A DNA stretch of 36,121 nucleotides from Anaerolineales bacterium (GTDB lineage: Bacteria > Chloroflexota > Anaerolineae > Anaerolineales > Villigracilaceae): NCBI GenBank assembly GCA_020060235.1, contig JAGVAO010000214.1, positions 1 through 36,121 of the forward strand, given 5' to 3'. Shown piece after piece: positions 1-36,121 of this stretch. Position numbers and translations under genes: made by a program. The number at the start of each line of letters is the position of its first letter. Within the stretch, counting starts at the first letter, position 1. The notes under the pieces are model-generated. The model saw only the letters and a list, made by a program, of their open reading frames with translations, did not search any database and was not told the DNA's origin.

Positions 1-50
1 CAGGAATTGGGTCAATGTGTCGGTTTGAGAGGTCATTCGCTGTTGATTTA

Positions 51-122
51 GGGTCAGTATCCAGTATTCAGGTTTTGTGTGCTTTTATTTGGGTAACTGA
101 TAACTGGTAACTGGTCACTGCC
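51..122. repeat. Palindromic repeat, copy A (CAGTATCCAG family)
   Basis: The left arm (about 51-75) carries CAGTATCCAGTATTCAG. The right arm (about 91-122) carries CTGATAACTGGTAACTGG and then CACTGCCC. The arms are imperfect reverse complements around an AT-rich loop. The right arm ends against the stop codon of the minus-strand gene at 123-521, so the element sits in the 3' flank of that gene. The same word family recurs near 1.7, 23.7 and 33.9 kb. Bases 1-50 show nothing recognisable. Confidence 0.7.
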
Positions 123-521
123 CTAATGCTCATCCAATTTATCGGGCAGGATTTTGTAAATGACGCGCACTTCGCCGGGGCCGTTGCCGCGCCAGGGTTT
201 GTCAATGTAGTATTTGCGCGCCAGTTCTTTGATATGCTCCAGCCCGCCTTCTTCGGTGATTTCAACCACCTGCCCACGAATTTGCAGGTAGCGGTAAGGG
301 TCGCTAGGGTCCTGAATGACCATCGCTACTCTGGGGCGGGCGCGCATGTTGCGGTCTTTGGTGCGGCCTTTGGCTGAATTGATGAGAATGTGTTGGTCGT
401 CATGGTTGAACCAGATGGGAGTCACCTGCGGGGAACCGTCCTTCATGGTGGTTGCCAGGAACAGGAACGCGCGGGTCTCGTCTTTGAGCAGGTCGTGGTA
501 TTTTTCGGGAATGTTTTTCAT
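123..521 (-). CDS. PPOX-class, probably F420-dependent, flavin-split-barrel protein
   Basis: A 132-residue protein of the pyridoxamine-5'-phosphate-oxidase-like split-barrel superfamily. Sequence marks are an early FLATTMKDGSPQVTPIWF strand pair, a central KGRTKDRNMRARPRVAMVI segment typical of cofactor-phosphate binding in the F420/FMN branch, and a later YLQIRGQVVEI strand. Length suits the single-domain family. It overlaps the upstream pyrophosphatase gene by four bases (ATGA), so the two are translationally coupled. cofE and an NADPH:F420 reductase lie just upstream, which favours F420 over FMN as cofactor. The substrate cannot be read from sequence. A palindromic repeat follows the stop directly. 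Confidence 0.85.
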   Translation of the reverse strand: MKNIPEKYHDLLKDETRAFLFLATTMKDGSPQVTPIWFNHDDQHILINSAKGRTKDRNMRARPRVAMVIQDPSDPYRYLQIRGQVVEITEEGGLEHIKELARKYYIDKPWRGNGPGEVRVIYKILPDKLDEH

Positions 522-874
522 GTTTCGTCCTTGTCGGGGCGTTTGAGCAACTCGGCGCGCATCAGGCCACTGTTGTGAAAGCCAAGCGCGGTTTGAGTTT
601 CTTTGGGTGTGCAGCCGAGCAATAGTTTAATTTCGCTGTCGCGTTTGTGCAAATCGACGATGACGAGGATGGCTTGCAAGGGATGTCCCGGTACCGAGCC
701 GCGCCACAGGTCGATGCCGTCGCCGTCGGCGGAGGATGTCCCGGCCAGGTAGCCGTAATCGAGGGGATAGGTGATTTCGGGGTAGCGCGGATGGCGCGAA
801 CCGGCGGGCCGGTCGATGACGATTTCGCTGGACTCAATCAGCCGGTCGAGGTAGGCCCAAAATTCATTCTTCAT
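518..874 (-). CDS. Short inorganic pyrophosphatase-like protein (family I)
   Basis: A 118-residue protein with the family I pyrophosphatase core. YPLDYGYLAGT (36-46) matches the usual YPxNYGY signature. DGDGID (51-55 region) matches the metal-binding DGDPxD, and a further acidic HKRDSEIKLLLG strand may supply the third Asp. It is clearly shorter than the usual soluble enzyme (about 175 residues in E. coli), mainly for lack of C-terminal helices, so it is either a minimal enzyme or a derived one. It lies 16 bases after cofE and overlaps the PPOX gene. Removing PPi or related phosphates near F420 metabolism is plausible but inferred. Confidence 0.75.
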   Translation of the reverse strand: MKNEFWAYLDRLIESSEIVIDRPAGSRHPRYPEITYPLDYGYLAGTSSADGDGIDLWRGSVPGHPLQAILVIVDLHKRDSEIKLLLGCTPKETQTALGFHNSGLMRAELLKRPDKDET

Positions 875-890
875 TCTTGAAACTCATCTT

Positions 891-1655
891 TTACCTGAAC
901 ATGTCCTGCTCTTTGGGCCGCAGCAATTCTTTCAGCGACCCCTCGCGCAGGGGATAGGGAAATCCGCGCACATGCACGGCGGGTGTCCCCTCGGCGGCCT
1001 GTCCCATGACCAGGCTGGCGGCGGCGGCCAGTTCGTCAGCGGCGGCGACAATCGTTATTTTTAGCGTGTAACCAAAAAGGTCGTTCCAGCCGCGCTCGTC
1101 CACCAGGCCGGGTAGTCCGCTCAGGCCGATGGCGACCCCGACCGTCCCCAGCCGCCAGGCGCGGCCATGCGAGTCGATAATCATCACGCCCAGGCGTTTG
1201 CCACTGGCGGTTTCCAGTGCGGCGCGGATTTCATCGGCAGAACCGTCAGGGTTTTCGGGGAGCAGCAGCGCCCAGTTGTCGTGACCTTCGCCGCCCACGT
1301 TGGACTGGTCGATGCCCGCGTTGGCGCACACAAATCCCAGCCGGTGTTCGACGATGGCTGTCCCCATGCGCGCGCGCAGGATTTGGCTGCTTTCTTGCAA
1401 TAGAAGTTCCGCAATGCGCGGGTCTTTGCCCGTTTTTTCGGCCAGTTCGAGCGCGGCTGCCGACGGGCTGACGCTGGCGAGGTTGACCAGCCGGTTTTCG
1501 GCCTTGCTGACAATTTTCTGCGCCAGGACGAGGATGTCGCCGTCCTGCAAGTCGATTCCCGTCTCGCGCAGGCTGTTAAGAAGAAACTCCGCCAGGTTGT
1601 CGCCCGGGCGGATGAGGGGAATGTTGGGGAGGGGGGTGAGTACGAGAGGCGGCAT
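891..1655 (-). CDS. cofE: Coenzyme F420-0:L-glutamate ligase (CofE)
   Basis: A 254-residue protein expected to add L-glutamate to F420-0 (GTP-dependent gamma-glutamyl ligation), making the side chain of coenzyme F420. Family marks are the N-terminal PLPNIPLIRPGDNLAE with following DGDILVLAQKIVSKAE, the SQILRAR segment, the central GFVCANAGIDQSNV motif, and LGVMIIDSHGRAWRLGTVGVAIG, which holds conserved metal/substrate residues. Length matches single-domain CofE rather than the FbiB fusion. The gene sits between npdG upstream and pyrophosphatase/PPOX downstream. No other F420 biosynthesis gene is in the window. The upstream spacer is occupied by a palindromic repeat and no good Shine-Dalgarno is visible. 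Confidence 0.93.
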   Translation of the reverse strand: MPPLVLTPLPNIPLIRPGDNLAEFLLNSLRETGIDLQDGDILVLAQKIVSKAENRLVNLASVSPSAAALELAEKTGKDPRIAELLLQESSQILRARMGTAIVEHRLGFVCANAGIDQSNVGGEGHDNWALLLPENPDGSADEIRAALETASGKRLGVMIIDSHGRAWRLGTVGVAIGLSGLPGLVDERGWNDLFGYTLKITIVAAADELAAAASLVMGQAAEGTPAVHVRGFPYPLREGSLKELLRPKEQDMFR

Positions 1656-1663
1656 TGCAGGTC

Positions 1664-1745
1664 TTCAGTATCCAGTGTTTAGCAACCAGTACCCAGCGTT
1701 AGGTTACTAAATACTGGGCACTGGTTACTATTTACTGACCACTGA
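1664..1745. repeat. Palindromic repeat, copy B, overlapping the npdG stop codon
   Basis: The left arm has CAGTATCCAGTG, AACCAGTACCCAGCG. The right arm has ATACTGGGCACTGGTTACT, then ACTGACCACTG. The arms pair imperfectly over about 36 bases, with several positions compatible with G-U pairing. The right arm runs into the 3' end of npdG, so the last codons (Ser-Gly-Gln-stop) lie inside the repeat. The left arm begins 8 bases from the cofE start codon. Confidence 0.8.
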
Positions 1746-2403
1746 TTCCAGTTATCTTGATTCCCGCATGGGTTGAGCCGTATTGTTTGTTCATGTAAAT
1801 CAGGATGCTGGTCAGCCCTTCGACCACCACCGAGTTTTCAATGGGGCCGGCGTCCCAGCCGGTCAGCCCGGCGGCGGCCACCAGTTTGAGCACTTCCTCG
1901 CGGGCGGCTTTGCTTGTACCGGTGATGAGCACGTCGCAGGGAGGTTCGCCCTCGGTCATAAGGTGTTCGTGCGAAATATTCTGGAAAGCATCGACGACCT
2001 GTACGCCCTCGCCGAGGAGTTCAACCGCTTCTTGCGCGGCACTGCCAGCGGGGGGCATCTGCACTTTGGTGACCTTTGGCGGGACGAGCGGCACGGTCAC
2101 ATCGACCAGGATTTTGCCTTGCAGGGCATCTTTGACGGTCAACAGGGTGTCTTTGTGCGCGGCATACGGGACGGTCAGTACAACCAAATCCGCTTTTTGC
2201 GCGGCGGACAGGTTGTCCAGCCCTTCGATGGAGGCGTCGCCGAGCATCTCCGTCAGTTCAGCGGCGGCGGCTTCGGCTTTTTCAGGGGTGCGCGAGCCGA
2301 TAACGACTTGGTACCCGGCCCTGGCCCAGCGATAGGCCAGTCCCTTGCCTTCTTTGCCGGTTCCGCCGAGAATGGCGATGGTCATCATCAATGAGTCGGT
2401 CAT
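1732..2403 (-). CDS. npdG: NADPH-dependent F420 reductase
   Basis: A 223-residue Rossmann protein that interconverts NADP+/NADPH and F420/F420H2. The N-terminal TIAILGGTGKEGKGLAYRWA holds the GGTGxxG dinucleotide loop. VVIGSRTPEKA is the segment that reads the NADP phosphate (SRT). DLVVLTVPYAAH and KILVDVTVPL follow, as in the F420-dependent NADP reductase family. The reading frame could extend upstream to 2490, but the ATG ending at 2403 has an AAAGGAAC ribosome site at good spacing and matches the usual N-terminus. The 3' end lies inside a palindromic repeat. Context is the F420 block. Confidence 0.92.
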   Translation of the reverse strand: MTDSLMMTIAILGGTGKEGKGLAYRWARAGYQVVIGSRTPEKAEAAAAELTEMLGDASIEGLDNLSAAQKADLVVLTVPYAAHKDTLLTVKDALQGKILVDVTVPLVPPKVTKVQMPPAGSAAQEAVELLGEGVQVVDAFQNISHEHLMTEGEPPCDVLITGTSKAAREEVLKLVAAAGLTGWDAGPIENSVVVEGLTSILIYMNKQYGSTHAGIKITGISGQ

Positions 2404-2434
2404 AGGGTTCCTTTTAACGGTGGTAATTCGGAGT

Positions 2435-2454
2435 CCAACGTCTCCTGACGTTGG
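2435..2454. repeat. 8-bp perfect hairpin between ssnA and npdG
   Basis: CCAACGTC (2435-2442) and GACGTTGG (2447-2454) form a perfect 8-bp stem with a 4-base loop. It is followed by GTTTTT on the plus strand. That resembles a terminator, but both neighbours are transcribed on the minus strand, where it would be a leader hairpin about 30 bases upstream of the npdG start. It may be part of a dispersed repeat. Confidence 0.6.
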
Positions 2455-2462
2455 GTTTTTAT

Positions 2463-2477
2463 GGGTCGCCCCTGCTG
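2463..2477. repeat. 15-base match to the end of the 32.2-kb MITE-like element
   Basis: GGGTCGCCCCTGCTG here is identical to 32287-32301, the right inverted end of the 99-base element, including one flanking base. It lies two bases beyond the ssnA stop codon. Only one arm is seen, so this is a solo end or remnant. Confidence 0.6.
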
Positions 2478-2479
2478 GA

Positions 2480-3823
2480 TTACGCGACAAATTTATTGTA
2501 CTTTTCCCACACTTTCGGGGCGTGTTCGCGGGCGTGGGCGGCGATTTCGGTTTCGTCGAGGGTGAGCAGTTGGCGGTCTTTCATCAGCCATTGGCCGTTG
2601 ACGATAGTCCCCGTTACCATGCTTTCGCGGAAGCCGAATAAGATGTGCCAGGGTAGGTTCCCCGCCGCCAGCGGGGTGGGCGGGTTGTAATCCACCAGCA
2701 TCAGGTCGGCGGCGGCGTCTTTTTGGATGATGCCTACCGGCGCGCCGTACAGGCTGCTGGCAAAGGCGGCGTTGTTGTAGACGGCCATGTCGGTCAGGGT
2801 GTAGCCGCCCATGCGGCGCGGGTCTTCACGGGCGATTTTGTGCATCAGGTAGGCGGCGCGCCACTCTTCCCACATCGAATTGGAGAATCCGTCGTTGCCC
2901 AGGCAGACGCGCACCCCGGCTTCGAGCATGGCTTCGGTCTTTGCCACGCCGACGGCGTTGTTCATGTTCGAGCGCGGCTGGTGGGTGACCCAGGCGCGAC
3001 TCCCGGCCAGGGCCTGGATTTCGCTCTCCTCGACATGCACGGCATGGACGATGATGCTCTTTTCGTCCAGTGCGCCGTGACGCGCCAGCCATTCGATAGG
3101 CAGGCCGTCGCCGCGTTTCTTGAGCGTTTCGCGGTCGTCGGTCGATTCGCTGATGTGGATGTGGATGCCAGCGTCCAGCCCGGCCAGGGATTCGAGACAG
3201 GCCTCGAGGGTGGGCGTGGAAATCGTCAGCGGGGCATGCAGGCCAAAGGCCGCGCGCAGCAACGGGCGGTTGCCACCGGACACGGCTTTGATGAAGTTAA
3301 CGTTTTCTTCGATGGCCTCGCGCATTTTGGCCTCGCCGTAGCGGTCGGTGGTTTCGTAGCATAGTGCCGCTCGCAGGCCGGCCTTTTCGACCTCCTGGCC
3401 GATGGCATTCAGGGAACCGGTCAGGAAGTTGGGCGAGGCGTGGTGGTCGATTAATGTGGTTGTGCCGTGCTTGATGGCATCCACCAGGCAGACCAGGGCC
3501 GAAAGGCGCACGGCTTCCTCGTCCAGGGCCTGGTCGAGCGGCCACCACAGGTTGTCGAGAATTTGCGAGAAGCGCGAAGCGGGTTCGCCGGGGATGGCGA
3601 GTCCGCGCGAGTACATGCCATAGAAGTGAGTGTGGGCGCAGATGCTTCCGGGTAGGAGCAACTGTCCACGCGCATCGTACAGCGGGGCGTCGGGGTGGCG
3701 CGCCCTGAGTTCGGCTGAAGGGCCGAAATCGGCTATTTTGCCGGACTCAATCAAAAGGGCCGAATCGGCCAGGATTTCATTCGGCTTCCCCCAGGTGACG
3801 ATGGTGGCGTTGGTTATCAGCAT
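2480..3823 (-). CDS. ssnA: SsnA-type aminohydrolase (amidohydrolase superfamily)
   Basis: A 447-residue metal-dependent hydrolase. The N-terminal half-barrel (ATIVTWGK...ILADSALLIESGKI) leads to AHTHFYG (63-69), with the HxH metal pair, then LWWPLDQALDEEAVR and HGTTTLIDHHASP. The latter two segments are characteristic of SsnA rather than generic cytosine/MTA deaminases. HIHISES and LGNDGFSN supply later metal/catalytic His and Asp. SsnA is often linked to purine or selenium-dependent purine catabolism, but no such genes are present here and the substrate is unknown. It starts one base after the NACHT gene stop (TAATATG), so the two are co-transcribed. Confidence 0.88.
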   Translation of the reverse strand: MLITNATIVTWGKPNEILADSALLIESGKIADFGPSAELRARHPDAPLYDARGQLLLPGSICAHTHFYGMYSRGLAIPGEPASRFSQILDNLWWPLDQALDEEAVRLSALVCLVDAIKHGTTTLIDHHASPNFLTGSLNAIGQEVEKAGLRAALCYETTDRYGEAKMREAIEENVNFIKAVSGGNRPLLRAAFGLHAPLTISTPTLEACLESLAGLDAGIHIHISESTDDRETLKKRGDGLPIEWLARHGALDEKSIIVHAVHVEESEIQALAGSRAWVTHQPRSNMNNAVGVAKTEAMLEAGVRVCLGNDGFSNSMWEEWRAAYLMHKIAREDPRRMGGYTLTDMAVYNNAAFASSLYGAPVGIIQKDAAADLMLVDYNPPTPLAAGNLPWHILFGFRESMVTGTIVNGQWLMKDRQLLTLDETEIAAHAREHAPKVWEKYNKFVA

Positions 3824-3824
3824 A

Positions 3825-6410
3825 TTATCCTAATCCATATTGCATGGGCGGCGGCAGTTGCACACCGGCGCGGGCGTAGTCGCACAGGGTTTGGTAGACC
3901 AGTTCCTTTAGTTCGTGGTCGTCGCTGAAGTGGGCGCGATACAGTTCGGCAATAATGCCCTCGGAGGGCGTCTGGCGCAGGTAGGACAATGCGGCGCGCT
4001 GCTCGTCGTAATTTTCGCCCTTGAAGGCCAGAAGGAGCATGTCGGTGGCAATCTGGCCGGGGCTGATGCCCATGCCCTGCTTGCCGGCAAATTCAATCAG
4101 CCAGGGCGTTTCGGCGGGCGGGGTCAGGCGGCGTGGAATGCGCGGGTCAGGGCGCGAACGGCTGTCGAGCAGTTCGACGGCCACATTGCGGACGACCCAT
4201 TGTGTGTCTTCAACCTGGGTTTTCTCGAGCAATTCGAGCGCCCAGTCTTCGGGGATGCGCGCCAGGCCGTAGGCGATGGCGCGGCGCATCAGGATGTCGT
4301 CACTGTTGATGCCCTCGCGCAAGGCTTCGCGGCCTTCGGAGAGGTCGTTGGCGAGCGATTCAGCAGCGGCGCGGCGCAGGTCTTCGTCCCCTTGCAGCAG
4401 GGCAGACGCGACCGCCTCGAGGGCCGGTGGTGTGCCGATGGCCACCAGCGCCAGGCAGGCGGCGCGTTGGGCCGGGCCGATGGTCTGGGTCAGAACGCGG
4501 GTCAGCCCTTCGACGGCCTTGGCATCGCGCATGATTCCCAACCCGAGGCAGGCCATCAGGCGCAGTTCGTCAGACGGCGAGAGCAGCAACTGCCTGAACA
4601 GCGCGCCCATGTTCGGGTCGCCGTTGAGCGCAAAGGCCGCCGCCACCTGTCCGCGCAGGGCCAGCGGGTTATCGCTGTTTTGCAAAATTTCGACCAGCCC
4701 GGCAATCAGGCTGTTGCGCCAGGGCGCATTGCGCGGGGTGTCACGCAGGGTTCGCGCCGCAGTCAGTTGCGGGCGCATTAAGATTGGGTCAGATTCGGCC
4801 AGCAGGCTCTGGATGAGCGGCGTGGCATCGCTGAAAGCGGCCAGGTAGCGCATCACCTGGGTGCGTCCGCTCCAGGCAGGCTGGCTCAAGATGGGTTCTG
4901 CCGCGCCTGGCCCGCGCAGTCCTTGTCCGGCCAGGTACGCGCCAAAAACGGGATGGCTGAAACGCATCCGGTTTTTGGCGTGGCTGGTCAGCAAGCCGCT
5001 GGCGCTTAAATTTCCGGTGATGGATTGGGGCGCTGTGCTGGCCGGGGCGGGACTCTTCTTCCTGTCCTTTTCTCCGGGCTGTAAAGCCTCCGCCGCGGGA
5101 ACGGACTCCTCCGCGCCTGTCTCGCTGTCTTCGGGGGTTTCCTCCACCGCCGGGGCGCTGGCAGCCTCTTCGGCCAGTGGCAGGTCGAAAGACTTGACCC
5201 ACTCCCTGGCCTGGTTGTTGTCGAAGGCGGCAATCCCGTTCAGGCTGGCCTGGGCGCCGAGCACTTGCAGGGCCTCGAGCGGGATTTTTGCGGTAGCCAG
5301 CCGGCGGATGTGGGCTTCGATGGCGTCCAGCGGGCGCGGGCCGCGCACATCACCGGCATAGCCCGCCCAGAGTTTTAGGGTCAGTTCGAGCGGGGTTAGT
5401 CCAAAATTATCGGCGGCCAGCCAGCGTTGCAGGAGCAGGTTGTCCACATCGGGAGCGGTTTGCGCCCAGGTTTCGTTTTTGACGTATTTGAGCCAGAGTT
5501 CATCCCACTTGCGCATGAATTCGTCCTGCTTTTGCGCATCCCAGGGCAGGACGGCAAGCGGCCTGAAACCGAGTTGTAGCAACCCATCGATGTACTCGTC
5601 AGACCCGGCGGCCATGACACGGATTTTTGGATAAGCGCGCAACAACAGGCGCAGATAGCCTGAAACTTCCTGCACGCCGCTCTGGGGCAATTCGTCCAGG
5701 CCGTCGAGCAGCAGTAAGGCGCGTCCGGTCTGGAAGGCGTATTTCACAAATTCGGGCATGCGCGTTGCATCCAGAACGGATGCACGGCTGGATTGGTGGT
5801 CGATGATGGGACTGAGCAGGTCTTCCGGCTTCTTGGGTTCTGCGATGGGCAATCCCAGGTCGAGGGCGTGCAGCAGGAAGGGAATGGCCTCATGTAAAGT
5901 CCCTGCGCCGGGCAGGCGGTTGACAACCTGGCTGGCGAGGTAGGCCAGGGCGGTGGTTTTTCCCGCGCCCGGCTGCCCGGTCAGGACGATGTTCGCGCCG
6001 CCATCCAGTGCTTCGGCCAGCCCCAGACTTGGCGCGCCGTAGAAAGCGCCCACTTCGGGCCAGTCGGGCATATAAGGAATGCTTTGCTCGACAATTTCTT
6101 CATGGTGGGGCGCCATTCCCGGCTCGATTTGGGCAGGCGGGGCCAGCAGCCTCGGCTCGACCATGATTTCCTCCAGCGAAAACAGGGATGCGGCAATGTG
6201 CATCTCCTGCGTCTGGCGGTAGACGATTTTCCGGTGGCTGTCCTCGATACCAGAACTGGCACGTAGTTTGGCTTCCTCGCGCTGTTGCTTCAATGCCTCG
6301 ATGGCGTTGCGCAGGCTGGGCCGCAGCGATGCCAGGATGGCCCAAAAGATTGTGGCGACAATCGCGCCAATCCAGAACGAGAGCATGTCGATGCTGGGCA
6401 GACGGTTCAT
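3825..6410 (-). CDS. Membrane-anchored NACHT-type ATPase with C-terminal HEAT-like repeats
   Basis: An 861-residue protein. Residues 9-29 (SFWIGAIVATIFWAILASL region) form one transmembrane helix, followed by a basic/coiled linker. Then comes a P-loop NTPase domain with Walker A GQPGAGKTT (145-153) and Walker B LLLLDGLDEL (232-241), the form typical of NACHT/STAND ATPases. A Pro/Glu/Ala-rich low-complexity linker (about 405-450) is followed by a C-terminal array of HEAT-like helical repeats (about 540-861: LRLMACLGLGIM, ACLALVAIGTPPALEAVASALL, AAAESLAND). No nuclease, TIR or protease domain is visible. The gene lies 9 bases after the zinc-ribbon gene and 1 base before ssnA. STAND proteins act as ligand-triggered switches; what this one senses is unknown. 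Confidence 0.85.
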   Translation of the reverse strand: MNRLPSIDMLSFWIGAIVATIFWAILASLRPSLRNAIEALKQQREEAKLRASSGIEDSHRKIVYRQTQEMHIAASLFSLEEIMVEPRLLAPPAQIEPGMAPHHEEIVEQSIPYMPDWPEVGAFYGAPSLGLAEALDGGANIVLTGQPGAGKTTALAYLASQVVNRLPGAGTLHEAIPFLLHALDLGLPIAEPKKPEDLLSPIIDHQSSRASVLDATRMPEFVKYAFQTGRALLLLDGLDELPQSGVQEVSGYLRLLLRAYPKIRVMAAGSDEYIDGLLQLGFRPLAVLPWDAQKQDEFMRKWDELWLKYVKNETWAQTAPDVDNLLLQRWLAADNFGLTPLELTLKLWAGYAGDVRGPRPLDAIEAHIRRLATAKIPLEALQVLGAQASLNGIAAFDNNQAREWVKSFDLPLAEEAASAPAVEETPEDSETGAEESVPAAEALQPGEKDRKKSPAPASTAPQSITGNLSASGLLTSHAKNRMRFSHPVFGAYLAGQGLRGPGAAEPILSQPAWSGRTQVMRYLAAFSDATPLIQSLLAESDPILMRPQLTAARTLRDTPRNAPWRNSLIAGLVEILQNSDNPLALRGQVAAAFALNGDPNMGALFRQLLLSPSDELRLMACLGLGIMRDAKAVEGLTRVLTQTIGPAQRAACLALVAIGTPPALEAVASALLQGDEDLRRAAAESLANDLSEGREALREGINSDDILMRRAIAYGLARIPEDWALELLEKTQVEDTQWVVRNVAVELLDSRSRPDPRIPRRLTPPAETPWLIEFAGKQGMGISPGQIATDMLLLAFKGENYDEQRAALSYLRQTPSEGIIAELYRAHFSDDHELKELVYQTLCDYARAGVQLPPPMQYGLG

Positions 6411-6419
6411 GGCAGGGCC

Positions 6420-7121
6420 TTAATTGCTGAATAAAATCCGCCCGCAGAATGGACATTCCACCATTTGGGCGGCCATGCGCACTGCCTGGGCCTGGGCAGG
6501 GGTCAACCCCGCGCCGCAGGCATCGCAGGCATTATCGCTGATGGTTGTGACAGCCAATCCGCGCCGTTTCTGGCGCAGGGCCTCGTATTTTTGTAACAAA
6601 TCCGGGCTGATTGTTCCGTAGGTGGCGGCCCGTTCGGCGTTCAGGTTTTCCAGGCTGTTTCGCAGGGTGTCCTGTTCGCCTTTGAGTGACGAATTTTGCG
6701 AGATGACCCGAGCCTCGACCTGGCTGAGGTTTTTGTCGGCGTCCTGGTGGGCTTCCCGGGCTGTTTCAAGGCTGAGCATGGATTCCAGTTCGGCGTCTTC
6801 GAGCGAGGCCAGGTAACGTTTGATGGAAGCCAGGTCGTTTTGCAGGTCTTGGAGTTCTTTGGGATTTTGAATCCGCCCGCCGTACAGGCTGGCCTCGACC
6901 TGCTCCAGTTTGATGCGCTGGGCTTCGCTGGCGGCCTGGCTGGCGCGTAGGGCTTTTTCCGCTTCCCGGACGTCTGCTTCGGCCTTTTGCAGGGTGCTGC
7001 GGGCGGCTTGCATGGCGCTGTCATTTTCGAGTATGGCGCGAATGGCCTCCAGGCGCGCGGCGGCCTGGTCGATGCGGCTGTCCACTTGTTGCAGGCGGTA
7101 AATTCCGAGAACTTGACTCAT
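6420..7121 (-). CDS. Coiled-coil C4 zinc-ribbon protein (CT398/YbgI-like family)
   Basis: A 233-residue protein. Residues about 5-180 are almost entirely heptad-like helix rich in Ala, Glu, Gln and Leu, predicted as an antiparallel coiled coil. The C-terminus carries a zinc ribbon with CxxC at 199/202 and CxxC at 223/226, preceded by YEALRQKRRGLAV, the usual signature of this widespread family. The molecular role is unsettled; a nucleic-acid or assembly function has been proposed for relatives. It is the first gene of the NACHT-ssnA transcript and has a -10 box exactly 7 bases before its ATG with no Shine-Dalgarno, so it may be translated from a leaderless mRNA. Confidence 0.85.
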   Translation of the reverse strand: MSQVLGIYRLQQVDSRIDQAAARLEAIRAILENDSAMQAARSTLQKAEADVREAEKALRASQAASEAQRIKLEQVEASLYGGRIQNPKELQDLQNDLASIKRYLASLEDAELESMLSLETAREAHQDADKNLSQVEARVISQNSSLKGEQDTLRNSLENLNAERAATYGTISPDLLQKYEALRQKRRGLAVTTISDNACDACGAGLTPAQAQAVRMAAQMVECPFCGRILFSN

Positions 7122-7128
7122 ATCTAAA

Positions 7129-7134
7129 ATTATA
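7129..7134 (-). promoter_or_regulatory. -10 box TATAAT, 7 bases upstream of the zinc-ribbon gene start
   Basis: On the minus strand the order is TATAAT, TTTAGAT, ATG. Seven bases separate the box from the start codon, which places the expected transcription start at or next to the A of ATG. No purine-rich ribosome site is present. The -35 region is weak. Confidence 0.55.
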
Positions 7135-7177
7135 CACGGGATGTCGCTGAAAGAGGCCTGTCTGCGCGGAAAAGGGA

Positions 7178-8668
7178 TTATTGTGACGGCAGGTTGAAGT
7201 AGTTGTAAACCGCCTGCGATATTTGCACCACCATGCCTGAAACAGGCTCCCAGATGGTCTGGACGGGGTGGTAGATGAAAATCGAAACAACATAATTACC
7301 GCCGGGCGTGTAGACGATGCCCACATCGCTGATGTTCTGGATGATGCCCGAAGGGCCGCTAATCCAGCCGTGCTTGTGGGCAATCTGGGTACCTTCGGGC
7401 AACCCGGCTTCAAGCAACACCCCGATGCGGTCGAGTTTCATATACTCAATCATCTCGATGCACACTTCGCGGCTCATGGTTTCCGGGAAGGCCGCCACCA
7501 GCGCGCCGCCTCCGCTTTCCGAACACTGGTACAGGTCGGCAAGTAGTTGTCCCATTTCGGAGGGAGTGGTCTGATTGTAAATATCCGGGCGGGTGACAAC
7601 GTCGGTACGCTGGTTGGCGTCAGTGTCGAATCGCTGTAAAAGCGGCGCGCCATTGAAGAAATACCCTGCCAGGAAGGTGTTCCTGAGTCCCAGTTTGCGC
7701 ATGTCTTCGGTGACGACCAGCGGACCGCGCCCCGGCGCAATGCGTTCCATCAGCGCGTCGGTGGCCGGGTTTTCGGAGCGGGTAATCGTTTCTTCTATCA
7801 GGGCTGCCACATCGCTGCTCAGGGGTTGCCCAAGATGGTTGTAGACCGAAATCATGACCGGAATTTTTACCGTACTGGAGGCCGTAAAGGCGATATCCGG
7901 CTCGATGCCGATGTTTTGGTTGCGGTCATAGCCGAAGTGTAGTTCTTCACCGGTTTGCAGGTCGAGCATGTAGAAGCCCACCACGCCATCGAACGGCGTC
8001 AGGTCGATGATTTGGCGAATCAGGATGCCAAGGTTGTTCAGGGCGGGACGCCCGGCCAGGGTGCGCTGGGAGGTCAGCGCTACGATGCGCCGGTTGGGGG
8101 AGCGCAGGGCGTCTTCAATCAGGATGAGGGCGCGGTTGACGTCCAGTTCCTGGCCGGGAGTGCCAGGCGCAAAGTTGACCTGTCCGGGTACGGGTTGGGC
8201 CGCGATGGCAGGGGTGTCGTAGCGTGGGGAAATCTCCTCGCGCAGGTAACTTCTCAATCGGTCTTGCGAAAAGGAGGCGACCAGCGGAACAGGGGTGGTT
8301 TCGGGTTGGCGTCCCCACATAAAGTCCCAGAACCCGACCCAGAATGGGCTGCCGGTGCGCTGCAAATCGGCAGCAGCCAGCATGGCTTCGGTTTCGAGGC
8401 TAAACCCAACCAGGGTCGGGTCGAGGTGGATGACTCCTCCGCCATACTGGATTTCGACCGGCGAGGTGTAGACCTGCAAAAGCCGCTGGGCGGCTTCCTG
8501 CGGACTGACCCCGCCGACAGGAACGCCGGCGATGGTCATGCCTTCGGGATAATTCCCACGCGCCCGGCTGTAAGCGGTTAGCTCAATCATCGTCAAAATG
8601 ATGGCTACCGCAACAAAAAAGAGCGAAACCCAACGCAGGATAAAGGAAGTATCGCGCGCAATTCTCAT
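7178..8668 (-). CDS. Membrane-anchored class A beta-lactamase-like serine hydrolase with N-terminal peptidoglycan-binding-like domain
   Basis: A 496-residue protein. Residues 10-32 form an N-terminal membrane anchor. About 40-200 resembles the VanW/YoaR-associated peptidoglycan-binding fold (MTIAGVPVGGVSPQEAAQRLL, ISPRYDTPAIAA, GTPGQELDVNRAL). The C-terminal half is a beta-lactamase-type domain with SxxK at Ser265-Lys268 (STVK), SEN at 298-300 (in place of SDN) and KHG at 432-434 (in place of KTG). These fit a penicillin-recognising hydrolase acting outside the membrane on peptidoglycan or related amides. Resistance is not shown by sequence. The gene begins three bases after ctaA ends and is probably co-transcribed with it. 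Confidence 0.88.
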   Translation of the reverse strand: MRIARDTSFILRWVSLFFVAVAIILTMIELTAYSRARGNYPEGMTIAGVPVGGVSPQEAAQRLLQVYTSPVEIQYGGGVIHLDPTLVGFSLETEAMLAAADLQRTGSPFWVGFWDFMWGRQPETTPVPLVASFSQDRLRSYLREEISPRYDTPAIAAQPVPGQVNFAPGTPGQELDVNRALILIEDALRSPNRRIVALTSQRTLAGRPALNNLGILIRQIIDLTPFDGVVGFYMLDLQTGEELHFGYDRNQNIGIEPDIAFTASSTVKIPVMISVYNHLGQPLSSDVAALIEETITRSENPATDALMERIAPGRGPLVVTEDMRKLGLRNTFLAGYFFNGAPLLQRFDTDANQRTDVVTRPDIYNQTTPSEMGQLLADLYQCSESGGGALVAAFPETMSREVCIEMIEYMKLDRIGVLLEAGLPEGTQIAHKHGWISGPSGIIQNISDVGIVYTPGGNYVVSIFIYHPVQTIWEPVSGMVVQISQAVYNYFNLPSQ

Positions 8669-8671
8669 AAC

Positions 8672-9583
8672 TTATGCCTCTACAGATAAAACATCTGCCG
8701 CCAGAAGGACGTAGGTAATCCAGACCAGGTCGGCAAGGAAAAGGTGCAGTAGTTGCATCCAGACCGGGGCAAGCAGGATGACATTGATAAACCCGGCTGC
8801 CCACTGGACGAGTACCAGCCCGGCCAGCGAGAGAGCCAGTCGACGGGTGAGCGGTTTGTCTGTCTTGCCGTACAGATTTCGCACGAGCACCAGGGTCAGG
8901 AAGCCAACCAGGATAGCCACCAGCGGGTGGACAATGCGAAGTTGAACCAGGAAATGGGCGTTGGGGTCTGATTTTTGGGCCATTCCATCGGCCAGCGATT
9001 CGGGCGGGAAGAGGGTATCGCCCAGGGCGGTGATGGCGCCGGTCATGCCAATGACGGCCACCCCGGCCAGGCCGAGGAGAAACCATAGCGGCCAGAGACC
9101 CTTGCCCCTGAAAGTAATCCGACGCCCGCCCGAAGCCCACCAGGCTGTCAGGGTCATGATGCCCAACAGAAGGAATGTGTTAAGCAAATGAACGGCCATC
9201 GCAATGGCGCGGTGGACTGAGTCGTTGTCCCCAACCAGTTCGAGCAAAACCAGACCGGCTCCCAGCAGCGCCTCGATGAGGATAAATGCCGCAGTACCTA
9301 CAGCCCCTTTGCGGACAATGTGACCTTTCGGGTAAGCCCTGAAAGCCCAGATGAGTAAAACCAGCACCAATATCAGGGCGATGCCGCTCGTCGCGCGGTG
9401 GGTGAGCTCGATGAACGTTTCGACGGCCTCGGGGCGATGGATGATTTCCCCGTTACAGGTTGGCCAGTGGTTGCCGCAGCCTGCCCCGGAGCCTGTTGCC
9501 CGCACCAGCGCTCCCCACAAAATCACCAGGATGGTCCAGGCGACAACGCCCCAGGAAAATTTTGCAAATCTTGTCAATGTCAT
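8672..9583 (-). CDS. ctaA: Heme A synthase (COX15/CtaA)
   Basis: A 303-residue, eight-helix membrane enzyme that oxidises the heme O methyl group to a formyl, giving heme A for cytochrome oxidases. It has the conserved extracellular Cys pair 36/43 in GCGNHWPTCNG, Glu59 and His62 in FIELTHRATSG, and further heme-ligand candidates His123, His218 (RIVHP) and His279 (QLLHL), all at positions expected for CtaA. Its presence implies an aa3-type oxidase and aerobic respiration in the organism. No ctaB or oxidase subunits lie in the window. An extended -10 promoter lies within the last codons of the upstream GMC gene. Confidence 0.95.
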   Translation of the reverse strand: MTLTRFAKFSWGVVAWTILVILWGALVRATGSGAGCGNHWPTCNGEIIHRPEAVETFIELTHRATSGIALILVLVLLIWAFRAYPKGHIVRKGAVGTAAFILIEALLGAGLVLLELVGDNDSVHRAIAMAVHLLNTFLLLGIMTLTAWWASGGRRITFRGKGLWPLWFLLGLAGVAVIGMTGAITALGDTLFPPESLADGMAQKSDPNAHFLVQLRIVHPLVAILVGFLTLVLVRNLYGKTDKPLTRRLALSLAGLVLVQWAAGFINVILLAPVWMQLLHLFLADLVWITYVLLAADVLSVEA

Positions 9584-9606
9584 AGGTTCGATTCTCTCGC
9601 GTAATT

Positions 9607-11190
9607 TCAGGCAGTTGGGGAGTATAACATAATCGTTTTGACCCGGTTTGCAATTCGGAGCGCGAGCGCGGCGATGGTCAGGGTCGGGTTTGCCATACCG
9701 GAAGTCGGGAAAGTTGAACTGCTGGCAATATATAAATTATGCACGCCATGCACGCAACAATGCTCGTCTACAACACCCTGCTGGGGGTCCCTGTGCATTC
9801 GCGTGGCACCCATGTGATGCTTGGATGGTGTTATCGAAACCGGCCAGCCTTCCTCGTCGAGGTCGTGGTTGATGGGGCGAATCGGCAGACCGATGCGAGT
9901 CAGCCCTTCGAACAGGGCTTTGCGAAGCCGATGATAACTGTCCAAATCTTGCGTTGAAAGTTTCCAGCGAACGACCAGGCGGGGGATACCGAGAAAGTCT
10001 CGTTTGTCGTCCGAGAGCGTCAGGCGGCTTTCGGGATTGGGAACACACTCCAACTGCATCTGTAGTCCGTAATGGGGCTTATCTTTTCTTTGAAACAAAC
10101 CGCTTTTTATGGCCGGTAAAAGTTTTCGGCTGTTGGACAGCGCTTGAACGAGATATTCCGCTGCCCTAAGGCTTGGCGGCGCGGCATGATGGATGATTTC
10201 CGACAGGCGGATGACATCCTGCATCTCTTTTGAGTAGAACAGGTCGTCGGTTTTGTGGGCGGCGCGCCGGACGAAAAAGCCGCAGCCATTTAGCAGCCTG
10301 TGTTCTTGCCTGTGCGCGGATGTCAGCCCTGCGGCCAACACATTGCCGAGATTTTTCTGCTCGATTGAATAATCCAGCTTGAACAATTCTCTTGGCTGGT
10401 GGGCGGGGATGTCGTCGATGTGCGCATCGAACAGGCTGACGTGTTCCATGAAATAGCGGCCAAGCAGGTCGTTTTGATTCCCTATCCCATTTTTTTGAAC
10501 ATCGCGCGAGGCCAGCATCAGGCGGGGTGTTTCCAGCCCTCCCAGGGCAAGGATGAAGAACCTGGCCCTGACAGAAAATCGTTTCCTAAAAAGGGTGGTA
10601 CAGCGCACACTATCAACCTGGCTGCCATCGTTGTTTAACTGAATATGCAGGGCTGTTGCGTTTAGAAGCACTTGCAGGTTGGACGACTGTTTTATTTCAG
10701 CGCGATATTTTTCGCCGAATTTGGTTGGCGGGCTGAAGGAAAATTTCTTTAGTTCAAGCCCGCTTTCCATGTCTCGAAGATTCGGCGTGTAGTCGTAATT
10801 GTCGATTTCAAATAAACGATTGGCTTGTTCATAAAAGGGCCGCAATTCAGCCGCAGAAATAGGCCAGCCGCTGTGCGGAATCCAATCGCGTTCTTCAAAA
10901 TCATCCCTGTCGAGCGGATGGCAGCGCCCAAACCAAGTAGCCGTGCTGCCGCCAAATTGCCTGCGGCGGGTAAATTCGGGGGATGTATACCAGCGCCCTT
11001 CAACCACCCCGCGATAGAGAAACTGGGCATGGTGGTTAAAATCCAGCCCGCCGCTTTCAAGCAGGATGACTTTGATATCGGCATTCAAAAACTCGCGGGC
11101 TGCGGCAATCCCTGCCGCCCCGGCACCGATAATGCAAAGGTCGGCTTCGATGATTTGTTGGGATGTAAGATTCTGCGCGTTAATGAGCAT
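9607..11190 (-). CDS. GMC-family FAD-dependent oxidoreductase
   Basis: A 527-residue flavoprotein. The N-terminal ADLCIIGAGAAGIAAAREF (about 16-34) has the FAD-binding GxGxxG, and ILLESGG follows as the ribose-binding strand. FGGSTATWFGRCHPLD corresponds to the GMC signature region. The C-terminal HHMGATRM, LYIASSSTFPTSGMANPT and TIAALALRIA hold the conserved His and Asn of the GMC active site. Substrate is probably an alcohol or sugar, not determined. It is divergent from the glycan operon and shares its promoter region, so a role in making or modifying that glycan is plausible. No good Shine-Dalgarno precedes the ATG. Confidence 0.9.
   Translation of the reverse strand: MLINAQNLTSQQIIEADLCIIGAGAAGIAAAREFLNADIKVILLESGGLDFNHHAQFLYRGVVEGRWYTSPEFTRRRQFGGSTATWFGRCHPLDRDDFEERDWIPHSGWPISAAELRPFYEQANRLFEIDNYDYTPNLRDMESGLELKKFSFSPPTKFGEKYRAEIKQSSNLQVLLNATALHIQLNNDGSQVDSVRCTTLFRKRFSVRARFFILALGGLETPRLMLASRDVQKNGIGNQNDLLGRYFMEHVSLFDAHIDDIPAHQPRELFKLDYSIEQKNLGNVLAAGLTSAHRQEHRLLNGCGFFVRRAAHKTDDLFYSKEMQDVIRLSEIIHHAAPPSLRAAEYLVQALSNSRKLLPAIKSGLFQRKDKPHYGLQMQLECVPNPESRLTLSDDKRDFLGIPRLVVRWKLSTQDLDSYHRLRKALFEGLTRIGLPIRPINHDLDEEGWPVSITPSKHHMGATRMHRDPQQGVVDEHCCVHGVHNLYIASSSTFPTSGMANPTLTIAALALRIANRVKTIMLYSPTA
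9621..9629 (-). promoter_or_regulatory. Extended -10 promoter for ctaA
   Basis: The minus strand reads TGTTATACT, a TGn extended -10 followed by TATACT. It lies about 40 bases upstream of the ctaA start and within the last codons of the GMC gene. The same TGnTATACT form recurs at 33218-33226 and 33277-33285. Confidence 0.5.
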
Positions 11191-11199
11191 GGTTTTCGC

Positions 11200-11228
11200 T
11201 TGGGGGTTTGGAGTATCCTAATTATAAT
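11200..11228. promoter_or_regulatory. Shared divergent promoter with self-complementary -10 (ATTATAAT)
   Basis: ATTATAAT (11221-11228) is its own reverse complement, giving TATAAT on both strands. On the plus strand it is preceded by TTGGGG (11200-11205) with a 17-base spacer and lies 10 bases before the GT4 ATG, leaving a very short leader. On the minus strand it lies 30 bases before the GMC ATG, with only a weak -35. Confidence 0.55.
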
Positions 11229-11238
11229 CAGCCATCGT

Positions 11239-12414
11239 ATGAGTAGAAAGCTAAAAGTCGCTGTTGTTGCAGCCTGTCCGTTTCCTTACGCGCGCGGCAC
11301 GCCAATCCGAATTTTGAGAATGTCGGAAGCCCTGTCCGCGCGCGGGCACGAGGTTCATGTTGTTACCTATCACCTGGGCCAGAAATTGGACAGCCTTCCC
11401 TTCCAGGTGCATCGCATTCCCAATGTGCCAACTTACCGAAAGGTTTCTCCCGGCCCGACCTATCAAAAAATCGCCATTTTGGACATCCTGCTTGCCAAAA
11501 AACTGCTTGATTTGGCCCGGCAGGTTGATTTTGATATTATCCATGCCCATCACTTCGAGGGATTGCTGGTTGGCCTGCCGGTTGCGCGCCTGAAACGCAT
11601 CCCGATTGTTTTTGATGTGCACACCCTGCTGTCTTCTGAACTTCCGCATTATTCGATGGGCCTTTCGGCGCGAACTTTGCGCTGGTTGGGCAACCTGATA
11701 GACCGCCGCCTTCCGCGCCGCGCCGACCATATTGTATCGGTCACCAACCTGATTCGGGAAAAACTTATCAGCGAAATCGGTATCGACCCTAGAAAAATCA
11801 CCACTGTTTATGGTGGGGTTGAACTGGCGCATTTTTCTACTGCCCGGGCTGTCCCTGCGCAGGATATAATTTCTCCGGTGCTGGTATATACGGGCAACCT
11901 GGCTCCTTACCAGGGGATAGACCTGATGCTTCGGGCCTTTCGAAAAGTTTTGGACAAGCGCCCGGATGCTAAGTTGAAGATTGTTACACATTCTTCGATG
12001 GAACCTTACCGTGACCTGGTCTCGGCTCTCGAACTTCGAGGGCAACTGACCGTCACAGACGCGGATTATTTCGAAATCCCCGACCACCTGTATTCGGCCA
12101 GCATTGCGCTCAACCCGCGAGTCTATTGCGATGGTTTGCCACTCAAGTTGTTGAATTATATGGCGACGGGCCGCCCGATTGTATCCTTTGAAGGTTCAGC
12201 CGAGGCGCTGGAGCATGAACGCAGCGGGCTGGTTGTTTCCAATGGGGATGTAGACGGATTTGCCCGCGCGGTTTTGCGCCTTTTGGACGACCCGGAATTT
12301 GCCGGGATGCTGGGACAAAATGCGCAATCCGTGGTTCAGGAATTTTTTGTCTGGGAGAATTCGATTCGCTTGCTGGAAACAATTTACGACTCCCTGCTGT
12401 CGAGCCGCGTATGA
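11239..12414 (+). CDS. Glycosyltransferase family 4 (GT-B fold)
   Basis: A 391-residue enzyme. The acceptor half begins KVAVVAACPFPYARGTPIR with a Gly-rich loop, and HAHHFEGLL is the usual conserved His segment. The donor half contains LVYTGNLAPYQGIDLMLRAF and GLPLKLLNYMATGRPIVSFEG, with the E-containing loop GSAEALEHERSGLVV, as in retaining GT4 enzymes that use nucleotide sugars. The reading frame is open further upstream, but the ATG at 11239 matches the family N-terminus and follows a -10 box. It has no Shine-Dalgarno. It is first of five overlapping genes for a surface glycan. Confidence 0.9.
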   Translation: MSRKLKVAVVAACPFPYARGTPIRILRMSEALSARGHEVHVVTYHLGQKLDSLPFQVHRIPNVPTYRKVSPGPTYQKIAILDILLAKKLLDLARQVDFDIIHAHHFEGLLVGLPVARLKRIPIVFDVHTLLSSELPHYSMGLSARTLRWLGNLIDRRLPRRADHIVSVTNLIREKLISEIGIDPRKITTVYGGVELAHFSTARAVPAQDIISPVLVYTGNLAPYQGIDLMLRAFRKVLDKRPDAKLKIVTHSSMEPYRDLVSALELRGQLTVTDADYFEIPDHLYSASIALNPRVYCDGLPLKLLNYMATGRPIVSFEGSAEALEHERSGLVVSNGDVDGFARAVLRLLDDPEFAGMLGQNAQSVVQEFFVWENSIRLLETIYDSLLSSRV

Positions 12415-13313
12415 TGCCGAACTTCATTATCATTGGCGCGCCGCGCGCGGGAACGACATCTTTGTACCATTACTTGCGCCAGCATCCGCAGGTTGGCATG
12501 AGCCGCATCAAGGAAACAAATTATTTCGCTTATCTTGCCTCGTGCGCTGAGCCAGGTTATGAAACAGGGCCAACCACCCTGTGGCCGGTAAAAAGCCTTG
12601 CGGAATATGAAGCCTTGTTCCAGGCTGGCGAATATGCCGCGCTAGGGGAGGCATCTCCCCTGTATTTTTTTGCCCCCGGGGTTGCGCGGCAAATTAAGGC
12701 GCATCTGCCCGATGCGAGGCTGGTTATGATATTGAGGAATCCTGTCGAGCGCGCTTATTCCGCCTATTTGAAAAACCGCCGTGAGGGAACTGAGTCGCGC
12801 GCTTTCGAAGACAGGATAACAAGGGAGATACACCACCCGGAAGAAGTTGTTTGCAGCGAGCATTATTACCTGCGAGCCGGGATGTATTTCCGGCGCATTA
12901 CCGATTATTTGCAGTATTTTGAATCATCCAAACTGAAAATCGTTTTTCAGGATGACCTTCAAGACGACCCGGCTGGGCTGATGAGTGAACTGTTCGCATT
13001 TCTGGGCGTTGATTCCGGCTTCGTGCCCGATATGTCGGTGCGCTTCAATCAGTCCTTGCCGCCGTTGCTGGTCAAAAATCCGCGCAGCAAGCGCCTTTTG
13101 AAGGAAATTACCCGGCGAGTCAGGGAATTTATTCCGCGCAAGGTATATTATTCCCTGCTGAATTTCGAGTATTCGATGAACAAGAATCTGCCCGGTTATT
13201 CACCGCTGGACAAACAAACCCGGTTACTATTGCTGGCGCAATACAGGCAGGACATTTTAAACCTTCAAGATTTTCTTGGCAGAGACCTATCCCATTGGCT
13301 GGCGGCGGAATGA
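12411..13313 (+). CDS. PAPS-dependent sulfotransferase
   Basis: A 300-residue cytoplasmic sulfotransferase-fold protein. The 5'-phosphosulfate loop is IIGAPRAGTTSLYHYL (7-22). The 3'-phosphate motif is RLVMILRNPVERAYSAY, with the conserved Arg and Ser. Family members transfer sulfate from PAPS to carbohydrate or lipid hydroxyls. The start overlaps the GT4 stop (ATGA; a second ATG follows three bases on), and its own end overlaps the next GT in the same way. This tight coupling to glycosyltransferases points to a sulfated glycan or glycolipid. No PAPS synthesis gene is in the window. Confidence 0.88.
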   Translation: MMPNFIIIGAPRAGTTSLYHYLRQHPQVGMSRIKETNYFAYLASCAEPGYETGPTTLWPVKSLAEYEALFQAGEYAALGEASPLYFFAPGVARQIKAHLPDARLVMILRNPVERAYSAYLKNRREGTESRAFEDRITREIHHPEEVVCSEHYYLRAGMYFRRITDYLQYFESSKLKIVFQDDLQDDPAGLMSELFAFLGVDSGFVPDMSVRFNQSLPPLLVKNPRSKRLLKEITRRVREFIPRKVYYSLLNFEYSMNKNLPGYSPLDKQTRLLLLAQYRQDILNLQDFLGRDLSHWLAAE

Positions 13314-14368
13314 CGATTAGCGCGGTGCTCGTGAATTTTAATAGTGGCGATACGATATTGCAGGCCATTCAATCCCTCATCGAGCAGGGGGATGTTTGGG
13401 ATGAAATCGCTGTCGTGGACAACGGCTCCTCGGACGGGAGCAGCCTTGAGGTTGAGCGGTGTTACCCTTTTGTGCGGATAATAGCCCTGGGTGAAAATCA
13501 GGGCCTGTCGCGGGCGCGCAACGCCGGGTTGGCGGCTATCCAAAGTGACCATGTACTCTTTGTTGATGACGATGTTTACCTGTCCCCCGGCAGTTTGAAG
13601 AAAATGATGGGCGCTCTCGCAGAAACCGGCGCATCGGTGGTTTGTCCGCGTGTGCTTTTGCATCCCGAAAGCGATATTGTCCAATGCGACGGCGCGGGCA
13701 TTCACTTTATGGGGGTTCTGTCGATGCGCCACCCGTTCAAGCCGGCGGCGTCCACGCTGGCAGAGCGGGTGATGACTTCGGGTTTCATCGGCGCGTGCAT
13801 GCTTTTCGACGCAAAACTGCTTCGCAGCCTGGGCGGGTTCGACGAAGACTATTTTTTCTATTTTGAAGACTTGGAACTGTCTTATCGCATGACTACCCTG
13901 GGGTATAAAATATGCTGCGAACCCGGTGCGACGGTCTTGCACGAGCGCGGAAGCGGCACGGAAAACCTGTCGTTTCGTGGAAAAGGCGCATATCCTGCGC
14001 GGCGAGCCTATTTCACCCTCCGCCATCGCTGGTTGACGATAGCGCTTCACTATCAATTGCGGACGCTACTCTTGCTATTGCCAGCCTTTGCGCTGTACGA
14101 GTTTGCCGCTTTTGTGGAAGTTTTGCGCCGGGGCTGGGTAAGGGAATATTTTGGCGCAGTCTTCTCTCTTGCCAGGCTTGCGCCCTCTGTTTTAAAAAAG
14201 AGGGCGCGTTGGCAGTTGGCAAGAAAGGTTTTTGACCGGGATATTTTATCCGCTGGCCCGTTGCCCTTTTCTCGCGGCTTTGTCGAAGACGGCGGGAAGA
14301 AAAAATTGGTGGTTGTGCTTGATGCTTTACTGAATTTTTATTGGGAAAAGATAAAAAGATGGCTGTAG
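13310..14368 (+). CDS. Glycosyltransferase family 2 (rhamnosyltransferase-like)
   Basis: A 352-residue GT-A enzyme. AVLVNFNSGDTILQAIQSL opens the nucleotide-binding fold, followed by VVDNGSSDGS (36-44), SRARNAGL and the DxD-type VDDD (85-88), the metal/nucleotide-sugar site. FYFEDLELSYRM is the usual C-terminal acid motif of this branch. Residues about 245-270 (LLLLLPAFALYEFAAF) are hydrophobic and may tether it to the membrane. An upstream TTG is in frame, but the ATG overlapping the sulfotransferase stop (ATGA) is the natural start. It overlaps the next GT by 10 bases. Confidence 0.88.
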   Translation: MTISAVLVNFNSGDTILQAIQSLIEQGDVWDEIAVVDNGSSDGSSLEVERCYPFVRIIALGENQGLSRARNAGLAAIQSDHVLFVDDDVYLSPGSLKKMMGALAETGASVVCPRVLLHPESDIVQCDGAGIHFMGVLSMRHPFKPAASTLAERVMTSGFIGACMLFDAKLLRSLGGFDEDYFFYFEDLELSYRMTTLGYKICCEPGATVLHERGSGTENLSFRGKGAYPARRAYFTLRHRWLTIALHYQLRTLLLLLPAFALYEFAAFVEVLRRGWVREYFGAVFSLARLAPSVLKKRARWQLARKVFDRDILSAGPLPFSRGFVEDGGKKKLVVVLDALLNFYWEKIKRWL

Positions 14369-15255
14369 AATTGTCTATCATCGTGCCATGTCGTGGACAT
14401 GCCGCCGAACTGGAAGTTTGCCTAGCCAGCCTGATATCGCAAAACACTTCGGTGCGATATGAAGTGCTGGTGGTTTATTGCCGCCAGGAGTTGGATGTGG
14501 ACGCTGTCGTCAGGAAGTTCCCGTCCGTATCGCCGGTTGCGTCGGAAATTTTTCTTCTCGCGGGTGAAGCGCGCAATGAAGGCGCACGGCGCGCCCAGGC
14601 TGACTATCTCGCTTTCATCGATGCCGATTGTTGGGTCGACCCCAACTGGGTGACGTTTGCTTTCGAGGCGATGCAGGCAGGTGTTTTATTGTGCGGCGGC
14701 GCAATTCTCGATTTGCATCCATGGGATTGGGTGGCCTCTACCGATAATCGCCTGCAATTTGCGGATTTTCCGCCGGGGCGCCCTTATGGGATGACGGCCT
14801 ACATGCCTGGTGGGAACGTTGCGGTTCGCAAGGACGCTTTTTTTGCCCTGGGAAGTTTTAGCAACCATCCCGTTGCCCAGGATGTCGTTTTCACCATGAC
14901 CGCTGCCCAGCGCTGGCCCGAAAAAACAATATTTAACCCCAAAATGCAGGTGCGCCACTTTGGGCGTTCTGCTTGGAAAGATTTTTTATCCCACCAGAGA
15001 GCCTTTGGGTTTACCCGCGCTGCGCAACAAATTCAGATTAGCCGAACGATGGCCTGGATTTCCAGGTATCGCTGGCTCGGGTGGCTCATTTTCCTGCGGA
15101 GATTGGCTTATATAACCCTGAGGGTTTTGCAGTGGAATTTGCGCGACCTGCCCCGTTACCTGTTGCAAATCCCATTCATACTGGCAGGTTTATGGTTTTG
15201 GGTGACAGGTTTTTATGATGGCATGCAGGAAAGAAAACAGGAGATTGAACGATGA
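14359..15255 (+). CDS. Glycosyltransferase family 2
   Basis: A 298-residue GT-A enzyme. VELSIIVPCRGHAAELEVCL leads into the fold, GEARNEGARRAQADYLAF and IDAD (87-90) give the DxD site, and MPGGNVAVRKDAF is the family loop near the acceptor site. The C-terminus (about 232-290) has hydrophobic segments suggesting membrane attachment. The first-strand region VVYCRQELD is diverged from the usual VVDxxS. The ATG at 14359 is inside the end of the previous gene, and the stop overlaps the next gene as ATGA. Confidence 0.87.
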   Translation: MAVELSIIVPCRGHAAELEVCLASLISQNTSVRYEVLVVYCRQELDVDAVVRKFPSVSPVASEIFLLAGEARNEGARRAQADYLAFIDADCWVDPNWVTFAFEAMQAGVLLCGGAILDLHPWDWVASTDNRLQFADFPPGRPYGMTAYMPGGNVAVRKDAFFALGSFSNHPVAQDVVFTMTAAQRWPEKTIFNPKMQVRHFGRSAWKDFLSHQRAFGFTRAAQQIQISRTMAWISRYRWLGWLIFLRRLAYITLRVLQWNLRDLPRYLLQIPFILAGLWFWVTGFYDGMQERKQEIER

Positions 15256-16799
15256 AAAAAGTTTTCGCAATCGTGTTGGATGCCGCCGACCCTGACCTGA
15301 TTGAAAAATGGGCTGACGATGGCAGCCTGCCCAACCTGAAGCGTTTGCACGAGCGGGGCGCTTATGGCAGGCTTACTTCTGTGGCGGAGAATCTTCTTGA
15401 ATCTGTTCCGTACACCTTTTTTTCTGGCCGCAACCCGGCCTCGCACGGGGCGCAGGGATATGCCACCTGGCACGCGGAGAGCATGACCTTCCGGCCTCCC
15501 GGCCCCGACTGGCTGCCTCTCGTCCCGTTTTGGCGTTCTTTTCCTGATAACGGCCCGCGCTCGATAGTACTGGATGTATCCAACATCTACCCGCTGATGC
15601 CGTTTAACGGAATCGAAATTGTCGGCTGGGCTTCGCATGACTCCTTGCAGCCTTTTGGCGCTTACCCGCCAGAACTTGCCGGGCAAATTGACAAAAAATA
15701 TGGCTCTGGCTTGCTGCCCGACGAATTTTACGGCCTGCTTACCAGGCAAGAATTCCTGAAAGACCGCGACCTGATATTCGATATCACTCGTAAGTTCACC
15801 GCCCTGTGCGCAGAACTGATGGCAACAGAAAGATGGGAATTTTTCCTGGCTTTTACCCAGGCCCTGCACCATGCGGGCCACCGGCTTTGGAGCACCGTCA
15901 ATGTGACCGAGCCGCTGACTGACGAACAACAGCGCGAAATGGGCGCGGCCTTGCGCCAGGCATATATCGAAGCAGATAAAATGGTCGGCAAACTGGCCGA
16001 ATCTGTTGGTCCCGAAACGACCCTGCTTGTGTTTTCGTTGCATGGCATGGGCGTCAACCGCAGTCGAATATGGATTTTGCCGGAAATGCTGCGACTGATT
16101 TTGGAGAAAGACACTGCAAAATCGCAGACCAATCGCCTGCTTGAATGGCTGCGCGGACTAGTCCCCGCCCGCTGGCGGCATGAAATTAAGTCGAGGTTGC
16201 CGTATGCGTTTCGCCGCAACCTGACCCGTTTCTGGCGTGGTGGGTACGATTGGCAGAAAACCCGCGCTTTCGCCTTACTGTCCGACTCTGGCGGTTGGAT
16301 TCGCGTCAACCTGAAGGGCCGCGAGGCGCAGGGCATCGTAGAGCCAAAGGACTACGAAGCCATATTGCAGGAAATCAGCCAGGGCTTGCAAAGTTTTGTG
16401 GATGAAGATACCGGTCAGCCGGTCGTCAAGGATGTCTTGCGAACCAGCCAGTTATTATCGGGTGAGAACCTGCACCGCCTGCCCGATTTGATTGTCCCCT
16501 GGGCCGATACCCCGGCCTGCGCGCACCGGGCAGTCGTCTCGCCGAAATTTGGGCGCGTTGCCTGGCCGACGCCCGGAAGCAATCCGGAAGGGCGCAGCGG
16601 CAACCACAACCCGTATGGATTCCTGCTGGCTTGCGGCCCCGACATCGCTCCCGGCCCGGTGACCGGCGCAGACATTCTCGACCTGGCCCCGACCATCTTA
16701 ACCCTCCTCGGCCAGCCCATCCCCGGAGAGATGGAAGGCAAGGTTATCCAATTCCCGGCCAGGGATAAGAGCGCGAATCCCGGCCAGGATTTTGCTTGA
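15252..16799 (+). CDS. Alkaline-phosphatase-superfamily protein (phosphodiesterase/sulfatase-like)
   Basis: A 515-residue protein of the type I phosphodiesterase/nucleotide pyrophosphatase clan. Seen are an N-terminal metal-site strand FAIVLDAADPDLIEKW (D10, D13), a likely nucleophile region SVPYTFFSGRNPASHG (51-66), HHAGH (206-210), FSLHGMG (261-267) and NHNPYGFLLACGP near the C-terminus. The usual DHG metal motif is LHG here. This may be a subfamily trait or may mean altered metal binding. No signal peptide is visible, so it probably acts in the cytoplasm. As last gene of the GT/sulfotransferase operon, it may act on a phosphorylated or sulfated glycan intermediate. Confidence 0.82.
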   Translation: MKKVFAIVLDAADPDLIEKWADDGSLPNLKRLHERGAYGRLTSVAENLLESVPYTFFSGRNPASHGAQGYATWHAESMTFRPPGPDWLPLVPFWRSFPDNGPRSIVLDVSNIYPLMPFNGIEIVGWASHDSLQPFGAYPPELAGQIDKKYGSGLLPDEFYGLLTRQEFLKDRDLIFDITRKFTALCAELMATERWEFFLAFTQALHHAGHRLWSTVNVTEPLTDEQQREMGAALRQAYIEADKMVGKLAESVGPETTLLVFSLHGMGVNRSRIWILPEMLRLILEKDTAKSQTNRLLEWLRGLVPARWRHEIKSRLPYAFRRNLTRFWRGGYDWQKTRAFALLSDSGGWIRVNLKGREAQGIVEPKDYEAILQEISQGLQSFVDEDTGQPVVKDVLRTSQLLSGENLHRLPDLIVPWADTPACAHRAVVSPKFGRVAWPTPGSNPEGRSGNHNPYGFLLACGPDIAPGPVTGADILDLAPTILTLLGQPIPGEMEGKVIQFPARDKSANPGQDFA

Positions 16800-16824
16800 C
16801 AGTTCTGCCTGCCGCCGCTATAAT
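16796..16824 (+). promoter_or_regulatory. Perfect sigma-70-type promoter for rpmF-fabD
   Basis: TTGACA (16796-16801), a 17-base spacer, then TATAAT (16819-16824): exact consensus at both boxes and ideal spacing. The -35 overlaps the stop codon of the preceding gene. The expected start site is near 16831, giving a leader of about 47 bases with a TAAGGAG ribosome site before the rpmF ATG. Confidence 0.9.
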
Positions 16825-16877
16825 CTGTCCGCTTAACCCGGAAAAGACACGCACAGCAATACATTAAGGAGTACGAA

Positions 16878-17069
16878 ATGCCCCCACAACCGAAACGCAA
16901 AATTTCCAAGGGACGCCGTGACCGCCGTCGCGCCCATGACGCCCTTGAAGCCCGCAACCTGACCGCCTGCCCGAACTGCGGACAAATGCGCCTGCCGCAT
17001 ACCGTTTGTTCGAACTGTGGTCACTACAAGGGCCGCGAAGTTGTTGCCGTCGAACAAGAAAAGAAATAA
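16878..17069 (+). CDS. rpmF: 50S ribosomal protein L32
   Basis: A 63-residue basic protein with the typical start PPQPKRKISKGRRDRRRAH and a four-Cys zinc site, CPNC then CSNC. It is part of the large ribosomal subunit. TTAAGGAG lies before the ATG. As in many bacteria it is followed by a fatty-acid synthesis gene (fabD). Confidence 0.97.
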   Translation: MPPQPKRKISKGRRDRRRAHDALEARNLTACPNCGQMRLPHTVCSNCGHYKGREVVAVEQEKK

Positions 17070-17085
17070 ATGGTTCGCCCGCTTG

Positions 17086-17108
17086 CGCGCCGTCACCCTG
17101 GCGGCGCG
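17086..17108 (+). terminator. Hairpin with T-rich tail between rpmF and fabD (possible partial terminator)
   Basis: CGCGCCG (17086-17092) and CGGCGCG (17102-17108) form a perfect 7-bp GC stem with a 9-base loop, followed by TTTGTGTTTT. It could lower transcription into fabD relative to rpmF. No separate promoter is evident for fabD. Confidence 0.55.
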
Positions 17109-17137
17109 TTTGTGTTTTAAGCGCAGAGGATACCACT

Positions 17138-18079
17138 ATGACTATTGACTCCAAAACCACTGCTTTTGTTTTTCCAGGCCAGGGTTCGCAGGCTGTCGGC
17201 ATGGGCCGCGACCTGGCTGCCGCGTTCCCTGAAGCCCGCCAGGCGTTCGAAGAAGCCGACGACCTGCTCGGTTTTTTGCTCTCGAAGTTGATGTGGGATG
17301 GCCCGGAAGCGGATTTGACCGACACGCTCAATACCCAGCCTGCGCTTTTCACCCATTCCCTGGCGGTCTGGCGCGTCTTTTCTACCCGCCACCCTGGCCT
17401 GGCTCCCGCTTTCGTGGCCGGGCACTCGCTGGGAGAGTTATCCGCCATCGCCGCGGCTGGAGGCCTTTCCTTTGCCGACGGACTGCGCCTGGTGCGCAAG
17501 CGCGGCGAACTCATGAAACGCGCCGGGACAGAGAACCCCGGCGGCATGGCGGCTGTTCTTGGTCTTGACATTCCGACCCTTGACAGGCTGTGCGCCGAAG
17601 CCAGCGTGCCGGGTGAGATTGTGCAGGTTGCCAACGACAATTCGCCGGGACAGGTGGTGATTTCAGGCGCAAAACCCGCCCTCGAACGTGCCCTCGAACT
17701 GGCAAAAGCCGCCGGAGCGCGTCGCGCCATCCCGCTGGCGGTCAGCATCGCCGCGCACTCGCCCCTGATGGAGTGCATCACCCCCGAGTGGGACGAAGCC
17801 GTGCAGTCGGCCAGTTTCAGCGACGCGGTCATTCCTGTGGTCGGCAACGTAGCCTGTGCCCCGCTGACCCGCGCCGAAGACCTGCGTGCCGATGTCTGCG
17901 CCCAGATGACTTCGCGTGTGCGCTGGACGGAGTCGGTACGCTGGTTGTACGCCCAGGGTGTGACCACCTTTGTCGAAGCGGGAACAGGCGCGGTTCTGGC
18001 CGGTCTCGTCAAGCGCATCGAAGCCGGGGCAGCCACCCTGCCGCTGGGCAATCCCGCCGATTTCGAGGCGTTGGCTTAA
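17138..18079 (+). CDS. fabD: Malonyl-CoA:ACP transacylase
   Basis: A 313-residue enzyme that loads malonyl groups onto acyl carrier protein for type II fatty acid synthesis. VFPGQGSQAVGMG (11-23) holds the GQGSQ motif. GHSLGE (95-100) holds the nucleophile Ser97. SIAAHSPLM carries the catalytic His, and LGNPADFEAL ends the protein. The frame is open upstream, but the ATG at 17138 with AGAGGA seven bases before it matches the family start. It is followed by a strong terminator. Confidence 0.95.
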   Translation: MTIDSKTTAFVFPGQGSQAVGMGRDLAAAFPEARQAFEEADDLLGFLLSKLMWDGPEADLTDTLNTQPALFTHSLAVWRVFSTRHPGLAPAFVAGHSLGELSAIAAAGGLSFADGLRLVRKRGELMKRAGTENPGGMAAVLGLDIPTLDRLCAEASVPGEIVQVANDNSPGQVVISGAKPALERALELAKAAGARRAIPLAVSIAAHSPLMECITPEWDEAVQSASFSDAVIPVVGNVACAPLTRAEDLRADVCAQMTSRVRWTESVRWLYAQGVTTFVEAGTGAVLAGLVKRIEAGAATLPLGNPADFEALA

Positions 18080-18105
18080 TTTAAAAAAATTGCAAATCTG
18101 AAAAT

Positions 18106-18143
18106 AAAAAATCGCCTCTTCCTCTGGCAGGCGGCGATTTTTT
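18106..18143. terminator. Strong bidirectional-looking terminator after fabD
   Basis: AAAAAATCGCC (18106-18116) pairs perfectly with GGCGATTTTTT (18133-18143). An internal CGCCT/AGGCG alternative also exists. A-rich and T-rich flanks give a good intrinsic terminator on the plus strand. It is immediately followed by the trkA -10 box. Confidence 0.85.
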
Positions 18144-18147
18144 GTGT

Positions 18148-18153
18148 GATAAT
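18148..18153 (+). promoter_or_regulatory. -10 box GATAAT, 7 bases upstream of the trkA start
   Basis: GATAAT is followed by CAAATCT and ATG (18161). There is no Shine-Dalgarno, and the preceding bases are the terminator T-run. The predicted mRNA would begin at or next to the start codon. Confidence 0.5.
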
Positions 18154-18160
18154 CAAATCT

Positions 18161-18835
18161 ATGTTTGGTTCATCGAAAGCAAAACGTAAAGAATTTGCGG
18201 TTATCGGCCTGGGCCGTTTTGGCCGTGCAGTCGTGCGCACCCTGAGTGAAAAAGGGTACAGCGTTCTGGGCATCGACAAAGATGCCCCTACCGTGCAGTA
18301 CATCAGCGAATCCTGTACCCAGGCGGTTGTTGTCGATTCGACCAGTGAAGAATCTTTGAGCGCGCTTGACATCGCTTCTTTTGACACGGTCGTTGTGGCA
18401 ATTGGTTCTGATTTCGAGAGCAATCTGATTACAACAGTTGCACTTAAAGCCCTGGGCGTCAGGCGGGTGATTTGCAAAGCACTCTCGCAGCGCCAGAAGG
18501 ATATCCTGTTGCGCGTTGGCGCTGACCATGTTGTTCTCCCCGAGGCTGATGCCGGGCGGCGTCTGGGAATAGAACTGGCTGCCCCGAACTTGCTCGAACA
18601 AATCTCGTTTGGAGACAGCCACAGCGTGTTGGAGTTTCGCGCCCCCGAGTCGATGACCGGCAAAACCCTTGCCGATTTGGATTTGCGCAATAACTACGGA
18701 GCCAATGTTGTTGCCGTGCGCCACGAGGCTTCGGTAACGGTTTCTCCCAATGCAGACCAGATTATTAGTGAAAACGATATTATCGTTGTGATTGGCCGCA
18801 CTGAGAAGATATCCAAACTGGCTGAATTGAATTAA
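18161..18835 (+). CDS. trkA: TrkA/KtrA-type RCK potassium-uptake regulator
   Basis: A 224-residue cytoplasmic gating subunit. The N-terminal RCK domain begins EFAVIGLGRFGRAVVRTL (GxGxxG at 16-21), binds nucleotide, and has an acidic strand end VLGIDKD. The C-terminal RCK_C domain runs from about 140 to 224 (GKTLADLDLRNNYGANVVAV, ENDIIVVIG). Single RCK-N plus RCK-C is the KtrA arrangement. The channel-like partner trkH starts four bases after this gene, so they form an operon. A GTG at 18146 is in frame but less likely. Confidence 0.92.
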   Translation: MFGSSKAKRKEFAVIGLGRFGRAVVRTLSEKGYSVLGIDKDAPTVQYISESCTQAVVVDSTSEESLSALDIASFDTVVVAIGSDFESNLITTVALKALGVRRVICKALSQRQKDILLRVGADHVVLPEADAGRRLGIELAAPNLLEQISFGDSHSVLEFRAPESMTGKTLADLDLRNNYGANVVAVRHEASVTVSPNADQIISENDIIVVIGRTEKISKLAELN

Positions 18836-18839
18836 TCGA

Positions 18840-20201
18840 ATGCTCCAGAAACTGAAGCGGGTTGGTGTTTTTTCTCGCCGCATGCCGACTCCCATCAGGC
18901 TGGCCTTCGGGCTGGCGCTGATGGTTTTTATTTCCACCCTCGGGTTGATGCTGCCAATCGTCGGCGCGGAACGGGCCTTGTTGCTGAACGAGGCCTTTTT
19001 TACTGCCGTCTCTGCGTTGACTGTGACCGGGCTTTCCATCATCGAGCCGGGCTCCGATTTGTCTTTCTGGGGGCAAATTGCGTTACTGCTACTGATTCAA
19101 ACCGGCGGGGTGGGGTATATGGTTGCCTCGGTCATCATCTTTCGCCTGTTGGGGCGCAGGATTTCTTTTGCCGACCGCCTGGCCCTGCGCGATTCTTTTG
19201 GCCTGCTCGATATGGGCGCCATCCTTGCGCTCACCCGTCGGGTCTTGATGGCCGTTTTTATCCTCGAAGGCATCGGCGCATTTTTACTCTGGATGCGCTG
19301 GCGAACCGAACTGGGCGGCGGGCGGGCGGTCTTTTATGCGATTTTCCACGCTGTCTCTGCGTTTTGTAATGCCGGTTTCGATTTGTTTTCAGGCACGCCC
19401 GGTTTTCGTGGCATCCCTGACGACAATTTCTCGCTGGCTGTCATGGGGTTATTGATTTTTGTCGGCGGGTTGGGCATCCCTGTGGTTGCCGACGTCTTGC
19501 TGGTGGCCCGTCACAAGCGTCACCACCTGACCCTGCATTCGCGCCTGACCCTGCTTACAACCGTCTTTCTCTTCCTGTTTGGCGTGGTTGGCCTGTTTGC
19601 TGCCGAAACTCAGCCCGGCGCGACCCTTTCCGAGTTGCCTACTGCGCGCGCCCTGGTCATTTCGGCCTTCCAGTCGATTTCGGCGCGGACGGCCGGGTTC
19701 AGCGCGATAGACAATTTCTATGACCTGGCCCCTTCGAGCCAGATGTTGAAAATCTCGCTCATGTTCGTCGGCACAGCCCCGGCCTCGATGGGTGGCGGAA
19801 TCACCACTAGCACGCTGGTGGTGCTCCTGCTTGCCCTGTGGGCCTTTGCGCGTGGACGTGAAACCCCGCACATTTTTGGCCGCAGTTTGGGCCTTGCAAC
19901 CCTGCGCCGCGCCTCGGCCGTGCTGACCATCTCGCTTGCGGTGGTTATCAGCGTTACCTGGGTTTTGCTGCTCACGCATCCCGACGCTTCACTGGAACGC
20001 GTGTTTTTTGAAGTCATTTCTGCTTTTGCAACTTGCGGGCTGTCGCTGGGTTATACCAGCAACCTGAGCATTTTCGGGCAGGTGATGATTTGCCTGGTGA
20101 TGTTCTGGGGACGCCTGGGCGCGTTGACCATTGTCATGGCTCTGGCCCAATTGACCCCGCACCGGCTTGTGGCTTACCCTGAAGAGCAAATTCTTATATA
20201 A
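18840..20201 (+). CDS. trkH: TrkH/KtrB-type potassium transporter membrane subunit
   Basis: A 453-residue membrane protein with four M-P-M repeats. Selectivity-filter glycine regions are TVTGLS (61-66), CNAGFD (176-181), RTAGFS and ATCGLS, matching the one Gly per repeat of the superfamily. PASMGGGITTSTL is the intramembrane loop of KtrB/TrkH. Length is closer to KtrB than to TrkH of enterobacteria. It moves K+ (with Na+ in KtrB systems) under control of the adjacent RCK subunit. Confidence 0.93.
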   Translation: MLQKLKRVGVFSRRMPTPIRLAFGLALMVFISTLGLMLPIVGAERALLLNEAFFTAVSALTVTGLSIIEPGSDLSFWGQIALLLLIQTGGVGYMVASVIIFRLLGRRISFADRLALRDSFGLLDMGAILALTRRVLMAVFILEGIGAFLLWMRWRTELGGGRAVFYAIFHAVSAFCNAGFDLFSGTPGFRGIPDDNFSLAVMGLLIFVGGLGIPVVADVLLVARHKRHHLTLHSRLTLLTTVFLFLFGVVGLFAAETQPGATLSELPTARALVISAFQSISARTAGFSAIDNFYDLAPSSQMLKISLMFVGTAPASMGGGITTSTLVVLLLALWAFARGRETPHIFGRSLGLATLRRASAVLTISLAVVISVTWVLLLTHPDASLERVFFEVISAFATCGLSLGYTSNLSIFGQVMICLVMFWGRLGALTIVMALAQLTPHRLVAYPEEQILI

Positions 20202-20239
20202 TTGAAGCAATACGTTAGGGCAGATGAGGAGAGTGTTGG

Positions 20240-21037
20240 GTGACAGTCATATCCTTGATGACCGATTTTGGCATTAAAGACGGCAATGTGGGGGTGATGA
20301 AAGGCGTCATCTGGGGCATTGCGCCGCATGCCCAAATTTCAGACCTCAGCCACATGATTCAACCGCAGAACATTCGCGAGGCCGCCCTGATTTTGGCCCG
20401 TTCTGCGCCATATTTCCCCGAAGATTCTGTCCATGTGGTCGTGGTTGACCCCGGTGTTGGCACCGCCCGCCGCCCGATGGCGGCAAAAATCGGCAGCCAG
20501 TTCTACGTCGGGCCGGATAACGGCACCATTACCCTTTTGCTCGAGCGCGCCGAAGACGAGGGCTGGCAAACCGAGTTCGTCCACCTCGACAAGCCCCAAT
20601 ATTGGCTGGATAAAATCAGCCACGTCTTCCACGGTCGGGATATTTTTGCGCCCGCAGCCGGGCACCTGGCGAGCGGCGTTTCGCTGGCGGAACTCGGCAC
20701 CCGCATCCTGGACCCTGTCCGACTGGCGCTGCCCAAACCCGAGCAAACCGGGCACGGCTGGCGCGGCGAAATCATTCACATCGACCATTTTGGTAACCTT
20801 GCCTCCAATATTCGCATCGAACACCTTGCGGAGGCGTTAAAACACATGGACAAAGTCACCGTCACCCTGGCGGGCGAGGTTATCCGCGGCATGGTCAACA
20901 CCTTTGGTGAACGCCAGCCCGGTGACCTGGTGGCCCTGATGGGCAGCACCGGCAACCTGATAGTTTCTGTCGTCAACGGTTCCGCCGCCGAGCGCATCGG
21001 CGTGAAAACCGGCGACCCCATCGATGTCTCATGGTAG
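20240..21037 (+). CDS. S-adenosyl-L-methionine hydrolase (adenosine-forming; former DUF62)
   Basis: A 265-residue enzyme splitting SAM to adenosine and methionine with water, related to fluorinase/chlorinase. ISLMTDFG at the start, VVVVDPGVGTARRP (Asp70, Arg77 region), YVGPDNGTI and FHGRDIFAPAAGHLA (His131) supply the Asp-Arg-His set known for the hydrolase branch. HIDHFGNLASNI begins the C-terminal domain. The start is GTG, preceded by GAGGAGAG. Its end abuts or overlaps the ECF ATPase gene, linking it to the transporter. Confidence 0.93.
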   Translation: MTVISLMTDFGIKDGNVGVMKGVIWGIAPHAQISDLSHMIQPQNIREAALILARSAPYFPEDSVHVVVVDPGVGTARRPMAAKIGSQFYVGPDNGTITLLLERAEDEGWQTEFVHLDKPQYWLDKISHVFHGRDIFAPAAGHLASGVSLAELGTRILDPVRLALPKPEQTGHGWRGEIIHIDHFGNLASNIRIEHLAEALKHMDKVTVTLAGEVIRGMVNTFGERQPGDLVALMGSTGNLIVSVVNGSAAERIGVKTGDPIDVSW

Positions 21038-21044
21038 TCCTTTA

Positions 21045-22664
21045 ATGTCGAATATTGCCCTGTCTGTAAAAAATCTCCGTTTTCGCTACCGCGACCGCGT
21101 TGGGGCGGCCCTGCACGGTGTTTCCTTTACGGCTGCCAAAGGCGAGCTGCTGCTAATCGCGGGAGCCAGCGGCTGCGGCAAGACAACCCTCATTCGCGCC
21201 ATTAATGGCCTGATACCCCGCTCCTACAAGGGCGAGGTGGAAGGCCAAATTTTAATTAACGGGCAGGATGTCGCCTCCCTGCCGCTTTCGCGCATTTCGC
21301 AAATGGTCGGGACGGTGCTGCAAGACCCCGAGCGTCAGATTTTGGGCACCAGGGTCATCAACGAAGTGGCTTTTGGCCTGGAGAATATGGGCTTGCCGCG
21401 CGAGGAAATTTTGGAGCGGGTCGATGAAGCCCTGGCGACCCTGCATATTCCGCACCTGCGCGAGCGCGAGACCTTCCTGCTTTCTGGCGGCGAAAAGCAA
21501 AAAGTGGCCCTGGCCGGTGTGCTGGCGATGCGGCCTTCCATCCTGCTGTTGGATGAGCCCCTGGCCAGCCTCGACCCGGCCTCGGCTGTGGAAACACTCG
21601 ATATTGTGCGCCAATTGGCCGACGAAGGCCTGACTGTGCTGATGGTCGAGCACCGCGTCGAAGATGTTTTGCGCATTCGCCCTGACCGGGTGTTGTATAT
21701 GAAGGATGGCGCAATCAGTTACCTGGGTAATGTCGATGGCCTGGTAAATGTGGTCGATACCAGCGAAATCAAGTTGCCGGCAGAGATGATTATCGAGCGC
21801 GAACGCGGCGCCCCACCCAGGGCGGAGATTCGGTTTGTTTCGCGGCGGGCAGGTGACGGGGAGTCCGCATCTGCGCCGCTGGTGCAGTTCGAAAACGTCG
21901 GCTTTGGGTACGACCCCGAAACGGCGGTGCTCAAAGATGTCGCCATTTCCATCCAAAAAGGGGATGTGATTGCCGTGCTTGGGCCGAATGGCGCGGGCAA
22001 AACGACCTTTGTGAAGCACGCGATTGGTCTTTTGAAGCCGAAGAGCGGGCGGGTGCTGGTCAATGGGCGCGATACGCGCGAGGCCAGCGTGGCCGAAATT
22101 GCCAGCACGCTGGGGTATGTTTTCCAAAGCCCCAGCCACATGCTTTTTGCGCCGACGGTGCGCGAGGAACTGGCTTTTGGGCCGAAGAATTTGAAGCACA
22201 AGCCTGATGCGATTGAGGCGCAGGTCAGGGAGTCGCTGGAAACGGTCAACCTGGCGGATAAGGAGCAAGACCCGCCGCTGTCGCTGTCTTTCGGGCAGCA
22301 GAAGCGGGTTTCGATTGCGGCCATTTTGGCGATGCGCTCGAAGATTTTGGTGATGGACGAGCCGACCGCCGGGCAGGATTACAAGAATTACATGAATTTT
22401 ATGGACGCCATCTTGCAAATGCCCGGTTTCGAGGCGATTTTGTTCATCACTCACGATATCGACCTGGCGGCGATTTATGCCAACCGGGTGATTTTGGTGG
22501 CCGATGGGCGCATCCAGGCGGATGGCAGGCCTGAGCAGGTGCTGGCCGATAAAGAGTTGTTGCGGCGCTGCCGGGTTATCCCAACTTCGCTGCTGGATGC
22601 CAACCTGGCGCGCCTGAGGCTGACCGGGCGGTTTATGCGGGCGGAAGCCCTGGCGAATGTGTAA
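21045..22664 (+). CDS. ECF transporter ATPase, two ATP-binding domains fused (EcfA-EcfA')
   Basis: A 539-residue protein with two ABC ATPase domains. The first has Walker A GASGCGKTT (40-48), signature LSGGE (146-150) and Walker B ILLLDEP (166-172). The second has GPNGAGKT (313-320), a modified signature LSFGQ (414-418) and ILVMDEP (434-440). VEHRVED and THDIDL are the H-loops. The tandem arrangement resembles YkoD-type group II ECF energisers. An in-frame ATG at 21024 inside the SAM hydrolase gene is an alternative start, and neither start has a clear Shine-Dalgarno. The S and T components follow. Confidence 0.92.
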   Translation: MSNIALSVKNLRFRYRDRVGAALHGVSFTAAKGELLLIAGASGCGKTTLIRAINGLIPRSYKGEVEGQILINGQDVASLPLSRISQMVGTVLQDPERQILGTRVINEVAFGLENMGLPREEILERVDEALATLHIPHLRERETFLLSGGEKQKVALAGVLAMRPSILLLDEPLASLDPASAVETLDIVRQLADEGLTVLMVEHRVEDVLRIRPDRVLYMKDGAISYLGNVDGLVNVVDTSEIKLPAEMIIERERGAPPRAEIRFVSRRAGDGESASAPLVQFENVGFGYDPETAVLKDVAISIQKGDVIAVLGPNGAGKTTFVKHAIGLLKPKSGRVLVNGRDTREASVAEIASTLGYVFQSPSHMLFAPTVREELAFGPKNLKHKPDAIEAQVRESLETVNLADKEQDPPLSLSFGQQKRVSIAAILAMRSKILVMDEPTAGQDYKNYMNFMDAILQMPGFEAILFITHDIDLAAIYANRVILVADGRIQADGRPEQVLADKELLRRCRVIPTSLLDANLARLRLTGRFMRAEALANV

Positions 22665-22715
22665 ACCTGCGCGTGGGCGCAGTTAATTCACTTTTATTTT
22701 TCAGGAGGAAGCAAG

Positions 22716-23654
22716 ATGGACAAAAAGTTACTCTCTGTAGCCGGAACGCTGGTAGCGATTTTGGTCATCGTCATGGGCGCGGTGTTGGTGGTCGGCAACA
22801 TGCTCGGCAACGAACGCTTCCAGACGGGTGAAAATCCGGTCTTGCGCTTCGTTTTTGTTGCAGTCGGCCTGCTGATTGCCTTCGGGGTGTACTACTTCAC
22901 CAAAGAGAACAAAATTTGGGAAGTGGAAACCCGCCACGTCGTTTACATGGCGATTGGCGCGGCGCTCTACGCCATTTTCTCGTACCTGTTCAACGGCACG
23001 GTCTTTGTTGTACCGTCCCTGAGCCAGGTTTCGCTGCGCCCGGCGATTGCCATTCCGATGTTCTTTGGTTTTGCCTTTGGTCCGGTGGTCGGTTTCTTCA
23101 CCGGCGCGGTGGGCAACATGTTCGGCGATGCCCTGACCGGCTTTGGCCTTTCCCCGCAGTGGAGCATCGGCAACGGGCTGGTCGGCTTCATCAGCGGCAT
23201 GGTTTTCCTCTTCCCTGACAAGAAGAAGAGCATGGATACCGTCTTCTACACCAGCGCCGCGCTGGCCCTGCTGGCTGTGGTGATTTACTTCCTGAATCAG
23301 AGTATGCCCAACATGATGTTCTATGATGTGGATAACGGCATCTTTGGCGATGCCCAGATTTCGCTGTTCGCGGGTATCTCCATCATCATCGGCTTTGTGC
23401 TGGTGCTGGCGGTGCGCTTCGGTTTTGCCAAGAATGAAGACATTGCCGCAGCCGTTACCTGGGGCATGCTCGGCAACCTGCTGGGTATCGGTTTCGCCGC
23501 CATTTCAGACATCTGGATTAACGGTTTCAGCCTGCCCGTTACCATTGTCGGCCAGTTCCTGCCTGCGGCGGGGCCGAATCTGATTTTTGCGGCTGTCCTG
23601 GTTCCGATGCTGGTGCTGGCTTATGCCTCCGTCCAGCGCCAGTCGGGACGCTAG
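22716..23654 (+). CDS. ECF transporter S component (substrate-binding membrane subunit)
   Basis: A 312-residue, multi-helix membrane protein. The core SLRPAIAIPMFFGFAF...GAVGNMFGDALTGFG...WSIGNGLVGFISG matches S components of ECF importers (glycine-rich helix 1-3 region with an xxRPxxAIP start). Two extra N-terminal helices (about 5-28 and 43-62) make it longer than the usual six-helix S subunit. AGGAGG lies 6 bases before the ATG. Specificity is not readable. Relatives import vitamins or their precursors. The gene is flanked by a fused ATPase and EcfT. Confidence 0.88.
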   Translation: MDKKLLSVAGTLVAILVIVMGAVLVVGNMLGNERFQTGENPVLRFVFVAVGLLIAFGVYYFTKENKIWEVETRHVVYMAIGAALYAIFSYLFNGTVFVVPSLSQVSLRPAIAIPMFFGFAFGPVVGFFTGAVGNMFGDALTGFGLSPQWSIGNGLVGFISGMVFLFPDKKKSMDTVFYTSAALALLAVVIYFLNQSMPNMMFYDVDNGIFGDAQISLFAGISIIIGFVLVLAVRFGFAKNEDIAAAVTWGMLGNLLGIGFAAISDIWINGFSLPVTIVGQFLPAAGPNLIFAAVLVPMLVLAYASVQRQSGR

Positions 23655-23664
23655 TGCAAGTTTT

Positions 23665-23707
23665 CAGTGTCCAGTATCCAGTGAAAAAATCTGGATACTG
23701 GACACTG
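23665..23707. repeat. Palindromic repeat, copy C: perfect 17-bp stem
   Basis: CAGTGTCCAGTATCCAG (23665-23681) and its exact reverse complement (23691-23707) flank the loop TGAAAAAAT. A further half-unit, ACTGAATACTGAAC, follows to about 23724. It begins 10 bases after the S-component stop and lies between two genes of one operon. It has no T-run, so it may be a processing or stability hairpin instead of a terminator. Confidence 0.9.
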
Positions 23708-23749
23708 GCTACTGAATACTGAACGCTAAACTCTGGATACCGTAAAACC

Positions 23750-24622
23750 ATGCTCGTTTCCTGGCGATACCGCGAAAGAAAGTCATCCTTCATCCAATCA
23801 TTCGACCCGCGCGCCTGGGTGATTTTCTATTTGTGCTTCCTGTTCTCGACCCTGTTTTTCTGGGACGTGCGCTTCTTGCTGCCCTTCATGTTGATGGCGC
23901 TGTTTACCCTGTTGACATCGGGCGTCAAGTGGCATGAAATTCGCCGGGCATTTCTTTTTATCGGGGCGTTTATCACATTCTTTGCCATCCTGACCTTCCT
24001 GACCGGGCGCGGCGGGCAGGAAGTTTACACCCAGGAGCATCTCATTCGTCAGTTTGTTGCGCCTTTCAGCATCCTTGGCTGGACGCCGACCCTGGATGTG
24101 ACCGTCGAGCGTTCGTTTTTTGCGGTCAGCCAGTTTGTGCGCGTCTTCAGCATCGCTGTCATGACGATTCTCATCCCGTATTCGCTTAATCCGGCCCATT
24201 ATGGAATCACATTCAAGGGCCTGGGCATGTCGGACAAAATCGCTTACGCGATGGACCTGACCATGCGCTTTATCCCGACCTTTGGGCGCGACTTCCAACT
24301 GACGATGGATGCCCAACGCGCGCGCGGTTATGAGTTGGAGAAGGTCAGCGGGGGGCTTATTGAGCAGGTGCGCCGACTGGGGCCGGTCATCGTCCCGGTG
24401 ACCATTCACGCCATTATTGGTTCCGAAGACATCATCGACGCCATGGACTTGCGCGCCTTTGGCGTTGGGCCGCGCACCTGGCTGGTTCAGTTAACCTACA
24501 AACTCCGTGACCGGATTCTGATTGCGGTAGGCTGCCTTGTCCTGTTTGTTTCTGTGGTGCTGGCTTTTAGCGGACTGGGGGGCTTCTGGGTGCCGCCGGA
24601 ACTGATTGAGTTGGTAAAGTAG
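23750..24622 (+). CDS. ecfT: ECF transporter transmembrane component EcfT
   Basis: A 290-residue membrane protein that couples ATPase to S component. Hydrophobic helices lie at about 22-55, 66-84, 128-145 and 258-280. The coupling-helix motif MDAQRARGYELE (186-197) has the ARG signature, and a second, degenerate coupling motif AMDLRAFG is at 231-238. It completes the SAM hydrolase-A-S-T cluster. The spacer before it carries the copy C palindrome, and no strong Shine-Dalgarno is visible. Confidence 0.92.
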   Translation: MLVSWRYRERKSSFIQSFDPRAWVIFYLCFLFSTLFFWDVRFLLPFMLMALFTLLTSGVKWHEIRRAFLFIGAFITFFAILTFLTGRGGQEVYTQEHLIRQFVAPFSILGWTPTLDVTVERSFFAVSQFVRVFSIAVMTILIPYSLNPAHYGITFKGLGMSDKIAYAMDLTMRFIPTFGRDFQLTMDAQRARGYELEKVSGGLIEQVRRLGPVIVPVTIHAIIGSEDIIDAMDLRAFGVGPRTWLVQLTYKLRDRILIAVGCLVLFVSVVLAFSGLGGFWVPPELIELVK

Positions 24623-24630
24623 TCTTTATT

Positions 24631-24670
24631 CCAGATTTCGAGGCTTTGCGAGAAACTTTCAGTCGACGCG
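24631..24670. repeat. Left imperfect direct repeat flanking the AT-rich membrane gene
   Basis: A 40-base stretch aligned without gaps to 26254-26293 matches at 30 positions, with the shared core AGAAACTTTC and the common word TTCGAG. It lies between the ecfT stop and the start of the 503-residue gene. Otherwise the 96-base spacer shows no clear promoter. Confidence 0.55.
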
Positions 24671-24718
24671 GGTAATTCGTCTCTCTCGCTTATTCTCTCA
24701 CCAGACAAAAAGCCTTCC

Positions 24719-26230
24719 ATGTTTAAAATCAACCTTCCTAAATTTCAAATTACTCCACCTGCGATGGAGCATCTTTGGCTTGTTCTTCCTCTGGCCATTA
24801 GTTTCATCGCCCTTAATATGACCCCACTAAAAGAGGGTGATTTATGGTGGCATATAAAAGTTGGAGAGCAGGCCTTGCGCGAAATGCAAGTGCCACGTTT
24901 TGACGAGTTTACTTTTACTGCTTTCCAGTCGGAATATTTATTCAGCTACAGTTGGTTGAGCGCTGTCTGCTTTTATGTAGTTTATAAGCTGTTTGGATTA
25001 TCCGGGTTGGTGTTGGTTCAGGCATTGACGGGCACAACAATTTTTGCTCTGTTGTTGCGTGAATGTGTGCGTCAAGGGGTGGCGCCATCTTTTTCTGCTG
25101 TTTTGACATTGTTCTGTTTTTTGGGATATTATTCTTTTGGCTCTATAAGGTCGCAAATTTTCTCGTTTTTATTCTTTTGCCTGTTCTTTTTGTTGTGTCG
25201 TAATTATTTAACGCAAGGACAAAATCGCTTATGGTTATTGCCAGTTGTAATGATTGCCTGGATAAATTCTCACGGGGCCTGGGTCATAGGGATTGTTCTG
25301 TTAGGAATTTTTCTGGGAAGTTTGTTGTTGGAGCGGTGGTGGAATCCTACTCTTGAGCTTTCATTACGCCCAATGCTCGTATGGATGGCTGTAACCCTGT
25401 TGGTTCTGCCGCTCAACCCGGAAGGGTTGATGGTCTATCGCAGTGTAGTAGCGATTGGCAGTAACTCAATTGTTCAGCAATTTATAAGCGAGTGGCAACC
25501 TCTTGTAATCACAAATAGTGTTTCATGGCCTTTTTTGGGCTTGCTCGGATTATGGATTTTTGGGTTGGCGCATACGGAGCGGCGACCTCGCATCTACGAA
25601 CTTTTCCTAATGTTGGTTTTTGCTATTTTAACGCTGCGTTACTTACGTATGATGCCGTTTTTTTTAATCCTGGCGGCCCCAATTGTCGCAGAAACCGTTG
25701 GGAATCTTCGATGGGATGAATTACATAGGCGACTCTCCGGCTTTCTACATTCCGGGGCTAACACTTCTAACCCGGTTAACGCGTTTGCAAACAGCATATT
25801 TCTTGTTGCTCTGCTTGGGGGAATGATAGGCAGCCTCCCATGGGTTCATCTATCGGTCCTGGGAAAACCAACATCCAGCTTAATTAGCTCGTATTTTCCA
25901 GTGGAAGCAATTAGCAAGTTACCTGCTCGTCCGACGCGAGTTTTTAGTTTGCCTGAATGGGGAGGCTACATCACCTTTTCACTTCATCCGCCAACAACCA
26001 TTTTTGCAGACGGAAGGGCGGAGTTACTCCCGCATGCAATTTGGGATGATTACCTTACCATTGCTACAACTAGCACTGGTTGGGACGAATTGTTGGAGCG
26101 GTATCAAGTTGATACCTTGATACTCAGTAAGGCGCGGCAGGGGGCATTGATAGTTGCCGCTCGTCATAGCGGCTGGATAAGCATTGCGGAGGATGATGTG
26201 GCTGTGGTTTTGCGTAAGGAGCCGGAATAA
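24719..26230 (+). CDS. Polytopic membrane protein with DLWWHI motif, function unknown
   Basis: A 503-residue protein with about ten hydrophobic segments between residues 20 and 390, then a soluble C-terminal tail of about 110 residues (VFSLPEWGGYITF, IFADGRAELLPH, LERYQVDTLILSK). The first loop has GDLWWHIKVGEQAL. An acidic residue there, between the first two helices, resembles the catalytic loop of GT-C glycosyltransferases, but no other GT-C motif is clear. Codons are visibly richer in TTA/TTT/ATT than in neighbours, suggesting recent transfer. It stands alone, bounded by imperfect direct repeats and followed by a strong terminator. ATG at 24764 (MEHLWLVL) is an alternative start. Confidence 0.75.
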   Translation: MFKINLPKFQITPPAMEHLWLVLPLAISFIALNMTPLKEGDLWWHIKVGEQALREMQVPRFDEFTFTAFQSEYLFSYSWLSAVCFYVVYKLFGLSGLVLVQALTGTTIFALLLRECVRQGVAPSFSAVLTLFCFLGYYSFGSIRSQIFSFLFFCLFFLLCRNYLTQGQNRLWLLPVVMIAWINSHGAWVIGIVLLGIFLGSLLLERWWNPTLELSLRPMLVWMAVTLLVLPLNPEGLMVYRSVVAIGSNSIVQQFISEWQPLVITNSVSWPFLGLLGLWIFGLAHTERRPRIYELFLMLVFAILTLRYLRMMPFFLILAAPIVAETVGNLRWDELHRRLSGFLHSGANTSNPVNAFANSIFLVALLGGMIGSLPWVHLSVLGKPTSSLISSYFPVEAISKLPARPTRVFSLPEWGGYITFSLHPPTTIFADGRAELLPHAIWDDYLTIATTSTGWDELLERYQVDTLILSKARQGALIVAARHSGWISIAEDDVAVVLRKEPE

Positions 26231-26253
26231 ATGGGCAGGAAACGCGCCTGTGC

Positions 26254-26293
26254 CCAGGCTTCGAGTCCTTGCCAGAAACTTTCGGCCAGCGTG
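26254..26293. repeat. Right imperfect direct repeat flanking the AT-rich membrane gene
   Basis: Partner of 24631-24670, same orientation, 24 bases after the stop of the 503-residue gene. The sequence continues into the terminator hairpin at 26323. The rest of 26231-26363 shows no gene. Confidence 0.55.
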
Positions 26294-26322
26294 AATAATA
26301 TGTCTGGCTTCTCATGAGATGC

Positions 26323-26357
26323 AACAGCCCGGCAATTTTGCCGGGCTGTTGTTTTTT
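26323..26357 (+). terminator. Intrinsic terminator after the membrane-protein gene
   Basis: AACAGCCCGGC (26323-26333) and GCCGGGCTGTT (26340-26350) form a perfect 11-bp stem with loop AATTTT, followed by GTTTTTT. It ends the plus-strand transcript just before the convergent M24 peptidase gene. Confidence 0.92.
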
Positions 26358-26363
26358 ATCCTG

Positions 26364-27470
26364 TTATCCCACCGTGCGAATTTCTCTGGGTAGGTTACTC
26401 AACGACTCGCAGCCGTTTTCGGTGACGACCATGTCGTCCTCGATGCGCACGCCGTTGCGGCCTGGCAGGTAGATGCCCGGTTCGACGGTGTACGCCATGC
26501 CGGTTTTGAGCAGCTGCTGGTTGTCGCCGCGCATGTAGGGTTCTTCGTGGCCCTCCATGCCGATGCCGTGGCCGGTGCGATGGGTGAAGTATTCGCCATA
26601 CCCGGCAGCCTCGATAACGTTGCGGGCGGCCTTGTCTACCTCGGCGCAGGCGACGCCCGGTTTCCCGGCGGCGCGCCCGGCGGCATTGGCCTGCTGGACG
26701 CTTTCGTGAATTTTGCGATATTCGGGGTCCACCTCGCCGACGGCAAAGGTGCGCGTCAGGTCTGAGATGTAGCCCTCATACGCTGCGCCCCAGTCGATGA
26801 CCAGCAGGTCGCCGGGCTGGATTTTTCGTTCGGAGGGGGAAGCGTGCGGGTTGGCGCTGTTCGGCCCGCCCGAGACGATGGGCGAGAACGGCATTTCGGG
26901 CTGCGAACCGTGCCGCAGCAACTGGACGGTCAACTCGGCGGCGATTTCCCGCTCACTCATCCCGACTTTGATTTGGGGCAGGGTGGCTTCGAGGGCATCC
27001 TGGGCGATTTGGACAGCCCGGCGCATGTTGGCGATTTCATCGGCGTCTTTGCGCAGGCGCAGGGATGCCAGTTCCTGCTCGGCAGCGATGACGTGCGCGC
27101 CGGGCGCGCCGTTTTCGACCAGGCGCAGTTCCAGCACGCGCATCCGGCGCGGTTCGACGCCGATGGTACGCCCGTACAGGTCCAGTTCGAAGAGCGCGTT
27201 GCGGAAGGATTGTCCCCACTCTGCCGGATTCTCGCCATAGGGATGGGCTTTTAGTTCATACGGCAGGCCGGAGAGTTTCTGCAGCTCGAGTTGCGGCAGG
27301 ATGATGGCCGGGACTTTGCCGGGCGCGTATACCAGCACAACAGGGCGCTCCATCAGGTGAAAATCCAGCCCGGTCAGGTAGGTAAGGGTGGGGCCGGGGT
27401 TGAGAGCAATCGCGTCAAAGTCAGTGTTTTCCAGCGCGGCTGCAAGTTTCTCGAAGCGTTTGTTGGGCAT
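26364..27470 (-). CDS. M24-family metallopeptidase (Xaa-Pro aminopeptidase/dipeptidase type)
   Basis: A 368-residue cytoplasmic peptidase. A creatinase-like N-terminal domain (FDAIALNPGPTLTYLTGLDF) precedes the pita-bread catalytic domain. Metal ligands visible are Asp226 and Asp237 (VIDWGAAYEGYISD), His301 in HRTGHGIG, Glu330 in VEPGIY and Glu344 in RIEDD. This is the full DDHEE set, so it should be active on N-terminal Xaa-Pro or Xaa-Pro dipeptides. PepP versus PepQ cannot be settled. A GGAGAA site precedes the ATG. It is the last gene of a folC-lon-SDR-peptidase transcript, 12 bases after the SDR gene. Confidence 0.93.
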   Translation of the reverse strand: MPNKRFEKLAAALENTDFDAIALNPGPTLTYLTGLDFHLMERPVVLVYAPGKVPAIILPQLELQKLSGLPYELKAHPYGENPAEWGQSFRNALFELDLYGRTIGVEPRRMRVLELRLVENGAPGAHVIAAEQELASLRLRKDADEIANMRRAVQIAQDALEATLPQIKVGMSEREIAAELTVQLLRHGSQPEMPFSPIVSGGPNSANPHASPSERKIQPGDLLVIDWGAAYEGYISDLTRTFAVGEVDPEYRKIHESVQQANAAGRAAGKPGVACAEVDKAARNVIEAAGYGEYFTHRTGHGIGMEGHEEPYMRGDNQQLLKTGMAYTVEPGIYLPGRNGVRIEDDMVVTENGCESLSNLPREIRTVG

Positions 27471-27482
27471 GTTTTCTCCAGG

Positions 27483-28289
27483 TTAAGTGTGGAATCTCTT
27501 GGAAACGCGCATTTGAATCCAATCGGAGATGGACGGGAAGGCGCGGTCGAGCCAGATGAGCGGCACAAACCACCAGGGCAGTACCAGCGCCCGGCGCGGG
27601 TGTTTGGCAACCGCCACCACCTGCCGGGCGACGTATTCGGACGACAGGTAGACGAATTTCGGAACTTTGATATTCTTTTTTATGCTGCTTTTGCCGGTAT
27701 GTTCGCCGAACTCGGTCTTGGCCGGGCCGGGATAGATGCCCGAAACGCGGATTCCAAGCGGGGTCACTTCGCGCCGCAGGGCGTCGGTAAACCCGCGCAC
27801 GCCGAACTTGGTGGCGCTATAAACACTGTAAGTCGGCGCGGAAAGCCAGGACGCGGCAGAGGCCATGTTGATGATGTGCCCGCTGCGGCGCGTCAGCATG
27901 TGCGGCAGCACGGCATGGGTGACTTCGATAAGACCGGTCAGGTTGACGGCAATCTGGGTTTCGATGTCGCGGGCCGGGTCGAGATTTTCGAGCCAGTCCA
28001 GGCGGCCAAAGCCGGCATTGTTGAACAGAATGTCCACCTGTCCATAGTTTTCGATGACGCCCTTGACCATATTTTGGATGTCGGCTTTGTTGGTGACATC
28101 CACCGGGGTGGCCATTGCCTCGCCACCCTCGGCCTGGATGCGCTCCACCTGGGCTTGCATCCGCTCGATGCGCCGGGCTGCCAGGACGACTGAAGCGCCC
28201 TCGGCGGCAAACAGGCGCGCGGCGTCTTCGCCAAAACCCGACGAAGCGCCTGTAATCAGCACCACTTTGCCTTTCAAATTAATAGCCAT
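27483..28289 (-). CDS. Short-chain dehydrogenase/reductase, classical type
   Basis: A 268-residue NAD(P)-dependent oxidoreductase. TGASSGFG (13-20) is the cofactor loop, FNNAGFG (89-95) the structural motif, and Ser144, Tyr157 and Lys161 (in YSVYSATK) the catalytic set. ARR at 38-40 favours NADP. The C-terminal extension of about 40 residues (WWFVPLIWLDRAFP) is hydrophobic and may bind membrane or lipid substrate. AGGAGGG precedes the ATG. It follows lon by 27 bases. Substrate unknown. Confidence 0.9.
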   Translation of the reverse strand: MAINLKGKVVLITGASSGFGEDAARLFAAEGASVVLAARRIERMQAQVERIQAEGGEAMATPVDVTNKADIQNMVKGVIENYGQVDILFNNAGFGRLDWLENLDPARDIETQIAVNLTGLIEVTHAVLPHMLTRRSGHIINMASAASWLSAPTYSVYSATKFGVRGFTDALRREVTPLGIRVSGIYPGPAKTEFGEHTGKSSIKKNIKVPKFVYLSSEYVARQVVAVAKHPRRALVLPWWFVPLIWLDRAFPSISDWIQMRVSKRFHT

Positions 28290-28316
28290 CGTCCCTCCTC
28301 TCTCGGGTTTACCAAC

Positions 28317-30785
28317 TCATTCGTCCTGCTCGCTCTCGTTCTCGCGCCGCCTGGGACGAACAGGCTCGACGCTCGGCTGCGGCTCGAGGGCAATGCCCAG
28401 CACCTCGTCCATGTGAGTTACCGGGATAATTTTCAAGTCGGTGCGCGCCCGCTTGGGCACATCCACCAGGTCTTTCAGGTTGCGCTCCGGAATCAGCACC
28501 ACCTTCTCCCCGGCACGGTGTGCGGCCAGCACTTTTTCGCGCACGCCGCCAATCATCAACACCCGACCGCGCAGGGTAATCTCGCCAGTCATGGCGACGT
28601 CGCGATACACGCGCCGCCCGGTGAAAGCCGAGGCCAGCGCGGTGCACAGCGTGATGCCGCCCGAAGGCCCGTCCTTCGGAATGGCTCCTTCGGGCAGGTG
28701 AATGTGAATGTCCAGTTTTTCGAACATGTCCGGGTCGATGTCGAGCAGGTGCGCGCGCGATTTCAGGTAGGTCAGCGCGGCCTGGGCGCTTTCCTGCATC
28801 ACCTCGCCAACCTGGCCGGTGATTTGCAGTGAGCCTTTGCCTTCCAGCAGGGCGACTTCGACGGCCATGATTTCGCCGCCGCTCTCCGTCCAGGCCAGGC
28901 CGGTGGCGACACCGACTTCGTCCTGACGCTCGGCCTCGCTCAAGAAATATTCCGGCGGACCGAGGAATTTTTCGACCATGGCGGGCGAAACCATGGTTGG
29001 GAAATCTTTCTTCTCGGCCTTGAGCCGCGCCACCTTGCGGATGACCCGCCCGATTTCGCGTTCCAGGTTGCGCACGCCGGCTTCGTAGGTGTACTCGCGG
29101 ATGATGCGCTGCATGGCCGCCGCCGAGAAGCGCAGGCCGCTCTCGTCCATGCCGTTTTCTTCCATCTGGCGCGGAACCAGGTAGCGGTCGGCAATCGCCA
29201 TCTTTTCTTCCTCGATGTAACCGGGGAATTCGATGACCTCCATGCGGTCGAGCAGCGCGGGCGGGATGGCCCCGAGGTGGTTGGCAGTTGTCACAAACAT
29301 GACCTTCGACAAATCGAAGGGAATTTCAAGGTAGTGGTCGCTGAACGAGTTGTTCTGTTCCGGGTCGAGCACTTCCAGCAGCGCCGAAGACGGGTCGCCG
29401 CGGAAGTCCGAACCGAGTTTGTCGATTTCGTCGAGCATAAAAAGCGGATTGCCGCTCCCGGCCCGCTTCATGGTCTGGATGATGCGCCCCGGCAGCGCGC
29501 CGATATACGTCCGGCGATGGCCTCGAATTTCGGCTTCGTCGCGCACGCCGCCCAGCGAAACGCGCACAAACTTGCGCCCCAGTGCCTCGGCAATCGAACG
29601 TCCCAGCGAGGTCTTGCCCGTACCGGGAGGCCCGGCAAAGCATAAAATCGGCTGGCGTTCTTTCTTGGGTTTGAGCGAACGCACGGCGATGAATTCCAAT
29701 ATGCGGTCTTTGGCCTTTTGCAGACCGTAGTGGTCGCGGTCGAGCACCTTGGCGGCGTTGCTCACGTCCAGGTTGTCTTCGGTGCGCTCGGTCCAGGGCA
29801 GTTCCAGAATCCATTCGATGTAAGTGCGGATGATGCCGACTTCAGGGGCCATTGGCGGCATCTGGTTCAGGCGTTCGAGTTCCTTCATTGCCACTTTTTT
29901 GGCTTCTTCGGGCAGTTTGGCTTCATCAACCTTCTGGCGCAGCTCGGTTACGTCGCGCGTCCAGATGTCGCCCTCGCCCAACTCGGTCTGGATGGCTTTC
30001 ATTTGTTCGCGCAGGTAAAACTCGCGCTGGCTCTTGTCCACCTCGCTCTGCACCCGGCTGTGGATTTCGTCCTCCAGCTCGAGCACGTCCACCTCGGCAG
30101 CCAGCAGTTCGTTGAGGCGTTCGAGCCGCGCCTGTGGTTCGCGCATCAGCAGCAGCGCCTGGCGCTCCTCGAAATCGAGTGAAAGGGCGGTCGCCAGCAT
30201 GTCGGCCAACCAGCCCGGCTCGGAAATATTCAGCGCAAACAGGTGCGCTTCCTCGGGGATGGAGCGATTCAGCTCGACCACCCGGTCGAACAGGTTGAGC
30301 GCCGAACGCATCAGGGCGCGAATTTTCTTGTCAACCGTCTCGTTTTCTTCGATGATGCGCGCGCGCACCTTCATCACCGGCGCAATGCGTGTGAACTCGA
30401 TTATCTCCACCCGCCGCCGTCCCTGCACTAGGGCCGAACTGGCCCCGTCGGGCATCGAAAGCCGCCGTCCGACCGCCATTTCCGTCCCAATCGGCAGGAA
30501 GTCCACCGCCTTCAGGTTTTGCAGGTCGGGGTCGCGTTGCACAATCCCGATAACCGTCTGGTCGTTTTCATGCGCCGATTGCAGGGTCGCAATCGCCGCA
30601 TCGTTATCCACAAAAACCGGTGAAACCATGCGCGGGAAGACCACCATATCGCGCAGGGGCAGGGCCATTGCCTCGATGATGCCGTTCTCGTCCGGCGTGC
30701 GGTTTGGCACGCGGTACAACTCTTCAGTCCGTTGGCTGAGCGCGCTGTCGAAATCTTCTTCGTCGTCTTCCCAATCGCTATTCAT
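28317..30785 (-). CDS. lon: ATP-dependent protease Lon (LonA type)
   Basis: An 822-residue AAA+ protease degrading damaged and regulatory proteins. An N-terminal substrate-binding domain (about 38-240) follows an acidic leader. The coiled region SQREFYLREQMKAIQTELGE is typical of LonA. Walker A GPPGTGKT is at 385-392 and Walker B FMLDEIDK follows. The protease domain has Ser708 in KDGPSGG and Lys751 in GGVREKVLAAH, 43 residues apart as in known Lon dyads. The C-terminal tail is charged. It lies 12 bases after folC and probably shares its promoter. No heat-shock (CIRCE-like) element was seen upstream. Confidence 0.97.
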   Translation of the reverse strand: MNSDWEDDEEDFDSALSQRTEELYRVPNRTPDENGIIEAMALPLRDMVVFPRMVSPVFVDNDAAIATLQSAHENDQTVIGIVQRDPDLQNLKAVDFLPIGTEMAVGRRLSMPDGASSALVQGRRRVEIIEFTRIAPVMKVRARIIEENETVDKKIRALMRSALNLFDRVVELNRSIPEEAHLFALNISEPGWLADMLATALSLDFEERQALLLMREPQARLERLNELLAAEVDVLELEDEIHSRVQSEVDKSQREFYLREQMKAIQTELGEGDIWTRDVTELRQKVDEAKLPEEAKKVAMKELERLNQMPPMAPEVGIIRTYIEWILELPWTERTEDNLDVSNAAKVLDRDHYGLQKAKDRILEFIAVRSLKPKKERQPILCFAGPPGTGKTSLGRSIAEALGRKFVRVSLGGVRDEAEIRGHRRTYIGALPGRIIQTMKRAGSGNPLFMLDEIDKLGSDFRGDPSSALLEVLDPEQNNSFSDHYLEIPFDLSKVMFVTTANHLGAIPPALLDRMEVIEFPGYIEEEKMAIADRYLVPRQMEENGMDESGLRFSAAAMQRIIREYTYEAGVRNLEREIGRVIRKVARLKAEKKDFPTMVSPAMVEKFLGPPEYFLSEAERQDEVGVATGLAWTESGGEIMAVEVALLEGKGSLQITGQVGEVMQESAQAALTYLKSRAHLLDIDPDMFEKLDIHIHLPEGAIPKDGPSGGITLCTALASAFTGRRVYRDVAMTGEITLRGRVLMIGGVREKVLAAHRAGEKVVLIPERNLKDLVDVPKRARTDLKIIPVTHMDEVLGIALEPQPSVEPVRPRRRENESEQDE

Positions 30786-30797
30786 AAAACCTCGTTC

Positions 30798-32108
30798 TTA
30801 CTTGTATTTTTCCCAGGCCCGCATCACTTCAGCGGTGACAAAAAGCGACCCGGCGGAAACCACCACGCCCGTTTCGCCGGCCAGTTTGAGCGCCCGGGCC
30901 AGCGCCGCCTCGACGGGGGTCGCCGCCTCGCTCTCAACACCGGCCTGTCTCGCCGTTTCGACAATTTTTTCGGGCTCCAGCGCGCGCGGGTGGTCGGCGC
31001 GTGTCGCCACCACAACCCCCAGGCTCGGGCGGATTTCCTCGAGCATATCCGTCAGCATCTTGTCTTCAGATACGCCAAAAATCAGCGTCACAGGCCTGCC
31101 GGGGAAGTGCTCATCGAGCGTCTCGCGCAGGCGGGCGAAAGAATCACGGTTATGGGCCGAATCGAAAATGACAGGCGGTTCCTGGCGTGCAATCTCAAAG
31201 CGGGCAGGCCATTTTACCCCATAAAAGCCTTTTTGAATGGCCGGGGCAGGCAGTTTTAGCCCCGAGGCTTGCAGGGCTGCTAGGGCGGTGGCGGCGTTTA
31301 CGGCCTGGTGTTTTCCCAGCAGGGGCAGGGCAAACGTTAGCGAGGGCAGGCTGGGAGTGGAAACCTGGACGGTCTGCCCGGCCAGCGAACTCAACAGCCG
31401 GTTGTATGTCACCTCGCGTCCAACCAGGGTTAGCGGGGCGGAGCGCTTCGCTGCGACCTTCTCCAACACCGCCAGCGCTTCGGGCGTCTGCGGCGCGCTG
31501 ACAACGGGGCAGTTTTCCTTGATAATCCCGGCTTTTTCCCCGGCGATAAGCGTCAGGGTGTCGCCCAGCACGGCCATGTGGTCGTAAGAAATCGATGTGA
31601 TGACCGCCACATTTGGCCTGACCACGTTGGTGGCATCCAGCCGCCCGCCCAGGCCAACCTCGATGACTGCCGCAGTGCAGCCTTTGCGGGCGAAATACAG
31701 GAAAGCCAGGGCGGTGGTGATTTCAAAAGTGGTCAGTTTGGGCACGCTGGCAACTGCCGGTTTGATTTCATCGACAAGGTCAGCCAGTTCTTTATGGCCG
31801 ATGGGTTGCCCGTTGACCTGGATGCGCTCGGCGTAATCGAGCAGGTGCGGCGACGTATATAATCCTGTCGTGTAGCCACTGTGTTGCAGGGCCGAGGCGC
31901 ACAGGGCGCACACCGAACCTTTGCCTTTCGTGCCAGCCACATGGATGACAGGGTAGGCCCGGTGCGGGTCGCCCAGTTTTTCGAGCAGGGCTTCCATGCG
32001 GTCGAGATTGAATTCAGCCTTGGCCAGTTCGGTGGCTTTTTTCAGGCTGTAATCAATGAAACTATAGAGGTAATCAAGAGCCTGGTTGTAGCGGGTTTCA
32101 GTGTCCAT
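30798..32108 (-). CDS. folC: Folylpolyglutamate synthase/dihydrofolate synthase
   Basis: A 436-residue Mur-ligase-family enzyme adding glutamate to folates (and to dihydropteroate in bifunctional members). The P-loop is GTKGKGSV (59-66), followed by LYTSPHLLDYAERIQVNG. FEITTALAFLYFA and VEVGLGGRLDATNV are diagnostic, and FDSAHN sits in the C-terminal domain. It heads the folC-lon-SDR-peptidase operon. The ATG has no Shine-Dalgarno but a -10 box lies exactly seven bases upstream, suggesting a leaderless mRNA. Confidence 0.95.
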   Translation of the reverse strand: MDTETRYNQALDYLYSFIDYSLKKATELAKAEFNLDRMEALLEKLGDPHRAYPVIHVAGTKGKGSVCALCASALQHSGYTTGLYTSPHLLDYAERIQVNGQPIGHKELADLVDEIKPAVASVPKLTTFEITTALAFLYFARKGCTAAVIEVGLGGRLDATNVVRPNVAVITSISYDHMAVLGDTLTLIAGEKAGIIKENCPVVSAPQTPEALAVLEKVAAKRSAPLTLVGREVTYNRLLSSLAGQTVQVSTPSLPSLTFALPLLGKHQAVNAATALAALQASGLKLPAPAIQKGFYGVKWPARFEIARQEPPVIFDSAHNRDSFARLRETLDEHFPGRPVTLIFGVSEDKMLTDMLEEIRPSLGVVVATRADHPRALEPEKIVETARQAGVESEAATPVEAALARALKLAGETGVVVSAGSLFVTAEVMRAWEKYK

Positions 32109-32115
32109 TAAAATG

Positions 32116-32143
32116 ATTCTAGTCGATTATTGGACAAAATCAA
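32116..32143 (-). promoter_or_regulatory. Promoter of the folC operon, 7 bases from the start codon
   Basis: The minus strand has TTGATT (32138-32143), a 16-base spacer, TAGAAT (32116-32121), then CATTTTA and the folC ATG. A start site six to eight bases after the -10 would coincide with the start codon. Confidence 0.6.
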
Positions 32144-32195
32144 ACCCCATCCCTCGCCAGTTTTGCGAATGCTCCCTTGTATTCAGGGATGGGTT
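32143..32195. repeat. Inverted repeat AACCCCATCCCT / AGGGATGGGTT
   Basis: The arms at 32143-32154 and 32185-32195 pair over 11 bases with one bulged C, around a 30-base loop. It lies between the folC promoter and the adjacent 99-base element, in a 210-base gene-free spacer. Confidence 0.6.
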
Positions 32196-32201
32196 GTGTG
32201 G

Positions 32202-32300
32202 AGCAGGGGCGACCCGCCATGCGCTAAAAATTGTGCGTTTATGTATGCCAGACTTTCCGGCAAAAAAATTCTCACTATTCTCTGGCGGGTCGCCCCTGCT
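32202..32300. mobile_element. MITE-like element with perfect 18-base inverted ends
   Basis: AGCAGGGGCGACCCGCCA (32202-32219) is exactly repeated in inverse at 32283-32300, with 63 AT-richer bases between. It has no coding capacity. Fifteen bases of the right end, counting one flanking base, also occur at 2463-2477. GGGGCGACC-type palindromes are known as dispersed repeats in several bacterial groups. No target-site duplication is clear. It lies downstream of the lipoprotein gene and could also serve as its terminator hairpin. Confidence 0.65.
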
Positions 32301-32318
32301 GTAAAAATGGATAAGCTA

Positions 32319-33188
32319 TCAGGGTGTTTCTGGCACGGATAGGCGGAATAATGTAAACAGCGCCTCGAATCCGGGGCTGAGGCGGGTGGAAGCGATTGCG
32401 CCGCTGGCGCCGCTTGCGAAGTCGGAATCTTCAACCTGCAAGAGTTGCACGCCGTTGACAGTTAAGGCGAGTTTGCTGCCGAGGCATTCACCCGTGATGC
32501 TGTTGGCTTCGCCGTTTGTTTTTATCAGGCCATTTTCATCTGTCCCCTGGGCCAGGAAGGTGAATTCCTTATCTTTCCTCTTGGCGATACCGTAATCCCC
32601 GTCTTCCGAGATTGCCAGGGCGTAGTAGTTGCCATCATCGATAAAGCGGCAGAATACGCCATAGTAACCGTTCGTTGGGCCGCTTTTCCGGGCAGCATTA
32701 ACTTCGAGCCGCAGGTCGCCGAGATTGTCCGGCCCGCGGCGGCTCCAAATCCAGGCGTTCAGGATGTTGATGGAGATGGCGTAGCCGCTGTCTTTGTAGG
32801 CGAATCCGAATTTGTCGTTGCTTTCATCCACATACCAGAAACTGCCTGACGAGAAATCATCCTGAATCAGCACCCGCAGGCCAGAGGAGGTTGTCGCCGT
32901 CGGTTCAGGGCTTGTCGTGGCGGTTGCTTCTTCGGACGGCGCGGAGGTCGCTTCGGGAGCAAGGGTTGCCTCAGGTAAGGGTTCTATTACCACCAGTTCG
33001 GGAGTGGCGCTTGGCTCAAACGTAAATTCATCCGTGGCCGACGCGGCGATGAGGGTCATGGCAATTTCGGTCAGGATTGGCTCGACGTTCTGGGTGGGAG
33101 TTGCCTGTGGCGCCGGGGCGCAGGCTGAAAAAATGAAAACGGCAATCAGTGATACCGCCACAAGGCGGGCCAGGTTTTGTTTTTTCAC
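32319..33188 (-). CDS. Lipoprotein with Thr/Pro/Ser-rich linker and lectin-like C-terminal domain
   Basis: A 289-residue secreted protein. The signal peptide KKQNLARLVAVSLIAVFIF ends in the lipobox FSAC (Cys23). Residues about 24-125 are a low-complexity Thr/Pro/Glu/Ala/Ser linker, a common cell-surface spacer. Residues 130-285 (DDFSSGSFWYVDES, YYGVFCRFIDDGNYYALAIS, GDYGIAKR, LALTVNGVQLLQVEDSDFASG) resemble a concanavalin-like jelly-roll as in DUF1080/LamG-like domains. The start is GTG with a strong AAAGGAGGAAG site. An extended -10 lies about 30 bases upstream. The ligand is unknown. Confidence 0.83.
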   Translation of the reverse strand: MKKQNLARLVAVSLIAVFIFSACAPAPQATPTQNVEPILTEIAMTLIAASATDEFTFEPSATPELVVIEPLPEATLAPEATSAPSEEATATTSPEPTATTSSGLRVLIQDDFSSGSFWYVDESNDKFGFAYKDSGYAISINILNAWIWSRRGPDNLGDLRLEVNAARKSGPTNGYYGVFCRFIDDGNYYALAISEDGDYGIAKRKDKEFTFLAQGTDENGLIKTNGEANSITGECLGSKLALTVNGVQLLQVEDSDFASGASGAIASTRLSPGFEALFTLFRLSVPETP

Positions 33189-33217
33189 GGATTTCTTCCT
33201 CCTTTCGATACGCTAAA

Positions 33218-33226
33218 AGTATAGCA
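33218..33226 (-). promoter_or_regulatory. Extended -10 promoter (TGCTATACT) for the lipoprotein gene
   Basis: On the minus strand, TGCTATACT is preceded at 16 bases by GAGACA, a partial -35. It is followed by the Shine-Dalgarno and the GTG start. Confidence 0.6.
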
Positions 33227-33276
33227 TGGCTGTCAGGGCTGTCTCGACAAATTAACGCTTTTCGATGGATTCATTA

Positions 33277-33285
33277 TGCTATACT
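33277..33285 (+). promoter_or_regulatory. Extended -10 promoter (TGCTATACT) for the 84-residue gene
   Basis: The nine bases are identical to the divergent promoter 50 bases away on the other strand. There is no convincing -35. It gives a leader of about 50 bases with GGAGG before the ATG at 33345. Confidence 0.6.
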
Positions 33286-33344
33286 AAAAAACGAAATTTT
33301 TGTAATTCTGTTCCTGAAATTTCGGGGCTGCCACGGAGGCTTTT

Positions 33345-33599
33345 ATGCCAAAACTTATCCCTGCCGCCGAACGGATTACCCGTGCGCGGGCGTTGATACA
33401 AAAGGCACGAGACTTTCCCGTGCCGCCTGAAGGCAAGTATGACCTGTCATATATTGCCGGTGTCAAGGATTTGCTGCGCCAGGCCCGCGACCTGGTTAAA
33501 TTTATCACCCTGACGCCCAGCGCCAGCGCTGAAATCAAGGCCGAGGTGCGAAAAATATACGAGGAGGCCGACCTGGCTGACCGGGAGATTTTGCATTGA
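33345..33599 (+). CDS. Small helical protein coupled to the DUF503 gene, unknown function
   Basis: An 84-residue protein without Cys, signal peptide or membrane helix. It is Arg/Lys/Glu/Ala-rich and predicted mostly helical (AAERITRARALIQKARDF, IAGVKDLLRQARDLVKFI, IKAEVRKIYEEADLADREI). I do not recognise the family. Its gene status is supported by its own promoter, a GGAGG site nine bases before the ATG, codon use like its neighbours, and a stop that overlaps the next start (TTGA). Confidence 0.8.
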   Translation: MPKLIPAAERITRARALIQKARDFPVPPEGKYDLSYIAGVKDLLRQARDLVKFITLTPSASAEIKAEVRKIYEEADLADREILH

Positions 33600-33883
33600 A
33601 GATTGCCACGTTGGTCATCCACTTGCATCTTCCGGGCTGCGGCTCGCTCAAGGAAAAGCGCGGGCGCATCAAGCCGCTGGTGAACCGCCTGCGGCGCGAG
33701 TTCAACCTGTCGGTGGCCGAGGTGGGCTTGAACGACAAATGGGGCGAAGCGTTGATTGGCTGCGCAATGGTTGGCAACGACGCCGCTTTCCTGCAATCGG
33801 CGCTTGAGACGGTGCGCAAGTGGGTCGAGGCCAACTGGACGGATGGGGATATCTGGGATGAGAAGTTAGAGATTAGAGAGTAA
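33596..33883 (+). CDS. DUF503 family protein (YlxP-like)
   Basis: A 95-residue protein with the DUF503 start IATLVIHLHLPGCGSLKEKRGRIKPLVNRLRREFNLSVAEV, then a NDKWGEALIGCAMVGND strand. The family is often near rbfA/truB/infB and is thought to bind nucleic acid or ribosome-related targets; that context is absent here. The start codon is TTG overlapping the previous stop, with GGGAG upstream, so its translation probably depends on the small gene before it. Confidence 0.88.
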   Translation: MKIATLVIHLHLPGCGSLKEKRGRIKPLVNRLRREFNLSVAEVGLNDKWGEALIGCAMVGNDAAFLQSALETVRKWVEANWTDGDIWDEKLEIRE

Positions 33884-33885
33884 GG

Positions 33886-33919
33886 AATACCGGGCACTGA
33901 CCACTGAATACTGAATATC
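33886..33919. repeat. Palindromic repeat family, copy D (single arm)
   Basis: ATACCGGGCACTGACCACTG followed by AATACTGAATATCGG uses the same CACTG/AATACTGA words as copies A-C. It starts two bases after the DUF503 stop and ends just before the ribosome site of the next gene. No full second arm is seen. Confidence 0.6.
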
Positions 33920-33928
33920 GGAGGCATA

Positions 33929-34702
33929 ATGGATTTGGGACTTAACGGAAAATGCGCCCTGGTCACCGGGGCTTCGCGTGGGCTGGGGTATGCGACTGCC
34001 AAGGCGCTGGCGGCCGAAGGGGCGCGCGTAGCGCTCAACAGCCGGGGCGGGGATAAACTCCGCAGCGCGGCGGACGGGCTGGGGGGAGTCGCGATTCCCG
34101 CGGATATAACCGAACCCGGCGCGGCCGAGCGGGTGATTGCCGAAACGGTCGAAAGCCTGGGCGGGTTGGACATCCTGATAACCAATGCCGGGGGACCGCC
34201 TGCGGGCGGGTTTGAGTCTTTCGATGAGGCGGCCTGGCAAAAGGCCATCGACCTTTCGCTGATGAGCCATGTGCGCCTGATTCGGGCAGCCCTGCCGCAT
34301 TTGCGCCGCTCTGACGCGGCGGCGGTGCTGACGATTACCTCGTATTCGGTCAAACAGCCCATCCCGAACCTGGTGCTCTCGAATAGCATCCGCGCGGCGA
34401 CGGTCGGGTTGACCAAGTCCCTGGCGCTGGAATTGGGCCGGGATGGGATTCGATTCAATTCGATTTTGCCGGGTTGGACGGAAACCGAGCGCGTGACCGA
34501 ACTGATGACTTTCCGCGCCGGGCAGAACGGCACGACGATGGAGCAGGAGATTGCCAAGCAAATGGCCGAGTCGCCGCTGGGGCGCATGGCGCAGCCGGAT
34601 GAGTTTGCCAGGCCGGCGGTTTTCCTGGTTTCGCCGGCGGCCAGTTATATTACCGGCGTGATGCTGACCGTAGACGGCGGCATGTATCGCGGCACATTGT
34701 AG
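33929..34702 (+). CDS. Short-chain dehydrogenase/reductase homologue lacking the Tyr-x3-Lys motif
   Basis: A 257-residue FabG-like protein. TGASRGLG (13-20) and TNAGGPP (85-91) are intact, as are the C-terminal PDEFARPAVFLVSPAASYITG and VDGGM. Ser138 is in place. Where YSASK is expected the sequence reads LSNSIRAA (150-157), so the catalytic Tyr and Lys are replaced by Ser and Arg in a straightforward alignment. Similar SNS-R forms exist in a known SDR subgroup, so this is probably a stable family and not a damaged gene. CGGAGG precedes the ATG. The hydroxyacid dehydrogenase gene follows nine bases later. Confidence 0.88.
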   Translation: MDLGLNGKCALVTGASRGLGYATAKALAAEGARVALNSRGGDKLRSAADGLGGVAIPADITEPGAAERVIAETVESLGGLDILITNAGGPPAGGFESFDEAAWQKAIDLSLMSHVRLIRAALPHLRRSDAAAVLTITSYSVKQPIPNLVLSNSIRAATVGLTKSLALELGRDGIRFNSILPGWTETERVTELMTFRAGQNGTTMEQEIAKQMAESPLGRMAQPDEFARPAVFLVSPAASYITGVMLTVDGGMYRGTL

Positions 34703-34711
34703 GGGTGTTTT

Positions 34712-35638
34712 ATGCCGGGACTTTTAATCCTTTCCAAGCAGGCCGATGCTTACCGCTCCTTGCTCGAAGCGGCAAACCTGCCCGATTTGCAAATTCTGGA
34801 TGCTGGGCAGGCCGGGAATTTCGCGCTGTCTGAGATTGTTTTCGGCGAACCGGATTTGATTCGCGCCCAACTACCGGGCCTGGGCGGCCTGAAGTGGGCG
34901 CAATCGACCTGGGCCGGGGTCGAGCCGCTGCTGGACCCGTCCCTGCGCCGGGATTATGTGTTGAGCAACGCACGCGGGGTCTTTGGCGGGCTAATGTCTG
35001 AGTTTGTGCTGGCGTATTTGTTGCTGCATGAACGCAAGGTTTTGCGGCGTCTTGCGGCCCAACAGGAGCGCCGCTGGGACGCGACCCTGACCGGAACCCT
35101 GCGCGGCAAGACAATTGGCCTGTTAGGGGTCGGCTCGATTGGCGCAGAACTGGCGCGGACCGCGCGCTTTTTGGGGATGAAGGTGCGCGGCTACACCCGC
35201 GCCAGCGAAGATTGCGAATTTGTGGACGAGTATTATCACGCCGGGCGGCTGCTTGATTTTGCCACTGGCCTGGACTACCTGGTAGCGAGTCTGCCTGCCA
35301 CTCCTGACACGCGTCGGGTGGTCGATGCGGCACTGCTGGCCCGCCTGCCTGCCCACGCGTTGTTCATCAACGTCGGGCGCGGCTCGGCGGTGGACGATGC
35401 GGCGTTAATCGCGGCCCTGCAGTCGGGCGCGTTGGCCGGGGCGGTGCTGGACGTTTTTTCGCAGGAGCCGCTGTCGCCAGCGCATCCATTTTGGGCGACG
35501 CCAAATGTCCTGATTACCAGCCACACCTCCGCGCCGAGTTTCCCGGCGCAGATTGCCGGTTTGTTTATCGAAAACTATCGCCGCTATATTGCGGGCCAGT
35601 CGGTTCTGTACCAGGTTGATTTTGAACGGGGATATTAG
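34712..35638 (+). CDS. D-isomer-specific 2-hydroxyacid dehydrogenase
   Basis: A 308-residue NAD(P)-dependent enzyme reducing 2-oxoacids such as glyoxylate or hydroxypyruvate. The catalytic part starts weakly conserved (LLILSKQADAY), then TWAGVEPLL and LSNARGVFGGLMSEFVLAYLL. The cofactor domain has LLGVGSIGAELAR (GxGxxG 139-144). Catalytic Arg223 (VGRGS), Glu252 (QEPL) and His271 (SHTSAP) are present. It is somewhat short, like the GhrA branch. It is coupled to the SDR gene, with AGGGGTG before the ATG. Confidence 0.9.
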   Translation: MPGLLILSKQADAYRSLLEAANLPDLQILDAGQAGNFALSEIVFGEPDLIRAQLPGLGGLKWAQSTWAGVEPLLDPSLRRDYVLSNARGVFGGLMSEFVLAYLLLHERKVLRRLAAQQERRWDATLTGTLRGKTIGLLGVGSIGAELARTARFLGMKVRGYTRASEDCEFVDEYYHAGRLLDFATGLDYLVASLPATPDTRRVVDAALLARLPAHALFINVGRGSAVDDAALIAALQSGALAGAVLDVFSQEPLSPAHPFWATPNVLITSHTSAPSFPAQIAGLFIENYRRYIAGQSVLYQVDFERGY

Positions 35639-35763
35639 ATTCTACAACGAATGGCGGATTTTTCTGTCCAGACAAGCGTTTACAGATGTGCAATTAAACT
35701 TTAAGGAACAAAACAGGTGTTTTTATTGTATGATGTCTTTAGAAGTTACTTCCGTTCGCATGA

Positions 35764-35905
35764 AAGGAGGTTCAAATCGAAACAATGGAACCGTACAACA
35801 TGAGGGGAAAGGCCGGGGTGAAAGTTTCCTCCTGGTGATGCTGTAAGAAAGCCGCTCCCAGATGTCCACCTCGACACGAAGAAGGTTTCCCGTCCTTTCC
35901 TCGGC
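35764..35905 (+). ncRNA. Candidate structured RNA or leader element, class not recognised
   Basis: This lies in a 465-base gene-free stretch (35639-36103). Pairings seen are GGTTC (35769-35773) with GAACC (35788-35792); GGGGAAAGG (35804-35812) with CCTTTCCTC (35894-35902, one G-U); and a competing GCCGGGG (35812-35818) with CCTCGGC (35899-35905). GGGAAA may also pair with TTTCCC at 35886. Downstream, CGTTGCA (35929-35935) pairs with TGCAACG (35979-35985), and a strong terminator ends the region. No protein-coding frame looks real. The plus strand is assumed from the terminator and the flanking genes. A TATGAT at 35729-35734 is a possible -10. It matches no riboswitch or RNA class that I can recall. 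Confidence 0.45.
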
Positions 35906-36013
35906 AAGAACGTTTTTGCTGGTAAGTGCGTTGCAAGTGTAAAGATGTTTTGGCAAGTGATTTGTAAAGGGGTGCAACTGCAACGGTAAAAACAACTTAA
36001 AATAAGTGCAACA

Positions 36014-36045
36014 AAGCCGATGGATGACCTCCATCGGCTTCTCTT
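36014..36045 (+). terminator. Intrinsic terminator closing the candidate RNA
   Basis: AAGCCGATGGA (36014-36024) and TCCATCGGCTT (36030-36040) form a perfect 11-bp stem with loop TGACC, followed by CTCTTT. It lies about 60 bases before the next gene's start. Confidence 0.85.
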
Positions 36046-36075
36046 TGCGCTTGACGGCGCGTGCATAATCAGTTT

Positions 36076-36084
36076 TGGTATTAT
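36076..36084 (+). promoter_or_regulatory. Extended -10 (TGGTATTAT) for the partial gene at the end
   Basis: TGG followed by TATTAT. An upstream TTGACG (36051-36056) is at 22 bases, too far for a standard pair. It lies after the terminator and before AAGGAG, so the last gene appears to have its own promoter. Confidence 0.5.
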
Positions 36085-36103
36085 TTTCGCTTAAGGAGCG
36101 GTT

Positions 36104-36121
36104 ATGAAAAAAGGCCTGGCA
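36104..36121 (+). CDS. Start of a gene cut by the window edge
   Basis: ATG at 36104 with TTAAGGAG upstream encodes Met-Lys-Lys-Gly-Leu-Ala before the sequence ends. The Lys-Lys start would suit a signal peptide, but six residues cannot identify it. Confidence 0.5.

Follow-up and report, generated by a model that had tools for sequence, protein, structure and literature searches.

The stretch of Anaerolineales bacterium DNA that we analysed (36,121 nucleotides, here called the window) carries a 7.2-kb islet made up of GMC, GT4, sulfotransferase, GT2a, GT2b and AlkP genes, inserted between ctaA on one side and rpmF-fabD on the other. Apart from the sulfotransferase gene, which is facultative, this set recurs in related bacteria in a conserved order, and its alkaline-phosphatase-superfamily (AlkP) protein has substituted active-site residues. 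Taken as a whole, the explanation that we consider rather probable is that the cluster is a cassette moving horizontally between related bacteria, and that a short lipid-linked oligosaccharide is put together and modified by its enzymes at the cytoplasmic face of the membrane and then exported.

Insertion site and genes of the islet

The site between ctaA and rpmF-fabD was empty in G001 and G002, both of the same genus as the window genome. The left edge of the islet lay between 9584 and about 9631 and the right edge at about 16781-16791, with homology restarting at 16782 in comparison to G001 or at 16792 in comparison to G002 (Table 1). GC and GC3 of the islet were below those of most flanking genes. 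At the right edge, the stop codon of AlkP fell within the -35 box of the promoter of the host rpmF, which is a perfect sigma-70 consensus.

Table 1. Features of the islet and its right flank (positions in the window)
Feature	Position	Strand	Basis and remarks
Inserted islet, outer limits	9584..16791	.	Empty sites in G001 and G002
GMC-family FAD oxidoreductase	9607..11190	-	PF05199 76.4 bits (cut-off 24.6); PF00732 27.5 (23)
GT4 glycosyltransferase	11239..12414	+	PF13439, PF13692 and PF00534 above cut-off
PAPS-type carbohydrate sulfotransferase (predicted), facultative member	12411..13313	+	PF13469 64.5 bits (cut-off 27); PF00685 54.2 bits, above cut-off
GT2a glycosyltransferase	13310..14368	+	PF00535 93.7 bits; ATG start 13310, longest ORF from 13295
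GT2b glycosyltransferase	14359..15255	+	PF00535 56.5 bits; ATG start 14359, longest ORF from 14341
AlkP-superfamily protein, nucleophile-less "tri-His" clade	15252..16799	+	PF01663 66.3 bits (cut-off 23)
Promoter of host rpmF, TTGACA-17-TATAAT	16796..16824	+	Perfect sigma-70 consensus
rpmF (ribosomal L32)	16878-17069		PF01783

The sequence-only reading had described a run of GT4, sulfotransferase, two GT2 and AlkP genes overlapping at every junction, with a divergent GMC gene, and both the coordinates and the families agreed with this description. With ATG starts the successive overlaps were 4, 4, 10 and 4 bp, and the start codons of the divergent GMC and GT4 genes were 48 bp apart. Short overlaps of this kind (4-10 bp) are common in operons. 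The earlier statement that flippase, polymerase and PAPS genes were missing nearby also held for the 20 genes of the window that the Pfam scans covered, which lie between 891 and 26230 and do not include the gene at 1732-2490. Neither a polymerase nor a co-polymerase nor an initiating transferase was found in the islet or among the flanking window genes so scanned, and the Rfam search of the window gave zero matches. Genes of the polymerase, co-polymerase and initiating-transferase types are carried at a separate locus of the same genome (G000:C166).

The GMC protein is probably a cytoplasmic enzyme of the sugar-oxidase/dehydrogenase type, its best solved relatives being fructose dehydrogenase, FAD-glucose dehydrogenase and pyranose oxidase. 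It has the FAD motif, the C-terminal domain and the active-site His and Asn of GMC oxidoreductases; the GxGxxG-type motif, the His of KHHxG and the Asn of NPTLT, the latter two of which we take to be the catalytic residues, were kept in all five aligned orthologues. The DDD motif of GT2a was likewise kept in 5/5 aligned orthologues and the DxD motif of GT2b in 4/4. We considered the mycofactocin system (MftF/MftG) and rejected it, as GT2a and GT2b scored 80 and 73.8 bits against an NCBIfam cut-off of 280, and GMC 46.3 against 387.45.

Orthologues of GT4 were 42-64% identical in the four other cluster genomes of the same family and 43% identical in G1008. GT4 distantly resembles PimA, PimB-type and MGlcDAG-synthase enzymes, with NCBIfam scores far below the curated cut-offs. 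This likeness, together with the lack of an initiating phosphoglycosyltransferase in the cluster, would suit a glycolipid whose sugars are attached straight to a membrane lipid (diacylglycerol or an inositol lipid, for example), with no polyprenyl carrier. We find this unlikely: GT4 is equally close to the EPS and thiol-pathway GT4s, and the flippase gene that adjoins the cluster in relatives (see below) fits a polyprenyl-linked unit.

A conserved core with an optional sulfotransferase

The GMC/GT4/GT2a/GT2b/AlkP core was found with its order kept in G516, G377, G469 and G1008 besides the window, the last of these four belonging to another family; in G022 the core was divided over two contig ends, one with GT4-GT2a and the other with AlkP-GMC. 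GMC was linked to the cluster in three layouts, either divergent from GT4, tail-to-tail with AlkP, or co-directional after AlkP. Among 152 genomes of the family, GT4 was present in six and AlkP orthologues in six, with five genomes common to both, and the recurrence of the set exceeds chance. Because the gene order is conserved, the case foreseen by the sequence-only reading, in which it would recur nowhere, does not apply. No homologue of the cluster with a known product was found. In the same family, G017 carried a lone GT4 (45% identity) without such a cluster around it, and the scan for AlkP orthologues also gave a 28% relative in G510.

A Wzx-type flippase gene adjoins the cluster in four of the five complete loci (G377, G516, G469 and G1008), the window being the exception, and so the flippase-free pathway envisaged earlier was not upheld. 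The G377 flippase had zero matches in the genome of the window at E 0.001, and no flippase was seen in G022 within the stretches read.

The sulfotransferase is credible as a PAPS-type enzyme, and its action on a glycan acceptor is a prediction. Its nearest solved structures were 3rnl and the heparan sulfate 3-OST/NDST enzymes, and the segments GAPRAGTTS, KETNYF and LRNPVERAYS, presumably binding PAPS, aligned with 3rnl and were kept in G516. The PAPS synthesis genes, which the earlier reading did not see nearby, are encoded elsewhere in the same genome as a fused ATP-sulfurylase/APS kinase (G000:C144). Sulfation is nevertheless optional: only two of the six loci with a readable GT4-GT2a junction contained the sulfotransferase gene, namely the window and G516 (same place, 56% identity), and it was missing from the G377, G469 and G1008 loci and from the G022 junction. 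The G516 gene was the single orthologue within a matching cluster among the 152 family genomes. Relatives at 34-38% identity in G520, G484 and G482 were set aside, since they lie at other loci and had no GMC, GT4 or AlkP match at E 1e-4.

Thus, from the earlier proposal of a sulfated glycan built on a carrier, we retain the compact glycan-assembly operon, probably working on a carrier, and the credible sulfotransferase, but not sulfation as the defining feature. The G516 orthologue and the PAPS supply do speak for the view that a sulfated surface glycan is the product which defines the cluster, with AlkP as a phosphatase or sulfatase. We regard this as distinctly improbable, given that the gene content of the clusters without sulfotransferase suggests the same core glycan, and that AlkP does not have the residues of the known mechanism.

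The closest known systems resemble the cluster in part. Like the Wzx/Wzy-dependent oligosaccharide and exopolysaccharide clusters, it combines several glycosyltransferases with modifying enzymes that build a unit, and has an adjacent Wzx-type flippase gene in relatives. However, the islet has only three glycosyltransferases, has no polymerase, co-polymerase or initiating transferase and, in the window copy, no flippase, and it encodes a GMC oxidase together with a tri-His AlkP. The cluster for synechan (xss), a sulfated exopolysaccharide of Synechocystis, also joins sulfotransferase and glycosyltransferase genes, but it comprises eight glycosyltransferases, two sulfotransferases, Wzx, Wzy and PCP (PMC8205485); in the main text of that paper we found no mention of GMC or alkaline phosphatase (PMC8205485).

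Active site of the AlkP-superfamily protein

Relatives of AlkP were detected at 1e-20 in 153 of 396 genomes drawn from the bacterial class, several of them beside glycosyltransferase genes. The alignment comprised 57 de-duplicated proteins matching the window AlkP from the loci read (later additions longer than 400 aa), a top-scoring subset of the relatives from these 153 genomes, and the tree comprised the 56 of its rows over 430 aa, without the G521 fragment. The AlkP proteins of G1008 and G948 were inspected visually and stand outside all column counts. A single scan of contigs from named genomes gave three distant loci (25-26% identity), all with canonical residues, and no relative turned up when viral contigs were scanned with the AlkP profile. 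In a hydropathy scan, none of the hydrophobic stretches of AlkP reached the length of a membrane helix.

AlkP matches the PF01663 profile of the NPP/phosphonoacetate hydrolase family and keeps its N-terminal Asp and three His. Foldseek placed NPP and PhnA on top (E about 1e-7; TM at most 0.43 by query among the matches listed), starting from a poor AlphaFold model built on a 4-row alignment (mean pLDDT 53.4, with low values near the active site). The nucleophile column, anchored to the Thr of phosphonoacetate hydrolase (read as Ala in entry 3t02), had Ser or Thr in 0/6 cluster proteins versus 45/45 comparison rows with residues there; the window has Leu49 and the other five N, A, A, P and V. 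Position 206 was His in all six cluster proteins versus Asp in 48/48 other relatives, and position 263, the Asp of SDHG, was not Asp in 7/7 (Leu in the window) versus Asp in 48/48. Of the six ligands for two metals (D, D, H, D, H, H), the window protein keeps D10, H210, H264 and H452, with His at 206 and Leu at 263; His210 and His452 were universal in the alignment wherever the column was present. The cluster members all retain three His belonging to one metal site. For comparison, in NPP3 the ligands D168, T206, D326, H330, D373, H374 and H483 are described as strictly conserved, and Zn2 as activating the Thr, in passages of PMC6052110.

Since the Ser/Thr nucleophile is missing, the SDHG Asp is lost and the other ligand Asp is replaced by His, the canonical mechanism appears unlikely for the cluster AlkP, and the earlier suggestion that this last enzyme trims phosphate or sulfate in the ordinary way was not supported. 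These same losses could mean that AlkP is a catalytically dead pseudoenzyme, binding glycan or scaffolding the glycosyltransferases in an otherwise ordinary oligosaccharide operon, which we treat as a serious possibility, short of an even chance. Against it, Asp10, His206, His210, His264 and His452, along with many charged residues, were invariant in six sequences (34-56% identity to the first); Asp206 was changed specifically to His, another metal ligand; and the three site-1 His persist outside the cluster, in the G357 and G734 proteins, where His264 is lost. This pattern is unlike relaxed decay. The tri-His clade comprised eight rows with support of 100/100, its two non-cluster members on long branches. 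We tentatively suggest that the cluster clade may consist of active enzymes without the covalent Ser/Thr mechanism or the second metal, which use one metal bound by three His to transfer or cleave a group on the glycan or its precursor. The substrate of such an active tri-His AlkP could perhaps be the sugar oxidised by its GMC partner.

Proposed pathway and its meaning

In the pathway that we favour, GT4 and the two GT2 enzymes would place about three sugars on an acceptor made elsewhere, GMC would oxidise a hydroxyl of a sugar, and, in the window genome and G516, the PAPS-dependent sulfotransferase would add sulfate. The soluble AlkP, probably with a single metal held by His206, His210 and His452, may contribute one more reaction, on the glycan or its activated precursor, without the covalent nucleophile of the superfamily. 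The Wzx-type flippase beside the cluster would export the unit in relatives, and the window genome would have to use another flippase. The substrate, number of sugars, lipid carrier, single-metal catalysis and order of steps are as we infer them.

AlkP-superfamily proteins are frequent in this bacterial class, and our literature searches found no paper assigning them a role there. As the tri-His clade has a rebuilt active site and yet is locked in one glycan operon, the question of catalysis without a nucleophile is directly testable. In the islet, a mobile glycan cassette is also seen to have gained or lost sulfation, and the empty site allows a comparison. If the proposed activity is true, the tri-His AlkP would represent a new way in which the AlkP fold transfers or cleaves groups on glycans or their precursors.

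Gene content and site of insertion

The six genes lie where the sequence-only reading had placed them, and Pfam confirmed their families, each above the curated cut-off. If the likely ATG starts are taken, every junction between the five plus-strand genes shows the claimed overlap (4, 4, 10 and 4 bp in order), and 48 bp separate the start codon of GT4 from that of the divergent GMC oxidoreductase gene. The GMC protein has sugar oxidases and dehydrogenases as its nearest relatives and keeps the active-site residues His and Asn in all five aligned orthologues; the alignment also showed that DxD-type motifs are preserved in both GT2 proteins. In many GT4 enzymes the second Glu of the EX7E motif stands where the window GT4 shows Asn (segment KLLNYMA), and Asn was found in the matching segment of 5/5 aligned orthologues.

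Pfam identified ctaA, a beta-lactamase-family protein, fabD, trkA, trkH and an ECF transporter set around the cluster. The 7.2-kb block occupies exactly the site between ctaA and rpmF-fabD. This site is empty in two genomes of the same genus (G001 and G002), where ctaA is directly beside rpmF-fabD; in a further genome, G003, different genes follow ctaA. Homology to the empty sites restarts on the right at 16782 or 16792, and the stop codon of the alkaline-phosphatase-superfamily gene (AlkP, PF01663; stop at 16797-16799) falls within the -35 box of the rpmF promoter; the longest fabD ORF overlaps rpmF. The GC content of the islet is 0.538 versus 0.602 and 0.572 in the flanks, and its third-position GC is below that of most flanking genes, a trkA and one unannotated gene being low too. 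The two edges had no common word of 8 or more bases in the stretches compared.

Features of the window and of the compared loci (L, loci read; G, compared genomes; C, contigs)
Feature	Location	Remark
GMC oxidoreductase	9607-11190 (-)	
GT4	11239-12414	
Sulfotransferase	12411-13313	
GT2a	13310-14368	
GT2b	14359-15255	
AlkP	15252-16799	
rpmF promoter	16796-16824	perfect consensus; where homology restarts
rpmF (ribosomal protein L32)	16878-17069	between AlkP and fabD
NACHT-like NTPase	3825-6410	carries HEAT repeats
503-aa ORF	24719-26230	GC 0.452, lowest among genes measured; no Pfam match at 1e-5
Membrane protein, 677/678 aa	L083 6960-8996; L128 13969-16002	adjoins flippase; 52% mutual identity
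ATP-sulfurylase/APS-kinase fusion	L033 (window's genome, C144) 6529-10354	adjoins GT4 and FkbM methyltransferase genes
Apparent third-AlkP remnant	L081 8981-9372 (G516)	two intact copies and a methyltransferase gene lie upstream of it
Tandem canonical AlkP-superfamily genes	L068 3676-10812; L067 6616-12970	four consecutive in G227, three near one another in G201

Conservation of the cassette and its flippase

Six of the 152 family genomes have AlkP orthologues (the window's own, G516 with two copies, G377, G521, G022 and G469), a seventh match, in G510, having 28% identity. Across 400 genomes drawn evenly from the order, the profile of cluster-type AlkPs reached at least 496 bits in six (own, G377, G516, G469, G521 and G1008) and 259.5 bits in G948; in the phylum draw it exceeded 800 bits in 2/400 (own and G377), the next best being 261.5. 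GT4 orthologues were likewise present in 6/152 family genomes (own, G516, G377, G022, G469 and G017), that of G017 as a lone copy. The search for the same gene order that the sequence-only reading had proposed showed it to be conserved, with the core complete in G516, G377, G469 and G1008. In the window, G516 and G377 the GMC gene is divergent from GT4-(sulfotransferase)-GT2a-GT2b-AlkP, in G469 and G1008 it is tail-to-tail with AlkP at the end of the same row, and in G022 GT4-GT2a is on one contig end and co-directional AlkP-GMC on another. Since its linkage is kept in three different arrangements, the GMC gene is a true member of the cluster. Identity to the window copies is 33-65% in G516, G377, G469 and G022 (GMC and AlkP in the last) and 37-45% in G1008. 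The cluster is real and conserved, a cassette for glycan assembly that moves horizontally.

The reported absence of nearby flippase, polymerase and PAPS genes holds for the 20 window genes scanned with Pfam, which cover 891-26230 apart from 1732-2490. For the flippase it does not extend to the relatives: a PF01943/PF13440 protein is beside four of the five complete loci, the exception being the window. It adjoins GMC in G377 and G516 and comes after a 677/678-aa membrane protein in G469 and G1008. This adjacency speaks for a lipid-linked unit that gets flipped. The membrane protein, possibly a GT-C-type transferase, gave no family above the cut-off and only a sub-threshold DUF2298 match, in G1008. 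In the window's own assembly (3.99 Mb, 279 contigs, 96.9% complete; the window is C28), PF13440 matches were restricted to C108 and C171, and the G377 flippase as query gave no match at E 0.001.

The sulfotransferase as an optional member

A sulfated glycan as the defining product was not borne out, the sulfotransferase being located between GT4 and GT2a in only two of the six readable loci, the window's and that of G516 (56% identity). It was absent from the loci read in G377, G469 and G1008 and from the GT4-GT2a junction of G022. The window and G516 are also sisters in the AlkP tree (support 100/99), and in every core gene compared no two genomes are closer, although their genera differ. Most simply, the gene was gained once, in the ancestor they share, or was lost elsewhere. 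The enzyme had matches in 5/152 family genomes at E 1e-40; besides the window's genome and G516 these are three with 34-38% identity, in other loci. Its nearest relatives, 3rnl and the heparan-sulfate 3-OST and NDST, fit a sugar acceptor. Sulfation is a local option of the cassette, not its essence.

PAPS synthesis was found elsewhere in the genome, as a fused ATP-sulfurylase/APS kinase. The genome has five PF13469 matches, four above the cut-off. Two of these sulfotransferases are in a second glycan locus on C166 (L029/L030), together with an O-antigen-ligase/Wzy_C protein, a Wzz/tyrosine-kinase-like protein and a PF02397 initiating transferase; to the knowledge of the authors of the synechan paper, no other bacterial EPS cluster had been found to carry two sulfotransferases (PMC8205485).

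The active site of the cluster AlkP

The last enzyme had been proposed to trim or transfer a phosphate or sulfate group; in its ordinary form this proposal is not supported, the nucleophile and metal-ligand Asp residues being replaced. Among 57 aligned relatives, a top-scoring subset, the comparison AlkPs have Ser or Thr at the nucleophile column (45/45 having a residue there) and Asp at positions 206 and 263 of the window copy (48/48). The cluster AlkPs have L, N, A, A, P and V at the nucleophile column (6/6 with a residue), His at 206 (6/6) and L, L, A, M, M, T and F at 263 (7/7, none Asp), and they retain Asp10, His210, His264 and His452 wherever a residue is present. The G1008 protein, judged by eye, follows the same pattern. 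The column was anchored to structures of phosphonoacetate hydrolase, with Thr in 3szy and Ala in 3t02. Two proteins outside the cluster, from G357 and G734, have His206, His210 and His452 in common with the cluster AlkPs, lack His264, and form one branch with them (support 100/100), although on long branches.

For NPP3, ligands D168, T206, D326, H330, D373, H374 and H483 are described as strictly conserved; Zn2 assists deprotonation of the nucleophilic Thr, and the water that attacks in the second step is believed to be held by Zn1 (PMC6052110). Judged by motif order, the kept His206, His210 and His452 would correspond to D326, H330 and H483, while D168, T206, D373 and H374 would be the counterparts of the damaged half. 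These changes make an ordinary covalent mechanism very unlikely, leaving a single-metal enzyme or, alternatively, a binding protein. The structure model was of poor quality. A working metal site is the favoured prediction, since the His residues are invariant in an alignment whose sequences share 34-56% identity with the first. This rebuilt active site is the most interesting part of the cassette.

Follow-up and report, generated by a model that had tools for sequence, protein, structure and literature searches.

The gap near the 3' end of the window (the whole stretch of DNA analysed, 36,121 nt) almost certainly contains a member of a previously undescribed RNA family, which sequence comparisons place in many bacteria of a single family of the Anaerolineales (Chloroflexota). 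Our preferred reading, held tentatively and at somewhat under even chances, is of a free-standing structured RNA with its own promoter and terminator and a weak-start reading frame ending in the main helix (P1), whose shape would be gated by translation initiation.

Locus and comparison with known RNA classes

The RNA region lies in the gap between a dehydrogenase ORF (34712-35638) and the end of the contig, with all of its features on the forward (+) strand. The window takes in the whole contig, and the final 99 bases are shared with the end of contig C67, on which the next gene continues. This overlap (36023-36121) is an exact 99-bp match to G000:C67:22383-22481, typical of an assembler k-mer, and C67 carries that gene (MKKGLA..., 138 aa) along with a SAM-methyltransferase gene in convergent orientation. 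Hairpins and other features that a first-pass annotation had listed for the gap are present in the sequence, including an 11-bp intrinsic terminator with its stem at 36014-36024/36030-36040. The boundaries given there, 35639-36045, were slightly wide, as the transcript is predicted to run from about 35741 to 36047, with its core at 35762-35907, and 35660-35735 is conserved promoter and upstream DNA. The earlier observation was real, as is the RNA itself; it caught the RNA and terminator and missed the Shine-Dalgarno sequence and mini-ORF.

The proposal that this structured RNA falls outside known classes was borne out by covariance models. No Rfam 15 family matched in the window at gathering, none matched in 35300-36121 up to E 5, and none matched among 18 homologous loci up to E 0.5; the families covered by these scans include the Chloroflexi-1 motif (RF01698), listed in PMC2864571. 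ARAGORN found no tRNA or tmRNA in the window, and the tmRNA (RF00023) of the source genome (G000) is found elsewhere, at C34:10225-10625 (155 bits), so that identity with tmRNA was rejected. Identity with 6S RNA (RF00013) was likewise rejected because its single match in G000 is at C218; 6S RNA is also a structured stand-alone RNA of similar length, but has no sequence or structure match to the RNA described here. Anaerolinea is not mentioned in PMC8632094 or PMC11109978, two later papers that deal with novel structured RNAs.

Distribution across genomes

In nucleotide searches, the region was about 80% identical in three congeners only. A first covariance model (R1), built from the window and these three congeners (four sequences), recovered full-length relatives in 59 of 152 genomes from the same family, and a second (R2), built from 48 sequences, gave matches in 96 of 400 genomes of the order, 87 of those in the same family; both searches were strictly filtered, so absences within the family are uncertain. 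Outside the family only one R2 match was better than 1e-3 (G336, from another family), and in the class and phylum samples (396 and 400 genomes) matches were found inside the family only, with no strong match beyond it. Examples are the members in G033 and G114, which came to light via their promoter and which the model afterwards confirmed; L146, a pattern match labelled Bipolaricaulota, was unconfirmed by the model and set aside. Relatives that carry names are Anaerolineales or Chloroflexi metagenome genomes, including HGW-Chloroflexi-6, Candidatus Villigracilaceae and a Brevefilum isolate. Most genomes have one copy. Two copies 1.1-1.3 kb apart, adjoining small lipoprotein or methyltransferase genes, can also be seen in some (L070-L073).

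Secondary structure and covariation

As judged from the aligned sequences, the decisive evidence for the RNA is comparative and not its folding energy. The 407-nt stretch folds better than 100 of 100 dinucleotide shuffles (z -2.4), and the core alone does not differ significantly from its shuffles (z -0.46). An alignment of four sequences contained zero double changes and was uninformative, so family-wide homologues were needed. A search for covarying pairs in relatives, as proposed with the first-pass annotation, found covariation in three helices (P1, P2 and P3) across the family. P1 is formed in the window by CCTTTCCTC (35894-35902) pairing with GGGGAAAGG (35804-35812) and is continued by P1b, in which CGGG (within 35814-35818) pairs with CCCG (35889-35892); the 3' strands, CCCG and CCUUUCCUC, thus occupy 35889-35902. 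P2 is a hairpin at 35832-35861, pairing CUGG (35832-35835) with CCAG (35858-35861), and P3 is a hairpin at 35863-35876, UGUC [CACCUC] GACA, which varies between CGUC/GACG, CGUU/AACG and UGUC/GACA. Across the three helices, 87-88% of pairs are kept. In a MAFFT alignment, which was not fitted to the structure but from which the structure was derived, two-sided changes are seen at 17 of 22 pairs, and double-change cells number 119, compared with 40.5 +/- 8.6 when shuffled and no more than 46 with partners slid. The model alignment shows two-sided changes in 21 of the 22 pairs, and 247 double-change cells versus 92 in the control.

Two long-range stems that share bases had been described as the mutually exclusive pairings of a switching RNA. 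One of these, P1, is real and covarying, forming 7.2 of 9 pairs on average in 88 relatives. The other, in which CCTCGGC (35899-35905) could pair with GCCGGGG (35812-35818) in the window, averages 3.3 of 7 pairs and is complete in only 2 of the 88, both from the window's own genus; this alternative stem was rejected as not conserved. Two further candidates were also dropped, namely a conserved 5' hairpin, which covaries by eye in some genera and is missing in the largest genus, and a switch pairing the 3' strand of P1 with the RNA's own Shine-Dalgarno sequence, which is dominant in only a few relatives.

A pseudoknot between the P3 loop and sequence just downstream is possible, pairing ACCU (35868-35871) with AGGU (35883-35886) in the window (35868-35886 overall) and CCAC/GUGG, ACCAA/UUGGU or CCGC/GCGG in relatives. 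True partners outscored permuted ones in 2000 of 2000 trials, a count that does not control for relatedness and is inflated by common descent to an unquantified degree, and in the largest genus the pairing mostly amounts to two or three pairs.

Promoter, terminator and neighboring genes

An extended -10 promoter element, TTGTATGATG (35726-35735, with TATGAT at 35729-35734), is found across genera at a fixed distance before the RNA, and from it the 5' end is predicted at about 35741. Upstream lies a conserved block, TCTGTCCAGACAAG...TTTACAGAT...TAAGGAAC (35660-35709), which includes a -35-like region (35700-35709) and is near-invariant in G001, G002 and G004. In relatives the promoter is laid out as TTTTAATGTA, about 17 nt and TTGTATGATG, stopping a few bases short of the RNA; TTTTAATGTA occupies the -35 place in most of them, and the window's own genus, including the window, has diverged there. 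The promoter consensus upstream of the RNA is TTTTAATGYA-N-TTGTAT. A looser form of this motif turns up in 57 of the 152 family genomes, as a single copy in nearly all of them and, where positions were compared, mostly directly before the RNA. The promoter is nearly private to the RNA family. This rare motif also stands before a collagen-like lipoprotein gene at L189 (G068:C91) and L190 (G069:C44), which has cysteine motifs suggestive of a cytochrome and its own start-less GGAGG further down; a special regulator or sigma factor may be what the motif serves. A palindrome resembling TGTCYRGACA (CTGTCCAGACAAG, TCTGTCTGGACAA), a possible transcription-factor site, is seen at 35663-35690 and before the promoter in several genera.

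At the other end, the intrinsic terminator (36014-36047) combines the 11-bp stem with a U-rich tail, and relatives have a conserved terminator sequence, GGCGGAUGGGU..CCCAUCCGCC-U, at the same place. The downstream gene, whose identity varies, converges on the RNA in 45 of 56 loci and is co-directional in 11, and the upstream gene is divergent in 33 of 57. From this arrangement the RNA is read as a transcription unit in its own right, about 190-310 nt long. The presence of a dedicated promoter and terminator, together with the usually convergent neighbor, argues against cis-regulation of that neighbor, and the ligand switch for the next gene that the first-pass annotation implied is unlikely. 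The RNA often lies just after, and convergent to, a gene for a PLP-dependent aminotransferase (MalY/PatB-like; L065, L067, L069, L080 and L094-L098), a conserved synteny without an evident functional link.

A probable mini-ORF without a canonical start

A near-perfect Shine-Dalgarno sequence, GGAGG or GGAGT, was found in 87 of 88 distinct homologues (AAAGGAGGT, 35763-35771 in the window). It is locally more paired than in shuffles (0.64 versus 0.47), and full-length folds leave little of it free (mean unpaired 0.20), which points, more weakly than for the helices, to its partial burial in local pairing. Behind it a likely mini-ORF, predicted from sequence conservation, begins in the window at a near-cognate ATC and reads (I)ETMEPYNMRGKAGVKVSSW* (35776-35838). 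The frame usually starts 4-7 bases after GGAGG, and its first codon in 87 relatives is ATA in 49, ATC in 27, ATT in 1, ACC in 5, GTC in 4 and ACA in 1, so that 77 have AUH at the spacing proper to the Shine-Dalgarno sequence. By composition, ATG, GTG or TTG would be expected 3-10 nt after GGAGG in about 19% of sequences; none of the 87 has one. Nine of the 10 relatives without ATH carry an ATG 14-17 nt from GGAGG. In eight of these the ATG shares the frame; in L057, which has an insertion, the reading can be followed by eye from its own ATG to the usual stop. The remaining relative (L079) shows ATA at the normal distance. In G336, the distant member, an ATG 13 nt away also leads, by eye, to the usual stop. 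As a normal start codon is never where it would be expected, weak translation is probably by design.

Reading reaches its first stop at codon 12-17 in 78 of 87 relatives and in 16 of 19 sequence clusters, compared with 14% for random sequence, although the homologues are related, so that these and the other ORF counts are not independent and are inflated by common descent to an unquantified degree. No clustering of stops at codons 12-17 was seen in the other two frames. TAA, TGA and TAG, the only codons used, interchange at the conserved place, which is just past the 5' strand of P1. Because the frame ends on this strand, a translating ribosome would have to open P1. In the window, an extra G in the G run at 35815-35818 shifts the frame near its end and puts the stop a few codons further downstream than in most relatives. 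The synonymous fraction of changed codons is 0.42 in frame versus 0.26 and 0.19 in the other frames; part of this signal, from Pro-Pro codons in the largest genus and the P1 codons, may come from RNA pairing and not coding. In a Brevefilum-like subclade (L117, L150 and L155) a second, degenerate Shine-Dalgarno/mini-ORF unit lies between the promoter and the main unit.

Possible link to IF3 and alternative explanations

The initiation codons resemble those of infC, the gene for IF3, whose first codon is ATA or ATC, preceded by a GGAG Shine-Dalgarno sequence, in all seven family genomes checked (L216-L222). IF3 represses the ATT start of Escherichia coli infC, the ATC start of Streptomyces infC and the GTC start of sigR (PMC5472188). 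Taken together, these suggest that the RNA uses the IF3-controlled class of starts, or else a misplaced AUG. In infC and Streptomyces sigR (PMC5472188), as here, a strong Shine-Dalgarno sequence is followed by AUU, AUC, AUA or GUC at the start position, and low, regulated initiation would be expected for the RNA as well; those are full protein genes, whereas here a frame of about 12-17 codons sits inside a free-standing structured RNA. A deliberately weak start, either a well-spaced AUH or an AUG at a distance of about 14 nt or more, would make initiation rare under normal IF3 stringency and leave P1 closed. ACC, the first codon in five relatives, is not known to be an IF3-controlled start, which counts against this reading. 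Under permissive initiation, through low IF3 relative to ribosomes or another initiation change, ribosomes would read the frame and open P1 and P2, freeing the pyrimidine-rich 3' strand. The opened RNA would then act in trans, and the partners of this strand might be purine-rich Shine-Dalgarno regions in other RNAs. Initiation gating, IF3 dependence and action in trans are what we infer from these features, and the fuller proposal, a stand-alone RNA family with a strong ribosome-binding site and a non-canonical or misplaced start as its hallmark, serving as a trans-acting sensor of translation-initiation stringency, is put forward with greater reserve, at about one chance in three.

A small ORF, here predicted from sequence comparison, on a stand-alone RNA with a terminator is also found in dual-function sRNAs such as SgrS/SgrT and VcdRP; these encode a normally translated small protein beside a pairing region, whereas the present RNA has a noncanonical start and an ORF that overlaps its main helix. 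It is unlikely, though worth weighing, that the RNA is a noncoding sRNA acting in trans, in which GGAGG and the open frame reflect constraints at the RNA level (the local Shine-Dalgarno hairpin and P1) and translation has no role. Such an sRNA would fit the free-standing unit, the pairing of the Shine-Dalgarno sequence in full-length folds, the placement of codons 4-5 opposite that sequence in the largest genus and the several late codons that vary at position 2 instead of 3, but not the complete absence of canonical starts, the ATG that appears where AUH is lost or the kept stop position with its exclusive use of stop codons.

Somewhat less probable is a 30S-binding decoy or tmRNA-like template, whose Shine-Dalgarno sequence would capture ribosomes and hold or rescue them, the frame being a quick exit. 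The near-perfect Shine-Dalgarno sequence and missing canonical start agree with this, and the RNA shares with tmRNA (RF00023) its own promoter and terminator, a short frame without a canonical start whose stop lies beside a hairpin, and a possible pseudoknot, resembling the mRNA-like part. However, no tRNA-like domain was seen, the RNA has a Shine-Dalgarno sequence, a normal tmRNA is present elsewhere in the genomes, and AUH starts like those of infC agree with initiation. An mRNA encoding a micropeptide of about 12-17 residues, with a 3' structure that stabilizes it, is doubtful to a slightly greater degree: the frame is conserved and residue 2 is E or D, but the peptide differs almost wholly between genera, its middle codons vary at all positions and the helices are better conserved, so the peptide was rejected as the conserved product on account of its variability. 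That the RNA is a cis-acting riboswitch or attenuator controlling the next gene is very improbable. A structured RNA ending in a terminator would suit such a role, and a leader-peptide attenuator likewise has a short ORF whose translation would disrupt a helix, but the RNA has no consistent co-directional downstream gene, its terminator ends the unit, the alternative stem is not conserved and no Rfam riboswitch matched.

The preferred reading, a free-standing RNA gated by initiation, is new as regards the family; the principle on which the RNA works may prove to be a variant of translation-coupled regulation that is already known. Should the weak-start mini-ORF be a sensor, the family would provide a free-standing RNA readout of initiation fidelity. 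An RNA family of such depth that has its own promoter and is missing from Rfam represents a sizeable gap in knowledge of the uncultured Anaerolineales.
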